A stretch of 64,000 bases of DNA from Paracoccaceae bacterium (GTDB taxonomy: Bacteria > Pseudomonadota > Alphaproteobacteria > Rhodobacterales > Rhodobacteraceae), in contig JABURR010000098.1 in NCBI GenBank assembly GCA_014762635.1, positions 124,001-188,000 on the forward strand, read 5' to 3'. The notes under the pieces were generated by a model. That model ran no database searches. It saw only the letters and a program-made list of their open reading frames with translations, and had not been told where the DNA came from. The position numbers and the translations under genes are program-made. Positions 1 through 64,000 of this stretch are shown piece by piece. How positions within the stretch are numbered: position 1 is the stretch's first letter; the number at the start of each line of letters is the position of its first letter.

Positions 1-436
1 CGCCCATGAAGGCCGTGGGCGACCAGCCCTCCCAAGCGCCGGACTGCATATGGGCCAGCCCCTCGGGGATGCGGCGGGTGACGGCAAGGATCAGCGCCAG
101 GGTCATGTCGGCGGTGTCATCGGTGATCACACCGGGCGTGTTCGACACAAGGATCCCGCGCTGCCGGGCCGTGGACACATCCACATGGTCGACCCCCGCA
201 CTGTAGCAGGCGATGAGCTTCAGCTTCTCCCCCGCCTGTGCCAGAAGCGCCTGGTCGATCTGGTCGGTCACGCAGGGCACCAGAACGTCGGCGGTCCGCA
301 CCGCCGCCGCCAGTTCCTCGCGCGACATCTTGTGATCGTCCTCGTTGAGGGTCACGTCGAACAGTTCCTTCATCCGCGTCTCGACCACTTCGGGCAGGCG
401 TCGCGTGACGACAACACTCAGACGGGACGCTGGCAT
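1..436 (-). CDS. 2-hydroxyacid dehydrogenase, glyoxylate reductase type (partial, C-terminus beyond left edge)
   Basis: The leftward frame opens with ATG at 436 (MPASRLSVVVTRRLPEVVET) and stays open to the window edge, so about 145 N-terminal residues are present. They match the N-terminal substrate-binding lobe of D-isomer-specific 2-hydroxyacid dehydrogenases: an early V-V-V-T-R-R strand, the segment LKLIACYSAGVDHVD with the substrate-contacting SAGVDH motif, and GILVSNTPGVITDDTADM, which contacts substrate and enters the NAD-binding domain. The family reduces glyoxylate or hydroxypyruvate with NAD(P)H in the cytosol. The Rossmann domain and catalytic Arg/Glu/His lie outside the window, so substrate choice cannot be judged. 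It diverges from the SH3-domain gene, with 135 bp between the starts. Confidence 0.9.
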   Translation of the reverse strand, partial: MPASRLSVVVTRRLPEVVETRMKELFDVTLNEDDHKMSREELAAAVRTADVLVPCVTDQIDQALLAQAGEKLKLIACYSAGVDHVDVSTARQRGILVSNTPGVITDDTADMTLALILAVTRRIPEGLAHMQSGAWEGWSPTAFMG

Positions 437-571
437 GAACTGTCTCTCCCTCTTCCCTTGCAAGGTTCCTGCTGGCAAAGTGGCAAGGAACCGGGGCAGG
501 CACAAGCAGAAGCCGCAAACCCGGACCAATTGGCGCGGCAAGGGGCCGCCGGGCAAAACGGGCAGACAGGT

Positions 572-1069
572 ATGCGGCGGAGTCTTCAGGCTGTTTTCGG
601 CGTGTTTCTGATCCTTGCGGGATCGCTCGCCTCCGCGCAGGAGCGCGGTCCGGTCACCAACCTTCCCCTGCCCCGTTTCGTCTCGCTCAAGGTCGGCGAA
701 GGCAACGTGCGGCGGGGCCCGTCACTGACCCACCGGATCGACTGGGTCTTCACCCGTCGCGACATGCCGCTGGAGGTGATCGCCGAATACGGCCACTGGC
801 GGCGGGTGCGCGACCGCGACGGCGCGGGCGGATGGGTGCATTACTCGCTGCTGTCCGGCATCCGCACGGTGATCGTCGAAGAAGACATGACCCCCATGTA
901 CCAGCGCCCCGACCCCGACAGTGCCGTCAACGCCCGGGCCGAGGCCGGGGTGATCGCGCGGCTGGGCGAATGCGGGGCCGCGTTCTGCCGGATCAGCGCA
1001 GACGGACAGCGCGGCTGGGCCCCGAAATCCGCCCTCTGGGGTGTGGCCCCCGGCGAGATCCGCGACTAG
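572..1069 (+). CDS. Exported SH3-domain protein
   Basis: This 165-residue protein begins with a typical signal peptide (MRRSLQAVFGVFLILAGSLA, cleavage probably after SASA near residue 24). The mature part carries a bacterial SH3-like domain of the COG3807 type: RFVSLKVGEGNVRRGPS is the canonical V-N-V-R-x-G-P-S entry, followed by LEVIAEYGHWRRVRD and GWVHYSLLSG. A second, weaker copy follows (GVIARLGECGAAFCRISADG, then GWAPKSALWGV). Such proteins are periplasmic and thought to bind peptidoglycan or peptides; no enzymatic residues are expected. I chose the ATG at 572 because the frame upstream reads as antisense of the neighbouring dehydrogenase and gives no signal peptide. Two cysteines in the second repeat could form a disulfide. 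Confidence 0.85.
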   Translation: MRRSLQAVFGVFLILAGSLASAQERGPVTNLPLPRFVSLKVGEGNVRRGPSLTHRIDWVFTRRDMPLEVIAEYGHWRRVRDRDGAGGWVHYSLLSGIRTVIVEEDMTPMYQRPDPDSAVNARAEAGVIARLGECGAAFCRISADGQRGWAPKSALWGVAPGEIRD

Positions 1070-1100
1070 AAAGGCCGGGTTTCCAGACCCGGAGCCTCAT

Positions 1101-2015
1101 TTGACCGACCCGAAATCCATTCGCCTGAACCTCTCCGCCGGGATCCTGTCGGTTTCGGTGGCGCTTGTTCTTGTGTTGGCCAAGCTCTGGGCGCTTTCGG
1201 CCACGGGGGCGCTGTCGATCGCAGCCTCGCTGGCGGACAGCGCGATGGACCTGATGATCTCGCTCGCCGGTCTGGCGGCGATTGCCTACGCGGCCCGCCC
1301 GCCGGACGAGGATCACGCCTTCGGCCATTCCTCGGCCGAGGATCTGGCCGCGCTGGGGCAGAGCATCTTCATCCTGGTGATGTCGGGCGTGATCGGCTGG
1401 GCCGCGGTGGCGCGGCTTCTGGCCGACGATCCCGAACCACTGATGGCCGAAGGACCCGGCATCGCGGTCATGGTCTTCTCGATCCTGCTCACCGGCGCAC
1501 TGATCCTCTGGCAACGTCGGGTTGCGGCGCGCACCGGCTCGCGCGTGGTGGCGGCGGACTCGCTACACTACTTGGGCGACCTCCTGCCCAATATCGGGGC
1601 AATCCTCGCGCTCTGGGCCTCGGCCGCGCTGGGGCTGTCGCAGATCGACAGCGCCGTGGCGCTTGGCGCGGCGGCGATGCTGGCGGTGGGCGCGTTGCGC
1701 ATCGGCAAGGGCGCGTGGGATGCGCTGATGGACCGCGCCGCTGACGCCGAGATGATCGAGGGCATCGAGCGTATCGCGGGCGATTTCCCCGGCGTCCACG
1801 GCTTCCATGACCTCAAGACCCGCACGGCAGGCAGCCGCGTCTTCGTGAACCTGCATATCGAACTGGACGGCAGCCAGACCCTGGACGAGGCCCACGCCAT
1901 CGGTGCGGCCCTGCGCCGGGCGATCCTGCACGAGTACCCGCAAGCCGACGTGATCATCCACAAGGACCCGGTGGGCGTGACCCCGCATCCCGACGACCCG
2001 ACCGCGCGGCGCTAG
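1101..2015 (+). CDS. Cation diffusion facilitator family transporter (FieF-like)
   Basis: About 304 residues, six predicted membrane segments and a cytosolic C-terminal domain, as in FieF/YiiP-type metal-proton antiporters that export Zn(II), Fe(II) or Cd(II). The tetrahedral transport site is visible: ADSAMD in TM2 (DxxxD type) and HYLGD in TM5 (HxxxD type). The HAFGH loop motif after TM2 is the family's HPFGH element. The C-terminal domain (VHGFHDLKTRTAGSRVFVNLHIELD) matches the regulatory dimerisation domain. The start is best placed at TTG 1101, preceded by GGAG at 1091-1094; no ATG fits upstream without entering the previous gene. Its TAG stop shares the tetranucleotide CTAG (2012-2015) with the stop of the convergent permease gene. 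Confidence 0.88.
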   Translation: MTDPKSIRLNLSAGILSVSVALVLVLAKLWALSATGALSIAASLADSAMDLMISLAGLAAIAYAARPPDEDHAFGHSSAEDLAALGQSIFILVMSGVIGWAAVARLLADDPEPLMAEGPGIAVMVFSILLTGALILWQRRVAARTGSRVVAADSLHYLGDLLPNIGAILALWASAALGLSQIDSAVALGAAAMLAVGALRIGKGAWDALMDRAADAEMIEGIERIAGDFPGVHGFHDLKTRTAGSRVFVNLHIELDGSQTLDEAHAIGAALRRAILHEYPQADVIIHKDPVGVTPHPDDPTARR

Positions 2016-2929
2016 CCCTTCGTCGCGGGCACGCTCGGGGTGATGGCGCGGCGCTTCAGCATCGCCTCGCGCCAGGTGATGAAGCTGACCGCCCCGATGA
2101 TGATCGCGCCACCGAAGACGACCCAGATGTCGATCGGCTCCCCGAAGACCAGCGCGCCCAGCGTCATCGCCCAGACAAGCTGCAGGAAGGTCACCGGCTG
2201 GGTGACCGTCACCGGCGCCGAGGCCAGCGCCAGCGTCATCGTGTAATGCCCGGCCGTGGCGAAACAGGCGACAAGGAACATCCAGCCCAGATCCTCAAGG
2301 CTCGGCGGGACCCAGACCGCCCAGGCAAAAGGCGCCAGCCCGATCGTCACGGTGATCGAGAGCATGGCGACGACGACGGCGGGGTGGGACTGGTCGGACA
2401 TGACCTTGGCGATGAGGTAGGAGCCGCCGAACAGCAGCGCGTTCCCCAGCATCGCGAAATGACCCGGCGACAGCTCGCGGAAGCCCGGGCGCAGGATCAC
2501 CAACGCCCCCACCAGCGCCACGCAGATCGCCAGGATCCGCCGCAGCGCCACCTTCTCGCCCAGCAGGAAAATCGCGCCGATGGTGACGTAGATCGGGTTG
2601 AGATAGGCCAGAGAGGTGACCTCGGCCATGGTGATCCGGGTCATGGCATAGAACCACAGGATCACCCCGAGAGCATGGGCTACCCCCCTGATTCCATAAA
2701 GGAAAAGGATCTTCCGCGTGAACCGCGCCGCCATCAGCGGGCGGGCCATCGGGATCAGGAACACCAGCCCCAGCAGGTATCGCAAGAAGGCCGACTCGGC
2801 GGCCGGAAGGCCGCTGCCCACATGCTTCACGATGGCGGTGACGGCCACGAAATTCGCCCCCGTGAGCAGCATCCACAGGACGCCTGCAACGGGCCGGGAC
2901 TCGGCCGTGATGGGGGCAGACTGTGCCAT
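2012..2929 (-). CDS. DMT-superfamily permease (EamA domain)
   Basis: A 305-residue integral membrane protein with about ten hydrophobic segments in two EamA halves. Family hallmarks are seen at residues 60-140 (FLRYLLGLVFLIPM, then ITMAEVTSLAYLNPIYVTIG and FLLGEK) and in the second half (VTQPVTFLQLVWAMTLGALVFGEP). EamA proteins export metabolites such as amino acids, but the substrate cannot be predicted from sequence. ATG 2929 (MAQSAPIT) is preferred over an in-frame start ten codons upstream. The gene converges on the cation transporter with a 4-bp stop-stop overlap. Confidence 0.85.
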   Translation of the reverse strand: MAQSAPITAESRPVAGVLWMLLTGANFVAVTAIVKHVGSGLPAAESAFLRYLLGLVFLIPMARPLMAARFTRKILFLYGIRGVAHALGVILWFYAMTRITMAEVTSLAYLNPIYVTIGAIFLLGEKVALRRILAICVALVGALVILRPGFRELSPGHFAMLGNALLFGGSYLIAKVMSDQSHPAVVVAMLSITVTIGLAPFAWAVWVPPSLEDLGWMFLVACFATAGHYTMTLALASAPVTVTQPVTFLQLVWAMTLGALVFGEPIDIWVVFGGAIIIGAVSFITWREAMLKRRAITPSVPATKG

Positions 2930-2983
2930 GGCGCCTAGCCATGACCGAGCCCGCACCAAAGGGCAAGACCCGCGAAAACCACT

Positions 2984-3027
2984 ATCGGAATTTCATCGGA
3001 ATACTATCGGACTTTTATCGGACTTTT
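2984..3027. repeat. Four tandem copies of an 11-bp unit (ATCGGACTTTT type)
   Basis: Four consecutive 11-bp units are seen: ATCGGAATTTC, ATCGGAATACT, ATCGGACTTTT and ATCGGACTTTT. A second array, also of exactly four units, is at 47686-47729. The period is close to one helical turn, so each copy would present the same face of the DNA. This array sits 55-98 bp upstream of the EamA permease start. Function unknown. Confidence 0.85.
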
Positions 3028-3153
3028 GGTCTCGGCCACAGCTCCGCAAGCCGGGCATTGCGCGGGGACCTTGGGGCGCATCCGCCCGCACGCATGGTTA
3101 CATGGCGACCTGTTGCGGTAGGGATGGGAAAGGTCCGCTCTGCGGGACTTTTC

Positions 3154-3206
3154 GGATGTCCGGCCTGACGTTGCCGACTGATACTATCGGCCCTCTCCGG
3201 ACATCC
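3154..3206. repeat. Inverted repeat with 10-bp perfect arms
   Basis: GGATGTCCGG (3154-3163) and CCGGACATCC (3197-3206) are perfect reverse complements separated by 33 bases. A shorter inner GCCGA / TCGGC pair lies inside. It could form an extended cruciform or RNA hairpin. It is about 100 bp beyond the end of the hydrolase gene and is not followed by a T-run, so it is not a standard terminator. Confidence 0.6.
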
Positions 3207-3308
3207 AATGGGCTCCGCTTTCGCTGCGGTGCGGCCCGTCGATCCTGACTTTCGCTGCACCCCCCAACCCGGGTGCTTGGAACCGAAGCCCACCGAGGTC
3301 GCAGTGCT

Positions 3309-4223
3309 TCAGTCCAGCACGGATAGAAACCCGGCGACTATCTCAGCCATACGCTGAGGATTTCGCATCGGAATGCCGTGACCCGCACCGCCGATCCGGA
3401 TGGTGGTTGCGTTCGCGAGGCAAGCTGTCACCTGGTCCGACATCATTGCCGTATCGACATGCGTATTGGATCCCTGGATGACCAGGGTCGGAATCGTGAT
3501 GTCGGCGAGGTCCGCGCATTCCACGGACAGCGGCACCATCGATCCGTAGGCTGGGATCGTCCGGCTGTTGTCGCGCCAGATTTTCGGCCAGGGGGCGGGT
3601 GCATCTGACGCTGTCCCAGCTTCGATGGCGAAGGCGCCCTCCATGAAGCGCATGGCCGCGCCCTCGAGGTCACCCTTCCGGGCGATGGCGGCAGCAGGTG
3701 CGAACATGGTGCGCACCTTTTCCATGCGGGCGCGCTCGCCGCCTGGGATCTCTTTCAGCAGCGGGAACAGGATCGGTTCATAGTGGATGGCCGCACGGAA
3801 CAGGTCAGGACGCCGACGGATGGCATGCAGGCCGATTTCGCCGCCGTAGGACCATGTCACCACTGTCGCGGGCGTTTCACCTTCGACCGTTTCGGCCAGC
3901 CGGATCAGATCGGCGACATGCGTTTCGCGCGTAAAATCCCCGGGCTTGCCGAGCGGTCCCTCGCCGGCACCGAAATGGCGTTGCGTGTAGGTGATGAGAA
4001 GGTGGTCCGGCATGGAGCGCGCCAAAGGGTCGATGACCGCGTCCCAGGCGCGAAGGTCCGACAAGGCCCCGTGGACGAAGATCACGGGTGGGCCGTTTCC
4101 CTCCATGCGAACCGCGACGGATCGGCCATCGATGTCCAGGGTTTCGGCATCGGCAGCGAATGCGCAGAGAGCGATCAGTGTGGCCCGCACAAAGTTGCGC
4201 CTCAGGTATTTGAAATGGGTCAT
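3309..4223 (-). CDS. Exported alpha/beta hydrolase
   Basis: A 304-residue protein with a signal peptide (basic MTHFKYLRRNFVR, hydrophobic ATLIALCAFA, then ADA). The mature part has the alpha/beta-hydrolase fold: oxyanion-side VIFVHGALSD, nucleophile elbow VTWSYGGE (Ser in a TxSxG variant of GxSxG), and a C-terminal GGAGHGIPM supplying the catalytic His; VIQGSNTHVD is the usual strand before the acidic residue. Substrate unknown; relatives are esterases, haloperoxidase-like proteins or lactonases. ATG 4223 is preceded by GAGGAGACCGGA, a good ribosome-binding site. It runs divergently from the CadC-like regulator, with a small gene between, so the three may form one regulatory unit (inference). 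Confidence 0.82.
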   Translation of the reverse strand: MTHFKYLRRNFVRATLIALCAFAADAETLDIDGRSVAVRMEGNGPPVIFVHGALSDLRAWDAVIDPLARSMPDHLLITYTQRHFGAGEGPLGKPGDFTRETHVADLIRLAETVEGETPATVVTWSYGGEIGLHAIRRRPDLFRAAIHYEPILFPLLKEIPGGERARMEKVRTMFAPAAAIARKGDLEGAAMRFMEGAFAIEAGTASDAPAPWPKIWRDNSRTIPAYGSMVPLSVECADLADITIPTLVIQGSNTHVDTAMMSDQVTACLANATTIRIGGAGHGIPMRNPQRMAEIVAGFLSVLD

Positions 4224-4274
4224 TCCGGTCTCCTCGAGGTGTTGACGTGAAAAGAGAAGGCTCGCGCGGTGGGC

Positions 4275-4478
4275 TCAGCTGTCCCGTTCGGCGAAGGATA
4301 CCGTCCGGCAGCGCCATGTCCGGATCCGCTCGTTGGGATGCGTCTCCACCCACTTTGCCAGCCCGGGCTGCGCGCCCATCAGGCACTGCATTGGGGTCTT
4401 ATCCGTGAAGATGAGACTACGCTCGTGGCACTCCTCCGGCGAACCGGCAAGGCAAGCAACAAACAGAAGTTCGATCAT
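4275..4478 (-). CDS. Small conserved-type hypothetical protein
   Basis: A 67-residue protein starting at ATG 4478 (MIELLFVACLAGSPEECHER). It has a short hydrophobic N-terminus that may be a signal peptide and four cysteines spread across the chain (CLAG, EECHER, QCLMG, WRCRTV), suggesting two disulfides in the periplasm. I recall similar short proteins of unknown function in Rhodobacterales but cannot name a family. The upstream in-frame ATG at 4604 would give 109 residues but adds a charged stretch without protein character. It precedes the hydrolase gene on the same strand with a 51-bp gap, so the two may be co-transcribed. Confidence 0.6.
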   Translation of the reverse strand: MIELLFVACLAGSPEECHERSLIFTDKTPMQCLMGAQPGLAKWVETHPNERIRTWRCRTVSFAERDS

Positions 4479-4609
4479 GAGACTGCTCCGACAATCTGTC
4501 TTGGGAACGTGCCAATCCTTGTCCGGGCGCCGCCTTTCATGTCCTGAAGTTCTTCCGAAAACCGTGCGAATTTGGTCGGAAACTATTCTGTCCAACACGC
4601 GCATGCCCT

Positions 4610-6253
4610 ATGATCGGAAGGAGCACAGGTCGAGCTGGCGAATCGATGCAACTTCAGGAGACCCCAGACCGAGCGGGCCGCCTCATCGGAATCGGGCGAT
4701 GCAGGTTCGATCCGAAGGACGGCGTGGTCATCGGACCAAATGCCGGGTGCGTCACCATTCGGCCTCAGACAGCGCGTGTGCTCCGCAAGCTGTTGGCAAG
4801 CCGGGGAGAAGTTGTCTCGCGTGACCGGATCCTTTCGGATGTGTGGCCGGACACCCACGTCACCGACGACAGCGTGACCCAGTGTATCCGCGAAATCCGT
4901 TCCGCGCTTGGCGAAGACGGCCACCGGCTGTTGCGGACCTTGCCGAAACGGGGATATCTGCTCGAACGCGACGAAGCGGCTTGGCCACGACCTTCAGTTA
5001 CGCGCCGGTTTCGCGCACCTGCCATTTTGCTTCTTGGTTTGATCACTGCCGCAGGCGTTGCGGTTGTCCTGGATTGGAACCAGCGACCGGTCGAGGCCGG
5101 TCGTCCGCACGTGATCGTGCAGCCCTTCGAAGACGTCTATCAGACCGACAAGTGGTCTCGGGTCGGCGCCGGCTTGGCCGATGAACTGTCGGCTGCCCTT
5201 GCAAGGAGTGCTTCGGTCGATGTGCGGCGGCCGGACACACGCTCGGCGAACGACCCGGGCTCCGACGGATATGTCCTGGATGGCACGATCTCGGCCGGGT
5301 CGGGCTCGGTTCGACTGACCGCGAAGCTGACGGAAGAAGAGACCGGACAGATCCTCTGGTCCGATGTCTGGAACGGCGCCGAGAAAGAGATCTTCGACAT
5401 GCAGTCGTCCCTTCTCGAGAAGGTCGAGGCGACGGTGACCCCGGGCTGGACCGGCGTCATCCCGCAGAAGCGAATGGCCGGGTTCGACGGCATGACCCGG
5501 GATGTCGGCGCCTACGATCTGTTTCTCCGGGCCATCGAGCAGAAACATCAGTTCACTCCGGCGGCCCTGGCCCAGTCGCAGCGTTATCTCGAACAATCCC
5601 TCGCGCTCGACGGGGATTTCGCGCGGGCCTGGACCGCCCTTGCGATCGTTCACCTTCTGCAAATGGAGCACGCCTCCTCCCGGTCGGACTTCGAGGCGCA
5701 TCTGGCCCGGCGCATCGACGCCACGCGCCGGGCAATGGAGCTCGCTCCGAACGACCCGGAGACGCTGATCCAGTCGACGTTCCTGCTCGGCCGTGAGAAG
5801 GATCACGTTGCGGCGGAAGCGGCCCTGCGGCGTGCTGTGGAGTTGGGATGGAACAATCCCGACATCCTGGCGCAGGCAGCCTGGGGCGGGTCACGGCGCG
5901 TGCCGGTCGGCGAGGATGCCATCCACTGGGCGCGGCGAGCAATGGACCTGAACCCCTTCCCTCCGCCCTGGTATCATGCCGGACTTGCAACGGCGGCCTT
6001 CTACGCCGGCGACTACGAGCTTGCCGCCAAGGCCTACGCCAAGGCTCCGCCAGTGACCGAAGTGCTCTACCGCCGCGCGGCGACCGAAGGGTATCTGGGG
6101 CACCTGGACACAGCGCGATTGCATTTGTCACAATCGCTGTCCGGACTTCCGGAAGGTATGACGATCCGCGAACTGGAGGCCGCGGACGGGAACACCTATC
6201 CGCCTTATGTCGAAATGCTGGGATCGCTTCTCGAAAAGATCGGCGATGCGTAG
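4610..6253 (+). CDS. CadC-like membrane-anchored winged-helix regulator with TPR-type periplasmic domain
   Basis: A 547-residue protein in three parts. Residues about 48-118 are an OmpR/CadC-type winged helix (RPQTARVLRKLLASRGEVVS, DDSVTQCIREIRSALG, LLRTLPKRGYLL). Residues about 137-155 (APAILLLGLITAAGVAVVL) are one transmembrane helix. The rest is periplasmic: a strand-rich segment starting HVIVQPFED, then helical repeats of TPR character (ALAQSQRYLEQSLALDGDFA, ATRRAMELAPNDPE, EAALRRAVELGWNNPD). Relatives sense extracytoplasmic signals and bind DNA from the membrane without phosphorylation. The start is uncertain: ATG 4610 is taken, but ATG 4646 is possible and neither has an ideal ribosome-binding site. 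Likely targets are the divergent hydrolase and small gene (inference). Confidence 0.85.
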   Translation: MIGRSTGRAGESMQLQETPDRAGRLIGIGRCRFDPKDGVVIGPNAGCVTIRPQTARVLRKLLASRGEVVSRDRILSDVWPDTHVTDDSVTQCIREIRSALGEDGHRLLRTLPKRGYLLERDEAAWPRPSVTRRFRAPAILLLGLITAAGVAVVLDWNQRPVEAGRPHVIVQPFEDVYQTDKWSRVGAGLADELSAALARSASVDVRRPDTRSANDPGSDGYVLDGTISAGSGSVRLTAKLTEEETGQILWSDVWNGAEKEIFDMQSSLLEKVEATVTPGWTGVIPQKRMAGFDGMTRDVGAYDLFLRAIEQKHQFTPAALAQSQRYLEQSLALDGDFARAWTALAIVHLLQMEHASSRSDFEAHLARRIDATRRAMELAPNDPETLIQSTFLLGREKDHVAAEAALRRAVELGWNNPDILAQAAWGGSRRVPVGEDAIHWARRAMDLNPFPPPWYHAGLATAAFYAGDYELAAKAYAKAPPVTEVLYRRAATEGYLGHLDTARLHLSQSLSGLPEGMTIRELEAADGNTYPPYVEMLGSLLEKIGDA

Positions 6254-6534
6254 AGCGGCATACGAGAAAGCACGCTTACGTTCACACCATTGCCGATTGA
6301 GGCAGCCTCCGTGCTGAACGACAGTCCGTCACAGGTGTCCACTTAATTGCAAGGAGCCTTGCCGAGGTGTGGGACCAAAGCCGTGAAGTAGTTGGGTTTC
6401 GACGTAGAAACGGCCCAGAGCCGACCTTCAACATTCTTGCGGCGAACGGCAGCTTCGAGCCCAAAGTACTAAATGCTGCGGGCCCGACCAATGGCGGCTA
6501 TGCAACTTGACACAACGCGCATAGAGTCGCTTGC
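6254..6534. other. Intergenic region with dispersed-repeat copy
   Basis: No gene is apparent. The segment 6435-6453 (TCTTGCGGCGAACGGCAGC) recurs with one mismatch at 7108-7126, on the other side of the GNAT gene. The following bases (TTCGAGCCCAAAGTACTAAATGCTGC) belong, from memory, to a family of intergenic repeats common in Rhodobacterales. Confidence 0.5.
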
Positions 6535-7020
6535 ATGAGAAAAATCCGAAATGCCCAACAATCTGACGCACTGCGATGCTTTGAGATCGAAACTGCTGCC
6601 TATGAAGGCGACGAAGCAGCAACTTTCGAAAAGATATCCAAGAGGATCGAGGTCTATCCCGATGGTTTCCTCATTCTTGAGGAACAAGGCGAGATCGTTG
6701 GCTTTATCAATTGCGGATGCGCTTATGAAGTCGAAATGTCCGACGAGGAGTTCAAGGAGCTTGTGGGGCATGACCCCGACGCACCAAATGTCGTTATTAT
6801 GTCTGTCGTCGTTGATCCTGCGCATCAGGGAACAGGCCTATCGCGGGAATTGATGACTGAATTCGTGGACCGCATGATAAGTATGGGCAAATCCGCGATC
6901 TATCTTATGTGTAAAGAGCATCACGTTCCGCTTTATCAGAGATTGGGCTACAGCTATCTTCAACCATCGACCTCTGATCATGGAGGAATGACTTGGCATG
7001 AAATGTCCAAGCAACTTTGA
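6535..7020 (+). CDS. GNAT family N-acetyltransferase
   Basis: A 161-residue GCN5-related acetyltransferase. The acetyl-CoA pyrophosphate-binding motif is VVVDPAHQGTGLSRELM (Q-x-x-G-x-G/A form), preceded by strand four (VVIMSVVVD) and followed by SAIYLMCKEHHVPLYQRLGY, the usual C-terminal element with the FY-x-x-x-GF-like turn. The acceptor cannot be inferred; similar proteins acetylate small amines or N-termini. The gene is visibly AT-richer than its neighbours and uses codons such as AAA, ATA and TTT more often, so recent acquisition is likely. It stands alone between copies of an intergenic repeat. Confidence 0.85.
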   Translation: MRKIRNAQQSDALRCFEIETAAYEGDEAATFEKISKRIEVYPDGFLILEEQGEIVGFINCGCAYEVEMSDEEFKELVGHDPDAPNVVIMSVVVDPAHQGTGLSRELMTEFVDRMISMGKSAIYLMCKEHHVPLYQRLGYSYLQPSTSDHGGMTWHEMSKQL

Positions 7021-7444
7021 ACCGTCTATTGGGCGAGCCATGGTAAGCTGACATTGGAGCAGCCGCAGCGAAAGTCCGCTTCGTCCCGCAATCCAGACGT
7101 TCGCAACTCTTGCAGCGAACGGCAGCAAACCGCCCCTTGCGAATGGTGCTGCGCCGCTGCGCAATGACGAGATTGGGCTCTGAGCGGACATCCGTTGAGC
7201 CTGAATACAAGGGTCGCCTCTGGAGGATACGTCCCGCGAAGAGGACAAAGGCGCGCAGGGATCGCTGGATTTTTTGGGGTCGGCACGAACACCTGAGGGC
7301 AGCGCCCGGCCCGAGGGCGGGAAGCGAAGCGCCCGTCGTCGCACCAAAGGTGCGCCGCCTAAAGGAGCGCGCCTTTGGCGAGACGGGGCGGGGCGGGCGC
7401 TGCCCGTCGTGCCGCCGGGCGGAAGGTGTGTAGCGGACCCCGCC
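7021..7444. other. 424-bp gene-free stretch of repeats
   Basis: The first 180 bp (about 7045-7200) is a dispersed-repeat-like sequence, with TCTTGCAGCGAACGGCAGC (7108-7126) matching the copy at 6435-6453. From about 7300 to 7430 the sequence is very GC-rich and full of short inverted repeats (for example GCACC-AAA-GGTGC near 7342). These could end transcription of the leftward yebC. No coding frame is convincing. Confidence 0.55.
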
Positions 7445-8185
7445 TTACAGCGCGGCCATCACCTCGTCTGAGATGTCGAAGTTGGCGGTGACGTTCTGCA
7501 CGTCGTCGTCGTCTTCCAGCGCCTCGATCAGCTTCATCAGCTTCTGCGCGTCCTCGAGGCCGAGGTCGGTACGGGTCTGGGGCCGCCAGACAAGCTTGGT
7601 GGAGTCGGATTCGCCCAGTTCCGCCTCGAGCGCGTTGGAGACCTCGTTCAGATCGGTGTCCGCGCAATAGATGTAATGGCCGTCCTCGTCGCTTTCGACA
7701 TCCTCGGCGCCGGCCTCGATGGCGGCCATCATCACGTCATCGGCAGAGCCTGCCGAGGCGGGGTAGCTCACAAGGCCCTTGCGGTCGAACATGAAAGAGA
7801 CCGAGCCGGTCTCACCGAGGTTGCCGCCGTGCTTGCCGAAGGTGGAGCGCACGTTCGAGGCGGTGCGGTTGCGATTGTCGGTCATCGCCTCGACGATGAC
7901 CGCCACGCCGTTGGGGCCGTAGCCCTCGTAGCGGATTTCCTCGTAATTCTCGGCGTCGCCGCCCTGGGACTTCTTGATCGCGCGTTCGATCACGTCCTTG
8001 GGGACCGAGTTCGACTTGGCTTCCTTCACCGCGAGGCGCAGACGCGGGTTCTTTTCCGGGTCCGGATCGCCCATCTTGGCGGCGACGGTGATTTCCTTCG
8101 CGAGTTTCGAGAAGAGCTTGGAGCGCGCCGCATCCTGCCGGCCTTTGCGGTGCTGGATGTTCGCCCATTTGGAATGGCCTGCCAT
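7445..8185 (-). CDS. yebC: YebC/PmpR family protein (translation/transcription regulator)
   Basis: 246 residues, the usual length of the YebC family, starting with the hallmark [19 protein letters not shown]. Other signatures are [37 protein letters not shown] (the most conserved block) and [19 protein letters not shown]. Family members were described as DNA-binding regulators (PmpR), and bacterial YebC has more recently been linked to translation through proline-rich stretches, like mitochondrial TACO1. The start at 8185 is fixed by the MAGHSKW motif; an upstream extension in frame lacks family similarity. It diverges from the SLC13 permease with 133 bp between. Confidence 0.95.
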
Positions 8186-8318
8186 GACCCCGGTCCTGTT
8201 CCTGATATCAGATTTCGCGCCTCTATATGGCAGGAGGGCGCCTTGCTGCAAGACATGCCGGGCATTGCACGTGGACGCGGGATCGGTTTGGCTGTGCACA
8301 AGGCAAAGGGGGCAGCGC

Positions 8319-10100
8319 ATGAGCACCGACCAGATCATCCTGTTTTCGCTTTTCGGCGCGGTCTTCGGGCTGCTGCTGTGGGGGCGGTTCCGCTATGACA
8401 TCGTGGCCTTCGCCGCGCTGCTGGCGGGGGTGGTGCTGGGGGTGGTGCCGGTGGACCAGGCATTCTCGGGCTTCGGGCATCCCGCGACGATCATCGTGGC
8501 GCTGGTGCTGGTGGTTTCGGCGGGGCTGGTGCGCTCGGGCGCGGTGTTCCTGATCACCCGGACCCTGATCGACAGCACCCGCGCCCTGCCCGGCCATATC
8601 GCGATCATGGGCGGCGTGGGGGGCGTGCTGTCGGCCTTCATGAACAACGTGGCGGCGCTGGCGCTCTTGATGCCGGTGGATATCCAGACCGCGCGCAAGG
8701 CCAAACGCGGGCCGGGTCTGAGCCTGATGCCTCTCTCTTTCGCGACGATCCTGGGCGGCATGGTCACGCTGATCGGAACGCCGCCCAACATCATCATCGC
8801 CGGAATCCGCGAGGACCGCCTGGGTGAAAGCTTCGCCATGTTCGACTTCGCGCCTGTTGGCCTGGTAACGGCAAGCGTGGGGTTGCTATTCGTCGCTCTC
8901 GTCGGCTGGCGACTGATCCCGCTGCACGAGGGCAATGCAACAGCGGGCGACCCGGCTAAGGGGTTTGAGGATTTCGTCGTCGAACTGGTGGTCCCCGAGG
9001 GATCAAGAGCCGTCGGGCGGGAGGTCGCCGAGATGGTCGAATCGGGCGACGCCTTTGGTGTTTCGGTTTTGACCGCCATCCGTGGAAAGAAGCGGCGGGT
9101 GGCACCGGCAAACCGGATGGCGTTGGAACCCGGCGACAAGCTGGTGCTTAAGGCCACGCCGGAATCGCTCGAAGAATTCCGCACTGCCGAAGGCCTCTCG
9201 CTCGCGGACGCGGAGCGTAAGGCGATACTCGACGCGGCAGGCGACAGTGTGGCAATGGTTGAGGTTGTGGTTCCTGCCGAGAGTCGTATCGTCGGCCGCT
9301 CAGTCGAAAAAATCGGCCTTTCGTGGCGCAAACGCGCGGTGCTGATCGGAATCTCGCGGCAGGGTCGGCGGATTACCAAGGAGGTGCGCAAGGCCACGAT
9401 CCAGCGCGGCGACATTCTCCTGCTGGTTCTACCATCAGAACAGATGGATGACGTGGTGGAATGGATGGGTTGCCTGCCGCTGGCCGAGCGTGGGCTGGCC
9501 GTGACCGAGGACACCAAGACCTGGGCCGCCATCGGGCTGTTCACGGGCGCGGTGGCGCTGGCAAGTTTCGGCCTGCTCTACCTGCCGATCGCGCTGGGCA
9601 TCGTTGTGGTGGGCTACGTGCTGATGAATGTGGTGCCGCTGAACGAGCTTTACGACAAGATCGAATGGCCGGTGGTGGTTCTGCTAGGCTCCATGATCCC
9701 GCTGGGCGCGGCGCTGGAAACCTCGGGCGGGACGCAGCTGATTGCCGAAAGCCTCGTCTCGCTGACCGCGGGGATGCCCGCCTGGGCGATTCTGACGGTG
9801 CTGATGGTGGTGACGATGACGCTTTCGGACGTGCTGAACAACACCGCCACGGCGATCGTCGCCGCCCCGGTGGGGATCGATATGGCCAACAGCCTTGGCG
9901 TCTCGCCCGACCCGTTCCTGATGGCGGTGGCGGTGGCCGCGTCATGTGCGTTCCTGACGCCCATCGGGCACAAGAACAACACGCTGGTCCTTGGCCCGGG
10001 CGGGTATCGCTTCGGGGATTACTGGCGCATGGGCCTGCCGCTGGAAATCCTTGTCGTCGCGGTGTCTGTTCCGGCGATCCTGGTGTTCTGGCCGATGTGA
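8319..10100 (+). CDS. SLC13-family permease with two TrkA-C (RCK_C) domains
   Basis: A 593-residue transporter. The N-terminal half (about residues 1-200) has hydrophobic helices with the SLC13/DASS features [16 protein letters not shown] and [19 protein letters not shown]; two central TrkA-C domains follow ([18 protein letters not shown] and [17 protein letters not shown]), then a second membrane half with [19 protein letters not shown] and [19 protein letters not shown]. The repeated SN/NN-T hairpins are the sodium and substrate sites of this superfamily. Relatives move sulfate, dicarboxylates or other anions; the substrate here is unknown. ATG 8319 is followed directly by the first membrane helix. 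A paralogue lies at 11201-12979. Confidence 0.87.
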
Positions 10101-10106
10101 CGGGCG

Positions 10107-11186
10107 TCACTCGGGCGGGATCAGAACGAGCTTTCCCAGGTGGCGCTTTTCCATGAAATCCTTCTGCGCCGCCACGATCTGGGAAAGCGGATAGGTCCCG
10201 GCCAGAAGCGGGCGGATCTCGCCGCGCTCGATGTAGGAGACGAGGTTCGGGAAAACCGGCTCGTCCCAGCCGGTGGTGCCAAGAAGCGTCAGGTCCTTGA
10301 GATACATCTGCCGCAGGTCCAGATCGACAACCGGCCCGGCGATGGCGCCCGAGGTGACATAGCGACCCCGGCGTCTCAGAACCCTCAGCATCGCGCCGAA
10401 CCCCGGTCCGCCCACGTTGTCCACCACCAGGTCGACGCTTTCCTCGCCCAGAACCGCCACCGGGTCGGCGGCGCGATCGATCACCTGGTCCACGCCCACT
10501 GCCCGCACGGCATCGGCCTTGGCCGCACTTGTGATGCCGATCACATGGGCGCCGCGCCGCTTTGCCAATTGCACCGCCGCTGATCCGACCCCGCCCGAAG
10601 CGCCGGGGATCAACACACGCTCCCCATCGCGAAGGCCCGCGCGGTGCAGCATGTTTTCAGCGGTGCCATAGGCGCAGGGGATCGTGGCAAGCTCTGCGTC
10701 GGTCCAGTCGCAATTCACCGGGAAGACCTCTGCGGCGGGCACCTTGACGTATTGCGCGAAGGCCCCGTCGAAATCCGAGCCGAGCCATTCGGTGCGGGGT
10801 GAGCCGAAGCCCTCGGGCCGCATGCAGGCGCGGACAAGGACGCGCAGGCCGAGAAGGCCGCTGTCGCCGCCCGCGCCCAGCGCCACCACCTCGCCGCAGC
10901 AATCGGTGCCCTGGATGAAAGGAAAGGGCGTCGCCGCGTTCCAGCCGCCATCGGGCCGGGTGCCGCTGTCGTCGGTCTCGGCGGTGCCACCGGTCACAGA
11001 CGAGGAATACCAGCCCAGCCGGGTGTTGATCTCGGTGTTGTTGATCCCGGCGGCCAGCACCCGGAGCAGAACCTCACCCTGTCCCGGAGAAGGGACCGGA
11101 ACCTCGCGGTAATCGAGCTTGTCGAAGCCACCCAGCCCGGTCGTGACCACGGCCATCATGGCATCGGGGATGGTCAGCGCGCTCAT
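10107..11186 (-). CDS. Zinc-lacking MDR-family oxidoreductase (quinone reductase type)
   Basis: A 359-residue member of the medium-chain dehydrogenase/reductase superfamily. The N-terminal GroES-like domain is seen at residues 20-150 (VPVPSPGQGEVLLRVLAAGI, GTDCCGEVVALG), and the Rossmann domain has the dinucleotide motif ERVLIPGASGGVGSAAVQLA (A/GSGGVG form). The cysteine-rich structural-zinc lobe of true alcohol dehydrogenases is absent, which points to an NADPH-dependent quinone or enone reductase. It is the last gene of a leftward run starting at mgtE and follows the SLC13 gene by 14 bp. Its stop and that of the convergent SLC13 gene are 6 bp apart and lie inside a small palindrome (GTGACGGGCGTCAC). 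Confidence 0.85.
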   Translation of the reverse strand: MSALTIPDAMMAVVTTGLGGFDKLDYREVPVPSPGQGEVLLRVLAAGINNTEINTRLGWYSSSVTGGTAETDDSGTRPDGGWNAATPFPFIQGTDCCGEVVALGAGGDSGLLGLRVLVRACMRPEGFGSPRTEWLGSDFDGAFAQYVKVPAAEVFPVNCDWTDAELATIPCAYGTAENMLHRAGLRDGERVLIPGASGGVGSAAVQLAKRRGAHVIGITSAAKADAVRAVGVDQVIDRAADPVAVLGEESVDLVVDNVGGPGFGAMLRVLRRRGRYVTSGAIAGPVVDLDLRQMYLKDLTLLGTTGWDEPVFPNLVSYIERGEIRPLLAGTYPLSQIVAAQKDFMEKRHLGKLVLIPPE

Positions 11187-11200
11187 CCCTTGCGCCCCCC

Positions 11201-12979
11201 CTATACCGGCCAGATGAGCGGGATCATCAGGCTCGCCGCCACCGCCAGTATCAGGTTGAGCGGGATGCCGACGCGCATGAAGTCGACAAAGCGGTATCCG
11301 CCCGGACCGTAGACCAGCATGTTGGTCTGATACCCGATGGGCGTGGAAAACGCCGCCGAGGCCGCGAACATCACGGCAACCACCAGCGGCCGTGGGTCCA
11401 GCCCCAGCGCGACGCCCAGTTCGATGGCGATCGGCGTGAAGATCACCGCCACGGCGTTGTTCGAGACAAGCTCGGTCAGGGTCGAGGCCATGAGGTAGAG
11501 GATCAGGATCACGGCAAAGGCCGGAAGCTCGCGCAGGAACGGCTCCACCGCGCCCACGATCAGCGCGACGGCGCCCGAGGCCTCCAACGCCGCGCCAACG
11601 GCCAGCATGGCGAAGATCAGCGCCAGCAGACGCCCCTCGACAAAGCTGAAGGCTTCCTCGGCATCGATGCAGCGCGCCAGCAGGATCACCGCCACCGCCA
11701 CCACGGCCAGCGACAGGATCGGCGCCACGCCAAACGCCGCCAGCAAAACCACCCCCGCCAACGCACCGATGGCGATGGGCGCATGGCCCCGGCGGAAGGC
11801 GCGGATCGTGGGATGCGAGATGTCGACCATGTCCATGTCGGCGGCGAGGCGTTCGATATCCTCGGGCGCGCCTTCCAGCAGCAGCGTGTCGCCCACCCGC
11901 ACGATCAGGTCGTCAAGCTGCCGCCCGATGTTCTGGTTCCGCCGGTGCACCGCCAGCGGATAGACACCGTAGCGCCGCCGCAGACGCATGGACCCAAGCG
12001 ACCGGCCCACCATGCGGCAACCCGGAGAGATCAGCACCTCAACCGTGGTGGTCTGCACCGACGAGAGCTTGTCGACCATGCGCACGTCTTTCGACTGCTG
12101 CAGGCCCAGAAGCTCGGCCATCTCAGTGCGCAGCACGACCCGGTCGCCGGGTTCCAGCACCACCGCCTTCATGTCACGCCGGAGCGAGGCATCGCCGCGC
12201 AGCACGTCGACAAGCCGCACGCCCTCGCGCTTGAACAGCTCGACCTCGGTCGCCTGGCGCCCGACAAGGGTCGAGCCCTCGGGCAGCGCCACCTCGGTGA
12301 AGTATTTCATCTTGCGCCGGTCCCCCAGCAAAACGCCCAAGGACTGCCGATGCGGCAGCAGCCTGCGCCCGATCAGCGCGAGGTAGGCCATGCCGATCGT
12401 CACCTGCACCATGCCCAGGGCGGTGATCTCGAAGATCGAGAACGCCTCCAGCCCCTTGGATCGCGCCACCCCGTCCACCAGCAGGTTGGTCGAGGTACCG
12501 ATGAGCGTCAGCATGCCGCCCAGGATCGCCATGTAGCTCAGCGGGATCAGCAGTTTCGACGGCGCGATCCCCAGTTTCTTGGACAGCTGCACGAAGACCG
12601 GGATCATCACCACCACGACCGGCGTGTTGTTCATGAAGGCCGAGCCCAGCGCGACGACCAGAAGCAGCATCACCAGCGTGCGTTTCGGGCGCTTGCCCGC
12701 ATGTGCCTCGGCGGTCTGGGTGAGCCACTCCAGCGCGCCGGTCCGCACGAGGCCGCCCATGATCACGAACATGGCGATAATGGTCCAGGGCGCGGGGTTC
12801 GACAGCACTTGCAGCGCATCGTCATAGGGCAGGATGCCCACCACCAGGAAGACCGCCGCACCGGAAATGGCGACCACCTCGGCAGGGTACTTCTCCTGCA
12901 CGAAAAGTGCGAACATCACCGCCACGACGCCCAGCGTGAAAAGCGCCTCGGCCATCGGGGTAAACGGTAACTCGATCAT
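11201..12979 (-). CDS. SLC13-family permease with two TrkA-C domains (paralogue)
   Basis: 592 residues with the same architecture as the 8319-10100 protein: first membrane half with SAFMNNTPVVVVMIPV and ILGGMLTLIGTSTNLLVDG, two TrkA-C domains (TEVALPEGSTLVGRQA and VEVLISPGCRMVGRSL), second half with STLTELVSNNAVAVIFTP and FSTPIGYQTNMLVYGPGGY. This places it in the SLC13 branch with cytosolic RCK_C domains, which includes sulfate and other anion carriers. ATG 12979 abuts the TGA stop of the upstream EamA gene, so translation is probably coupled. ATG 12955 (MAEALFTLG) is a possible alternative start. Confidence 0.87.
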   Translation of the reverse strand: MIELPFTPMAEALFTLGVVAVMFALFVQEKYPAEVVAISGAAVFLVVGILPYDDALQVLSNPAPWTIIAMFVIMGGLVRTGALEWLTQTAEAHAGKRPKRTLVMLLLVVALGSAFMNNTPVVVVMIPVFVQLSKKLGIAPSKLLIPLSYMAILGGMLTLIGTSTNLLVDGVARSKGLEAFSIFEITALGMVQVTIGMAYLALIGRRLLPHRQSLGVLLGDRRKMKYFTEVALPEGSTLVGRQATEVELFKREGVRLVDVLRGDASLRRDMKAVVLEPGDRVVLRTEMAELLGLQQSKDVRMVDKLSSVQTTTVEVLISPGCRMVGRSLGSMRLRRRYGVYPLAVHRRNQNIGRQLDDLIVRVGDTLLLEGAPEDIERLAADMDMVDISHPTIRAFRRGHAPIAIGALAGVVLLAAFGVAPILSLAVVAVAVILLARCIDAEEAFSFVEGRLLALIFAMLAVGAALEASGAVALIVGAVEPFLRELPAFAVILILYLMASTLTELVSNNAVAVIFTPIAIELGVALGLDPRPLVVAVMFAASAAFSTPIGYQTNMLVYGPGGYRFVDFMRVGIPLNLILAVAASLMIPLIWPV

Positions 12980-13927
12980 TCAGACAGGGTCCTCATCCGG
13001 CCGGGGTCCATCATGGGGCAGGACCGGCGCCATCACAAGCACGCCCTCGCGGCGCGGCTGCACAAGGAAAAGCCCCATGAGCATCACGCCCAGCGCCATC
13101 CAGATCCAGCCCGAGTAGCTTTCGCCCAGGATCAGCATGGCCCAGAGGATCCCGGCGCCCGTCACGACATAGGCGATCTGCGCGGCAAAGACGGCGCCCG
13201 CCTGCCCCACCAGCCAGACATAGCCGCAATAGGTCACGATATGGGCGATGGAAGACAGGATCAGCGCCCAGTCCGGCGCCCCCCAGGGCGGGCGCGGGTC
13301 GATCCATTGCCCCGTCAGAAGCGCCAGCGGCGCGGTCATGACCACGCCCACCAGCGAAGCCCCGAACAGAAGCTGGATCGGCCCAAGGCCCAGGGTCCCC
13401 CATTTGCCCACCACCGCACCCTCGGCCGCGTAAAACGCCGGTGCGATCAGGGCCAGCGGGATGAAGGCGGCCATGGCGCGGTCGGGCAGGCTTGTCTCGG
13501 GGGCGATCAGCAGGATCACCGCTACCATGCCGCAGCCAAGCCCGGCCAGCCGGCCCCAGCCGAAGCGGTCGATTCCCACCGCCAGCGCCAGCGGGAAGGT
13601 CAGAATCGGCACCAGCGACAGCAGGATCGAGATCACGCCCGAGGGCAGGTAGATCGCCGCCTGGTAACTGGCCGAGTTGGGCAACACCGTCCCGATCGCG
13701 GCGATGAGCGTGCACATCCCCCATTGCGCCCGCCCGCGCGGCAGGCCCCGGCCCCGCGCCCAGACCACCGGCCCAAGCAGCAACACGCCGATCACCAGTT
13801 GCCAGAACACCAGCCCGAAATGCCGGTAGCCCTCGGACACGGCGATCTTGGAAAGCGGCTGGGTGATGCCCCATCCCGCCCCCAGTACCAGCAGAACGAC
13901 GAGAAGCCCGCCGCGCCTGTCGATCAC
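12980..13927 (-). CDS. DMT-superfamily permease (EamA domain)
   Basis: A 315-residue membrane protein with ten hydrophobic stretches in two EamA repeats (GAGWGITQPLSKIAVSEG opening helix; LPSGVISILLSLVPILTFPL; second-half AQIAYVVTGAGILWAMLILG and SGWIWMALGVMLMGL). The C-terminus is a polar tail ending PDEDPV. Substrate unknown. It starts with GTG at 13927, whose GTGA overlaps the TGA stop of ymdB, and ends directly against the SLC13 start, so it is a translationally coupled member of the mgtE-to-MDR run. Confidence 0.85.
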   Translation of the reverse strand: MIDRRGGLLVVLLVLGAGWGITQPLSKIAVSEGYRHFGLVFWQLVIGVLLLGPVVWARGRGLPRGRAQWGMCTLIAAIGTVLPNSASYQAAIYLPSGVISILLSLVPILTFPLALAVGIDRFGWGRLAGLGCGMVAVILLIAPETSLPDRAMAAFIPLALIAPAFYAAEGAVVGKWGTLGLGPIQLLFGASLVGVVMTAPLALLTGQWIDPRPPWGAPDWALILSSIAHIVTYCGYVWLVGQAGAVFAAQIAYVVTGAGILWAMLILGESYSGWIWMALGVMLMGLFLVQPRREGVLVMAPVLPHDGPRPDEDPV

Positions 13928-14736
13928 GGGGCGGCATCCTGCAAACGCCCGCCATGGCGGATCATGCGCACCGAGGTCGCCTTGCCGCTGCGGTCGTCGG
14001 TCTCAACGTAAAGCCCCGAGAGCGTCGCGTCACCCATCGCGGGCGTGAAGCGTCCCTTGGTCATGCCGGTGACGAAGCGGCGCATCGGTTCCTCGCGGTC
14101 CATGCCGATCACCGAATGGTAATCGCCGCACATGCCCGCGTCGGTCTGGTAGGCGGTGCCCCCGGGCAGGATCATCGCGTCGCCGGTGGGAACATGGGTA
14201 TGGGTGCCCACCACGACGCTTGCCTTGCCATCGCACCAATGGCCCATGGCCATCTTCTCGGATGTCGCCTCGCAATGCATGTCGACAAGGCTCGCCTGCA
14301 CCTGCCCGCCCAGCGGCGCGGCCTTCAGCACCGGCTCGATGGTGGAAAACGGATCCTCATAGGCGCGCTTCATGAAGACCTGGCCCAGCACCTGCGCCAC
14401 CAGCACCTTGCGCCCGCCGGACGCCTCGAACACGCGGGCACCCTTGCCCGGCGCGCCCTTGGCGAAGTTGAGCGGGCGAATGACACGCGGCTCGGTTTCG
14501 ATGAACTGCAGCATCTCGCGCTGGTCGAAGGCGTGGTCGCCAAGCGTCAGGCAATCGGCCCCGGCCTCGAGCAGCTTGCGCGCATGCGCCCCGGTCAGCC
14601 CGGCGCCGCCGGTGGCGTTCTCGGCATTGACCACCACGAAATCCAGCCGCCACTCTGCCTTGAGTTTCGGCAGGTGCTCGATCAACGCGTTCCGGCCAGA
14701 GCGGCCAACGATATCACCAAGAAAAAGAAGTCGCAT
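13924..14736 (-). CDS. ymdB: YmdB-family metallophosphoesterase (TIGR00282)
   Basis: 270 residues, typical for the family. Binuclear-metal ligands are visible in order: Asp in RLLFLGDIVGRSGR, Asn/Glu in VVNAENATGG, LGDHAFDQ with Asp and His, and GTHTHVPTGD with two His. Bacillus YmdB is a cyclic-nucleotide phosphodiesterase that affects biofilm and motility; in alphaproteobacteria the role is untested. The start at 14736 is set by the N-terminal GDIVG motif, which must sit within the first ten residues. It overlaps the EamA start by 4 bp and follows the formyl-THF cyclo-ligase gene by 41 bp. Confidence 0.9.
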   Translation of the reverse strand: MRLLFLGDIVGRSGRNALIEHLPKLKAEWRLDFVVVNAENATGGAGLTGAHARKLLEAGADCLTLGDHAFDQREMLQFIETEPRVIRPLNFAKGAPGKGARVFEASGGRKVLVAQVLGQVFMKRAYEDPFSTIEPVLKAAPLGGQVQASLVDMHCEATSEKMAMGHWCDGKASVVVGTHTHVPTGDAMILPGGTAYQTDAGMCGDYHSVIGMDREEPMRRFVTGMTKGRFTPAMGDATLSGLYVETDDRSGKATSVRMIRHGGRLQDAAP

Positions 14737-14777
14737 TCCAAATGGGTAGGACCTGCCGCGCGCAAGGGCAAGCGCGA

Positions 14778-15341
14778 TCAGCGGGTCGCGGGAAACTCCA
14801 GCGTGAAGGCCTCGGTCACGATGGCATCGAGCGGCTGGTCGGTTTCTTCCAGCGGCAGGCCCTCGGCCTCCTGCGCGGCATAGGCAAAGCCCACGGCCAC
14901 CGTGGGGCGCAAGGACCTGAGCCGTTCCAATGTCCGGTCGTAGAACCCGCCGCCATAGCCCAGCCGGTTGCCTGCCCGGTCGAAGGCCACCAGCGGCACG
15001 ATCAGAACCTCGGGCTCCAGCCATGCGCCGGTCTCGGGTACGGCGGCACCGAACGGCCCCTCGACCAGGGCACATCCCGGCGTCCATTCGCGGAATTTCA
15101 GCGGCAACCGCGCCCCTTCGATCACCGGAACGCAGACCGCGCCATCGCGCGACATCTCGGCCATGGCCGGGCGCGGGTCGATCTCGGTCCGGATCGGCAG
15201 GTAACCCGAGATCACGCGCCCCCGGTACGGCGCAAGATAGTCCAGCAACCGCGCCGCGCCGGCCACGCCAAGCCCCGCCTCATGCGCCGCCTTGCGCCGG
15301 GCAAAGGCCGCCTTGCGCGCAGCCCCCTTCGGATCGCTCAC
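14778..15341 (-). CDS. 5-formyltetrahydrofolate cyclo-ligase
   Basis: 187 residues. The enzyme converts 5-formyl-THF to 5,10-methenyl-THF with ATP, returning a storage form to the one-carbon pool. Family features are the N-terminal basic helix (ARKAAFARRKAAHEAG), YLPIRTEIDPRP with the substrate loop, the E-x-L-I-V-P segment (LEPEVLIVPLVAFDRAGNRL) and the near-invariant GYGGGFYDRTLERL for ATP binding. It starts with GTG 15341, overlapping the mgtE stop by 4 bp (GTGA). Confidence 0.93.
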   Translation of the reverse strand: MSDPKGAARKAAFARRKAAHEAGLGVAGAARLLDYLAPYRGRVISGYLPIRTEIDPRPAMAEMSRDGAVCVPVIEGARLPLKFREWTPGCALVEGPFGAAVPETGAWLEPEVLIVPLVAFDRAGNRLGYGGGFYDRTLERLRSLRPTVAVGFAYAAQEAEGLPLEETDQPLDAIVTEAFTLEFPATR

Positions 15342-16720
15342 AGCAGCACCATCGCAGCCAGCCCGAGGAAGGCGAAGAAGCCCACGACATCCGTCACCGT
15401 GGTCACGAAAGCGCCCGAGGCCAGCGCCGGGTCGATGCCGAAGCGTTCCAGCACGACCGGGATGCCGATCCCGGCAAGACCCGCGACAACAAGGTTCACC
15501 ACCATCGCCACCGCGATCACCACGCCCAGCATGGGCGAGCCGAACCACAGGAAGCCCACGAGGCCCATCACGACCGCGAAGATCAGGCCGTTCACCAGCC
15601 CCACCAGCACCTCGCGCCGGATCACCCGCCAGACGTTCGATCCGGTCAGGTCGCGGGTCGCGATCGCGCGCACCGCAACGGTCAGCGATTGCGTCCCGGC
15701 ATTGCCACCCATCGAGGCCACGATCGGCATCAGCACCGCCAGCGCCACCAGTTGGGAGATGGTTTCCTCGAACTGCGCGATGACCAGCGAGGCGAAGATC
15801 GCCGTGATCAGGTTCACGAAGAGCCACGGGAAGCGCCGCTTGGTGGTCGAGATCACCCGGTCGCTCAGGCTGCCTTCGCCCACACCGGCAAGGCGCATGA
15901 TGTCTTCTTCGTGCTCCTCGTCCAGAACGATCATGGCGTCATCGATTGTGATGACCCCCACCAACCGCCCCTCGTCATCGACAACCGGGGCCGAGATCAG
16001 GTGATACTGGTTGAACGCATAGGCCACGTCGGCCTCGGGCTCGGTCACGCCGATGGTGCGAAAGCTTTCCTCGGCGATGTCCTGCAGCTTCACCTCGCGC
16101 TTGTTGGCGATCACCTTGCCCAGCATCACCTGCGCCACCGGGCGCAGTTTCGGATCGACCAGCACCACGTGGTAGAAATCGTCCGGCAGATCGGCCTTGG
16201 CGCGCATGAAGTCGATCGCTTCGCCCACGGTCCAGTATTCCGGGGCGATCACCACCTCGCGCTGCATCAGGCGACCGGCGGAATATTCCGGGTAGTTCAG
16301 CGCCTGCTGAACGGCAAGCCGGTCGGCCTCTTCCAGCCAGCCGAGAATTTCCTGCTGCTTCGCGGTTTCCAGGTCCTCGACCAGGTCCACCACGTCGTCG
16401 GTTTCAAGCTCGCGGACGGCTTCGGCCAGAACCTCGGGGCTGAGGGCGGCGATCACATCCTCGCGGATCGCCTCGTCCAGTTCCGAGAGGATCTCACCGT
16501 CGAACTCGGCCCCATAGAGGCGGACCAGCGCGCGGCGCTCGTCCACGTCGATCTGTTCCAGAAGGTCGGCGATGTCGGCCGCATGGAGCGGCTCCATCTC
16601 GGCGGTCAGGGTCTCGGCGTCGCCACGCTCCACGGCATCGAGGACCGCGGCCACCACGCGGCGGTCCAGCGCGTAGGCGTCTTCCTCGACGCTTTCATCC
16701 CTGATGTCTTCGTCCAACAT
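15338..16720 (-). CDS. mgtE: Magnesium transporter MgtE
   Basis: 460 residues with standard MgtE order: an N-terminal superhelical domain (residues about 20-125, ADIADLLEQIDVDERRALV), two CBS domains (about 130-255, YSAGRLMQREVVIAP and ISAPVVDDEGRLVGVITIDD), a long plug helix, and five membrane helices at the C-terminus with the pore motifs LMPIVASMGGNAGTQSLTV and SGAFVTTVTDVVGFFAF. MgtE is a Mg2+-gated channel of the inner membrane; the cytosolic domains sense Mg2+. The start is ATG 16720 (MLDEDIRDES); the frame extends upstream only through a TTG without support. It heads the leftward run, which continues into the cyclo-ligase by a 4-bp overlap. Confidence 0.95.
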   Translation of the reverse strand: MLDEDIRDESVEEDAYALDRRVVAAVLDAVERGDAETLTAEMEPLHAADIADLLEQIDVDERRALVRLYGAEFDGEILSELDEAIREDVIAALSPEVLAEAVRELETDDVVDLVEDLETAKQQEILGWLEEADRLAVQQALNYPEYSAGRLMQREVVIAPEYWTVGEAIDFMRAKADLPDDFYHVVLVDPKLRPVAQVMLGKVIANKREVKLQDIAEESFRTIGVTEPEADVAYAFNQYHLISAPVVDDEGRLVGVITIDDAMIVLDEEHEEDIMRLAGVGEGSLSDRVISTTKRRFPWLFVNLITAIFASLVIAQFEETISQLVALAVLMPIVASMGGNAGTQSLTVAVRAIATRDLTGSNVWRVIRREVLVGLVNGLIFAVVMGLVGFLWFGSPMLGVVIAVAMVVNLVVAGLAGIGIPVVLERFGIDPALASGAFVTTVTDVVGFFAFLGLAAMVLL

Positions 16721-16843
16721 GCCTGCCCCGCTCTCTTGGCCTCTGTTTAGGCAAAACTCCTTCAAAGAAACAGAGCAAATGCGCCGATTTACCGGGCGGT
16801 TGCGCCGTCCTAGACTGCGCGCCGAACCAGATCGAGGTGGATC

Positions 16844-18133
16844 ATGTGCAAACTGCTACTCGGGCAGACCCTGAGCTTTTCCGGCGATCCCTTCGCCCGG
16901 CCGGTGGACGAGGTCGCCCACCACGAAAACCGCGGCGGCGTGGTGATCGATGGCGGCAAGATCGTGGACGTGGGCCCCGCCGACGCCATGCGCGCGGCCC
17001 ACCCCGACGCCCAGGTCACCGATCACGGGCAGGCGCTGATCTCGGCGGGCTTCGTGGATGCCCATGTGCATTATCCGCAGACCGCGATCATCGCGAGTTG
17101 GGGCAAGCGGCTGATCGACTGGCTGAACAGCTACACCTTCCCCGAAGAGATGCGGTTCAGCGATCCCGCATACGCCGCCGAGGCCGCGCGCAGCTATTTC
17201 GACCTGACGCTGGCAAATGGCACCACGACGGTCTGTTCCTTCTGCACGATCCATCCCGAAAGCGTGGACGCGTTCTTTGCCGAGGCGCAGGCCCGCGGGC
17301 TGCGCGTGGCGGGCGGCAAGACCTGCATGGACCGCAACGCCCCCGAGGGGCTGCGCGACACCGCGCAATCGGGCTATGACGACAGCAAGGCGCTGCTTGG
17401 CAAATGGCATGGGGTGGACCGGCTGACCTATGCGATCACGCCGCGCTTCTCGCCCACCTCGACGCCCGAACAACTCGAGGCGATGGGCGCGCTCTGGGCC
17501 GAGCACCCCGACTGCCTGATGCAGACGCATCTTTCCGAACAGACCGACGAGGTCGCCTGGGTGGCCGAGCTGTTCCCGCAGGCGCGCGATTACCTCGACA
17601 CCTACGAGCAGTTCGGCTTGCTGGGCGAAGGCGGGCTTTACGGCCACGCGATCCACCTGACCGACCGCGAACGCGCCCAGCTGAAAGAGGTGGGCGCCAG
17701 CCTCATCCACTGCCCCACCTCGAACACCTTCATCGGCTCGGGGCTCTTCGACATGGACGGGCTGACGAAAGAGGGCCAGCGCATCGGGCTGGCCACCGAT
17801 ACCGGCGGCGGCTCGTCTTTTTCCATGCTGCGCACGATGGCCGCGGCCTACGAGATCGGCCAGCTGCGCGGTCGCCCCCTACACCCGGCGGAACTCTGGT
17901 GGCTGGCGACCGCGGGCTCGGCACGCGCGCTGCGCATGGAGGACCGGATCGGCACCCTCGCCCCGGGCATGGAGGCCGACCTTTCGGTCATCGACCTCGC
18001 CTCCACCCCCGCCATCACCCAACGCGCCGCCCGCGCCGAAACCATCTGGGAGGCGATCTTCCCGACGATCATGATGGGGGACGATCGCGCGATCAGGCAG
18101 GTCTACGCGGGCGGACGGGCCTGTTTGGGGTAG
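16844..18133 (+). CDS. guaD: Guanine deaminase
   Basis: 429 residues of the amidohydrolase superfamily. Guanine deaminase hydrolyses guanine to xanthine and ammonia in purine salvage or catabolism. Metal and substrate motifs are seen in order: SAGFVDAHVHYPQTAIIASWG (HxH with the family-specific YPQ), MQTHLSEQTDEV (His and Glu), LYGHAIHL, LIHCPTSNTFIGSG and TDTGGGSSFSMLRTM. The C-terminal strand GTLAPGMEADLSVIDL is the usual urease-like closing segment. ATG 16844 is preceded by GAGGTGG. It starts 123 bp from the divergent mgtE and appears to be a single-gene unit ending before the hairpins at 18207-18255. Confidence 0.95.
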   Translation: MCKLLLGQTLSFSGDPFARPVDEVAHHENRGGVVIDGGKIVDVGPADAMRAAHPDAQVTDHGQALISAGFVDAHVHYPQTAIIASWGKRLIDWLNSYTFPEEMRFSDPAYAAEAARSYFDLTLANGTTTVCSFCTIHPESVDAFFAEAQARGLRVAGGKTCMDRNAPEGLRDTAQSGYDDSKALLGKWHGVDRLTYAITPRFSPTSTPEQLEAMGALWAEHPDCLMQTHLSEQTDEVAWVAELFPQARDYLDTYEQFGLLGEGGLYGHAIHLTDRERAQLKEVGASLIHCPTSNTFIGSGLFDMDGLTKEGQRIGLATDTGGGSSFSMLRTMAAAYEIGQLRGRPLHPAELWWLATAGSARALRMEDRIGTLAPGMEADLSVIDLASTPAITQRAARAETIWEAIFPTIMMGDDRAIRQVYAGGRACLG

Positions 18134-18206
18134 GTCGGACGACTGGCTGATCTTGTTGCAGGATTTCCGGTTACAGGCTCGTGTCCGTCCTGACCCTGAT
18201 CATGAC

Positions 18207-18255
18207 CCGCGACAGCGTCAGCCCGTGGACCGACGCTGTCGCGGCGGGGCTGACG
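18207..18255. terminator. Overlapping alternative hairpins between convergent genes
   Basis: CCGCGACAGCGTC (18207-18219) pairs perfectly with GACGCTGTCGCGG (18232-18244): a 13-bp stem with a 12-base loop. CGTCAGCCC (18216-18224) pairs perfectly with GGGCTGACG (18247-18255). The two stems share bases and cannot form together in the simple nested way. The element is 74 bp after guaD and 141 bp before the end of the convergent rhodanese gene. There is no T-run, so a bidirectional terminator or another structured element is possible. Confidence 0.6.
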
Positions 18256-18396
18256 CCCTTTGTTCCGCTCCGGGGAGTTTCTTCTGCTAGCCGCGGATGA
18301 AGCCGACCGCGACTGCCGGGCTCCAGCTCTTTTCGCTGCGGCAGGAGAGGATTGGCGCACGACCGCACCGGATCGTCCTGCCGTGCGCGAGACCTA

Positions 18397-18981
18397 TCAG
18401 TTGAGATCGGTCGGATAGACCTGGTCGAGGGTTTCCTTGTAGGACCATGCCAACCCGGCATTGCGCCAGCCATTCACGACGCGCTGCCCTTTGCCCGGGC
18501 CCTCTGTGGCCTTGTCGCCCTCGTAACCATCGACGAGCGAATAAACCTTGGTATACCCCATGTCGGCGAGGAGATCGGCGGCGCGCGCGCTGCGCGATCC
18601 CGAACGGCACATCAGGATGATCTGCGTATCCTCGGTTATCCCGTTCTTCTCGGCGTATCTTTGGAAATCGGTCGGGAAGTCGGGGTTCAGTTCGAGGCTA
18701 TAGGTGCCTTTGTCCTCGTTGAATGAGGCCATCATGGGCATCACCATGTAGGGAATATGAACGTCAACGTCCTTGGGAATCCCAAGAAATGCGACCTCTG
18801 CCCGGCTCCGGATATCGACGAAAAGCACGTCCGGATCGGCAACCATGTCACCCGCTTGCGTCGCGGTGACATAGAGGCCCAGCCGTGTCTGTTTGCTTGC
18901 CGGGAGTTCATCTGAATGACCAGCAACCACCGATCCGAGGAGAAGTGCCGCCGTAAGGATGCAATTGGGAAATTTGGACAT
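18397..18981 (-). CDS. Exported rhodanese-domain protein
   Basis: 194 residues. The N-terminus (MSKFPNCILTAALLLGSVVA) is a signal peptide, placing the protein in the periplasm. The rhodanese domain covers about 40-155, with VLFVDIRSRAEVAFLGIPKD as the entry motif and the active-site loop MCRSGSRSARAADLL, in which Cys125 would carry the persulfide. A 40-residue insertion separates these two elements, and the C-terminus (NGWRNAGLAWSYKETLDQVY) is an extension rich in aromatic residues. Such proteins often accompany periplasmic sulfur or cytochrome chemistry. ATG 18981 has AAGGAAAAACA just upstream. The gene stands alone. Confidence 0.85.
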   Translation of the reverse strand: MSKFPNCILTAALLLGSVVAGHSDELPASKQTRLGLYVTATQAGDMVADPDVLFVDIRSRAEVAFLGIPKDVDVHIPYMVMPMMASFNEDKGTYSLELNPDFPTDFQRYAEKNGITEDTQIILMCRSGSRSARAADLLADMGYTKVYSLVDGYEGDKATEGPGKGQRVVNGWRNAGLAWSYKETLDQVYPTDLN

Positions 18982-19219
18982 TGTTTTTCCTTGTTTTGAT
19001 CCATTGGGTCCCCGCCCAATTCGGACATATCTTTGTGTCCAGCCTTCCCTAACGGCAATGTACCTTTTCGAGACTTGACGGGATGGCGAAAAATGTGCAG
19101 CGGGCGCGGTTCGCGCGGTGAACAACCGGTCATCCCAAGATGTTTTACGAATTCGCGGGACGCCGCCGTGAACTTGGGTTGCCCGCTCCGGAGCGTTTTG
19201 CGCCGGACTTCCGCTGCGC

Positions 19220-20527
19220 CTAACTGGCGGTGACCGCCGCGCTTTCCGGCATCAAGGCGGGGCGCGTGGCGGCGCGGGCGATGGCGGCGATGCAGGCCTC
19301 GACCGCCGGGCCGCTGGTGGCCTCGCGCGAGAGCGCCTCGCGGGCCTTGGCGGTCATGTCCTCGCACCACGCCGGGTCGGCCAGATCGATCAGCGCGCGC
19401 GCCAGGTCTTCGGGCGCCGCCACCTTCCGCGACCCGCCCCCGGCATCGAGCGCGGCGTAGGCCGAAGCGAAGTTCGCCGTGTCCGGGCCATGCAGGATGG
19501 CACTATCGAATTGCGCGGGCTCATAGGGCGTATGCCCGCCCTTCTGCACCAGCGATCCGCCCACGAAGGTGACACCCGCAAGCGCGTACCAGAGCGGCAT
19601 TTCCCCAAGGGTATCGGCGAGGTAAACTGAACAGTCCGGCCGCGGCGCCTGCCCTTGCGAGCGGATCGCGCAGGGCAGGCCCGCCGCCCGGATCTCTGCC
19701 GTCACGTCAACCGATCGTTGCGGATGACGCGGGGCCAGGATCAGGCGCAGGTCGGGCCGTTTCTTGCGCGCCAGTGCGAAGGCCCTGAGGACCGCGCGCT
19801 CTTCCCCGTCGTGGGTTGAGCCGGCCAATACCGTATTGCTCCGCTCGAACACCTGGCCCAGCGTCGCCAGTTCGGTCGGATCCGGCGTCGCCATCTGCAC
19901 AAGCGGCTTGAGGTTGAGAACCGGTCCCATCGCCGCCTCGGGCAGCCCGAGTTCAAGCAATCGCTTGCCCGATCCGGAATCCTGCGGGGCGAGATAGCGA
20001 ACCCGCCCCAGAAGATACCGCGCGAGCCCGTGAAACCTGTCCCAACTCCGCGCGCTGCGCTCGGACATGCGGGCGCCTGCGATCACCACCGGGCAGTCCA
20101 GCCGGGGGCACAGATCAATCCGGTTCGGCCAAAGCTCGTTTTCCAGAACCACCAGCGCCGAAGGGCACCAGCAGCAGACAAGCATCCGGACGCTCCATCG
20201 GAAATCGACCGGGGCCAGCCGCGCCTGCACCCGGGGCATGTTCCAGCCGCGCACGAGGTCGCGACCGCTGAGCGTATTGCAGGTGACCAGCAGCTTCAGT
20301 TCCGGGTCGCGCTCGAGCAGTTCCTCCACGAGGAAACGCCCGGCGGTCAGTTCCCCGTTCGAGGCCCCGTGCAGCCAGATCAGCGGGCCCTTGTCCTGAC
20401 GCCGCACACCGAAACCCAGACGCTCGCGCAGATCGCCGAAGCTTTCCCGCCCGCGAAATACGCGCACGAGAAACATCCCGATCAGAACGGGTGAAATGGC
20501 AGTCAGAAGTAGTCGGTAGAAGAACAC
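19220..20527 (-). CDS. waaA: 3-deoxy-D-manno-octulosonic acid transferase (KDO transferase)
   Basis: 435 residues, normal for WaaA/KdtA, a GT30 glycosyltransferase of the inner-membrane cytosolic face that adds KDO from CMP-KDO to lipid A precursor. The N-terminal hydrophobic helix (FFYRLLLTAISPVLIGMFLV) anchors it. Diagnostic motifs are WLHGASNGELTAG (with the catalytic Glu), ALVVLENELWPN, VLAGSTHDGEE, LAPRHPQR for CMP binding and GGSLVQKGGHTPYEPAQF. The start is GTG 20527. It is not in an obvious operon with lipid A genes here; the small gap to the GFA gene (71 bp) runs in the same direction. Confidence 0.95.
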   Translation of the reverse strand: MFFYRLLLTAISPVLIGMFLVRVFRGRESFGDLRERLGFGVRRQDKGPLIWLHGASNGELTAGRFLVEELLERDPELKLLVTCNTLSGRDLVRGWNMPRVQARLAPVDFRWSVRMLVCCWCPSALVVLENELWPNRIDLCPRLDCPVVIAGARMSERSARSWDRFHGLARYLLGRVRYLAPQDSGSGKRLLELGLPEAAMGPVLNLKPLVQMATPDPTELATLGQVFERSNTVLAGSTHDGEERAVLRAFALARKKRPDLRLILAPRHPQRSVDVTAEIRAAGLPCAIRSQGQAPRPDCSVYLADTLGEMPLWYALAGVTFVGGSLVQKGGHTPYEPAQFDSAILHGPDTANFASAYAALDAGGGSRKVAAPEDLARALIDLADPAWCEDMTAKAREALSREATSGPAVEACIAAIARAATRPALMPESAAVTAS

Positions 20528-20598
20528 GCGTCCCCCGCGGCTGGTCTTTGAAGCATTAGACTAGCCGCGGGAAGACATCGCGGAAAGATGAAACGCGC

Positions 20599-21195
20599 CT
20601 ATTCCGCCGCGGGGCGCGGGGCGTACATCGCCTCGACCTCGGCACCGGTCAGGCCGCGGCGCTCACCCTCGAAGCCGTAGAACTCCGGCTTGCGGTCGAC
20701 ATAGGTGTCGGCGGTCAGCTTGAGGCCTTCGTGATTGTCGAAGCACCCGACCGACAGGCTGATCATGCCGTCCATCGCCTCGGGCGAGACGTGACGCACG
20801 AAAAGGCTGGTGCCGCACAGGCGACAGAAGCAATGGCGGTTCCGGTCGGAACCCGCGTATTGCACGATATGGCCCCAGCCCGAAAAGGCGGTGTTGGTGG
20901 CGCGCACCATCACGGTCAGGGCGACGCCGCCGGTCCAGCGGCGCGACTCCTCGTCATGGTTGGCGAAGACCTTCTCGGCGGGCGTCTTGATCTTGAAGCT
21001 GATCGCGTTGCACAGGCAGCGCCCGGTGCGCAGCCCGTCTTCGCCGGGTGTGACGTTTTCCTTCAGCAGTTCCGGCAGCTTGTCCCGCGACATGGCGGGC
21101 GCGATTGCCGCATGGGTATAGTTGGTCGTGTCAGGCTTTTCGCCATCCTCGGCCCCGAAGCCGAAGGGGCACTTGCCCTCGCTTTGCTGAGTCAT
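20599..21195 (-). CDS. GFA-domain (CENP-V/Gfa-like) protein with altered zinc site
   Basis: 198 residues. The GFA fold is recognised by GRCLCNAISFKI (C-x-C entry) and HCFCRLCGTSLFVR (the FCxxCG exit). GFA proteins bind zinc and include glutathione-dependent formaldehyde-activating enzymes, though most have no proven activity. The usual central C-x-H-C-x-x-C stretch is replaced by ANHDEESRRWTGG, so several metal ligands are missing. The N-terminus (KCPFGFGAEDGEKPDTTN) is an extra 50 residues with one Cys. ATG 21195. Role unknown. Confidence 0.75.
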   Translation of the reverse strand: MTQQSEGKCPFGFGAEDGEKPDTTNYTHAAIAPAMSRDKLPELLKENVTPGEDGLRTGRCLCNAISFKIKTPAEKVFANHDEESRRWTGGVALTVMVRATNTAFSGWGHIVQYAGSDRNRHCFCRLCGTSLFVRHVSPEAMDGMISLSVGCFDNHEGLKLTADTYVDRKPEFYGFEGERRGLTGAEVEAMYAPRPAAE

Positions 21196-21309
21196 CTGCG
21201 CACTTCCTTTTTATCCACCCGCACGTCGGCGGGACCCTGAGCGTTTCACCCCGTTCTTCCACCCAAATAGGCCAAAATTTTGACTTTGTCGCCAGATTCG
21301 GGACGAAGA

Positions 21310-22869
21310 TCAGGCCGCCGCTGCGTTGTCACAGGAGCTGCAGAAGATCTCGCCGGTGCGCCGATGCATCCGAACGGTAGACCCGGCCGGAATTTCCCCG
21401 ACGCAGCCATCGCAGACCGTCGCCACCTCAACCTTTTCGTGGACAAAACCCTCGAGATCGATCTCCTGGCCATTCCGGATCACCCCGCGGGGGGCCGACT
21501 TCACGATCTCGCGGCGGAAAATCTCGTGGATCGCGGCCCAGCGGTGCAGAAGCTCCTCGGGGATCTCATGCCGACGCGCGATCTCCATGAAGAGGTTCTC
21601 GCGATATTCGAACAGCTCGTCCGAGATCACCATCCAGTGGTGCGAGTTGAAGGGCTTTTCACCGAAGTAGAGCTTGGTGCCGTGAATCAGGTCCTGCAGG
21701 AAGTTGTACTGCTTCTCGATCGCCCGCTGCTTGGTCACCCGATGGAAGAAGGGCGCAAGGCGCGGGTCGTCGTAGACCACAGTATAGAACTCGTGCAGCA
21801 TCCGGGTCAGTTTTTCGCCGTTCTCCAACGCCTCCCAAAGCTCGGCATCGGGCTGGATCTGGCGAATCTTCTCGGCATCACGGGGCTGGTAGGGCACCGG
21901 CGAGTCGAACGGATCGCAATGGATGCGGTCATAGGGGATGCCTGCCGTCACCGCGCGAATGCGGGCATCTTCCACCATGTCCGGCCCACCGCAGAGGAAC
22001 AGCGCCACTTTTGACAGGTCATGCCCGGCAGCGAAGGCCAGTTCGGTGACCCGGGCGGCGGGCTGGTCACCCACGGGTTCCTGCGAGGCAGCGGTCACAA
22101 AAGTGATCCGGTCACGCAAGGAGTCGGGGATCAGATCTCCCAGGTAGAGGTCTTCGGCCTTGCCGGCCCCATGATAGAGATAGATCGGCCCGGTGTGCCC
22201 CTTGGCCACCGCGTCCCGCGCAAGGCCCAGCAGGGCGCCACCGCCCGACCCGGTGCCGATCATCAGAAGCGGCGTATCGTTCAAGGCCTCATCATAGATG
22301 AAGCCACCCTGCGGCGCCTGGAAGCGCACCTCGTCCCCGGGCTTCAGGTCGCGCGCGACCCATCCGCTGACGGCGCCATCGGGATAGATTCGCAGATCGA
22401 CGTCGAGGAAATAGTCGTCCGCCTTGAGACTCACGACCGAATACCGGCGCGTGGCCCCGTCCGGGTTCATCAGACCGATGGTCTGCCCGGGCAGCCAATC
22501 CACCTCGGTCAGTGGCTCCAGCCGCAGACGGATGAGTGTCGGCGCGAGTTGCACCTTTTCGGAAACACTGGCCGTGAACGTGCATTGGCTGAGGTCCGGA
22601 AGCACGGCCTCGACCTCGGAGATATCCTCGGCGCAGCAGGGCAGAAAGAAGCCAAGCTCCTGATATTCAGGAGAAAGCCTTTCCTTGGCCTTCTCGCCCG
22701 GATCGCCGGAGACCGCCTGCAACATGCACGAGGCGCAAGCGCCCTTGCGGCATGAAAAAGACACCGGCGCACCGCGCCGCAACATCACGTCAAGCGCCCG
22801 TTCACCCGGCGCAACCCAATAGGTTTCGCCATCATAGCGAATCCAGTTCTTTCCAGTTTCACTGGCCAT
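21310..22869 (-). CDS. Ferredoxin-flavin reductase-truncated globin-zinc ribbon fusion
   Basis: 519 residues with four parts. Residues 1-90: a plant-type 2Fe-2S ferredoxin with Cys40, 45, 48 and 78. Residues about 97-320: a ferredoxin-NAD(P)H reductase module, with flavin motif RRYSVVS at 141 and NAD-side GTGSGGGALLG (205) and LFLCGGPDMVEDA. Residues about 343-458: a truncated-globin domain (LHEFYTVVYDDPRLAPFFHR, a Q-x-x-F-L helix, then SHHWMVISDELF near His410-411, the likely haem-ligand region). Residues 486-513: CDGC...CSSC, a zinc ribbon. Electrons could pass from NADH to haem for O2 or NO chemistry, but in flavohaemoglobins the globin is N-terminal, so the order here differs. It diverges from the phosphatase gene (226 bp between starts). 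Confidence 0.82.
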   Translation of the reverse strand: MASETGKNWIRYDGETYWVAPGERALDVMLRRGAPVSFSCRKGACASCMLQAVSGDPGEKAKERLSPEYQELGFFLPCCAEDISEVEAVLPDLSQCTFTASVSEKVQLAPTLIRLRLEPLTEVDWLPGQTIGLMNPDGATRRYSVVSLKADDYFLDVDLRIYPDGAVSGWVARDLKPGDEVRFQAPQGGFIYDEALNDTPLLMIGTGSGGGALLGLARDAVAKGHTGPIYLYHGAGKAEDLYLGDLIPDSLRDRITFVTAASQEPVGDQPAARVTELAFAAGHDLSKVALFLCGGPDMVEDARIRAVTAGIPYDRIHCDPFDSPVPYQPRDAEKIRQIQPDAELWEALENGEKLTRMLHEFYTVVYDDPRLAPFFHRVTKQRAIEKQYNFLQDLIHGTKLYFGEKPFNSHHWMVISDELFEYRENLFMEIARRHEIPEELLHRWAAIHEIFRREIVKSAPRGVIRNGQEIDLEGFVHEKVEVATVCDGCVGEIPAGSTVRMHRRTGEIFCSSCDNAAAA

Positions 22870-23095
22870 GTCGCTGCTCCCCAGCTAATCAGCGCGTTTC
22901 CGATTGTTTTTTCCCTGAGCCACGAATTCGTCGAAATTTGGACCCTCAAAGGACGGTTTCACGGGTTTCAAATAGCGCGATCATGCTCACCACGGGGGCA
23001 GCGAGCCAGTCGCTATTGCAATTTTGACCGACGTCTCGCTACAGTCTGCCGTGGTGGGGCTAGTAGAAAACGTTTCGCGAAGGGCGATAATAAAC

Positions 23096-23641
23096 ATGCT
23101 GAGCTCTGGAGCCCACGGGCAAATTGAACTGCCCGAACCCTTCCTGGACGCGCCGTCCTCCTACAATGGCCCAAGCGGTTTTTGCTGGTTGATCCGTGGC
23201 CGTATGGCAGGGGTCCCGCGCCCTGGCTTGATGTCCCCGATTGAGGAAGATCTGAATGCGCTGCGGCGCATGGGGGTGAATCTTCTGGTCACCCTGACCG
23301 AGGAATGGAACCCGCCGCACGACACTCTGTCCGAGCACGGCATCCAATCCTACTATGTACCGATTCCCGACATGGGGCCGCCGACCTGCGAACAGGCCGA
23401 TGAGACCTGTGCCTACGTGGAGCACGCCCTCGAAAAAGGTCGCACTGTTGCTTTTCAGTGCCACGGCGGGCGCGGACGCACCGGAACGCTGCTGGCGCTG
23501 CAACTCATCTGGTACGGCATGAGTGCCGCCGCAGCCTTTGAAAATGTGCGTTCCACGAACAAAAACTGGATCGAATCAGACTCCCAGGAAGAGTTCCTGA
23601 GAATCTACGAAAGCCATCACGGCAAAAAAGCGGCAAGCTGA
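23096..23641 (+). CDS. Dual-specificity-type protein phosphatase (CX5R)
   Basis: 181 residues of the PTP/DSP fold. The catalytic loop VAFQCHGGRGRTGTLLALQL contains Cys122 and Arg128 of CX5R; IPDMGPPT supplies Asp92 as the likely general acid, the layout of DUSP23/CDKN3-like enzymes. CWLIRGRMAGVPRPG (30-44) is the N-terminal edge strand. Substrates could be phosphoproteins or another phosphoester. ATG 23096 is chosen (AAGGGCG upstream); a TTG start at 23024 would add 24 residues. It is the first of six rightward genes running into the dynamin-like GTPases, 153 bp before the roadblock-like gene. The C-terminal half of the ABC-type protein at 25105 is a dead copy of this domain. Confidence 0.87.
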   Translation: MLSSGAHGQIELPEPFLDAPSSYNGPSGFCWLIRGRMAGVPRPGLMSPIEEDLNALRRMGVNLLVTLTEEWNPPHDTLSEHGIQSYYVPIPDMGPPTCEQADETCAYVEHALEKGRTVAFQCHGGRGRTGTLLALQLIWYGMSAAAAFENVRSTNKNWIESDSQEEFLRIYESHHGKKAAS

Positions 23642-23794
23642 CCGTCGACAATCACAAATCCATCCATTTTTTTGCCATTTTCATCGTTAAGGTGACAGTG
23701 AGCGAAAAGGCACCAACCCGAGGATTCTCTCGGGGCGGCACGGTCGTTCAAGTTAAGTAACCCCAAGTTGGGCAAAGCCAGAGAAGGTATTATA

Positions 23795-24199
23795 ATGTCC
23801 CTAGACAACGCACTCAAAACCGCAATGGGTTCCGTTCCCGAATGCGTGGCCTCCGGCTACGTTGATATCGAGACGGGTATGCTGCTCGGCGTACACACCG
23901 TCGACTCTCACCCCCAAGAAGTTCTGGACATGCTCGCGGCTGCAACTGCTGACCTGTTCCAGGGTTCGAGCGTCGTCAACATCGAGAACTCGTTCAAGAA
24001 GGCTCGTGGCACCGAGAAAGACACGAACCACTACTTCCAGGAAATGCTGGTGTTCTCCGAGAACCTGCTGCACGTCTTCATGCGCACCAAGCAGTATCCG
24101 AACCACATCGTGACCTTCGTTTGCCGCAAGAGCGCGAACGCCGGCATGGTGCTGACCAAAGCCCGCATGGGCATGGAAGCGGTTACCGCCGCCGTGTAA
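23795..24199 (+). CDS. Roadblock/LC7-like small protein
   Basis: 134 residues. The opening helix (SLDNALKTAMGSVPECVA) followed by SGYVDIETGMLLGVHTVD is the alpha-beta-beta start of the roadblock/LC7 (profilin-like) fold; a long helix (QEVLDMLAAATADLFQ) and C-terminal strands (LLHVFMRTK, HIVTFVCRKS) and helix complete it. Family members such as MglB bind or activate small GTPases and form dimers; the only GTPases nearby are the two dynamin-like proteins downstream. The assignment is by pattern, not a firm match. ATG 23795 has a good site (AGAAGG, 23782-23787). A terminator-like hairpin follows at 24207-24243, so this gene may be expressed more than those after it. Confidence 0.65.
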   Translation: MSLDNALKTAMGSVPECVASGYVDIETGMLLGVHTVDSHPQEVLDMLAAATADLFQGSSVVNIENSFKKARGTEKDTNHYFQEMLVFSENLLHVFMRTKQYPNHIVTFVCRKSANAGMVLTKARMGMEAVTAAV

Positions 24200-24206
24200 A
24201 CTAGTC

Positions 24207-24243
24207 GGCCTCCGCGCTGATTTTGTGCGGGGGCCATCTTTTC
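24207..24243 (+). terminator. Intrinsic terminator inside the phosphatase-dynamin gene run
   Basis: GGCCTCCGC (24207-24215) pairs with GCGGGGGCC (24227-24235), nine pairs with one G-U, followed by ATCTTTTC. It lies 7 bp after the roadblock-like gene and 46 bp before the next gene. It would reduce read-through, either separating two units or setting unequal levels. Confidence 0.7.
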
Positions 24244-24289
24244 AAATTGGTCATCCAAGGATGGCGATGCGTAATGGGTATTCACACCG

Positions 24290-25102
24290 ATGTCATTCAA
24301 TGCTGCGGTTGTCGGAATTCTCAAGCGTGTCAGCGAAAATGCGCGTACCGGAGTGCAAGGTATCCGGGTGATCAAGGCCGCCAGCGACGCTGAGTGCTTG
24401 GCTTCGATCCTTCGCGAAATTCGTGAAACCAAACTTCCCCGCCATTTGACATTCCGAGCCGGGTCCGGGACCGGGCTGTGTCTGGCTGTGGGAGGCCGAA
24501 AAGTTTTCAAGGTTGTGTCGGGTGATGCCGGAGAGCTCCTCGATCGTCCGCTCGAGCCGACGGATGCGACCGGTCTGGCGTCGCTTTTGACGGCATTCTC
24601 CAGTGCCGGCGACCTGAGCGTCGTCAGCGACCCGGTGAACTCTGTTGCCACGGCTGGCCATGCCGGTGTCGGGATCGGCGATCTGACCAAGGCCGCCCTG
24701 AACGAGGCCGATGCGGCGGACACCGCCGCGAAGGCTGCTGCCAAAGATGGCCCGGCAGAAGTCAGCGACTGGCTGCGCCAGAGCTTCGATGACCTGAAAG
24801 AGATGTCCTTCGATCCGGTCCTGATCTCCAGTTCCGGGGAGCTTGTCGCCCACGAAGGCGACAACGATTTTATCCTGAGCGTCAGGAAAGAGCTCGCCGA
24901 GGCGTTCCCTGCGTGGATATTGCGCACGGCCAAGGGCCTTGGGGATCAGCAACTGCTGATCCTGCGCCCCACGGATTCCCGAAGCTATGGGGTGTGTATC
25001 GCTGCCGACAAGGGCGCGATCGTGGCCACCACGTTCAGCGGGACCAGGATCGCCAAGCTTCTTGCGTACAAAGGAAACTTCAGCGCGGAAGACGCGACAT
25101 AG
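24290..25102 (+). CDS. Protein of unknown function, possibly two roadblock-like lobes
   Basis: 270 residues, no recognised family. Two globular parts are joined by an Ala-rich linker (about 130-155, LNEADAADTAAKAAAKDGPA). The N-terminal part has mixed strands and helices (GIRVIKAASDAECLASILRE, HLTFRAGSGTGLCLAVGG). The C-terminal part (DPVLISSSGELVAHEGDND, a helix, QQLLILRP, YGVCIAADKGAIVATTF) has the strand order of a roadblock-like sensor fold, which is an inference. No catalytic motif is seen. The ribosome-binding site is weak. The stop is 2 bp before the ABC-type gene, so the two proteins are probably made together and may form a complex. Confidence 0.6.
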   Translation: MSFNAAVVGILKRVSENARTGVQGIRVIKAASDAECLASILREIRETKLPRHLTFRAGSGTGLCLAVGGRKVFKVVSGDAGELLDRPLEPTDATGLASLLTAFSSAGDLSVVSDPVNSVATAGHAGVGIGDLTKAALNEADAADTAAKAAAKDGPAEVSDWLRQSFDDLKEMSFDPVLISSSGELVAHEGDNDFILSVRKELAEAFPAWILRTAKGLGDQQLLILRPTDSRSYGVCIAADKGAIVATTFSGTRIAKLLAYKGNFSAEDAT

Positions 25103-25104
25103 CC

Positions 25105-26463
25105 ATGGCCTCCCCCCTCCTCGCGATCAAAGGTCTGAGCCTGAAAGTCGGGGGCCGTGTCTTGCTTCGGGATTTCGGATTCGAGCTTCCCGACCGGGGC
25201 GTCGCCGCTTTGATGGGGCCGGTCGGTATCGGCAAGTCCACCTTCCTGTCATGGCTCTGCGATGAAGTCGACACGGGGCAGGTCGAGGCTGAGTACGAAC
25301 AAGCTTTCTTCATGGGCAAGCCGCTGGATCGGACGAACCTGCCGAGCCTGCTGAAGCAGAAATCCGTCAACGATGCCGAAACGGCCCTGGCGCGCATCGC
25401 CGAGGTGGTCAAGCTCAGCCCGAACCTGATCTGCCTCGACGAAGTCACGGCTCATCTCACCCCCGAGGACGCGGTCGTTGTCCTTGAGGAGATCAGCAAG
25501 ATCGCCAAGGATCGAGCCGTTCTGATGGTGTCGCACAACCAGGCGCAGGTTGCAGCCTATGGTGACAGCGTGATCCTTGTCGCGGGCGGCAAGGTGCAGG
25601 AGCATAGCCCCGCCAAGCAATTCTTCGTGGCGCCGCAGTCTGATCCCGGTCGCCAATTTCTCAATACCGGCGGTGCTATCGCGGTGCCGCCTGACGCGGA
25701 CCCGCGGTATCTGTCACCCGAACTTCGCGGCATCCCGGAAGGCCTGGCGGGCACTTTGCAGACCCGAGCCGAGGAAGATTCCCTCTGCTGGATCCTGAAA
25801 GGCAAGCTTGCGGCCTTCATCACCGGGGCGAAGGGACTGAATTTCGAGAAAGACGTGCCCTGCCTGGCCGAGAATGACGTAACGTCCCTTCTGTTCTTCG
25901 GGGCGAACCCACCCGCACCGGCGGGCGTCAAGATCATGGCTGACGCAGGCGTGAAATGTTTCTGGCATCCGCTGGAGGTCGTCAAGGACGTCTCGCGCGA
26001 TGACCTCTATTTCTGGGACACCTCACACCCCGAAGGTATGCCGACCCGCGAAGACAGCGCAAAGATCAGCTCTGAGATTACCTCGTGGATGGGTAAGGGG
26101 GAAAAATTCGCCATCGTGATCTCTGAGGGCGAAAAAGCCGCAGCCTTCATGATCGGTGCCCAGCTTGTGTACCTGGGAATCCCAGCGGGCATGGCCACCG
26201 AGGTTGTTAGCGAGTTGCGAAAAGATTTGGAGTTCGGCCCCGAAGAGGAACAGTTATTGTGGGATCTTGAACTCAATCGCGATCTGCAGGATGACAGAGC
26301 CCCCGGGAATAGTGCATCCTCTGAATCCGAGTCGGAAAGTGATATTTTCCTGAAGCTCCTTCAGGATGAGTCCTCCGAAAACGGAAAGAATACAACGGAA
26401 GACCCGAATGAACGATCAGGCAAACCAACCAAGGGTGGGGCAGGCAATTGGCGCGTCGCTTGA
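25105..26463 (+). CDS. ABC-type ATPase without signature motif fused to a pseudophosphatase domain
   Basis: 452 residues. The first 190 form a short ABC nucleotide-binding domain: Walker A GPVGIGKST (38-46), Walker B LICLDEVTA (108-116, catalytic-type Glu113) and H-loop VSHNQ (His144). The helical domain is reduced to about 40 residues and I find no LSGGQ. Residues about 205-372 match the phosphatase encoded at 23096: CWILKGKLA against CWLIRGRMA, and around the active site 33 residues align without a gap, with Cys122 replaced by Ile339 and Arg128 by Ala345. This is therefore a catalytically dead phosphatase fold, probably a binding module. The C-terminus is acidic and Ser-rich. There are no membrane segments. 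The gene overlaps the first GTPase gene by 56 bp. Confidence 0.78.
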   Translation: MASPLLAIKGLSLKVGGRVLLRDFGFELPDRGVAALMGPVGIGKSTFLSWLCDEVDTGQVEAEYEQAFFMGKPLDRTNLPSLLKQKSVNDAETALARIAEVVKLSPNLICLDEVTAHLTPEDAVVVLEEISKIAKDRAVLMVSHNQAQVAAYGDSVILVAGGKVQEHSPAKQFFVAPQSDPGRQFLNTGGAIAVPPDADPRYLSPELRGIPEGLAGTLQTRAEEDSLCWILKGKLAAFITGAKGLNFEKDVPCLAENDVTSLLFFGANPPAPAGVKIMADAGVKCFWHPLEVVKDVSRDDLYFWDTSHPEGMPTREDSAKISSEITSWMGKGEKFAIVISEGEKAAAFMIGAQLVYLGIPAGMATEVVSELRKDLEFGPEEEQLLWDLELNRDLQDDRAPGNSASSESESESDIFLKLLQDESSENGKNTTEDPNERSGKPTKGGAGNWRVA

Positions 26464-28489
26464 GGCGACGAAGCAAAATCTGCTCGACGTCACTCAGCGC
26501 TTCGTAGCGGCGGATGCCGATGAAGAACTGCGCGATCGCGTTGAGCCAATCGTCGATAGCCTCACCTCTCATTTCAGCAAAGTAGCCTTCGTGGGCCAGG
26601 TCAAGGCCGGGAAATCGACCTTGGTGAACTGCCTGACACACAAAGCGGACCTGCTGCCGTCGGACATCAACCCGTGGACAACGGTCGTGACCCAGCTGAA
26701 TTTCGGGCACCCCTCGGGGCGGCATTCCGGCGCGATCTTCCGGTTCTTCGACGACGCCCAGTGGGATCGTCTGGCCAAGCGCGGCGGCCGGCTGGGTGAA
26801 CTGACCGAAGGCCTGCTGGAAGACTACAAGAAGGAAATGCTGAACGAACAGGTCGAGGCGATGCGCCACCGGGCGCAGCTCCGCCTCAGCGACCAGTTCG
26901 AGACGCTGCTGGGCAAGGCGCACCGTTTCGAGAAGGTGAACCGCTCGGTCATCGAACGCTATGTCTGTTCGGGTGACGCACCCCAGGAACGGATCCGCAA
27001 CCCGCAGGCCGGTCGTTTCAACGACATCACCCGCGTGGCCGAGATCTATTTCGAGCAGGAGCCTTTCGGCACCCCCATCTGCGTGATGGACACACCCGGC
27101 ATCAACGACCCGCTGTTGATCCGCGAGGAAATCACCCAGCAGCACCTCGAGAATGCCGAGTATTTCGTGGTGGTCCTGTCGGCGCACCAGCCGCTGACCG
27201 AATCCGACGTCCGGCTTGTCCGCATTCTGAAGGCGCTGAAGCGCGACCAGATCGTCGTCTTCGTCAACCGGATCGACGAGATCCATCACCTGGCCGAGGA
27301 CTTCGAGGAATTGCGCGGTCGGGTGAAGGCCAACCTGAACAACGAGCTTGAAGGGCTGGATGTTCCGGTGCTGATGGGCAGTGCGGCCTGGGCCAACTAC
27401 TCGATCACCGGGGACGAGAGCGACATCGATCCCGAGGCCCTGGAAGAGTTCGCCAAGTTCCGTGGCGTGGAGCTGCCCGAAGGCGGCCTGGAGAATGCCG
27501 ACGAGCCGACCCGCCGCGCAATTGCACGGCAGGTTTCCGGCCTGACCGAGCTTGAAGATACCCTGAGCACGATGCTCCTGAACGGCGCCAAGTCGAGCTT
27601 CCTGGGGAGCGCAGCCAGCGCGCTTGTCTCGCTGTCCCGCCAGAGTTCCGAACAGACCAAGATCCGCCTGGACTACCTCTCGCAAGAGTCAGGCCCCGGA
27701 AGAACGGTCCTGACGCCCGAGACCAAGGAAGAGGCGATCAAGCTGGTGCGCGACCGTCTTTCGATGCGCGCCCATGCGATCACCCAGGCCGGACGCAATG
27801 CCTGGGCCAAGCTTCTGACAAACCTCGAAGGTGACGCGACCAAATTTGCGAAGGCGCAACAGGAAGGCCTCGCCGGCGTGCTGGCAACGCTGAAACGCGG
27901 GCAGGACATCCATATTGACCTGGATCCGCTGCGGGATCGCTTGCGCGATAACTACGTGAAGCGCTTCGATGAGATCCAGAATCGGATCTGGCTGGATCTG
28001 CGCGCCCTGAGCAAGGAATTGCGCGAGCTATTCGACCCGGAAATCGAGAAGCGCCTGCGCCACATCAACATCGAAACCCTCGGCGTTCTGTCGCTGTCAC
28101 CGCGGACCGACCCGCTCTATCGTACCGTGACGCTTGACCTTTCCACCGGCTGGCTTGGCTCCCTGTTCGAAAGCTCGGGCACCAAGGCGGAAAAGATGGT
28201 CAATACGATCCAGGTCCAGTTCGCCGACATGTGCCGTGAGCTGATCGAGTCGCGCCGCGAAGAATTCGAAACAGCAGTGGAACGTTCAGCGAATAGCTAT
28301 ATCATCGACGTGACGCGGATTCTCGAGGAACTCGCGGGCAAGAACGTGTCGAGCGTCGATACTTCCGAAGCGAAGCGCGAAGCCGACGCAGCCGAGGCCC
28401 AAGCCCAGCTCGAGTTGACCGAGACCGTCGTGAAGGAACTGGAAGGCATCGCCGAAGAGCTGGGACTGGAAACCGAACTGGATGACTGA
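26408..28489 (+). CDS. Dynamin-like GTPase, large
   Basis: 693 residues. G1 is GQVKAGKST (63-71), the G2 Thr lies in PWTTVVT (90-96), G3 is DTPG (228-231) and G4 is VNRID (Asn287, Asp290). The G domain carries a long helical insertion between G2 and G3 (residues about 105-200, LLEDYKKEMLNEQVEAMRHR), and the region after 380 is mostly helical and coiled-coil-prone, as in bacterial dynamin-like proteins of the CrfC/Leo type. Such proteins bind or remodel membranes in a GTP-dependent way. No clear transmembrane helix is seen, so a peripheral paddle is likely. ATG 26408 (MNDQANQP) lies inside the ABC-type gene; the end overlaps the second GTPase gene by 8 bp. Confidence 0.87.
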   Translation: MNDQANQPRVGQAIGASLEATKQNLLDVTQRFVAADADEELRDRVEPIVDSLTSHFSKVAFVGQVKAGKSTLVNCLTHKADLLPSDINPWTTVVTQLNFGHPSGRHSGAIFRFFDDAQWDRLAKRGGRLGELTEGLLEDYKKEMLNEQVEAMRHRAQLRLSDQFETLLGKAHRFEKVNRSVIERYVCSGDAPQERIRNPQAGRFNDITRVAEIYFEQEPFGTPICVMDTPGINDPLLIREEITQQHLENAEYFVVVLSAHQPLTESDVRLVRILKALKRDQIVVFVNRIDEIHHLAEDFEELRGRVKANLNNELEGLDVPVLMGSAAWANYSITGDESDIDPEALEEFAKFRGVELPEGGLENADEPTRRAIARQVSGLTELEDTLSTMLLNGAKSSFLGSAASALVSLSRQSSEQTKIRLDYLSQESGPGRTVLTPETKEEAIKLVRDRLSMRAHAITQAGRNAWAKLLTNLEGDATKFAKAQQEGLAGVLATLKRGQDIHIDLDPLRDRLRDNYVKRFDEIQNRIWLDLRALSKELRELFDPEIEKRLRHINIETLGVLSLSPRTDPLYRTVTLDLSTGWLGSLFESSGTKAEKMVNTIQVQFADMCRELIESRREEFETAVERSANSYIIDVTRILEELAGKNVSSVDTSEAKREADAAEAQAQLELTETVVKELEGIAEELGLETELDD

Positions 28490-29690
28490 CAACTCGTCAC
28501 ATATGCCTGAACTCGCCGTCTTGAGCGAATTCCTGTCGCTGACCGCGCAGGAAGAGAGTTCAGGTGGCCTGCATGACGAGGCGCATCGGCTTTACGTAGG
28601 ATTGCATTCGCAGCCGCGTGTGGCCGTTGCCGGTGAATTCAGCTCGGGGAAATCCTCGCTGGTGAACCTTCTGGTTGGCACGGATCTGGTGCAGACAAGC
28701 GTTCTTGCCAGCCGCCTGCCGACGATTCTGTATGAATACGGAACCGAGCAAAAGATCATGGTCGGCTGGTGGAGCGACACCGCCGAGGACAAGCGCGAAT
28801 TCGCGGATCTGGACAGCGCCGCCGAACTGAAACCCGATTTCATCCGCGTGACCCTGCCCGCGGACATCCTGCGCATGGTCAGCCTGATCGACCTTCCGGG
28901 AACGAACGACCCCCTGCGTGCCAAGGAACGGACGCTGGAAATGGCCGACAACGCCCATATCCTGCTCTGGTGCACCAACGCCGTGCAGGCCTGGCGCGAG
29001 ACAGAGCGGCGCACATGGTCTCAGCTTCCCGGGCAGCTCAAGGAAAACGGCATTCTCGTGATTACCCACGTGGATCTGCCCTCGATCCGCAAGTCGCTTG
29101 ACCGTCTGATGAAACGCATGACGGACGAACTGTCATCGCATTTCCACGCGCTCATCCCGTTCCAGAGCCCCAAGGCAGCCAAGGCGCGCAAGGACGGGAC
29201 TGTATCGAACAAGACCGCCTGGGAAGAGGCGGGCGGCGCACAACTTCTGGAAAACATCGCGACACTTGCGGCAACGGTTCGCAAGGAGTCCCTCGCCTCG
29301 GCGCGGGCCTTGATCGAGAAGGAAATTAATCCTCGTCTCGAGGCGCTACGTGCCGAAGCCGCGGCCTCGGTTCCAAAACCCGGGGAAATCCTTGAGGAAT
29401 GGCGCAGCACGGTCGACGGGATTGTCAGCCGTGTCGAAGGCGACAAGAGCATCGGGACCGATGAGTTCCTTAGCCTGTGTCGCGCAGCGGTGCAGGATGT
29501 CAGCCGAATGCTGGAGCACCCCGGCCTCGAAGGTCCCGCCGTGGCGGCCCTGAAAGCAGAATTCCGCGGCGCGGCGCATATGTTCGATCAGTCGCGCCTT
29601 GCGGATGGCGATGAAGGGCCTGAAGAGGCCGCCTTGATCCTGCTTCAGCTTGGATACGAGCTGGGCTCTTTCGCAGCGCAGGACGGCTGA
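28482..29690 (+). CDS. Dynamin-like GTPase, small
   Basis: 402 residues. G1 is GEFSSGKSS (51-59), G3 is DLPG (137-140) and G4 reads ITHVD (194-198), so the usual Lys of N/TKxD is His. The G domain is followed by only about 180 residues, largely helical (KESLASARALIEKEINPRLE), much shorter than in the upstream protein, and no membrane segment is seen. Paired large and small dynamins encoded together often act as hetero-oligomers, which is the likely arrangement here. ATG 28482 overlaps the previous stop (ATGACTGA). The stop is 4 bp from that of the convergent gene. Confidence 0.85.
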   Translation: MTDNSSHMPELAVLSEFLSLTAQEESSGGLHDEAHRLYVGLHSQPRVAVAGEFSSGKSSLVNLLVGTDLVQTSVLASRLPTILYEYGTEQKIMVGWWSDTAEDKREFADLDSAAELKPDFIRVTLPADILRMVSLIDLPGTNDPLRAKERTLEMADNAHILLWCTNAVQAWRETERRTWSQLPGQLKENGILVITHVDLPSIRKSLDRLMKRMTDELSSHFHALIPFQSPKAAKARKDGTVSNKTAWEEAGGAQLLENIATLAATVRKESLASARALIEKEINPRLEALRAEAAASVPKPGEILEEWRSTVDGIVSRVEGDKSIGTDEFLSLCRAAVQDVSRMLEHPGLEGPAVAALKAEFRGAAHMFDQSRLADGDEGPEEAALILLQLGYELGSFAAQDG

Positions 29691-29694
29691 ACGC

Positions 29695-30756
29695 CTACCC
29701 TTCCCACGCGGCCTTGGCTGCAATCTCGAACTTTGTACGCAAGGCCGGAAGACAGGCATGTTCCGGGTCCAGTTGCAGGACGCGGGCCAGGGCCGATTCG
29801 AAGACCTGCATGATCTTCGGCTCCGCCCGGCGACCCAGGGGGCGCAACTGGGCGGCAACCGCCTCGGCGTCCTTCAGGATGGCCGAGATATCGTCCATCT
29901 TGCCCACCGCTGACTGAAACGGCGTCACGATATCCAAGAGTTGCTGGCGGAACTCGGCCTCGGTCTGACGGTCTTCTTCCAGAAGATTGGCGTCCATGAC
30001 CTTGCCGATACCCAGCGCAAAAGCCGCCTTCGTCTGCCTTTGGTGCCCGTCGTAGATCTTGAGCATCGCCTCGGGCGGCTGCGCAATGATCGGGGTCAGG
30101 ATGCGCGACCGGGCGAATTTGCGTCGCCCGATCATCTCGGCCATGTCGACGCCAAGGCCGGATAGCACATCGAAGATCACACCCCGGTTCACCGCATCGA
30201 TCGGCAGTTCCGCCGAAAGGTCAAGCTCCGGCTCCCAGGCCTGCGGTTCGCCCTCGTTGATTACCTCGTCGCCGGTCATGCTCTCCTTGCTTGCGCCAAG
30301 GCGACGGATCACCTGCCCACCCTGCCAGATCGACATCAGGTGCCGCTCATGGGTCTGGCTGTTCATGTGGCTGAAGATCTCGATCAGGGTCAGGCGCGGC
30401 GCGATCCGGCTGAGTGCCGATGCCAGTCCGAGACAAGCCGGTGTCTCCACATATGTCAGATGCTCCGCCCCTTTCGGGGTCGCGATCAGAGTGCTTTCAA
30501 GGGTCGGAATCTCGTTCGCGTAATTGCTGGTCTGCTCGAAGGCATGCATCATCAGCGAGATCATCTGCACCTTGGACGGCGGGGTCCGCTCCAGCGAGTC
30601 CTCCTGCAGGGCGATCGGCCCCTGAATGGCGCGGACGCAGCCAGCGGCGAAGGGAAAGGCGATATCAAAAGGGGCGCGCATCAGGATCGCCTCGACCACC
30701 CGGTCGGGTTCCTGCATATCCCACGGCGCAAATTGCCTATGTATCGCACGCTCCAT
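29695..30756 (-). CDS. Protein of unknown function converging on the dynamin genes
   Basis: 353 residues, no family recognised. There is no signal peptide or membrane helix. The N-terminal 180 residues are mixed (FDIAFPFAAGCVRAIQGPIA, HLTYVETPACLGLASALSRI, RLTLIEIFSHMNS), and the rest is mostly helical, with a run from about 250 to 330 (EAEFRQQLLDIVTPFQSAVG, DDISAILKDAEAVAAQLRPL) that could be a coiled coil. The segment IGRRKFARSRILTPIIAQPP resembles a linker. Start ATG 30756; an alternative is M14 (30717). It ends 4 bp from the small GTPase gene. A link to the dynamin genes is suggested only by position. Confidence 0.65.
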   Translation of the reverse strand: MERAIHRQFAPWDMQEPDRVVEAILMRAPFDIAFPFAAGCVRAIQGPIALQEDSLERTPPSKVQMISLMMHAFEQTSNYANEIPTLESTLIATPKGAEHLTYVETPACLGLASALSRIAPRLTLIEIFSHMNSQTHERHLMSIWQGGQVIRRLGASKESMTGDEVINEGEPQAWEPELDLSAELPIDAVNRGVIFDVLSGLGVDMAEMIGRRKFARSRILTPIIAQPPEAMLKIYDGHQRQTKAAFALGIGKVMDANLLEEDRQTEAEFRQQLLDIVTPFQSAVGKMDDISAILKDAEAVAAQLRPLGRRAEPKIMQVFESALARVLQLDPEHACLPALRTKFEIAAKAAWEG

Positions 30757-31041
30757 ACAACGAATATGGGTCAGAAACCGCTCGTCTCAAAAGGAAATTC
30801 GCGTGAGAGGCGTCAGGGTTGAATTACAGATTCAATATCTGAACGGTATCCCGTCTCTGGCGCAATTGTCCCGTTTTTCCGAGGAATGTCGGCCCATTTC
30901 GGCGGCGAAGTGTAAATATGGTCAGACAGATTTGCCGTCATCGCGACTCACCCACGCGTATTCCATCCGGCAAGCTTTGCAGTCGGCCCACCCCCTTGTA
31001 TGAATAGCCGCAACGCGCGCACCGGTACGGAAGGACCAAAG

Positions 31042-31923
31042 ATGGACGCACAGCAGACCGATCCGGTTTCCGCCCTGCTCGACCTGCTCGATATCGAGCC
31101 GCTCGAGGTCAACCTGTTCCGTGGCCAGGGATCGGGCGGCGAAACCAGCCGTCGCATCTTCGGCGGGCAGGTCATCGCGCAGGCCTTGGTGGCCGCCTAT
31201 CGCACGGTCGAGGACCGCGCCTGTCATTCGCTGCATGCCTATTTCATCCGGCCCGGCGACCCGTCGATCCCGGTGATCTACGAGGTGGACCGCGCCCGCG
31301 ATGGCGGCTCGTTCACCACGCGACGGGTGATCGCGGTGCAGCACGGGCGACAGATCTTCAACCTTGCCGCCTCGTTCCACGTCGACGAGGACAGCCCCGA
31401 GCGTCAGCACCCGATGCCCGAGGGCAATCCCGATCCGGAAACGCTCAAAAGCCGGGCCGAGGCCCGCGAACAGATGGCCGCGCGTGCGCCCGAACACTTC
31501 CGGAAGGACTTGCTGCGCGCCTCACCGATCGAACTGCGGGAAGCGACGCCCTATGACCTGCTGAACCCCAGCCCGACGCCCGACAGCCACGCCCTCTGGA
31601 TCCGGCTGGCGCGACCCACGGGCTGCCCGCCCTGGCTGCAGCAATGCTTGCTGAGCTATGCCTCGGACATGTACTTGCTGGGCTCGTCGCTGCGGCCATT
31701 GGGGGAAAGCTGGCTGACCGGCAACGTGATGACGGCGAGCCTTGATCACGCGGTCTGGTTCCACCGCCCGGTCAATTTCGACGAATGGCACCTCTACACG
31801 ATGGACAGCCCCTTCACCGGCGGCGCGCGCGGGTTCAATCGCGGCGCCATCTACCGGCAGGACGGCACGCTTGTGGCCAGCGTCGCGCAGGAAGGGCTAG
31901 TGCGCCCGATGCGGAAGGACTAG
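31042..31923 (+). CDS. tesB: Acyl-CoA thioesterase II
   Basis: 293 residues, double hotdog fold. TesB hydrolyses medium- and long-chain acyl-CoA to free acid and CoA. Family blocks are RIFGGQVIAQALVAAYRTV in the first hotdog, SLHAYFIRPGDPSIPVIYEV, FTTRRVIAVQHGRQIFNLAA, and in the second half SLDHAVWFHRP, with a catalytic Asp in the SLDH turn, and RGFNRGAIYRQDGTLVASVA at the end. ATG 31042 is preceded by GGAAGGA. It converges on the fatty-acid catabolic run with a 4-bp CTAG stop overlap, which fits a shared role in acyl-CoA metabolism. Confidence 0.94.
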   Translation: MDAQQTDPVSALLDLLDIEPLEVNLFRGQGSGGETSRRIFGGQVIAQALVAAYRTVEDRACHSLHAYFIRPGDPSIPVIYEVDRARDGGSFTTRRVIAVQHGRQIFNLAASFHVDEDSPERQHPMPEGNPDPETLKSRAEAREQMAARAPEHFRKDLLRASPIELREATPYDLLNPSPTPDSHALWIRLARPTGCPPWLQQCLLSYASDMYLLGSSLRPLGESWLTGNVMTASLDHAVWFHRPVNFDEWHLYTMDSPFTGGARGFNRGAIYRQDGTLVASVAQEGLVRPMRKD

Positions 31924-32948
31924 ACGCCCGCCGCTTTCAACCCGCCCTTGGCAAATTCCGGAACGTATTCCCCCATCTTCATCCCCCGCTCGGGGTTCGA
32001 GGCGTTGCCATCCAGCGCGCGCTTCTTCACGCCCTGCAGGATCGCCGCCATACGGAAGGCGCAAAACGCGACGTAGAATCCGAAGTTGTCGATCCCGTCG
32101 ATCCCCATGCGGCGGCAATAGGCCTCGACGAAGGCCTCGTCACTGGGGATGCCCAGGTCGGCGCGGTCCACGCCCGCCAGCCCGCGCCCCTCAGATCCGG
32201 TGGGCCGCTGCCATTGCATGATGACCGCCGCAAGGTCCGCGAAGGGATGGCCGATGGTGGACAGTTCCCAATCCAGCACCGCGACGCATTCCGGCCCGTC
32301 CTCGGCGAATAGCATGTTGTCGAGCCGGAAATCCCCATGCACCAGCGTGCGCCACCCGTCATCCTCGGGGGCGTTTTCATCGACCCAGGCGATCAGCTCT
32401 TCCATCTCGGGGATCGGCCCCGTCTCACTGGCGCGGTATTGCTTGATCCAGCGGTCGATCTGCCGGCGATAGTAGTTCTGCCCCGGCCCGTAGTCATCCA
32501 GCCCAGTTGTGACCAGGTCCACCGAATGGATCGCGGCCAGCACGCGGTTGATCTCGTCATAGATCCGGCTGCGCATCTCGCGGTCCACCTCGGGAATGCG
32601 CGGGTCGTCGAAGTTGTGGCCCTTCACCTCTTCCATCACGTAGAAGGCCGAGCCGATCACGTCGTCATCCTCGCAAAGCACATGCATCTGCGCCACGGGC
32701 ACCCCGGTCCCCGCTAGCGCCTTCTGCACCCGGAATTCCCGGTCCACCGCATGGGCGGACTTGAGCAGCGTCCCCGGCGGTTTGCGGCGCAGCACGTAGC
32801 GGCCCTTCGGCGTGATCAGCCGGAAGGTCGGGTTCGACTGGCCCCCGGCGAATTTCTCGGCCTCCACCGGGCCTTCGAAGCCGGGCAGGTTGGCCTCCAG
32901 CCATTTGGCGACGGCGGCGGTATCGAGTTGGGCAGCGGCAGAGGTCAC
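31920..32948 (-). CDS. APH-like phosphotransferase (ACAD10/LvaA-type hydroxyacyl-CoA kinase)
   Basis: 342 residues with the aminoglycoside-phosphotransferase/kinase fold. KFAGGQSNPTFRLITPKGRY is the nucleotide loop with YVLRRKPPG (ATP-binding Lys/Arg region), VHGDFRLDNMLF holds the catalytic Asp (HGDxxxxN) and AVLDWELSTIGHP the metal-binding Asp. This subgroup occurs next to ACAD10/11-type dehydrogenases and in LvaA of levulinate catabolism, where it phosphorylates the 4-hydroxyl of acyl-CoA. It starts with GTG 32948 behind GAGGAGACC and is the last gene of the leftward run that includes such a dehydrogenase. Its exact substrate is inferred. Confidence 0.85.
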   Translation of the reverse strand: MTSAAAQLDTAAVAKWLEANLPGFEGPVEAEKFAGGQSNPTFRLITPKGRYVLRRKPPGTLLKSAHAVDREFRVQKALAGTGVPVAQMHVLCEDDDVIGSAFYVMEEVKGHNFDDPRIPEVDREMRSRIYDEINRVLAAIHSVDLVTTGLDDYGPGQNYYRRQIDRWIKQYRASETGPIPEMEELIAWVDENAPEDDGWRTLVHGDFRLDNMLFAEDGPECVAVLDWELSTIGHPFADLAAVIMQWQRPTGSEGRGLAGVDRADLGIPSDEAFVEAYCRRMGIDGIDNFGFYVAFCAFRMAAILQGVKKRALDGNASNPERGMKMGEYVPEFAKGGLKAAGV

Positions 32949-32960
32949 GGGTCGGTCTCC

Positions 32961-33626
32961 TCAGCTATAGGTCAAGAGGTCGGCTTCGGTGGCGGCGTCG
33001 ATATGCGGCGTCTCGTTGAAGCAGTGCAGGTAGAGCACTTCGCGCCCGGCGATGAACCGGGTCACGGCGCAGTTCTTCATCTGGAGTTGCAGGCGGATCA
33101 TCTGCGGCGATGGCGCGTCGATCACCTCGGTGATCATCTGGGCAATGGCCCCGCCGGAACTGACCGCCAGAACCGCCCCGCCCGCCTTTTGCATGGACTC
33201 ACGCGCGGCCCGGACACGGGCGGCGAACGCCTCCCAGCTTTCGGGCGGGTCGGTGATCTCGTCCCGCTGCCAGGCCAGCACCGTGTCGCGCAGGGTGCGG
33301 AAATGGGTGCGCCGGTCCGAATGCATCCCCTCGGGCGCGCCGCCCTCGCGGAACCGCGCCTCGAGCAGGCCCTTGAAGTCGAACTCGTTCAGGCCTTCGT
33401 GGACATGCGCTGTCCCGGCATCGAAGCCGAGCGCCTCGCAGATCCCCTCCAACGTCTCACGATGCCGCCGCTGCGCCCCGATAAAAAGGTGATCGGGCTT
33501 CACCCCCTGCCGCACCAGCGCCTGCCCGAGGGCACGCGACTGGCGATGGCCTAGGTCGGACAGAAGGTCGTAATTCGCCGCCCCGAACGATGCCTGGGCG
33601 TGGCGGATGACGGTCAGCGCAGTCAC
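32961..33626 (-). CDS. Histidine phosphatase family protein
   Basis: 221 residues of the phosphoglycerate-mutase-like superfamily. TVIRHAQASFGAANYDLLSD is the catalytic RHA/GQ motif near the N-terminus; DHLFIGAQRRHRETLEGICE contains the second Arg; GLNEFDFKGLL supplies the acid; VLAVSSGGAIAQM has the S/T-S-G-G turn where the family normally has SHG, so the second catalytic His is replaced by Ser or Gly. Activity is therefore uncertain. GTG 33626 is the most likely start, 5 bp after the acyl-CoA dehydrogenase stop. It may serve phosphate metabolism of the same pathway. Confidence 0.82.
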   Translation of the reverse strand: MTALTVIRHAQASFGAANYDLLSDLGHRQSRALGQALVRQGVKPDHLFIGAQRRHRETLEGICEALGFDAGTAHVHEGLNEFDFKGLLEARFREGGAPEGMHSDRRTHFRTLRDTVLAWQRDEITDPPESWEAFAARVRAARESMQKAGGAVLAVSSGGAIAQMITEVIDAPSPQMIRLQLQMKNCAVTRFIAGREVLYLHCFNETPHIDAATEADLLTYS

Positions 33627-33631
33627 GGGAC

Positions 33632-34867
33632 TCAGATCTTCTCGTTGGTGTATTTCTTCAACTCGGCGCGGGCCACCTGGCGGCGATGCACCGCATCCGG
33701 CCCATCGGCGAAACGCAGGGTGCGGATATGGGTCCACATATGCGCCAGGTTGAAGTCCTGGCTGATGCCGGCGGCGCCGTGCAACTGCATCGCCTCGTCC
33801 ACCACCTTGCCGGCCATGAGCGGCGCCACGACCTTGATCTGGGAAATCCAGGGCTGTGCCGCACGCACGCCTGCGGTGTCCATCATCCAGGCGGCCTTGA
33901 GGCACAGGAGCCGCGCCATTTCGATCTCCATCCGCGCGTTGGCGATGATGTCGTAATTGGCGCCCAGTTCGATGATCTTCTTGCCGAAAGCCTCACGCGA
34001 GAGGCCACGGCGGCACATCATTTCCAGCGCCTTTTCCGCCTGCCCGATCGCCCGCATGCAGTGGTGGATGCGGCCGGGCCCAAGGCGCCCTTGCGCAACC
34101 TCGAAGCCGCGCCCCTCCCCCAGGACCACGTTCTTGGCGGGGATGCGCACATTGGTGAAGCGGATATGCATATGGCCGTGGGGCGCATCGTCATGGCCGA
34201 AGACCTGCATCGGGCGCAGCACCTCGATGCCGGGCGTGTCGGGTTCAAGCACGAACATCGTGTGGCGCGAATGCTTCGGCGCATCCGGGTCGGTGCAGGC
34301 CATGAGGATATAAAGCTGGCAGCGCGGGTCGCCCGCGCCCGAGATCCACCATTTCTCGCCGTTCAGAACCCAGTCGTCGCCGTCGCGCTTGGCCTCGAAG
34401 GCCAGCTGCGCCGCGTCGGACGAGGCCAGCCCCGGCTCGGTCATCACATAGGCCGAGCGGATCTCACCTTCGAGCAGCCGGGTCAGCCAGTGCTCTTTCA
34501 TCCAGTCCTCGCCATAACGTTCCAGCACTTCCATGTTGCCGGTGTCGGGCGCGTTGCAGTTGAATACCTCGGCGGCGATGCCGACCTTGCCCATCTCTTC
34601 GGCGAGGTAGGCATATTCCACGGTGGTCAGGCCATAGCCGCGATCACTGTCGGTCAGCCAGAAGTTCCACAAGCCCCGCTCCTTGGCCTTGGCCTTGAGC
34701 ACGTCCAGGATCTCGAGTTGCCGAGGCGTATGCTTGAAGCGGTCACCCGTGGGGTGCTTGCCGACCTCGGCCTCGTATTCCGCGTTCAGCGGCGCGATCT
34801 CGTTCTCCACCATCGCGCGCACCTTCTCGATCAGAGGCCGCACCTTGTCCGTTACACCCAGGTCCAT
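33632..34867 (-). CDS. Acyl-CoA dehydrogenase, ACAD10/11 type
   Basis: 411 residues. Flavin and CoA motifs include SAYVMTEPGLASSDAAQL and WVLNGEKWWISGAGD; the block LGEGRGFEVAQGRLGPGRIH and the end FADGPDAVHRRQVARAELKK are close to ACAD10/11, the branch that handles 4-hydroxyacyl-CoA. In that branch an APH-like kinase phosphorylates the 4-hydroxyl and the dehydrogenase-like enzyme removes phosphate to give enoyl-CoA. The stand-alone kinase is two genes downstream (31920-32948). ATG 34867 has a strong AAGGAG site. This and the flanking genes overlap or nearly touch, so they form one operon. Confidence 0.92.
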   Translation of the reverse strand: MDLGVTDKVRPLIEKVRAMVENEIAPLNAEYEAEVGKHPTGDRFKHTPRQLEILDVLKAKAKERGLWNFWLTDSDRGYGLTTVEYAYLAEEMGKVGIAAEVFNCNAPDTGNMEVLERYGEDWMKEHWLTRLLEGEIRSAYVMTEPGLASSDAAQLAFEAKRDGDDWVLNGEKWWISGAGDPRCQLYILMACTDPDAPKHSRHTMFVLEPDTPGIEVLRPMQVFGHDDAPHGHMHIRFTNVRIPAKNVVLGEGRGFEVAQGRLGPGRIHHCMRAIGQAEKALEMMCRRGLSREAFGKKIIELGANYDIIANARMEIEMARLLCLKAAWMMDTAGVRAAQPWISQIKVVAPLMAGKVVDEAMQLHGAAGISQDFNLAHMWTHIRTLRFADGPDAVHRRQVARAELKKYTNEKI

Positions 34868-34879
34868 CTTCTTTCTCCT

Positions 34880-35867
34880 TCACATCCGCCCGGCATAGGC
34901 GGCCACCTCGGCCAGCGCCTGCCGGTATTCCCGTTCGATCCGCGCCACCAACTCGGCGGCGGGCACGATTTCCTTCACGGCGCCGATCCCCTGACCGGAG
35001 CCCCAGATTTCCTTCCATGCCTTTGGCTTGGACGATCCCGACTTGAAACTCATCGAGGACGGGTCCGCCTCGGGCAGGTTCTGCGGGTCCAGCCCGGCCT
35101 TGGCGATCGAGGGCTTCAGGTAGTTGCCGGAAACCCCGGTGAAATAGGTCGAGGTCACGATGTCCTCGGCGCCCGAGGCCACGAGCATCTGCTTGTAGTC
35201 CGGCACCGCGTTTGCCTCTTCGGTCGCGATGAAGGGCGAACCGATATAGCCCAGATCGGCCCCCAGCACCTGTGCCGCCAGCAGCGACTGACCGGTCGCG
35301 ATCGACCCGGACAGAAGCAGCGGCCCGTCGAACCACTCACGGATTTCCCGGATCAGCGCAAAGGGTGACTGTGGCCCCGCGTGCCCCCCTGCCCCGGCGG
35401 CCACGGCGATCAGCCCGTCGGCGCCCTTCTCGATGGCCTTGCGCGCATAGGTGTTGTTGATCACGTCATGCAGCGCGATGCCGCCGCAGGAATGGGCGGC
35501 CTCGTTCACCTCGGGGCGGGCGCCCAGCGAGGTGATCCAGATCGGCACCTTCCACCGCGCGCAGATCTCAAGGTCACGCTCCAGCCGTATGTTCGAGCGG
35601 TGCACGATCTGGTTGACCGCGAAGGGCGCGGCGGGCCGGTCGGGGTTTTCCTGGTTATGGCGGTCCAGCTCCTCTGTGATCCGCTTGAGCCAGGCCTCCA
35701 GCAGCACCGGCTCGCCTTCGGCCTCCCGCGCGTTCAGCGCAGGGAAACTGCCGACGATCCCGGCCTTGCATTGCGCAATGACCAACTCCGGCCCCGAGAC
35801 GATGAAAAGCGGAGAACCGATCGCCGGAATGCGCAATCCCCGAAGGGCGGCTGGAAGCTTCGACGGA

Positions 35868-35875
<8 letters not shown>
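34880..35875 (-). CDS. Nitronate monooxygenase family flavoprotein
   Basis: 331 residues with the 2-nitropropane dioxygenase-like TIM barrel. FMN-binding features are IPAIGSPLFIVSGPELVIAQ at the N-terminus, the GIVGSFPALN turn, VAAGAGGHAGPQSPFALIRE (GAGGHAG phosphate loop with catalytic-type His) and PLLLSGSIATGQSLLAAQ. The family oxidises nitronates such as propionate 3-nitronate, but many relatives in fatty-acid clusters have unknown roles, including as enoyl reductase-like proteins. ATG 35875 overlaps the end of the ligase gene by 8 bp. Confidence 0.88.
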
Positions 35876-37499
<1,624 letters not shown>

Positions 37500-37670
37500 T
37501 TTTCACCTCCCACGGGCGTCTCCTATCGCCCGGTCCCGAATTCGTGGTCACTATATACCTTGCTTCGGCGATGACCAGACAGGTCCCCGGGCATCGGGCA
37601 AATCGTGCGTGCCGGATATAGGAAACCGTTATATCAAATACCCGACCCGGACCGACTTCGGAGGTTGAAT

Positions 37671-38423
37671 TTGCTCGCACTGCTGCCGCCGGACATGAGT
37701 GCCGAGGTCTTCGCGGCCCTCATCGGGACAAGCTTCGCGACCTCGACCCTGACCGCCGCCTTCGGAATCGGCGGCGGCGCGGCGATGCTGGCGGTGCTGG
37801 CCTCGCTGTTGCCACCGGCGGCGCTGATCCCGGTGCATGGCGTTGTGCAACTGGGGTCGAACGCGGGGCGCGCGGTGCTGCTCCGGCCCCATATCCGCTG
37901 GTCGCTTGCACCAGCCTTTCTGGTCGGATCGCTGATCGGCATCGCCCTTGGCGGAGCGGTCGCCCTGCGATTGCCGCCCGAGGCGGTGCAACTGGGCGTG
38001 GGCGGGTTCATCCTGTGGTCCGTCTTCGCCAAGCCGCCCGCCGGGCTGGCCCGCTGGTCGACGCTGGCCGGGGCCGTAAGCAGCACGTTGACCATGTTCT
38101 TCGGGGCCACCGGCCCCTTTGTCGCCGCCTATGTCAAAGCGCTGAACCTCGACCGGCATGGCCACGTGGCGACCCATGCGGCGCTGATGACCGCGCAGCA
38201 TCTGCTCAAATCGCTGTTCTTCGGCATCTTCGGGTTCGCGTTTGCGCCATGGTCGGCGCTGGTGGTCGGGATGATCCTGGCCGGGCTGGCCGGAACATGG
38301 GCCGGGCGCCACGTTCTGAACCGGTTCAGCGATCCGGGCTTCCGGAAGGTGCTGAACCTGATGCTCATCCTGCTGGCGCTACGCCTGATCTGGGTCGGGC
38401 TGCGCCCGCTTCTCGGCGCATGA
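37671..38423 (+). CDS. TSUP-family permease (TauE/SafE)
   Basis: 250 residues with about eight membrane helices. The TSUP repeat is seen twice: SFATSTLTAAFGIGGGAAML (with the G-I-G-G-G turn) and AGAVSSTLTMFFGATGPFVA (G-A-T-G). Members export sulfite, sulfoacetate or other organosulfur anions. TTG 37671 is the likely start because GGAGG (37660-37664) lies 6 bp upstream; ATG 37695 is an alternative. It diverges from the acyl-CoA ligase gene. Confidence 0.85.
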   Translation: MLALLPPDMSAEVFAALIGTSFATSTLTAAFGIGGGAAMLAVLASLLPPAALIPVHGVVQLGSNAGRAVLLRPHIRWSLAPAFLVGSLIGIALGGAVALRLPPEAVQLGVGGFILWSVFAKPPAGLARWSTLAGAVSSTLTMFFGATGPFVAAYVKALNLDRHGHVATHAALMTAQHLLKSLFFGIFGFAFAPWSALVVGMILAGLAGTWAGRHVLNRFSDPGFRKVLNLMLILLALRLIWVGLRPLLGA

Positions 38424-38651
38424 GCCGAGAGGTCGCTTCAAAGCCGGGAAATGTCGCATTTTTCAATCCGAAACCGCCCAGGCAACCAACTGATCTTTCT
38501 ATGTGTTTTTCGAAACACAGGTTTGTCCAAGGCGCATGGCTCGCCGTCCGATTTTCTTTGCGTCAAAAACCCGAATCATCTACCGGCGGAATTGAACACA
38601 CGGAAGATGCAGCGCAGGGCAGCATCGTGTCGGCAAACGGAGGATGCAGGG

Positions 38652-38771
38652 ATGACGCGGGACCAGTTGATCCGGGAATATCGTATGCGCGGCGCCTCCT
38701 GGCCGGCGTTTGCCATTGTCTATGGTCTCATCGTCGGCACGATGATCCTGACCGGCATGGCGATGACCTGA
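38652..38771 (+). CDS. 39-residue single-helix membrane peptide
   Basis: The frame from ATG 38652 reads MTRDQLIREYRMRGASWPAF followed by the hydrophobic AIVYGLIVGTMILTGMAMT. A strong GGAGG lies 8 bp upstream (38639-38643) and a clear terminator follows, which together support a real small gene. The basic amphipathic N-terminus and one C-terminal membrane helix suggest a small inner-membrane protein with its N-terminus inside. Function unknown. The 228 bp before it contains no other gene. Confidence 0.6.
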   Translation: MTRDQLIREYRMRGASWPAFAIVYGLIVGTMILTGMAMT

Positions 38772-38798
38772 CCCATCCACTGTTTGGCTGAAATGAAC

Positions 38799-38837
38799 CG
38801 CGCGCCCGCCTGACGGCATGGCGCGCGATTTTCGTTT
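38799..38837 (+). terminator. Rho-independent terminator
   Basis: CGCGCGCC (38799-38806) pairs with GGCGCGCG (38820-38827), an 8-bp perfect stem with a 13-base loop, followed by ATTTTCGTTT. It ends the 39-residue peptide transcript and lies just beyond the end of the leftward ABC operon. Confidence 0.75.
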
Positions 38838-38849
38838 CGGGGGGCGCTC

Positions 38850-40502
38850 TCAGACGTCCGCCGCTTCGCCCACGTTGTCCACGCCACGCTCTTCCAGCAG
38901 GGTGGTGAGCCAGTTGGGATCCATCTCGGGCACCGAGCTGAGCAGCAGGTCCGTATAGGGATGGTGTGGCGGGGTGAACATCTCGTCCTTCGGCCCCTGT
39001 TCGACCACCTTGCCCCTCTGCATCACCACCACCTCGTCCGCGATGGAGCGCACGGTGGCAAGGTCATGGGTGATGAACATGTAGGCCAGGCCCAGTTCGC
39101 GCTGCAGCCGGTCAAGCAGCTTCAGGATCCCCTCGGCCACCAGTTGGTCAAGCGCGCTGGTCACCTCGTCACAGATGATGAACTCGGGTTCCGCGGCCAG
39201 CGCCCGGGCGATGCCGATCCGCTGCTTCTGCCCGCCGGACAGCTCGGGCGGATAGCGGCTGTAATACTTCGACGGCTCCAGCTCGATCAGGTCCAGCAAC
39301 TCGTCCACCCGCTGCTTGAGCGCGGCACCTGTCAGACCGGAATAGAACTGCGCGGGCCGCCCGATGATCTCGCTGATTCGAACCTTCGGGTTCAGCGCCG
39401 TGTCCGCCATCTGGTAGATCATCTGCGCCTGCCGCAATTGCTCGCGCGAGCGATCCTTGTAGCTGGGTGGCAGCGCCTCTCCGTTGAACAGGACCTGCCC
39501 CTTGGAGGGCGGCAGTAGCCCGGTGATGACCCGCGCGGTCGTCGACTTGCCCGAACCGGACTCGCCCACCACCGCCACGGTCATGCCCGGGTAGATGTCG
39601 AAAGAGACATCATCCAGAACCTTTTCGCCACCGGTATAGGATGCATCCACGTTCTGCACCGAGATCACGGGCTTCGTCCCGTCCTTGGGTCGGGATTTCT
39701 GCGGCCGCTGGAAACTGCGGACAGCCCAGAGGCTCTTGGTGTAATCCTCCTGCGGGTTTTCCAGCATCTCCTCGGTCGAGGCTTCTTCGACCTCTTCGCC
39801 CTTCAGAAGCACCTTGATCGTGTCGGCCATCTGCGCCACCACCGCCAGGTCGTGGGTGATGTAGATCGCGGCGGTGTTGAACTGGTCCACGATGTCGCGG
39901 ATCGCTGCCAGAACCTCGATCTGGGTGGTCACGTCCAGCGCGGTGGTCGGTTCGTCGAAGATGATCAGGTCAGGGCGACAGGACATGGCCATCGCCGTCA
40001 TCGCCCGCTGCAACTGCCCGCCCGAGACCTGGTGCGGATAGCGAAAGCCGATCTCTTCGGGGTTCGGCAGGCGCAGGCGCTCGTAAAGCTCGATCGCGTC
40101 CTCCTGCGCTTCCAGCCGCTTCTTGATGCGGTAATGGACCGGGGCCTCGGTATGCTGGTCGATCAGCTTGTGCGAGGGGTTGAACGAGGCCGCCGCCGAT
40201 TGCGCGACGTAGGCGATGCGCGAGCCACGCAGCGCGCGTTTGTCCGCTTCCGAGGCGGTCGTCAGTTCCATCCCGTCGAACTCGATCGACCCGTCCGAGA
40301 TCCTCGTTCCGTCCCGGGCATAGCCCATCGCGGCGGCACCGATTGTCGATTTGCCCGCGCCGGATTCCCCGATCAGGCCCAGGACCTCGCCCCGGTGCAG
40401 GGTCAGGTCCACGCCCTTGATGATGTCGACCCATTTCTCATCCGAGTAGCCCTGTATCTTGAGATCACGGATATTGAGCAGAACGTCTTTCTTCTTGCTC
40501 AT
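38850..40502 (-). CDS. Peptide/nickel-type ABC transporter, fused double ATPase
   Basis: 550 residues carrying two complete ABC domains, as in DppD-DppF fusions. First domain: Walker A GLIGESGAGKSTIG, signature HQVSGGQLQRAM, Walker B LIIFDEPTTALD. Second domain: Walker A AVVGESGSGKSTTA, signature PELSGGQKQRIGIARAL, Walker B FIICDEVTSALD, and YMFITHDLATV H-loop. The protein powers import of the ligand bound by the protein at 42727-44337. It is last in the leftward operon, one base after the second permease gene. Confidence 0.93.
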   Translation of the reverse strand: MSKKKDVLLNIRDLKIQGYSDEKWVDIIKGVDLTLHRGEVLGLIGESGAGKSTIGAAAMGYARDGTRISDGSIEFDGMELTTASEADKRALRGSRIAYVAQSAAASFNPSHKLIDQHTEAPVHYRIKKRLEAQEDAIELYERLRLPNPEEIGFRYPHQVSGGQLQRAMTAMAMSCRPDLIIFDEPTTALDVTTQIEVLAAIRDIVDQFNTAAIYITHDLAVVAQMADTIKVLLKGEEVEEASTEEMLENPQEDYTKSLWAVRSFQRPQKSRPKDGTKPVISVQNVDASYTGGEKVLDDVSFDIYPGMTVAVVGESGSGKSTTARVITGLLPPSKGQVLFNGEALPPSYKDRSREQLRQAQMIYQMADTALNPKVRISEIIGRPAQFYSGLTGAALKQRVDELLDLIELEPSKYYSRYPPELSGGQKQRIGIARALAAEPEFIICDEVTSALDQLVAEGILKLLDRLQRELGLAYMFITHDLATVRSIADEVVVMQRGKVVEQGPKDEMFTPPHHPYTDLLLSSVPEMDPNWLTTLLEERGVDNVGEAADV

Positions 40503-40503
40503 C

Positions 40504-41568
40504 TTATTGCTCCTTCAGGCCGGAGGACCGGAACAGCATCCAGTCGACAACAAAGTTCACCGCGACGGTCAGCAGCGCGATGGCCGCAGCCGGGATCAGG
40601 GGCGTCATGTCCCCGAACGAGATCAGCGTCGCGTTCTCGCGCACCATCGACCCCCAGTCCGCCGTGGGCGGCTGGATCCCGAGGCCCAGGAACGAAAGGC
40701 CGGCGATCAGCAGGAAGACGAAGCAGAACTCCAACCCGAATTCCGCAATCAGCGGCGCGGTGGAGTTTGGCAGGATCTCGCGCCGGATCAGGTACCAGTT
40801 GCCTTCTCCGCGCAGCTTTGCCGCCTCAATATAGTCCATGACCACCACGTTGCCCGCGACGGCCCGCGTCAGGCGGAAGACCCGAGGCGAGTAGATGACC
40901 GCCACGACGACCACGATGACCAACAGGTTGGTCCCGAAGATCGACAACATCAGCAGCGCGAAGATCAGCGACGGAACCGACATGATCACATCCGCCGTGC
41001 GGCCCAGAAACTGGTCCAGGATACCGCCCCTGGTGGCCGCCAGAAGACCGGCGGCAGCGCCCATCAAGAAGGCGAGGATGGTCGCAAGCAGCGCCAGCCC
41101 GACCGTGTTCCGCGCGCCGAAGATGATCCGACTGAACATGTCGCGGCCAAGTTGGTCCGCGCCAAGAAGCAGGTTCTCGTCCGGGGGCGCGAAGGCGGAC
41201 GAGACGATCTCGGCCTCGCCATACGGCGCGATTGCGGGGGCGAAAATGCCTGCGATCGCGTAGGTGAAGATCACGAACATGCCGAAGGCGGCGGTGAGCG
41301 GCGCGGTGCGCAACTCTTTCGCCAGGTTCTTCGACGCGATGATGATCAGGAACTCGCGGAATGCGTAGGACGTGCCCGCCGCCAGCGCGAGGGCGGCGGA
41401 AAAACCCGTCACCATCTGCAAGGCCCAGACCCCGCCGACGATCCCCAACACGAAGGACACCAGCGTCAGCGAGAAGATCAGCATGAAGACCGTGCGCTTG
41501 TTGAAATAGGCCGCAAGACAGGAGGCCGCGATCAGAAGGGCATAGTAGCCGATTACGAAAGTACTCAT
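40504..41568 (-). CDS. Peptide-type ABC transporter permease (DppC-like) with N-terminal extension
   Basis: 354 residues. The C-terminal 270 match DppC-type permeases: LGADQLGRDMFSRIIFGARN, the EAA loop DYIEAAKLRGEGNWYLIRRE (EAA-x3-G) and the closing GLSFLGLGIQPPTADWGSM. About 90 extra residues at the N-terminus hold two or three additional hydrophobic segments (VIGYYALLIAASCLAAYF, VFMLIFSLTLVSFVLGIVGG), which is more than the usual single helix. It lies 10 bp after the first permease gene. Confidence 0.9.
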   Translation of the reverse strand: MSTFVIGYYALLIAASCLAAYFNKRTVFMLIFSLTLVSFVLGIVGGVWALQMVTGFSAALALAAGTSYAFREFLIIIASKNLAKELRTAPLTAAFGMFVIFTYAIAGIFAPAIAPYGEAEIVSSAFAPPDENLLLGADQLGRDMFSRIIFGARNTVGLALLATILAFLMGAAAGLLAATRGGILDQFLGRTADVIMSVPSLIFALLMLSIFGTNLLVIVVVVAVIYSPRVFRLTRAVAGNVVVMDYIEAAKLRGEGNWYLIRREILPNSTAPLIAEFGLEFCFVFLLIAGLSFLGLGIQPPTADWGSMVRENATLISFGDMTPLIPAAAIALLTVAVNFVVDWMLFRSSGLKEQ

Positions 41569-41578
41569 GTGACTGGCC

Positions 41579-42535
41579 TCACTTCGGATGCCGCAGGCGC
41601 GGGTTGGTCAGGATCGCGCCGACGTCGGCAGCGAGGTTCAGCAGGATGAAGGTCGCCGCGAAGATCAGGCAGCAGGCCTGCACGATCGGGAAGTCGCGCT
41701 TGGACACCGCGTCAACCAGCAACTGGCCGATGCCGGGGTAGACGAAAACCACCTCGACCAGCACCACGCCGGTGATGAGGTAGGCGATGTTCAGCGCCAC
41801 CACGTTGATGATCGGCGCCCAGGCGTTGGGCAGAGCGTGTTTGACAATCACCTTCCATGGCGGCGTGCCCTTGAGCCGCGCCATCTCGATATAGGGGCTG
41901 GCCAGAAGGTTGATGATCGCGGCCCGCGTCATCCGCATCATATGCGCGGTCACCACCAGAACCAGCGTGAGTGCGGGAAGGAAGGTTCGGTGTAGAATTT
42001 CGCCGAAACTCATGCCTTCGCTCAAACTGGCAAGCGCCGGGAAATAGGGGTTCTTGACCGCAAGGAACAGGATCAGGATGTAACCCAGAAAGAATTCCGG
42101 GCTGGAGATCGAGGTCAGCGTCATCACGTTGGCGACCCGGTCGAAAATCGTGTTGCGCAGCAGCGCGACGATAACCCCCAAGATGATCGCCAGGGGGACT
42201 GCGATCACCGCGGCATAGGTCGCCAGGAACAACGTGTTGACGAACCTGCCCGTGATCGCGGTCGTCACCTTCTCACCCGAGATGAGAGAGACCCCGAAAT
42301 CGCCCGTCACCGCGCCGCCGAGCCATTCGAAGTAACGCACCGGCGCGGGCTTGTTCAGGCCCATCCGTTCGCGCAGGGCCGCCACGTTTTCTTCCGTTGC
42401 GCCCTGGCCCAGCACCGCCTGGGCGATGTCACCCGGCAGCAGTTCCACGGCGAAGAAGATCAGGACCGACACGACAAGCAGCGTGAGCAATCCCAACCCC
42501 AGGCGCTTGGCCACGAGTCTGGCTATATCCCCCAT
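41579..42535 (-). CDS. Peptide-type ABC transporter permease (DppB-like)
   Basis: 318 residues with six membrane segments. DppB features are the N-terminal helix LGLGLLTLLVVSVLIFFAVE, GDIAQAVLGQGATEENVAAL in the first loop, YIEMARLKGTPPWKVIVKHA (EAA-type loop) and the end AVSKRDFPIVQACCLIFA. ATG 42535 is preceded by GGAGGG with 5-bp spacing; a TTG four codons upstream is unlikely. It is separated from the binding-protein gene by 191 bp containing two strong hairpins. Confidence 0.92.
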   Translation of the reverse strand: MGDIARLVAKRLGLGLLTLLVVSVLIFFAVELLPGDIAQAVLGQGATEENVAALRERMGLNKPAPVRYFEWLGGAVTGDFGVSLISGEKVTTAITGRFVNTLFLATYAAVIAVPLAIILGVIVALLRNTIFDRVANVMTLTSISSPEFFLGYILILFLAVKNPYFPALASLSEGMSFGEILHRTFLPALTLVLVVTAHMMRMTRAAIINLLASPYIEMARLKGTPPWKVIVKHALPNAWAPIINVVALNIAYLITGVVLVEVVFVYPGIGQLLVDAVSKRDFPIVQACCLIFAATFILLNLAADVGAILTNPRLRHPK

Positions 42536-42644
42536 CTTTCCCTCCAATATTGTAGCATCAGGAAATGGCTCTGCCGCGTGAACGCGTCAGCCGGAATTCC
42601 CGTACTTGTTATGACTTTCTTGCCGCCGGGACGGCGGTCGCAGA

Positions 42645-42712
42645 TGCGCGGCCCCACCGAAGCGGGGCCGCGCATTCTGTATGTCGGCCCGGCGCCGGAC
42701 TGCGCCGGGCCG
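42645..42712 (-). terminator. Two tandem perfect hairpins between binding-protein and permease genes
   Basis: TGCGCGGCCCC (42645-42655) pairs with GGGGCCGCGCA (42664-42674), and CGGCCCGGCGC (42685-42695) pairs with GCGCCGGGCCG (42702-42712), each 11 bp without mismatch. They lie in the leftward transcript just after the binding-protein gene. Such stems typically stabilise the upstream mRNA and reduce downstream expression, giving excess binding protein over permease. Confidence 0.75.
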
Positions 42713-42726
42713 GGACGATCCGTTCA

Positions 42727-44337
42727 TCAGCTGGTGAACCACCAGCGGCTCGCCGCGCGGGCGCCGTCGCATTCCCAGCTTGCGGCAAGCTGGTCCGGAA
42801 CGCCGACCTTCGCGCTGTGCGCATAGACGAAGTTGTTGAAGAACGGGATGAGGGTGCCGCCATCGTCGCGCGCCAGCATCGCCATCTCGCGATACATCTC
42901 GGCCCGCAGCGTGTCGTTCAGCTCGGCCTTGGCCTGCAGCAGAACCTCGTTGAACCGTTCGTTCTGCCAGAAGCTTTCGTTCCAGGCCGCATCCGCCTTG
43001 TAGGCCAGCGTGTACATCACGTCCGGCGTCGGGCGCGCGCCCCAGGAAACGAGGGTGAACGGCTTCTTCAACCAGACATCCGAGTAGTAGCCATCATTGG
43101 GCTCGCGCACGACGTTGATGTTGATGCCCGCCTTGGCGGCCTGTTCCTTGTAGAGCACGCACATGTCGACCGCGCCGGCATAGACGCTGTCGGCGGTGCT
43201 GAGCGAAACCGTCAGCCCCTCGGCCCCGGCCTTCTTCAGAAGCGAACGCGCCTGGTCCGGATCATACTCGCGCTGCGGGATGTCGTCGGGCCAGTAGGGC
43301 TGCGCGGGCGAATGGTGGAAATCGTTGCCCTTGGTGGCCGCGCCGAAGGCGATCTTCTCGATGATCTCGTCGCGGTCCATCGCCAGCTTCAGCGCATTGC
43401 GCACGTCCACATTGTCGAACGGTGCCTTGTTGCAATGCATCGGCATGGTGATCGCACCCGCCGAGGGGATGTTCTGGATCACGATGTTCGGGTTGCGCTG
43501 CAGCAGGCCCATGGTCTTGAGCTCGATCAGCGAGACGCTGTCCACGTCGCCGGTGACCAGAGCGGTCTGGCGCGCGTTCGGGTCGTTCAGCACCAGGATC
43601 TCGACCTTGTCGAAATAGGCGCCTTCACCGTGCCAGCCATCGTGGCGGCTGAGGTTGCACCGCACACCCCATTCCTGGCTGTCGATCTTGTAGGGGCCCG
43701 AGCCGTCGCCCGATTGCCAGTCGATCGTGCCGTCGGCATTCGCCGGGCAGATCGCCATGTGATAGTCGGTCATCAGCCAGGGGAAGTCCGCGTTGCCGCC
43801 GGTCAGGCTGACCACGACGGTGTAGTCGCCATCGGCCTTGATGTCGGTCACATCGGACAGCAGCGCCTTGGCGGCCGAGGTCGACCCATCGCCACGGTGG
43901 TGGTTCAGCGAGGCGACCACGTCATTCGCGGTCAGTTTCTTGCCGCTGTGGAACGAGGCGTCTGGCGTAATCTCGAAGGTCCACTCCGAGGCATCGGCGC
44001 TAGCCGACCAGCTGGTCGCTAGGTCCGGCCCGAGCGAGCCGTCGCCGTTGATCATGGTAAGGTAACTGCGGTGGGTATGAGCCACGTAGATCTGCTGGCG
44101 CGACAGGTAGGTGCCCGGATCGTGAGTGTCGGCAGTGTTGCCGTCATGCAGACCCCAGCGGAAGGTCCCGCCGCGCTGTGGTTGCGCCGCCGCCTGCTTG
44201 GTCCAGAGGCCGGTTGCGCCCGTCATGGTCAGGCCCGCAGCCGAAGCATAATGGAGGAAGGACCGACGCGAGATGCGACCCTGGCGGGCGGCCTCGGACA
44301 GTCGGTCTAGCAGCTGAGGATCGGATGGCTTTTTCAT
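42727..44337 (-). CDS. ABC transporter substrate-binding protein, family 5 (peptide type), Tat-exported
   Basis: 536 residues. The N-terminus carries a twin-arginine signal (RISRRSFLHYASAAGLTMTG), so the protein is exported folded to the periplasm. The mature part matches SBP_bac_5: RGGTFRWGLHDGNTADTHDP, LGPDLATSWSASADASEWTF, VRNALKLAMDRDEIIEKIAF and FTLVSWGARPTPDVMYTLAY. Family ligands are oligopeptides, but nickel, opines and other solutes also occur. ATG 44337 has GGGAGAAACC upstream. It is first in the leftward operon with two permeases and the fused ATPase. Confidence 0.93.
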   Translation of the reverse strand: MKKPSDPQLLDRLSEAARQGRISRRSFLHYASAAGLTMTGATGLWTKQAAAQPQRGGTFRWGLHDGNTADTHDPGTYLSRQQIYVAHTHRSYLTMINGDGSLGPDLATSWSASADASEWTFEITPDASFHSGKKLTANDVVASLNHHRGDGSTSAAKALLSDVTDIKADGDYTVVVSLTGGNADFPWLMTDYHMAICPANADGTIDWQSGDGSGPYKIDSQEWGVRCNLSRHDGWHGEGAYFDKVEILVLNDPNARQTALVTGDVDSVSLIELKTMGLLQRNPNIVIQNIPSAGAITMPMHCNKAPFDNVDVRNALKLAMDRDEIIEKIAFGAATKGNDFHHSPAQPYWPDDIPQREYDPDQARSLLKKAGAEGLTVSLSTADSVYAGAVDMCVLYKEQAAKAGININVVREPNDGYYSDVWLKKPFTLVSWGARPTPDVMYTLAYKADAAWNESFWQNERFNEVLLQAKAELNDTLRAEMYREMAMLARDDGGTLIPFFNNFVYAHSAKVGVPDQLAASWECDGARAASRWWFTS

Positions 44338-44677
44338 GGTTTCTCCCTGGATACTTTTTTGTAGCGGGTCGGTGCGGCTTCGCCTCATGCCCGCCTACGA
44401 ACGTCCCCCGGACCCCCCTTCGCGGGAAGTTCAAAAACGACATGGATAATCAAAACACGACACCGCCCATCATTCCACCCCTAGCGAAAAGAAATTTCGG
44501 GAAATCGTCGGAATTCGCTCAAAAATTATCCAGACTGGACAATTCCCCAACTGCCCCTGGTCGGCAACGCGACAGAGCCACCTGAGCGGATATGCATATC
44601 GATCCTTGGAAGGCCCGGCGCATGCATCGGAAGCGCAGATCAGGCCACGCGGGAATTCCCTGCGCGGCCCGACAATC
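44338..44677. other. 340-bp gene-free stretch: binding-protein promoter region and gltX 3' end
   Basis: No coding frame is convincing. Just beyond the gltX stop is an imperfect hairpin (GGCCACGC 44643-44650 with GCGCGGCC 44662-44669, one mismatch), whose loop is itself the palindrome GGGAATTCCC; it may end gltX transcription. The A/T-richer part around 44490-44530 (AAATTTCGGGAAATCG, CAAAAATTATCC) is the most likely promoter zone of the ABC operon, but I cannot assign boxes with confidence. Confidence 0.5.
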
Positions 44678-46000
44678 TCAGAGGGACGGCGCCTTCTGCA
44701 GCAGCGGCATCACGTCGGACATGTCCGGCCCCTTGGCCTGCCCGGTCAGCGCAAGGCGGAGCGGCATGAACAGCCCCTTGCCCTTGCGGCCCGTCGCCTC
44801 TTTCACCGCCGAGGTCCACGCGCCCCAGGTCTCAGACGTGTAGGGATGGGCGGGCAGCAGTTTCAGCGCCTCGGTCACGAACTCACGGTCCGCATCCTCG
44901 ACAACCGCTTCGACCTCGCCTTGGAAGATGCGCCACCAATCGGCCATCTCGGCCTTCACGGTGATATTTGCGCGCACCACGTCCCAGAAGTTCGGAGCGA
45001 TCGCGGCGGGAACGCCCAAGGCGGAGATCTCGTCGGAAACCGCCTCATAGGGCAAGGTCTGAATGTGCCGCGCGGTCAGCGGGAACAGGTCCTCCACGTC
45101 GAACTTGGTGGGCGCAGCACCAAAACGCGACAGGTCGAACCCATCGATCAGTTCATCCATGGAACCACGCATCTCCACCGGATCGGCAGAGCCCAGTCGC
45201 GCCAGCAGCGACAGAAGCGCCATCGGCTCCACCCCGCGCTTGCGCAGGTCGCGCAGCGCCAGGGTTCCAAGCCGTTTCGACAGCGCCTCGCCCTGCGGGC
45301 CGGTCAGCAGCGAGTGATGCGCGAAGTCCGGCGCAGTGCCGCCCAGCGCCTCGATGATCTGGATCTGCGTCGCGGTATTGGTCACGTGGTCCGAGCCGCG
45401 CACCACATGGGTCACGCCCATTTCGGTGTCATCCACCACCGAGGCCAGCGTATAAAGCACCTGCCCGTCGCCACGGATCAGCACCGGGTCCGAGACGCTG
45501 GCCGCGTCGATGGAAATATCACCCAGGATGCCGTCGTTCCACTCGATCCGCTCATGCGCCAGCTTGAAACGCCAATGCCCCTGCCCCCGCTCGGCGCGTA
45601 GCGCCTCCTTCTCGGCATCCGACAGCGCCAGAGCGGCACGGTCATAGACCGGCGGCTTGCCCATATTGAGCTGCTTCTTGCGCTTCAGATCCAGCTCGGT
45701 CGGGGTCTCGAACGCCTCGTAGAACCGCTCCCTGGCGCGCAGCTCGTCGGCGGCCTTGGCATAGCGGTCCAGCCGCGCGGACTGCTTTTCGATCCGGTCC
45801 CAGGTGATGCCGAGCCAGGTCAGATCCTCTTGAATCGCTTCCGCATATTCCGGCTTCGACCGCTCCGGATCGGTGTCGTCCAGCCGCAGGATGAAAGTCC
45901 CACCGGCCTTGCGCGCGATCAGGTAGTTGAACAAAGCAGTGCGCAGGTTGCCCACATGCAGATATCCAGTAGGCGAAGGTGCGAAACGGGTAACGGTCAT
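44678..46000 (-). CDS. gltX: Glutamyl-tRNA synthetase
   Basis: 440 residues, class I aminoacyl-tRNA synthetase. The HIGH motif is FAPSPTGYLHVGNLRTALFN, and KMSKS appears as ALSKRLGTLAL. Other family blocks are FILRLDDTDPERSKPEY, VVRGSDHVTNTATQIQIIEA and FAHHSLLTGPQGE. Many alphaproteobacteria carry two GluRS genes, one of which may prefer tRNA-Gln or act in misacylation before amidation; the shorter length and SKR-type motif suggest this is one of such a pair, but the second copy is outside the window. ATG 46000. It is separated from the downstream ABC operon by 340 bp. Confidence 0.95.
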   Translation of the reverse strand: MTVTRFAPSPTGYLHVGNLRTALFNYLIARKAGGTFILRLDDTDPERSKPEYAEAIQEDLTWLGITWDRIEKQSARLDRYAKAADELRARERFYEAFETPTELDLKRKKQLNMGKPPVYDRAALALSDAEKEALRAERGQGHWRFKLAHERIEWNDGILGDISIDAASVSDPVLIRGDGQVLYTLASVVDDTEMGVTHVVRGSDHVTNTATQIQIIEALGGTAPDFAHHSLLTGPQGEALSKRLGTLALRDLRKRGVEPMALLSLLARLGSADPVEMRGSMDELIDGFDLSRFGAAPTKFDVEDLFPLTARHIQTLPYEAVSDEISALGVPAAIAPNFWDVVRANITVKAEMADWWRIFQGEVEAVVEDADREFVTEALKLLPAHPYTSETWGAWTSAVKEATGRKGKGLFMPLRLALTGQAKGPDMSDVMPLLQKAPSL

Positions 46001-46126
46001 CGATGATCTCCTTGGCCCGAGCGTTTTTCACATGCGCCCGGAATTGTCCAGAATTGCTCTGCATGATCGGACGGCACCAGGGCTTGCCGCTTTTCATCCG
46101 AACGGTCCCGCTCCATAGTCGCGCCC

Positions 46127-46540
46127 ATGTCCTCAGCCCCGTCAGACGATCAGTTCCCCCCCGGCCCCGACATGATCGAGGCGATGGCCCTTGCCGCCGT
46201 CGAGAGCTTCCCCGAGCCGTTCCGCGACCTGGCCCGCGCCGTGCGGCTCATGGTCGAGGACTTCGCCGATGACGAGACCCTGCGCGAAATGGGGATGGAG
46301 GACCCGTTCGAACTGACCGGCCTCTACGACGGCATCCCGATGACCGAGAAATCGGTGATGGATCAGGCGCAGGGGCCCGATACCGTATGGCTATTCCGCC
46401 GCGCCATCCTGGACGAATGGATCGCCCGGGCCGAGATCCCGCTGGCCGCGCTCGTCACCCATGTGACGGTGCATGAATTCGCCCACCATTTCGGCTGGTC
46501 CGACGACGACATCGCCGCGATTGATCCGTGGTGGGAGTGA
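46127..46540 (+). CDS. Minimal zincin metallopeptidase-like protein (COG3824)
   Basis: 137 residues. The C-terminal HEFAHHFGWSDDDIAAID is the HExxH zinc motif of the small COG3824 family; LTGLYDGIPMTEKS and FRRAILDEW are typical preceding blocks. The family is widespread in alphaproteobacteria and actinobacteria, with a predicted but mostly unproven peptidase activity. There is no signal peptide, so it is cytosolic. ATG 46127. The sugar kinase follows 73 bp downstream on the same strand. Confidence 0.85.
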   Translation: MSSAPSDDQFPPGPDMIEAMALAAVESFPEPFRDLARAVRLMVEDFADDETLREMGMEDPFELTGLYDGIPMTEKSVMDQAQGPDTVWLFRRAILDEWIARAEIPLAALVTHVTVHEFAHHFGWSDDDIAAIDPWWE

Positions 46541-46613
46541 GGCAGCCATCCGGTTGACCTCGGCGGTGCGAACTGGAACGTTAGCGCAAACGAAGTTGCT
46601 TCGGAGGCGCCCG

Positions 46614-47564
46614 ATGAACCGCCACATCCTGACGATCACCCTGAACCCCACGGTGGATTTCGCCACGACCGCGCCCGAGGTCGTCCCCGGCCCCAAGCTG
46701 CGCTGCACCGAGCCGATGATCGACCCGGGCGGTGGCGGCATCAACGTGGCCCGCGCGATCCAGATGCTGGGCGGGCAGGCGACGGCGCTTATCGCCATTG
46801 GGGGCGCGACCGGGGCGCATCTTCTGCAATTGCTCACGCAGGAGGGGATTGCCACGGTCGCGTTCCAGGGCCCGGGCGAGACACGCCAGAGCATCAGCGT
46901 CACCGATGCGCGGAACGGCGAGCAATACCGCTTCGTGATGCCCGGGCCGTCCTGGGCGGAACACGACCTGCCCCGCGCCCTGCGCAGCGTCGATCAGGCC
47001 ACGGGCGACGGGACCTTCGTGGTGCTCTCGGGCAGCCAACCGCCGGGGGTGGCCAAGGACTTCCCATCGATCCTGGCCGCGCACGTTTCCACCCGGCAGG
47101 CGCGGCTCATCGTGGACACCTCGGGCCCGGCGCTTTTCCACCTGGCGAAGGGGCCGCACAAGACCCTGCATGTGCTGCGCATGGACGGCGAGGAAGGCGA
47201 AGAACTGGCCGGTCGCCCGCTACAAACCCCTGAAGACACGGCGAAATTCGCCCGCGAACTGGTGGACGCGGGCGTGGCGCGGATGGTGATCGTGGCCCGC
47301 GGGGCGGATGGATCGGTCCTGTCCTCGGCCGAGGGAAGCTGGCATTCGGTCGGCCCCGAGGTCCCGGTGGTCAGCAAGGTCGGCGCGGGCGACAGTTTCG
47401 TCGGCGCCTTCACCCTGGCGCTCGCCCGCGAGGAACCGCTGGGAGACTGCCTGCGCTTCGGCGTGGCCGCCGCCAGCGCCGCGGTGATGACCGAGGCCAC
47501 GCGCCTCTGTGACCGGGCCATCACAGAGAAGATCCTGTCGGATTGTGTGCTGACGGAGTTGTAG
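46614..47564 (+). CDS. PfkB-family 1-phosphofructokinase-type sugar kinase
   Basis: 316 residues of the ribokinase fold. ILTITLNPTVDFATTAPEVV is the N-terminal strand of 1-phosphofructokinase/tagatose-6-phosphate kinase; DPGGGGINVARAIQMLGGQA is the substrate-binding GGxGxN block; VSKVGAGDSFVGAFTLAL is the PfkB signature with the catalytic Asp (GAGDS). It would phosphorylate a sugar phosphate at C1 or C6 with ATP. No PTS or fructose genes are adjacent, so the pathway is not clear. ATG 46614 has GGAGG 6 bp upstream. Confidence 0.9.
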   Translation: MNRHILTITLNPTVDFATTAPEVVPGPKLRCTEPMIDPGGGGINVARAIQMLGGQATALIAIGGATGAHLLQLLTQEGIATVAFQGPGETRQSISVTDARNGEQYRFVMPGPSWAEHDLPRALRSVDQATGDGTFVVLSGSQPPGVAKDFPSILAAHVSTRQARLIVDTSGPALFHLAKGPHKTLHVLRMDGEEGEELAGRPLQTPEDTAKFARELVDAGVARMVIVARGADGSVLSSAEGSWHSVGPEVPVVSKVGAGDSFVGAFTLALAREEPLGDCLRFGVAAASAAVMTEATRLCDRAITEKILSDCVLTEL

Positions 47565-48033
47565 GGGAGCGGTCAGAACAAGTCGCTCTGGGCGCCGCGC
47601 GTGCGAGAGAGAGGGGGGGGGCGGGCAGGCCCTCTGATACACGCCGAATCATGGGTTAATGCGCTGAAACCATGAGATTTTCCAAATCGGAAAACTATCG
47701 GACTTCTATCGGACTTTCATCGGACTTTCGCGCCGGGTTTTTCGCGTTAACGGGGCGGGCGGGGGCCTTCGGACACCACCGCTTCGGGATCATGCTCGGC
47801 AGGCTGGAGGATTGGTTGCGCGTCGCAACACGATACGACAGGTGCCCAAAGGTCTTCCTGTCTGCCATCGCCCTCGCAGCAACCATGATCTATTGGTTAG
47901 CCGTTCGGATCAACGGGCGAAGCATTATGCCCCCACGCCTCCAGCTCTCCGGCGAAGTAGGTGTGGGCGCCTGCGACCTCCAGATTGTGGGCGCGGGTCG
48001 CGGGCCGGTCAAGCGTGGCGGGTCAGGGGAACC
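47565..48033. other. 469-bp gene-free stretch between convergent genes, with tandem repeats
   Basis: The first part has a purine-rich run (GAGAGAGAGGGGGGGG near 47607-47622), unusual here. The four-unit 11-bp array is at 47686-47729, followed at once by GCGCCGGGTTTTTCGCG. From 47740 to 48033 I see no clear element or gene. Both flanking genes end here, so the stretch may hold terminators for both. Confidence 0.5.
47686..47729. repeat. Second four-unit 11-bp tandem array
   Basis: Units are ATCGGAAAACT, ATCGGACTTCT, ATCGGACTTTC and ATCGGACTTTC. Unit length, unit number and consensus (ATCGGACTTTY) are the same as at 2984-3027. Here the array lies between the convergent ends of the sugar kinase and nadE genes, 122 bp from the nearest stop. 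Confidence 0.85.
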
Positions 48034-49692
48034 CTAGCTCGGGTCGCGCCAGCGGTTGACGATGGGGTAGCGGCGGTCGAGCCAGAAGGCGCGCTTGGTC
48101 AGGCGGGCACCGGGGGCGGACTGGAAGCGTTTGTATTCCGAGATGTAGAGCAGGTGCTCCACCTTCTTCACGGTCTCGCGTTCGAAGCCACGGGCCACGA
48201 GGTCGGCGACGCTGGCCTCCTCGTCCACCAGCCCTTCGAGGATCTGGTCGAGGATCTCGTAGGGGGGCAGGCTGTCCTCGTCCTTCTGGTCGGGGCGCAG
48301 TTCGGCCGAGGGCGGCTTGTCGATCACACGGGGCGGGATCACCTCGCCTTCGGGGGCCTTCATCCAGGGGCGGTGGTTGGCGTTGCGCCAGCGACAGGTC
48401 TCGAACACGCGGGTCTTGTAGAGGTCCTTGATCGGGTTGTAGCCGCCCGCCATGTCGCCGTAGATCGTGGCATAGCCCACCGCCACTTCGGACTTGTTGC
48501 CGGTGGTCAGCAGCATTTCCCCGAACTTGTTCGACAGCGCCATCAGCAGCAGCCCGCGCAGGCGGGACTGGATGTTTTCTTCCGTGAGGTCCGGCCCGCG
48601 CCCCTCGAACAGCGGGGCGAGCGTGTTGGTGATCGCCTGCCGCCCCTCGGCGATCGGCACGAAGTCGTAGCGACAGCCCAGCGCATTGGCCACGGCCTTG
48701 GCATCCTCCAGCGAATGTTCCGAGGTATATTCCGAGGGCAGCATCACGCAGCGCACATTCTCAGGCCCCAGCGCATCGGCGGCGATGGCGGCCACCAGCG
48801 CGCTGTCGATGCCGCCGGAAAGGCCCAGCAGCACTTTCGAGAAGCCCGTCTTGCCGCAATAATCGCGCAGGCTTTCGACCATGACGCGGTAGTCCTGCTC
48901 CTGCCGGTCGGGGATCGGTGCCTTTTCCCCGTCCAGCGCGCGCCAACCTTCGTCCGTCTCTTTGAAGTCCACATGGGCGATGGCCTCGTCGAAGGGCGGC
49001 ATCTGCAGCGCCAGCTTGCCGCCGGGGTTCAGCACGAAGGAGCCGCCGTCAAAGACCTGGTCGTCCTGCCCGCCCACCATGTTCAGGTAGACCAGCGGCA
49101 GCCCGGTCTCGACCACGCGCGAGACCATCAGGCTCAGCCGCAGATCGCCCTTGCCCCCGTGATAGGGGGACCCGTTCGGGACCAGCAGCACCTCGGCCCC
49201 GGATTCGGCCTGAGCCTCGGCCACATCCTCGTACCAGGCATCCTCGCAGATCGGCGAGCCGATCCGGAGCGGCCCGACCCGGTACGGCCCGTGAATCTCC
49301 CCCGAAGCATAAAGCCGAACCTCGTCGAAGACATCGCTGTTGGGCAGGTGGTGCTTGAAGATCCGCGCAACGGGCTTGCCTCCGGACAGGATGTGGTAGC
49401 CGTTGAACAGCTCCGCCCCTTCCAGCCATGGTGCCCCGATCGCCAGGGCCGGGCCGTCCGCGCAATCGGCCATCAGAATATCCAGATGGCGTTGCGCATC
49501 CGCCACGAAGGCCCGCTTCATCACAAGGTCCTGGGTCTGGTAGCCCGTGAGGAACATCTCGGGCAGCATCACCATGTCCGCACCGGCAGCGCGCCCCTCT
49601 TCCCAGGCGCGGCGAGCCTTGTCTGCATTGGCCTGAAGCGCCCCAACGGTGGGGTTCAACTGGGCCAGGGTCAGGCGGAAGCGGTTGGACAT
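48034..49692 (-). CDS. nadE: Glutamine-dependent NAD+ synthetase
   Basis: 552 residues, the two-domain form. Residues 1-260 are a nitrilase-type glutaminase: the Glu region MVMLPEMFLTGYQTQDL, a Lys region before IFKHHLPNSDVFDE and the nucleophile Cys in GSPICEDAWYEDV. Residues about 270-552 are the synthetase with P-loop LLGLSGGIDSALVAAIA (SGGxDS), CVMLPSEYTSEHS, LTTGNKSEVAVGYATIYGDM and PIKDLYKTRVFE. The enzyme amidates NaAD to NAD+ with ATP, using ammonia from glutamine. ATG 49692 lies downstream of GAGGAGACACCGG. Confidence 0.95.
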   Translation of the reverse strand: MSNRFRLTLAQLNPTVGALQANADKARRAWEEGRAAGADMVMLPEMFLTGYQTQDLVMKRAFVADAQRHLDILMADCADGPALAIGAPWLEGAELFNGYHILSGGKPVARIFKHHLPNSDVFDEVRLYASGEIHGPYRVGPLRIGSPICEDAWYEDVAEAQAESGAEVLLVPNGSPYHGGKGDLRLSLMVSRVVETGLPLVYLNMVGGQDDQVFDGGSFVLNPGGKLALQMPPFDEAIAHVDFKETDEGWRALDGEKAPIPDRQEQDYRVMVESLRDYCGKTGFSKVLLGLSGGIDSALVAAIAADALGPENVRCVMLPSEYTSEHSLEDAKAVANALGCRYDFVPIAEGRQAITNTLAPLFEGRGPDLTEENIQSRLRGLLLMALSNKFGEMLLTTGNKSEVAVGYATIYGDMAGGYNPIKDLYKTRVFETCRWRNANHRPWMKAPEGEVIPPRVIDKPPSAELRPDQKDEDSLPPYEILDQILEGLVDEEASVADLVARGFERETVKKVEHLLYISEYKRFQSAPGARLTKRAFWLDRRYPIVNRWRDPS

Positions 49693-49844
49693 CCGGTGTC
49701 TCCTCAACGTCGCGGTTCTGCTCTATCGGGAACCGCCCGGAAGGAAAAGGCAGGAGCGGCAAAAACCGTTGTCACTGGCATGACGGTCCACTAGGCTCTC
49801 CTCGTCCGGACGTCCGGGCCTCGGGAGGCGAAGGGGAGCCGAAA

Positions 49845-51263
49845 ATGCCGCGCTTGGAACTGGTTAGGTCGAAACTCTGGGTCGCCGCCACGCTTGCGGC
49901 CCTCGCGGCGCTGCCCGGCCCCGCACCCGCCCAGGACGGCGACACGCAGGTCAAGCAATATGACGACGGCGGCGTCTACGAGGGGGAGTTCCGTAACGGG
50001 CGCCAGCATGGGCTGGGAACCTACACCCTGCCAAACGGCTACGAATACACCGGTGAATGGGTCAACGGAGAAATTCGCGGTCGCGGCCTCGCCAAGTTCC
50101 CCAGCGGCGCACTCTACGAGGGTCATTTCGTCAAGGGTCAGCCCGAAGGGCGCGGCAAGATCATCTACCCCGACGGGAGCAGCTACGAAGGCGACTGGAC
50201 CGAAGGCCGGATCAACGGCAGCGGCATCGCCGTCTATGCCAATGGCGTCGTCTACGAGGGCGCCTTCCGCAACGCCCTGCACCACGGGCAAGGCCGGATG
50301 GAATCGCCCGAGGGCTATGTCTACGAAGGCAGCTGGGTAAACGGCGTAAAGGAAGGCCGGGCCCGGATAACCTATCCCGACGGCTCGATCTACGTGGGCG
50401 AGGTCACCAATGGTGAGCGCGACGGTCGGGGACTCCTGCGCATGCCGGACGGTCTGATCTACGACGGCCCCTGGCAGAACGGCCAGATGAACGGCACCGG
50501 CAAACTGACCCAACCCAATGGCGATGTCTATGTCGGCCCGCTGGTCAACGGAAAGCGCGAGGGCGAAGGCCGGGTCACCTATGCCAATGGCGATGTCTAC
50601 CAGGGCAGCTTCGTCAACGACCGACGCCATGGCCAGGGCACGTTTACCGGGACGGATGGTTACATCTATACCGGGTCCTGGATCGATGGCCGGATCGAGG
50701 GCCAGGGCAAGGTCACCTACCCCGACGGCTCGGTCTATGAGGGCGCGTTCAAGGAAGACCTCGCTGACGGCACCGGCCGGATCGTCTATTCAGATGGTGA
50801 TGTCTACGAAGGCGAATGGCGCGCCGGTGTGATCGACGGCAAGGGCGTCGCCACCTATACCAACGGGCTCGTCTACGAGGGCGAATTCAAGAACGCCCAG
50901 AACCATGGGTTCGGCATCATGATCTACGCCGATGGCTATCGGTACGAAGGCCAGTGGGTCGAGGGCCGCCGCCACGGCACCGGCACGGCGACCTATTCCG
51001 ACGGAACTGTCTATCAGGGCAGCTTCATCAACGGCCAGCGCGAAGGTCAAGGCACCATCACCATGCCCGACGGATTCACCTATACCGGCCAATGGACCGG
51101 CGGCGAGATCCAGGGCGAAGGTACGGCCACATACGCGAATGGCGATATCTACACCGGCACATTCCTGGCAGGCAAACGCCACGGCCAGGGGACGATCCGC
51201 TACGCCTCCGGGCAAGAGGCCAGCGGCACCTGGGAAAACGGCGCCCTGACGGAGAGCAACTGA
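49845..51263 (+). CDS. Exported MORN-repeat protein (18 complete repeats)
   Basis: 472 residues: a signal peptide (MPRLELVRSKLWVAATLAAL, cleavage near PAQDG), then about 18 uninterrupted 23-residue MORN repeats of the form DGxxYEGxWxNGxxxGxGxxxYP from residue 40 to about 455, and one decayed unit at the end (SGQEASGTWENGALTESN). MORN arrays form elongated beta-meander rods that bind lipids or proteins. With a signal peptide the array would be in the periplasm or outside the cell. The DNA shows a clear 69-bp period. ATG 49845 follows GGGGAGCC. Function unknown; the regular array suggests a structural or envelope role. Confidence 0.88.
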   Translation: MPRLELVRSKLWVAATLAALAALPGPAPAQDGDTQVKQYDDGGVYEGEFRNGRQHGLGTYTLPNGYEYTGEWVNGEIRGRGLAKFPSGALYEGHFVKGQPEGRGKIIYPDGSSYEGDWTEGRINGSGIAVYANGVVYEGAFRNALHHGQGRMESPEGYVYEGSWVNGVKEGRARITYPDGSIYVGEVTNGERDGRGLLRMPDGLIYDGPWQNGQMNGTGKLTQPNGDVYVGPLVNGKREGEGRVTYANGDVYQGSFVNDRRHGQGTFTGTDGYIYTGSWIDGRIEGQGKVTYPDGSVYEGAFKEDLADGTGRIVYSDGDVYEGEWRAGVIDGKGVATYTNGLVYEGEFKNAQNHGFGIMIYADGYRYEGQWVEGRRHGTGTATYSDGTVYQGSFINGQREGQGTITMPDGFTYTGQWTGGEIQGEGTATYANGDIYTGTFLAGKRHGQGTIRYASGQEASGTWENGALTESN

Positions 51264-51310
51264 CCCCCGCTCCGCTCGCGGAGCAGGCTCCCTCCCGGCT
51301 CGAAGCCCGC

Positions 51311-51342
51311 TTCTTCTGTTCCAAAATATCCCCGCCGGAGGC
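51311..51342. repeat. Dispersed intergenic motif of Rhodobacterales type
   Basis: TTCTTCTGTTCCAAAATATC followed by CCCGCCGGAGGC lies between the convergent MORN and photolyase genes. I recall reverse complements of this kind (GCCTCCGGCGGGGATATTT and then AAGATGAAG-like bases) recurring after genes across Rhodobacterales genomes. Only one copy is in the window, so the assignment rests on memory, not repetition here. Confidence 0.45.
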
Positions 51343-51399
51343 CGCGCCTGCCGAAGGCGGGCGCGGAAATCTCGCCGCGCCGCAGGCGCGTCCGCTGGG

Positions 51400-52926
51400 T
51401 CAGACCTCGCCGCCTGCGGACATCCGCTCGAGAAGCGCGTCAGCCTCGCGCAGGATGGTCTCGCGCTTGCCCGCATCCATCCGCGCCCAGGTCCGATAGG
51501 TCTGCCCCATGCGCGGGTTGCCCGCGAAACGCTCCCGATGCCGGTCGAGGAAATGCCAGTAGAGCAGGTTGAACGGGCACGCCCCCTCCCCTGTCTTCTT
51601 CGTCACCGCATAGGCGCAGGCCCCGCAGTGATCGGACATCTTGTTGATGTAGTTCCCGGACGAGACATAGGGCTTTGACGCCACCACCCCGCCATCGGCG
51701 AACTGGCTCATCCCGATCACGTTGGGTGCCTCCACCCATTCAAACGCATCGGCATAGACCGCCAGGTACCACGCGTGCACCTGGCCCGGATCGATCCCCG
51801 CCAGCAGCGCGAAATTCCCGGTGACCATCAGGCGCTGGATATGGTGCGCATAGGCCTCGTCCCGGGTCTGGGCCACCGCCTGCGCGACGCAGCGCATCTT
51901 CGTCGGCCCGCCCCAGAAAAGCGCGGGCAGCGCCCGGTCATGGCCAAGCGAATTGCGCGCGGTGTAATCCGGGCCTTCGCGGAAATAGATGCCGCGCACG
52001 TATTCGCGCCAACCGATGATCTGGCGGATGAATCCCTCTACGGCGTTGATCGGCGCCGAGCCCTCCAGCCACGCGCGTTCCGCTGCACGGCAAACCTCCA
52101 GAGGCTCCAGAAGCCCGGCATTCAGGTAGAGCGACAGCACCGAATGATAGAGGAACCGCTCCCCATCCAGCATCGCATCCTGATAGTCCCCGAACCGTGG
52201 CAGGGCATGGGCGATGAAGTGATCCAGCGCCCGCAGGGCCTGATCGCGATCCGTGGCAAACCAGAACGGGCGCAGCGTCCCGAAGTGCCCGGAGAACCGC
52301 GCGTCAACCAGGTCCAGCACCGCCTCGGTCACCGGATCCGGCTCGAACCGCAGCGGCCCCGGGCCGGTCACCTCATCGGGCGCGGGCTTGCGGTTGTCAT
52401 GGTCGAAGTTCCACTTGCCCCCCGCAGGCGCATCGCCCTCCATCAAGAGGCCGGTCTTGCGGCGCATCTCGCGGTAGAAATACTCCATCCGCAGGCTCGT
52501 GCGCCCCTTTGCCCAGGCCTCGAACTCCGCCTGGCTGGCAAGGAACCGGTCATCCTCCAGCAACCGCACCGGCACCGGTGCCGACTGAAGCTCCGCGATC
52601 AGCCGCCAATCCCCGGGCTCCGTCGCCAGAACCTCTGACACACCGAATTCACCAGCCCGGCGCGCCAGTTCCCCGGCAATGGTCTGGCTGTTCTCGGGAT
52701 CGTCGAGGCGACTGTAAGCCACACGCCAGCCTGCCGCGCGCAGCCTGTCGGCAAACTTGCGCATGGCCGCAAACAGAAAGGCGATCTTTTTGGGATGATG
52801 CGGGACCGTGGCCGCCTCGCCCATCACCTCGGCCATGACCACCACGTCCGTCGCCGGGTCGGCGACCCTAAGCGCGGCTATCCCCTCGCTGAGTTGATCC
52901 CCCAGGACCAGTACCAGCCGGGTCAC
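51400..52926 (-). CDS. FeS-type (6-4) photolyase/cryptochrome (PhrB/FeS-BCP family)
   Basis: 508 residues. The N-terminal photolyase domain (RLVLVLGDQLSEGIAALRVA) is that of the prokaryotic FeS-BCP class, and the FAD domain includes INAVEGFIRQIIGWREYVRG and YLAVYADAFEWVEAPNVIG. Four Cys that would hold the 4Fe-4S cluster are present: MRCVAQA, CGACAYAV and GACPFNLLYWHF. Agrobacterium PhrB of this class repairs (6-4) photoproducts with light. The GTG start at 52926 overlaps the SDR stop by 4 bp (GTGA), so the two genes are coupled. Confidence 0.93.
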   Translation of the reverse strand: MTRLVLVLGDQLSEGIAALRVADPATDVVVMAEVMGEAATVPHHPKKIAFLFAAMRKFADRLRAAGWRVAYSRLDDPENSQTIAGELARRAGEFGVSEVLATEPGDWRLIAELQSAPVPVRLLEDDRFLASQAEFEAWAKGRTSLRMEYFYREMRRKTGLLMEGDAPAGGKWNFDHDNRKPAPDEVTGPGPLRFEPDPVTEAVLDLVDARFSGHFGTLRPFWFATDRDQALRALDHFIAHALPRFGDYQDAMLDGERFLYHSVLSLYLNAGLLEPLEVCRAAERAWLEGSAPINAVEGFIRQIIGWREYVRGIYFREGPDYTARNSLGHDRALPALFWGGPTKMRCVAQAVAQTRDEAYAHHIQRLMVTGNFALLAGIDPGQVHAWYLAVYADAFEWVEAPNVIGMSQFADGGVVASKPYVSSGNYINKMSDHCGACAYAVTKKTGEGACPFNLLYWHFLDRHRERFAGNPRMGQTYRTWARMDAGKRETILREADALLERMSAGGEV

Positions 52927-53591
52927 CACGGGATCTCCCGCCCGGCATAGTCGAAGAACCCGCCCGTTTGCTCCGGCGTCAGCCCGGCCATCACTGCCAG
53001 CAGGTTCCGCGCCGCCTCGTCGGGCGGCGTGGCCTTCTCGGGAGCGACAAAGTCCCGCGTGAAAGACGTGGCCACGGTGCCCGGGTGCAAGGCCGCGCAG
53101 ATCGCCTGCTTGTGGGTCCGCGCGATCTCGATCGAGGCCGAACGCAGGATCTGGTTCAGCGCCGCCTTCGAAGCACGGTAGCCGTACCACCCACCCAGCC
53201 CGTTATCGCCGATGGACCCGACCCGGGCGGACAGCACCGCCAGAACCGCGCGCCGGTCGCGCGGCAACAGGCGCGGCGCATGGCGCAGGATCAGTGCCGG
53301 GCCGATGGTGTTGACCGCGAACTGGTCGGCCAGCGCATCGGCGCTCACCTGCCGCAGGGATTTCTCCGGCCCATGGCCCGCGATCTGCAAGGCCCCTGTC
53401 GCCACGACGATCAGCTCAACCCCCCCCTCCTCCGCGCCCAGCGCTGCATCGACAGCCGACTGCGACGTGATGTCCAACCCATCCTCTCGCCGAGAAAACG
53501 TGACGATCTCCGCCACCTCCGGGCGGGCGCCCAGTTCCTGCACCACGGCACTGCCGATACCGCCCGACGCCCCGATCACCAAAGCCCGCAT
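52923..53591 (-). CDS. Short-chain dehydrogenase/reductase
   Basis: 222 residues, classical SDR. The dinucleotide loop is ALVIGASGGIGSAVV (GxxxGxG), an NNAG-equivalent appears as VVATGAL, the catalytic Tyr-Lys pair is in GWYGYRASKAALNQ (YxxxK) and the Ser is in AVLSARVGS. The C-terminal segment HPGTVATSFTRDF is also typical. Reaction unknown. ATG 53591 has GAGG 8 bp upstream; a GTG three codons earlier is possible. Coupled to the photolyase gene. Confidence 0.88.
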   Translation of the reverse strand: MRALVIGASGGIGSAVVQELGARPEVAEIVTFSRREDGLDITSQSAVDAALGAEEGGVELIVVATGALQIAGHGPEKSLRQVSADALADQFAVNTIGPALILRHAPRLLPRDRRAVLAVLSARVGSIGDNGLGGWYGYRASKAALNQILRSASIEIARTHKQAICAALHPGTVATSFTRDFVAPEKATPPDEAARNLLAVMAGLTPEQTGGFFDYAGREIPW

Positions 53592-53718
53592 GTCCCGCAC
53601 CTCAAACTCGCTACAGCAGCGCCAGATAAGCGGCCGCGCGACAAGGTCAAATCACCCAGCCGCAGGGCCGGAATTTCGGGGTTTTCATTTGCCGTGACCC
53701 TGCCTAATATCCGCGCCC

Positions 53719-53802
53719 ATGAAGACGACGGCACATATCGCGATCATTCAGGGCGCCTGCGCCCCGTCGCTTCGTGGCCTTCTTCTCCTTAGCCGCCTCT
53801 GA
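53719..53802 (+). CDS. Leucine-rich leader peptide of leuA
   Basis: A 27-codon frame reads MKTTAHIAIIQGACAPSLRG then LLLLSRL and stop (TGA 53800-53802). Four consecutive Leu codons (CTT CTT CTC CTT) near the end and six Leu in all mark a ribosome-stalling leader for leucine-dependent attenuation. The leu operon leader is a known class in proteobacteria. It ends 74 bp before leuA. Confidence 0.82.
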   Translation: MKTTAHIAIIQGACAPSLRGLLLLSRL

Positions 53803-53857
53803 GCGTGCCTGCCGGCGCGTCGCTCAGGGGTGGAACAGCGCCGGGCACTGCTAAGGA
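53786..53857 (+). promoter_or_regulatory. leuA attenuator with alternative RNA structures
   Basis: Three pairings are visible. TCCTTAGC over the Leu codons (53786-53793) is perfectly complementary to GCTAAGGA (53850-53857). CCTCTGAGCG (53796-53805) pairs with CGCTCAGGGG (53821-53830), with one G-U. TGCCGGCGC (53810-53818) pairs with GCGCCGGGCA (53838-53847), with one bulge. The last two interleave and would compete. There is no U-run, so control may be translational or Rho-linked. Confidence 0.65.
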
Positions 53858-53876
53858 CACAAGAAAGAGATATCCC

Positions 53877-56839
<2,963 letters not shown>

Positions 56840-56901
56840 GGCGACACCGGGCCCGCGCCTTTGCATAGCAGACCGGGCCTTCCGGTTACGGAGTAGAGGC
56901 C

Positions 56902-57813
56902 GTGGCACGAGACACAAGCACAAGCGACGAGTTCATCCGCCCGCTGCGGAGGCTTTTCGTCGGTGCCCTCGTACTTTTCCTGTTGGCGATCTTCCTCCTC
57001 TGGCGGATTGACAGCCCGCGGGTGGAACGCCTGCGTAATTCGCTTGTTGACCGGGTCGTGCCATCCTTCGACTGGGCGCTGGTGCCCGTCACCAAGGTTG
57101 CCGACATGGTCGAGGACTTCCAGTCCTACACCCGGATCTACGAACAGAACCAGGAACTGCGCCGTGAGTTGCAGCAGATGAAGGCCTGGCGCGAGGCGGC
57201 GCTGCAGCTTGAACAGAAGAACGCGAAGCTGCTGGACCTCAACAATGTCCGGCTCGACCCCAAGCTGACCTATGTCACCGGTGTCGTGATGGCCGACAGC
57301 GGCTCGCCGTTCCGGCAGTCGGTGCTGTTGAACGTGGGACGGCGCGACGGGATCGTCGATGGTTGGGCCACCACCGACGGCCTGGGGCTTGTCGGGCGCA
57401 TTTCGGGCGTGGGGCAGAACACCAGCCGGGTGATCCTGCTGACCGACACCAACAGCCGGATCCCGGTGACGATCCAGCCCTCGGGCCAGCGCGCGATCCT
57501 GTCGGGGGACAACACCGCGCAGCCACCGCTCGATTTCGTCGAGACGCCCGAACAGATCCGGCCCGACGACCGTATCATCTCGTCCGGGGACGGCGGCGTA
57601 TTCCCCGCCGGGGTTCTGGTCGGCCAGGTCGTCCGCGATCCGCAAGGCCGGTTTCGCGCCCGCCTGTCCGCCGACTATGAGCGGCTGGATTTTCTGAGGG
57701 TCCTGCGCAGCCACCCGCGCGAGGTCATCAACGACCTCGGATCGCTCGTCACCCCCGAGGATGGCGCAGTGCCTTTGCCGCTGACCGCGCCGGACGAGGC
57801 TGAAGATGGTTGA
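56902..57813 (+). CDS. mreC: Rod shape-determining protein MreC
   Basis: 303 residues. One N-terminal membrane helix (LFVGALVLFLLAIFLLW), a periplasmic coiled coil (about 75-115, QNQELRRELQQMKAWREAAL), then two beta-barrel domains (VTGVVMADSGSPFRQSVLLN; VGRISGVGQNTSRVILLTD; GVFPAGVLVGQV). MreC links MreB to PBP2 and activates it. The GTG start at 56902 lies 62 bp after mreB. The stop overlaps mreD by 8 bp. Confidence 0.95.
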   Translation: MARDTSTSDEFIRPLRRLFVGALVLFLLAIFLLWRIDSPRVERLRNSLVDRVVPSFDWALVPVTKVADMVEDFQSYTRIYEQNQELRRELQQMKAWREAALQLEQKNAKLLDLNNVRLDPKLTYVTGVVMADSGSPFRQSVLLNVGRRDGIVDGWATTDGLGLVGRISGVGQNTSRVILLTDTNSRIPVTIQPSGQRAILSGDNTAQPPLDFVETPEQIRPDDRIISSGDGGVFPAGVLVGQVVRDPQGRFRARLSADYERLDFLRVLRSHPREVINDLGSLVTPEDGAVPLPLTAPDEAEDG

Positions 57814-58342
57814 TCCCGCCACCTCCCGCCGCTGGTTCTACCGCATGGGCTATCTCGGCCTCATGACGGGGATCACCTTTTCCCTGATCCTTCCCATTTC
57901 GATGACGCCGGGTGGGTTTCCCGGGCCTGACCTCATGGTGCTTTTCACCTTCGCCTGGCTGTTGCGACGGCCCTCCTACGTTCCGGTGCTGTTCGTGGCG
58001 GCGATTTTTCTGGCGGCGGACCTGCTGTTCCTGCGCCCGCCCGGGGTCTGGGCGGCGTTGATGGTGCTGGGAACAGAGTTCCTGCGCAAGCGGGCAACCA
58101 CCGTGGGCGAACTGCCCTTCGTTGGGGAATGGGTTATGGTCGGGGTCGTGCTGCTAACCATAACCCTGGCCAACAGCATTGTTCTGACGGTATTTGCCGT
58201 CGGTGGACCGGGACTTGGCCCGACGCTGTTGCAGGCGTTGATCTCGATCGCGTGCTACCCATTCGTGGCACTGGCCTCGACCCTGCTGTTCGGCGTGCGC
58301 AAACTGCTTGGTGAGGATGAGATCGCGGAGGTTCGCAGATGA
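57806..58342 (+). CDS. mreD: Rod shape-determining protein MreD
   Basis: 178 residues with five or so membrane helices (YLGLMTGITFSLILPISM, PVLFVAAIFLAADLLFL, WVMVGVVLLTITLANSIVL, LLQALISIACYPFVALASTL), as in MreD. It is an inner-membrane partner of MreC in the elongasome. Sequence similarity in this family is low, so the call rests mainly on topology, length and position between mreC and mrdA. It overlaps both neighbours. Confidence 0.9.
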   Translation: MVDPATSRRWFYRMGYLGLMTGITFSLILPISMTPGGFPGPDLMVLFTFAWLLRRPSYVPVLFVAAIFLAADLLFLRPPGVWAALMVLGTEFLRKRATTVGELPFVGEWVMVGVVLLTITLANSIVLTVFAVGGPGLGPTLLQALISIACYPFVALASTLLFGVRKLLGEDEIAEVRR

Positions 58343-60285
58343 GCCGCACACCCCGCGACAATGCCATTTCCACGCGCACTATTGGTCGCCGGTCGCTTGT
58401 CCTGGGCGGCGCACAGCTTGCCTTCATGGGCCTTCTGGGCCTGCGGATGCGGCACCTTCAGGTCGAGCAGGCCGACCAGTTCCGCCTGCTGGCCGAGGAA
58501 AACCGGATCAACATCCGCCTGATCCCGCCCGAGCGCGGATTGATCTTCGACCGCAACGGCGTGCCCATCGCCACGAACGAGCAGAATTACCGCGTGACCA
58601 TCGTGCGCGAGGATGCCGGGGACGTGGAAGAAGTGATCGCGCGCCTGTCACGGCTGATCGAGTTGGAAGAGGGCGAGATCGAGCGCACCCTGCGCGAGGT
58701 CGAGCGCCGAAGCGCCTTCGTCCCGGTCACGGTCACCGACCGCCTGACCTGGGAAGAGCTTTCGAAGGTGGCGGTGAACGCACCCACCCTGCCCGGTATC
58801 ACCTCTGAAGTTGGGCTGTCGCGCAGATACCCGATGGCGGAAGATTTCGCCCATATCGTGGGCTATGTCGGGCCGGTCAGCGACTATGACCTCGGCAGAA
58901 TCGAGGATCCCGACCCCCTGCTCCAGATCCCTGAATTCCAGATCGGCAAGATCGGGGTGGAAAGCAAGATGGAGCAGGATCTCCGCGGCAGTTCGGGCAA
59001 CCGCCGGATCGAGGTGAACTCGGTCGGGCGGGTCATGCGCGAGCTTGACCGGCAGGAGGGCAAACCCGGCTCAGATCTGCAACTGACCATCGACCACCGC
59101 CTGCAGAACTTCGTGCAGGCCCGGATGACCGGCGAAAGCGCCGCGGCCGTGGTCATGGACACGCAGACCGGCGATATCCTCGCCATCGGCTCGGCACCCT
59201 CGTTCGACCCGAACAAGTTCGTGCGCGGCATCTCGACAGCCGACTACGCCGAACTGACCGAGAACAAGTATCGCCCGCTGGCCAATAAATCCGTTCAGGG
59301 CGCCTACCCGCCCGGATCGACGTTCAAGATGGTCACCGCGCTGGCCGCGCTGGAGGCAGGCGTTCTGGAGCACGACGAAACCGTGTTCTGCCCGGGCTAT
59401 TACGATCTTGGCAATCGCCGGTTCCATTGCTGGAAACGCGGTGGCCACGGCAGGACCGACCTCAACAAGAGCCTGATGGAGTCCTGCGACGTCTTCTACT
59501 ACGACATCTCCCAGCGCGTCGGCATCGACAAGATCACCGAGATGGCCCGCCGCCTTGGGCTTGGGCAGCGGTTCGATCTGCCCATGTCCGCCGTCGCAGA
59601 AGGGCTTACCCCGTCGCGGGAGTGGAAACGCACACGGCGGGGCGAGGAGTGGCTGCTCGGCGACACGCTGAACTCCTCGATCGGTCAGGGCTTCGTTCTG
59701 GCCTCTCCGCTGCAGCTTGCGGTGATGACAGCGCGACTTGCCAGTGGCACGGCGGTTTCCCCGCGGCTGATCAGATCGGTCAATGGCGTGGAGCAGAAGG
59801 TCGAACCTCCCGAAGGCCTGGGCATCCCGTCGCGCCATCTGAACGCGATCCGGCGCGGCATGATCTCGGTTTCGAACCACCGCCGGGGCACCGCTTTCGG
59901 GTCGCGCATCGAGGCCGAAGCCATGCGCATGGCGGGGAAAACCGGAACCAGCCAGGTCCGCAGCATCACCACCGAGGAACGGGCCCAGGGCGTCTTCCGC
60001 AACGAGGACCTTCCCTGGGAACGCCGTGACCACGCGCTGTTTGTTTCCTACGCCCCCCATGACAACCCGCGCATCGCCTGTTCGGTCGTTGTCGAACACG
60101 GCGGCGGGGGCTCCACCGCAGCCGCACCGATTGCCCGCGATATCGTGCTGCAGGCTCTCTACGAGGGGCTGCCGCCACTCAGTGCCTACCCGGCGAACCA
60201 GCGTCGGATGATCGAGGAACGGCAAAAATCGCTGCCCCTGCGCGACTTCGAACCGCCGGTCCCGACCGGGCGGAGCCGCGCATGA
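58339..60285 (+). CDS. mrdA: Penicillin-binding protein 2 (elongasome transpeptidase)
   Basis: 648 residues, class B PBP. An N-terminal membrane helix (SLVLGGAQLAFMGLLGL), then the pedestal domain with LAEENRINIRLIPPERGLIFDRNG at the start, and the transpeptidase domain with the active Ser327 in PPGSTFKMV, the SxN-equivalent MESCDVFYY and K534TGT in MAGKTGTSQV. It cross-links new wall in lateral growth with RodA. The start ATG overlaps mreD by 4 bp (ATGA), the end overlaps rodA by 4 bp. Confidence 0.97.
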   Translation: MSRTPRDNAISTRTIGRRSLVLGGAQLAFMGLLGLRMRHLQVEQADQFRLLAEENRINIRLIPPERGLIFDRNGVPIATNEQNYRVTIVREDAGDVEEVIARLSRLIELEEGEIERTLREVERRSAFVPVTVTDRLTWEELSKVAVNAPTLPGITSEVGLSRRYPMAEDFAHIVGYVGPVSDYDLGRIEDPDPLLQIPEFQIGKIGVESKMEQDLRGSSGNRRIEVNSVGRVMRELDRQEGKPGSDLQLTIDHRLQNFVQARMTGESAAAVVMDTQTGDILAIGSAPSFDPNKFVRGISTADYAELTENKYRPLANKSVQGAYPPGSTFKMVTALAALEAGVLEHDETVFCPGYYDLGNRRFHCWKRGGHGRTDLNKSLMESCDVFYYDISQRVGIDKITEMARRLGLGQRFDLPMSAVAEGLTPSREWKRTRRGEEWLLGDTLNSSIGQGFVLASPLQLAVMTARLASGTAVSPRLIRSVNGVEQKVEPPEGLGIPSRHLNAIRRGMISVSNHRRGTAFGSRIEAEAMRMAGKTGTSQVRSITTEERAQGVFRNEDLPWERRDHALFVSYAPHDNPRIACSVVVEHGGGGSTAAAPIARDIVLQALYEGLPPLSAYPANQRRMIEERQKSLPLRDFEPPVPTGRSRA

Positions 60286-61430
60286 GCTATCTCGACTACA
60301 ACCTCCGCACCACGCCGACGGGGCTGCGAAAGATCCTGCACCTGAACTGGGCGCTGGTGCTGCTGATCTGCGCGGTCGCAAGCGCGGGTTTCCTGATGCT
60401 CTATTCCGTGGCGGGCGGATCGCTCACCCCCTGGGCCGAGCCGCAGATGAAGCGCTTTGCCGCCGGGATGATCCTGATGTTCATCGTGGCGATGATCCCG
60501 CTGTGGTTCTGGCGCACGATGGCTGTGCCGGCCTATCTGGGGTCGCTGGTGCTGCTTCTGGCGGTGGAGTTCTTCGGCGAAACCCGCATGGGCGCCCAGC
60601 GCTGGGTCGACCTCGGCTTCATGCGGTTGCAACCGTCGGAACTGACGAAGATCACCCTCGTGATGATGCTGGCGGCCTATTACGACTGGCTCGACATCAA
60701 GAAGACCTCACACCCGTTCTGGGTCGCCCTGCCGGTCGTGCTGATCCTTCTGCCCACCTTCCTCGTGATCAAGCAGCCGGACCTTGGCACCTCGCTGCTG
60801 CTGGTGGTCGGCGGGGGTATCACCATGTTCGTGGCAGGCGTTCACTGGCTTTATTTCACGGTGGTGACCGGCTTGGGCGCGGGCCTTGTGACGGCTGTCT
60901 TCACCTCGCGCGGGACGCCCTGGCAGCTTCTGAAGGACTACCAGTACCGGCGGATCGACACCTTCCTCGATCCCAGCCAGGATCCGCTGGGCGCGGGCTA
61001 TCACATCACCCAGTCGAAGATCGCGCTTGGATCAGGCGGCTGGACCGGGCGCGGCTTCATGCAAGGCACCCAGTCGCGCCTGAACTTCCTGCCCGAGAAA
61101 CAGACGGATTTCATCTTTACCACGCTCGCCGAGGAATTCGGCTTCGTCGGCGGGTTCACACTCCTGTCACTCTACGCGCTGATCGAGATCTTCTGCATCA
61201 CTTCGGCGCTGCGCAATCGTGACCGCTTCGGCGCGATCTTGACGCTGGGGATCGGGGCAACCTTCTTCCTGTTCTTCGCGGTGAATATGTCGATGGTGAT
61301 GGGCCTTGCGCCGGTTGTCGGGGTGCCGCTGCCGCTGGTGTCCTATGGCGGGTCGGCGATGCTGGTACTTCTGGGCGCCTTCGGCCTTGTCCAGAGCGCC
61401 CATGTCCACAGACCAAGAGGTTCCGTCTGA
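60282..61430 (+). CDS. rodA: Peptidoglycan glycosyltransferase RodA
   Basis: 382 residues, SEDS family with ten membrane helices. Family motifs are WVDLGFMRLQPSELTKITLV, KQPDLGTSLLLVVGGG, the catalytic-Asp loop QDPLGAGYHITQSKIALGSG, the conserved LNFLPEKQTDFIFTTLAEEF and the end GVPLPLVSYGGSAMLVLLGA. RodA polymerises lipid II into glycan and works with the PBP2 encoded before it. The stop overlaps the start of the ghrA-like gene by one base (TGATG), so that gene is in the same transcript. Confidence 0.97.
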   Translation: MSYLDYNLRTTPTGLRKILHLNWALVLLICAVASAGFLMLYSVAGGSLTPWAEPQMKRFAAGMILMFIVAMIPLWFWRTMAVPAYLGSLVLLLAVEFFGETRMGAQRWVDLGFMRLQPSELTKITLVMMLAAYYDWLDIKKTSHPFWVALPVVLILLPTFLVIKQPDLGTSLLLVVGGGITMFVAGVHWLYFTVVTGLGAGLVTAVFTSRGTPWQLLKDYQYRRIDTFLDPSQDPLGAGYHITQSKIALGSGGWTGRGFMQGTQSRLNFLPEKQTDFIFTTLAEEFGFVGGFTLLSLYALIEIFCITSALRNRDRFGAILTLGIGATFFLFFAVNMSMVMGLAPVVGVPLPLVSYGGSAMLVLLGAFGLVQSAHVHRPRGSV

Positions 61431-62359
61431 TGATCAACGTCCTGTTTTCGGCCGCGGCTGAGGCTTGGCCCGAATACGAAGCACCGTTGCGCCGCGCCCT
61501 GTCCGAGGCAGGGGTCGAGGCCGATCTGCGAACGGACTTCGATCCGGCCGAGGTGGATTACGTGGTCTATGCCCCCAATGGCGGGCTGTCGGATTTCCGC
61601 CCCTTCACCCGCGCCAAGGCGGTACTCAGCCTCTGGGCCGGGGTCGAAAAGATCGTCGGCAACGAGCATCTGACCCAGCCGCTGGCGCGCATGGTCGATC
61701 ACGGGCTGACCGAAGGCATGGTGGAATGGGTCACCGGACACGTGCTGCGCCATCACCTGGGCATCGACGGCAACCTTGCCGCGCAGACCGGCGCCTGGGA
61801 GCCGAAGGTCCCACCGCTGGCGCGGGATCGCAAGGTCAGCATCCTTGGGCTGGGTGAGTTGGGCGCGGCCTGTGCACAGGCCCTCGCGCGGCTCAATTTC
61901 GATGTGGCGGGCTGGAGCCGCCGTTCCAAGACACTCGACGGGATCGCCTGCCATCATGGCGATGACGGGCTAGCGGCGGTGCTGGGGCGGTCGGAAATCC
62001 TCGTCCTGCTACTGCCCCGCACGCCCGAGACCGAGAACATCCTGAACGCCCGGACCCTTGCGCAGATGCCGCAGGGCGCTGTCATCATCAACCCGGGCCG
62101 TGGGCACCTGATCGACGATGAGGCTCTACTGGCCGCGTTGGATAGCGGCCAGATCGGCCATGCCACGCTCGACGTGTTCCGGGTGGAGCCGCTTCCGGCG
62201 GATCATCCCTACTGGGCAAATCCGAACGTCACGGTCACGCCGCATATCGCCTCGGAAACCCGGCCCGAAAGCGCGAGCCGCGTCATCGCCGAGAACATCC
62301 GGCGGGGCGAGGCGGGCGAACCCTTCCTCCACCTCGTGGACCGCAAAGCCGGGTACTAG
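61430..62359 (+). CDS. Glyoxylate/hydroxypyruvate reductase A-like dehydrogenase
   Basis: 309 residues, GhrA type of the 2-hydroxyacid dehydrogenases. The Rossmann motif is KVSILGLGELGAACAQAL (GxGxxG), catalytic residues lie in INPGRGHLIDDEAL (Arg), TLDVFRVEPLPADHPYW (Glu) and VTPHIASETRP (His). GhrA reduces glyoxylate and hydroxypyruvate with NADPH. Its one-base overlap with rodA makes it a downstream member of the elongasome operon, though no link to wall growth is known. The stop shares CTAG with the convergent sseB-like gene. Confidence 0.9.
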   Translation: MINVLFSAAAEAWPEYEAPLRRALSEAGVEADLRTDFDPAEVDYVVYAPNGGLSDFRPFTRAKAVLSLWAGVEKIVGNEHLTQPLARMVDHGLTEGMVEWVTGHVLRHHLGIDGNLAAQTGAWEPKVPPLARDRKVSILGLGELGAACAQALARLNFDVAGWSRRSKTLDGIACHHGDDGLAAVLGRSEILVLLLPRTPETENILNARTLAQMPQGAVIINPGRGHLIDDEALLAALDSGQIGHATLDVFRVEPLPADHPYWANPNVTVTPHIASETRPESASRVIAENIRRGEAGEPFLHLVDRKAGY

Positions 62360-63141
62360 CGCAGGCGCGGCGGTTTGCGCGGGTCCATGCCCGGGGCCGC
62401 CGGACCGTCACTGTGTTCGGGCTCCGGCAGATCGAACCGCAGCCCCACCTTGGCCAGCCGCGCGGCGATCGGGTCGGAGGCGGCGAAGAAGCCCACGTCC
62501 ATCTCACCCGCCTCGAGCCCCGAGAAGGTCAGCGCCTCGCCCGCCGCGGTGGCGAGCGCGTGTTCGGCGCCTTCAGCCGCATCAACAAAGGCCAACAGGT
62601 GCCCGGGGCGGTTGCCCTCATAGCGCACCGCCACAAGGTAGGCCATCCGCGCAAGCCCCGCCGCCGTGGCGAGCTTGGCATCCAGCGCGGTCAGCAGCGC
62701 CTCGGGCAGCCCGTGGGGCGCCAGCACCTCCTCCGGGCGTGCCTCCACCTCGGACGGACGATGCGCCAGCGTTGCCGCCAGCCAGTCCACCGCCTCGGCA
62801 GGCAACAGCATCTCGGAGGGCGCCACGCCCAGGTTCAGGCCCAGCCCGATCCCCTGCCCGGCCAGCATGGACGAAACCGCCCGCCCCGACAGCGCCGCAT
62901 AGGGCGCGATCTGTCCGGTGAACTCGGCCAGACGCTCCTCACGGTCGAAGACCAACATGAAGCGCCCGCCTTCGACCTCGAAAAGCTCCGGTTCCAGGTT
63001 GTCGCCCTGAGGCTCAGCCACCAACAGCAGGAACAACTCGCTATCGGCCAGCCGCTCGTAGAACCGCAGCCGCGCGGCGTCATCCTCGGGCGCGATGTTC
63101 ATCGCCCCATGGGCACGGTCGAGCGCCGTCATCTCAGCCAT
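62356..63141 (-). CDS. SseB family protein
   Basis: 261 residues. The N-terminal SseB domain covers about 10-130 (RLRFYERLADSELFLLLVAE, FEVEGGRFMLVFDREERLAE, YAALSGRAVSSMLAGQGIGL), with a helical C-terminal half (EEVLAPHGLPEALLTALDAK, LVAVRYEGNRPGHLLAFVDA). SseB-like proteins occur in many bacteria, named for a serine-sensitivity phenotype in E. coli, but their biochemical function is unknown. ATG 63141 has AGAGG 6 bp upstream and overlaps the glycosylase stop by 8 bp. Confidence 0.85.
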   Translation of the reverse strand: MAEMTALDRAHGAMNIAPEDDAARLRFYERLADSELFLLLVAEPQGDNLEPELFEVEGGRFMLVFDREERLAEFTGQIAPYAALSGRAVSSMLAGQGIGLGLNLGVAPSEMLLPAEAVDWLAATLAHRPSEVEARPEEVLAPHGLPEALLTALDAKLATAAGLARMAYLVAVRYEGNRPGHLLAFVDAAEGAEHALATAAGEALTFSGLEAGEMDVGFFAASDPIAARLAKVGLRFDLPEPEHSDGPAAPGMDPRKPPRLR

Positions 63142-63739
63142 CCAGAACCTCTTTCACACGGGTCCGCAACGCCGGGATCAACTCGGCCTCGAACCAGGGA
63201 TTGCGTTTGAGCCAGCCGGTATTCCGCCACGAGGGATGAGGCAAGGGGAAGACGCGCGGAGCATGGTCCCGCCAGACCGCGACGGTCCGGGTCACGCCCC
63301 CCTTCGCGGCTGGGCCCATGTGCCATTTCTGGGCATAGCCGCCGACCAGCAGCATCAGCTCCACGGGCGGCAGCGCCGCCAAGAGGCGCGGGTGCCATGT
63401 CTCGGCGCAGATGCGCGGCGGCGGCAGGTCCGAGCCCTTGGCGTCATAGCCCGGGAAGCAGAACGCCATCGGCACGATCGCCACGCGCGACCGATCATAG
63501 AACCTGTCCTCATTCAACCCCATCCAGGCCCGCAGCCGGTCGCCCGAGGGGTCGAAGAACGGCTTGCCCGCCTGATGAACGCGCATGCCCGGCGCCTGCC
63601 CGGCCACCAGGATCCGCGCGCTGGCCTCGAACCAGACCACCGAACGCGGCGCATGCCCCGTGGCCGTCCCGGCAAACCGCCCAGCGCATTGGCGGCAGGC
63701 GGCGATCTCGGCCTGAAGTCGGGTGATTTCGGCGGTCAT
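63134..63739 (-). CDS. Uracil-DNA glycosylase family protein
   Basis: 201 residues of the UDG fold (family 4/5-like branch). Motif A is ILVAGQAPGMRVHQAGKPFF with the GQAPG loop, DPSGDRLRAWMG follows, and motif B is FPLPHPSWRNTG (HPSxxN). An N-terminal CRQCAGRF (Cys15, Cys18) and Cys further along (MAFCFPG, RICAETW) are arranged like the iron-sulfur ligands of such enzymes, so a 4Fe-4S cluster is possible. These proteins remove deaminated or damaged bases. ATG 63739. It precedes the sseB-like gene. Confidence 0.87.
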   Translation of the reverse strand: MTAEITRLQAEIAACRQCAGRFAGTATGHAPRSVVWFEASARILVAGQAPGMRVHQAGKPFFDPSGDRLRAWMGLNEDRFYDRSRVAIVPMAFCFPGYDAKGSDLPPPRICAETWHPRLLAALPPVELMLLVGGYAQKWHMGPAAKGGVTRTVAVWRDHAPRVFPLPHPSWRNTGWLKRNPWFEAELIPALRTRVKEVLDG

Positions 63740-63790
63740 GGCGGTGCTTTACCCGTGACACCGGCTGCGCGCAAATTCCGGGGTTGATTT

Positions 63791-63810
63791 ATTTCTATAC
63801 TTCTAGAAAT
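63791..63810. promoter_or_regulatory. Palindromic candidate operator of the ArsR-type gene
   Basis: ATTTCTA (63791-63797) and TAGAAAT (63804-63810) are perfect inverted arms 6 bp apart, in an A/T-rich island that ends 8 bp before the regulator start. ArsR/SmtB-family dimers bind such sites, so autoregulation is likely. The divergent glycosylase start is 51 bp away and could be under the same control. Confidence 0.65.
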
Positions 63811-63818
63811 ATCGAGAC

Positions 63819-64000
63819 ATGGAATCATTTCGCCCCTCTGGCCTTTCAATCGAACAGGCTGCCTCGACCTTCGCCGCGCTTGGCTCCGAGCAGCGGCTGG
63901 CCGTGCTCAGAACACTGGTCCGCGCCGGACCCGAGGGCCTGAGCATCGGGCAGATCGGCCAGCGCGCGGGCGTCACCGGGTCCACCCTGACTCATCACAT
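63819..64000 (+). CDS. ArsR-family helix-turn-helix regulator (partial, C-terminus beyond right edge)
   Basis: The first 60 residues are present (MESFRPSGLSIEQAASTFAA and onward). FAALGSEQRLAVLRTLVRAG is the family's first helices, GLSIGQIGQRAGVTGSTLTHH the recognition helix-turn-helix with the S/T-T-L-T-H-H end common in ArsR proteins. Metal- or redox-sensing residues would lie beyond the edge, so the signal is unknown. A palindrome lies just upstream. Confidence 0.88.
   Translation, partial: MESFRPSGLSIEQAASTFAALGSEQRLAVLRTLVRAGPEGLSIGQIGQRAGVTGSTLTHH

Follow-up and report, generated by a model that had tools for sequence, protein, structure and literature searches.

A conserved gene run of predicted roadblock-fold proteins, paired dynamin-like GTPases and an enzyme-pseudophosphatase pair in an alphaproteobacterial family, a possible membrane-remodelling switch

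Introduction

The excerpts of PMC9481161 and PMC4316618 used here give small Ras/Rag-type GTPases as the known targets of roadblock regulators, and the former describes the regulation of small GTPases by heteromeric roadblock complexes. In MglA/MglB and in the actinobacterial conservons a GTPase is likewise encoded with a roadblock-fold protein, and conservons also include a histidine kinase and an unknown protein (excerpt of PMC4316618). Here we analysed a run of six genes, A-F, located on the plus strand at 23096-29690 of the window, that is, of the whole 64-kb stretch of Paracoccaceae bacterium contig JABURR010000098.1 that was studied. Whereas the GTPases of MglAB and the conservons are small and Ras-like, those of the window are dynamin-like; Pfam identified no small Ras-like GTPase gene among A-F and the neighbouring gene G, in which the GTPases are E and F. 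The window also differs in having two proteins of predicted roadblock fold, neither of whose families is recognised by the Pfam model Robl_LC7, and in adding a phosphatase, an ABC-pseudophosphatase and a flavoglobin.

Two described groups of bacterial dynamins are related to the locus. Campylobacter Cj-DLP1/2, whose tetramer tethers liposomes, resembles the window in its adjacent large and small dynamin genes, with E and F each related to one partner; the excerpt of PMC6104087 from which this description is taken mentions no roadblock or phosphatase genes alongside. LeoABC/Eleos also comprise bacterial dynamins and are represented by PADLOC models that E and F match in part. Among signalling systems, the type VI secretion threonine-phosphorylation pathway is an example of a kinase-FHA-PP2C phospho-module, and such genes accompany the cores of relatives of the window, whereas the window has A and D instead. 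Compared with the DSP/PTP phosphatases (Tc-R-P, PTP-SAK), A has the same domain with its CX5R motif, and D carries a dead copy of it on an ABC ATPase.

A six-gene run with a large and a small dynamin-like GTPase

The coordinates and strand that the initial annotation had given for all six genes were reproduced, and its spacing was exact, with a 2-bp gap between C and D and overlaps of 56 bp between D and E and 8 bp between E and F. The unit that it had confined to these genes extends leftward to include the GFA and flavoglobin genes at 20599-22869. No tRNA was found within the 64-kb window.

Gene E (26408-28489, plus strand) and gene F (28482-29690, plus strand) encode the large and the small dynamin-like GTPase that had been proposed, matching Dynamin_N with E-values of 7e-16 and 2e-14. 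The best PDB match of both was 5owv, the Campylobacter Cj-DLP1/2 tetramer, with chain A for E (E 7e-11) and chain C for F (E 3.5e-14), part of each protein being covered. We found the GTPase motifs G1, G3 and G4 in 129, 129 and 129 of 131 E proteins and in 130, 129 and 120 of 131 F proteins, many of which are close Ruegeria copies. By analogy with paired dynamins, E and F would form a hetero-oligomer on membranes. Of the proposed remodelling or polarity machine, the remodelling part is backed by membership of the dynamin family and by similarity to a dynamin pair of solved structure; for polarity there was no evidence.

Two proteins of predicted roadblock fold

When the PDB was searched by sequence with the profiles of B and of C, every match had E above 0.2, so predicted folds were used for both proteins. 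Gene B (23795-24199, plus strand) belongs to a family without a Pfam model, and none of its 58 aligned members matched Robl_LC7 at E up to 0.01. That B is a roadblock/LC7-like protein, previously a guess, was borne out by its predicted fold, though without Pfam or NCBIfam support. The AlphaFold model (pLDDT 93.4) has the order alpha-beta-beta-alpha-beta-beta-beta-alpha, as in solved roadblock proteins. Foldseek against the PDB gave a roadblock protein as the best hit (E 5e-8), with Streptomyces roadblock 3kye and MglB as the best structural matches, and all 50 matches shown were roadblock, MglB/MglC or Ragulator/LAMTOR (MP1-p14) entries, some of whose titles we take to denote Ragulator.

Gene C (24290-25102, plus strand) had been regarded as encoding an unknown protein. 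This holds for its new N-terminal domain, which contains a nearly invariant T-x-L-x-R stretch, but its C-terminal half (24767-25066, plus strand; model residues 160-259, assigned by topology) appears to be roadblock-type. Modest support is provided by the AlphaFold model (pLDDT 86.9, pTM 0.60), in which this half has the roadblock-type order of helices and strands, and by Foldseek, whose best matches were MglB (E 1.8e-4, printed without an aligned range). Robl_LC7 matched none of the 58 aligned C-family members, and B and C showed no similarity in sequence when compared by hhalign (0.8%).

A predicted phosphatase and a homologue with a lost active site

Gene A (23096-23641, plus strand) encodes a DSP/PTP-type phosphatase, as expected from its C-X5-R motif (QCHGGRGRTG), and matches Tc-R-P (E 7e-21) and PTP-SAK (E 2e-18) in Pfam, with DUSP23 among its PDB matches. 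The CX5R motif was kept in all 15 phosphatase-domain proteins with a phosphatase-HMM match of more than 100 bits, namely eight from the family and seven ABC fusions from outside the class. An alternative upstream TTG start of gene A is possible at 23024.

Gene D (25105-26463, plus strand) had been described as an ABC-type ATPase without a signature motif. ABC_tran indeed matched residues 21-66 and LSGGQ is absent, but a second domain, related to phosphatases, had been overlooked (25783-26262, plus strand; residues ~227-386). This C-terminal domain is homologous to A, as indicated by BLASTP (E 3e-7) and by hhalign between family members only (98.5%, E 1.5e-15, compared with 0.1-0.3% for controls); the roadblock part of a fusion protein at locus L056 was trimmed off the phosphatase profile used for hhalign and for the counts. 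At the active-site position, CX5R is absent from the D domain in 9/9 family members, whereas it is intact in 7/7 ABC-phosphatase fusions outside the class. The D protein of L056 has an unrelated CX5R elsewhere, and that of L054 has a nearby Cys with other spacing. Walker A was present in all 16 D-type proteins, and Walker B and the H-loop were seen in the alignment by eye. The LSGGQ signature was absent from the same 16; its position is occupied by LSTVQ in L148 and LSPVQ in L149, and all nine family members have a shortened stretch there. Literature searches of open-licence PMC papers found no description of a fusion between an ABC ATPase and a dead phosphatase. In the reading favoured below, the dead domain of D probably binds the phosphoprotein or holds A.

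Conservation of the gene run in relatives

Within a single family of alphaproteobacteria, with Actibacterium and Gemmobacter relatives among its carriers, the run forms part of a conserved system. The B alignment as a query recovered 48 loci, and C alone as a query of genome contigs recovered no relative. The B profile was found in 91 of 394 family genomes. In a set of 149 family genomes, B was present in 31 and E in every one of these, E occurred by itself in 4 and 114 had neither (Fisher p 5e-28, with one genome per genus and kinship uncorrected; genome G059, whose weak E row was dropped, was counted as lacking E). Most of these genes are also neighbours, with E at most 12 kb from B at 31 of the 35 B places.

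Nine loci of the window type (type I) have most of the gene set in common, and the full A-B-C-D-E-F order occurs in five, namely the window and L036, L052, L104 and L105, with weak C matches in L104 (40 bits) and L105 (27 bits). C is absent from two of the nine (L054 and L056), A and F are missing from L059, and E lies on the other strand in L031 and L059. B stands alone in L107, and B-C occurs without dynamins in L030. In L056 a GTPase, A and B are fused in one 627-residue frame. Because the full order recurs in four other loci, the run is more than a chance assembly. That unrelated genes merely happen to lie side by side in one genome is extremely improbable, as it is contradicted by the conserved neighbourhood and the gene fusions. 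Homologues of A-F were thus not scattered, and the unit proposed in the initial annotation withstood this check.

Exchange of phospho-control modules on one core

In most relatives, Ser/Thr kinase, FHA and PP2C genes take the place of A and D around an E-F-B-C core. Among 38 family loci of this version outside the Ruegeria set, C and F were each found in 38 and E in 35, and the accompanying module comprised FHA in 38, PP2C in 36 and the kinase in 33. Pfam detected no kinase among the nine window genes scanned. Since two unrelated phospho-control modules accompany the same core, the phosphorylation input that had been suggested for the window is a well-supported inference. Outside the class, seven loci have the counterparts of A and D as a single ABC-phosphatase fusion, with CX5R intact, beside B.

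These seven loci bear on a different reading, in which two modules share an operon, with A, B, D and the flavoglobin forming a redox-linked signalling module and E and F a separate dynamin pair for membrane upkeep. It would account for the absence of C, E and F matches from 7/7 of the loci (three of which are 4-5 kb contigs), for the 8 of 48 E places with neither B nor P0008, and hence no roadblock gene, within 12 kb, and for two closely inspected distant B relatives, in L153 and L160, whose neighbours are Arf/Ras-like GTPases together with either a globin or an ODP protein. We nevertheless consider it rather unlikely, as all 31 B-carrying family genomes have E, mostly adjacent, other loci have a different phospho-module around the core, and a GTPase is fused to A and B in L056. 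In addition, a third locus of the window genome has another E-F pair beside yet another roadblock-like gene. Equally doubtful is the corollary that the target would be a small Ras-like GTPase encoded elsewhere, or some different target, with C part of either module.

Partial resemblance to defence dynamins

An anti-phage or stress defence like LeoABC/Eleos was also considered, in which A, D and the roadblock proteins would sense a trigger and the dynamins would then disrupt or seal the membrane. E matched the PADLOC models LeoA (E 6.8e-10, best stretch 105-243 of 559) and LeoBC (8.8e-8, over 79-434 of 601 profile positions), F matched LeoA (1.8e-6, best stretch 54-79 of 559), and the distribution in the family is patchy. 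However, none of these matches spans a whole model, no PADLOC model matched A, B, C or G, and D matched through its ATPase parts only (mad3 1e-11, GajA 0.023, PDC-M07A 0.05). On inspection by eye, the neighbouring genes at ~19.2-33.9 kb seem to serve lipid/LPS and housekeeping functions, and the presence of flavoglobin and GFA genes points to redox chemistry instead. The only plasmids in which B was found were five large Ruegeria records typed as non-mobilizable. Membership of a defence system was not adopted, and we regard such a function as quite improbable.

Flavoglobin and GFA partners

Divergent from the operon lies a flavoglobin gene (21310-22869, minus strand), encoding a 2Fe-2S ferredoxin, an FAD/NAD reductase and a bacterial globin in one protein (Pfam Fer2, FAD_binding_6, NAD_binding_1 and Bac_globin); the PDB matches of the reductase part were P450/oxygenase reductases. 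A gene of the GFA family, glutathione-dependent formaldehyde-activating-enzyme-like (20599-21195, minus strand; Pfam GFA E 7e-13), is an optional partner. Each was present in six of the nine type I loci, the window included, and the flavoglobin gene also in three of the seven ABC-phosphatase and B loci outside the class. The flavoglobin is a candidate redox, O2 or NO input to the operon. A search allowing up to 2 mismatches found no FNR-type box in the divergent intergenic region between the flavoglobin gene and gene A (22870-23095), and the window as a whole had 12 matches compared with 11.65 expected.

A possible switchable membrane-remodelling machine

The gene set matched no paper found in the open-licence PMC literature, judged from listings, and no family library searched, in agreement with the earlier statement that it has no named counterpart. 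Because relatives keep the genes together and no named match was found, a new bacterial membrane-remodelling switch may exist. In the reading that we favour, and to which we give an even chance, the run encodes a switchable machine in which a roadblock-controlled dynamin pair is set by phosphorylation. E and F would be a heterotypic pair like Cj-DLP1/2, assembling on, tethering or remodelling a membrane, and B and C would act on them as a scaffold or GTPase regulator, comparable to heteromeric roadblock complexes on small GTPases. The state of the core would depend on protein phosphorylation, controlled in the window by phosphatase A jointly with the ABC-type ATPase D and in most relatives by the Ser/Thr kinase, FHA protein and PP2C phosphatase. 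A further input, of redox state, oxygen or nitric oxide, might come from the flavoglobin and GFA protein. What we observed is the gene set with its conservation, the folds predicted for B and C, the homology of A and D with the lost active site, and the swapping of modules; the roadblock-dynamin contact, the direction of switching, the kinase acting in the window genome and the redox input are inferred.

A stronger and more tentative version, which we hold to be somewhat doubtful, is a new class of machine in which a roadblock pair, as a Ragulator-like platform, directly controls dynamin-superfamily GTPases under reversible phosphorylation by interchangeable modules, with the flavoglobin supplying a redox or gas signal. 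As part of this version, and with the same reserve, one of the modules would go back to an apparently undescribed ABC-phosphatase, now divided between an active enzyme and an ABC-pseudophosphatase.

If the conserved coupling is true, roadblock proteins would extend to membrane-remodelling dynamin GTPases, and it would give a handle on the switching of bacterial dynamins. Direct predictions follow both from the swapping of two unrelated phosphorylation modules around one core and from a fusion that may have turned into an enzyme and its own pseudoenzyme, and culturable marine relatives, Ruegeria for example, are suited to testing them.

The initial annotation had missed several features: in C the roadblock-type half, in D the pseudophosphatase domain, beside the run the flavoglobin and GFA genes, and in most relatives the version with kinase, FHA and PP2C. 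Gene G (29695-30756, minus strand), convergent with the run, had no Pfam or PDB match; it is optional, being present in two of the nine type I loci, with a homologue at the same place in L036.

Gene run and its conservation

The six rightward genes at 23096-29690 encode a DSP/PTP phosphatase (A), a protein of predicted roadblock fold (B), a 270-residue protein with a predicted roadblock-type half (C), an ABC-type protein (D), and a large (E) and a small (F) dynamin-like GTPase. Re-reading of the sequence reproduced exactly the overlaps of 56 and 8 bp and the 2-bp gap reported in the initial annotation. Gene G (29695-30756) is convergent to the run, and the source is a draft genome of 3.55 Mb in 98 contigs, the window lying on contig C17. 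The whole gene set was not covered by any family or defence model of Pfam, NCBIfam, PADLOC or PHROGs.

The B profile was positive in 91 of 394 family genomes, each representing a different genus, and in 2 of 289 class genomes, namely the window's own genome and a second genome of the same family. A type-I-weighted B profile matched 37 of 398 phylum genomes, five of them, the own genome included, scoring above 200 bits and the rest, mostly of one family, at 21-78 bits. The E search matched 36 of 149 family genomes, or 35 after a weak row (G059, 2e-11) was dropped. B was present in 31 of these 149 genomes, every one of which also carried E, and four had E without B (Fisher p 5e-28, a test that takes genomes as independent). 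E lay within 12 kb at 31 of 35 B places; at the other four, E was on another draft contig (G024 and G061) or elsewhere on the chromosome (G003), and the fourth was a locus on contig C32 of the own genome. Among 48 E places, 34 had B within 12 kb, 40 had B or P0008, a second small roadblock-like protein, and 8 had neither. P0008, marginally similar to Robl_LC7 (E 0.035), occurred in 8 of the 149 genomes, all with E, and 9 of its 11 places were near E.

The own-genome locus on C32 (L023, 6255-10432) contains FHA, an F-type dynamin, B and C, and no E, kinase or PP2C match was found in the stretch available around it; it is apparently a reduced form of the type II locus described below. Another dynamin pair followed by P0008 is located on C74 of this genome (L024, 6006-10241), with no A, C or D matches.

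Two candidate control modules around a shared core

With six duplicates (L053, L057, L100-L103) removed, 114 B loci remained, and HMM matches up to 10.5 kb from B were used to sort them into types. The nine window-like (type I) loci of the family carried D (9), E (9), F (8), A (8), C (7), flavoglobin (6), GFA (20599-21195 in the window; 6) and G (2), and kinase, FHA or PP2C was found in none of the nine. The full order A-B-C-D-E-F was observed in five loci (window, L036, L052, L104 and L105), and flavoglobin and GFA occurred together in four (window, L031, L036 and L052). C is missing from L054 and L056, both with dynamins in front; A and F are missing from L059, in which, as in L031, E is on the opposite strand.

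Type II loci outside the Ruegeria set (n=38) carried C (38), F (38), FHA (38), PP2C (36), E (35), a third dynamin (34) and a kinase (33), with A and D in 0 of 38. In the set of close relatives that are mostly Ruegeria (n=37), C, E, F and kinase were found in all 37 and FHA and PP2C in 36, usually in the order E-F-B-C-E-F-kinase-FHA-PP2C. Pfam verified the kinase, FHA and PP2C domains in L040 and L029, and these type II genes are carried by an annotated Ruegeria megaplasmid on which the B and C homologues are labelled hypothetical protein. The remaining nine family loci contained C (6), E (5), F (5) and flavoglobin (1). Outside the class, seven loci had an ABC-phosphatase (flavoglobin in 3; C, E and F in none) and 14 had B only. 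Gene content thus indicates that the E-F-B-C core is kept while the phospho-control module is exchanged, and this exchange is the main ground for proposing a phosphorylation input.

Behind B-C, L029 (9601-13754) encodes a PBP-domain/OmpA fusion as well as PilJ-domain proteins, which may be periplasmic sensors; L030 has similar genes. Among plasmid records, B was limited to five large Ruegeria ones, and E-like dynamins were found in 12 Leisingera plasmid records without a B match.

Dynamin pair and roadblock proteins

Dynamin_N matched both E and F. Their best PDB matches were different chains of 5OWV, the Campylobacter Cj-DLP1/2 tetramer (E to chain A, 7e-11; F to chain C, 3.5e-14). The available text of PMC6104087 describes this assembly as a lipid-binding 2:2 tetramer able to tether liposomes. 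The G1/G3/G4 motifs were present in 129/129/129 of 131 E and 130/129/120 of 131 F sequences, sets with many closely related copies from Ruegeria. In type II loci, the third dynamin (for example L029, 3085-4803) retained G1 in 31 of 32 sequences, G3 in one and G4 in none, and is likely a pseudo-GTPase. Three consecutive dynamin pairs precede the B locus in L054 and L058.

B had zero matches in Pfam, NCBIfam, PADLOC and PHROGs at the limits used. Its AlphaFold model (alignment of 58 sequences, pLDDT 93.4) has the roadblock order of elements, and the best 50 Foldseek rows were all roadblock, MglB/MglC or Ragulator-type (best E 5e-8), bearing out the earlier roadblock-like assignment. C had no family match in the library scan except one chance-level row (E 0.016). 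Its model (pLDDT 86.9, pTM 0.60) has a roadblock-type element set at residues 160-259; MglB was its best structural match (E 1.8e-4), the matched part of C being assigned by model topology. Of the 58 B and 58 C members compared with Robl_LC7, none matched, and sequence similarity between B and C was undetectable (hhalign 0.8%).

Phosphatase A, pseudophosphatase D and their proposed origin

A matched DSP/PTP families with CX5R intact, and its residues 29-168 align to D 227-385 (BLASTP, E 3e-7). A profile of eight A sequences matched D C-terminal halves at 99.7% (E 8e-27) in a set including three active fusions, and at 98.5% (E 1.5e-15) with the nine family members only (hhalign); controls in which A was compared with the profiles of GFA, C and PP2C gave 0.1-0.3%. 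CX5R was lost at the active-site position in 9 of 9 family D proteins. The earlier reading of D as an ABC-type ATPase without signature motif held, LSGGQ being absent from 16 of 16 aligned ABC sequences; several tens of residues are missing from the signature region of the nine family members, and LSTVQ (L148) and LSPVQ (L149) stand in its place in two others. These comparisons indicate that D is an ABC-pseudophosphatase.

In the seven loci outside the class, from Comamonadaceae and Aquabacterium MAGs (L060-L062) and other genomes of the same phylum (L147-L150), a single protein adjoining B joins the ABC ATPase to a phosphatase with intact CX5R, and no second phosphatase match was found in the surrounding stretch. 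Their union in one protein favours the view that A and D work together, and the simplest history would be an ABC-phosphatase ancestor giving rise to the free active enzyme A and the pseudoenzyme D. In a tree built by FastTree from 85 B sequences, arbitrarily rooted and with several low supports, type I B and B beside the fusions formed one clade (support 0.79), also containing L055, L058 and L107, and the long-branched type II sequences stood apart. The tree would fit a history in which an ABC-phosphatase/B/flavoglobin unit was transferred and joined a dynamin/C core, as one of several possible sequences of events.

L056 (8519-10399) holds a 627-residue single open frame combining a segment that resembles a GTPase (51 bits against the profile of the third dynamin; P-loop read by eye) with A and B; L056 is from a MAG, so an assembly error is possible. 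In L147 (9688-14224), the ABC-phosphatase and B pair is beside genes that are possibly type VI secretion parts (TssA-like, by eye).

Flavoglobin, proposed mechanism and novelty

The flavoglobin gene (21310-22869), divergent from the run, joins 2Fe-2S, FAD, NAD and globin domains, the reductase portion being similar to P450 and oxygenase reductases. Matches above 100 bits were found in six of nine type I loci, in L058 and beside three Comamonadaceae/Aquabacterium ABC-phosphatase and B pairs, and in 0 of 75 type II loci (one weak match, 50 bits, in L139). Elsewhere in the phylum, two remoter B loci inspected in detail, L153 and L160, have several roadblock-like proteins near Arf/Ras-like GTPases, together with a two-globin protein and an ODP-family protein, respectively. 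A search of the intergenic region of the flavoglobin/A pair gave no FNR-type box. It is plausible that the system takes a redox, oxygen or NO signal.

We propose that the E-F pair would assemble on the membrane, with B and C as its roadblock platform or regulator, by analogy with the heteromeric roadblock complexes that act on small GTPases according to the available text of PMC9481161. A would strip phosphate marks from the core and the dead domain of D would bind them, and ATP bound by D would serve as an additional switch; no writing kinase was found among the window genes scanned. PTPs have a redox-sensitive cysteine, through which flavoglobin and GFA, as setters of the signal, might possibly act on A. 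As a whole, this mechanism is one that we mostly infer.

No description of this gene set was found among the papers that searches of open-licence literature listed, and 'dynamin' has 0 occurrences in the available text of PMC4316618, which surveys Ras-like GTPases of prokaryotes together with relatives of MglB. Each domain is known; since the combination was undescribed in the models and literature searched, we consider it categorically new as a system, with a working principle that may resemble known roadblock-GTPase switches.
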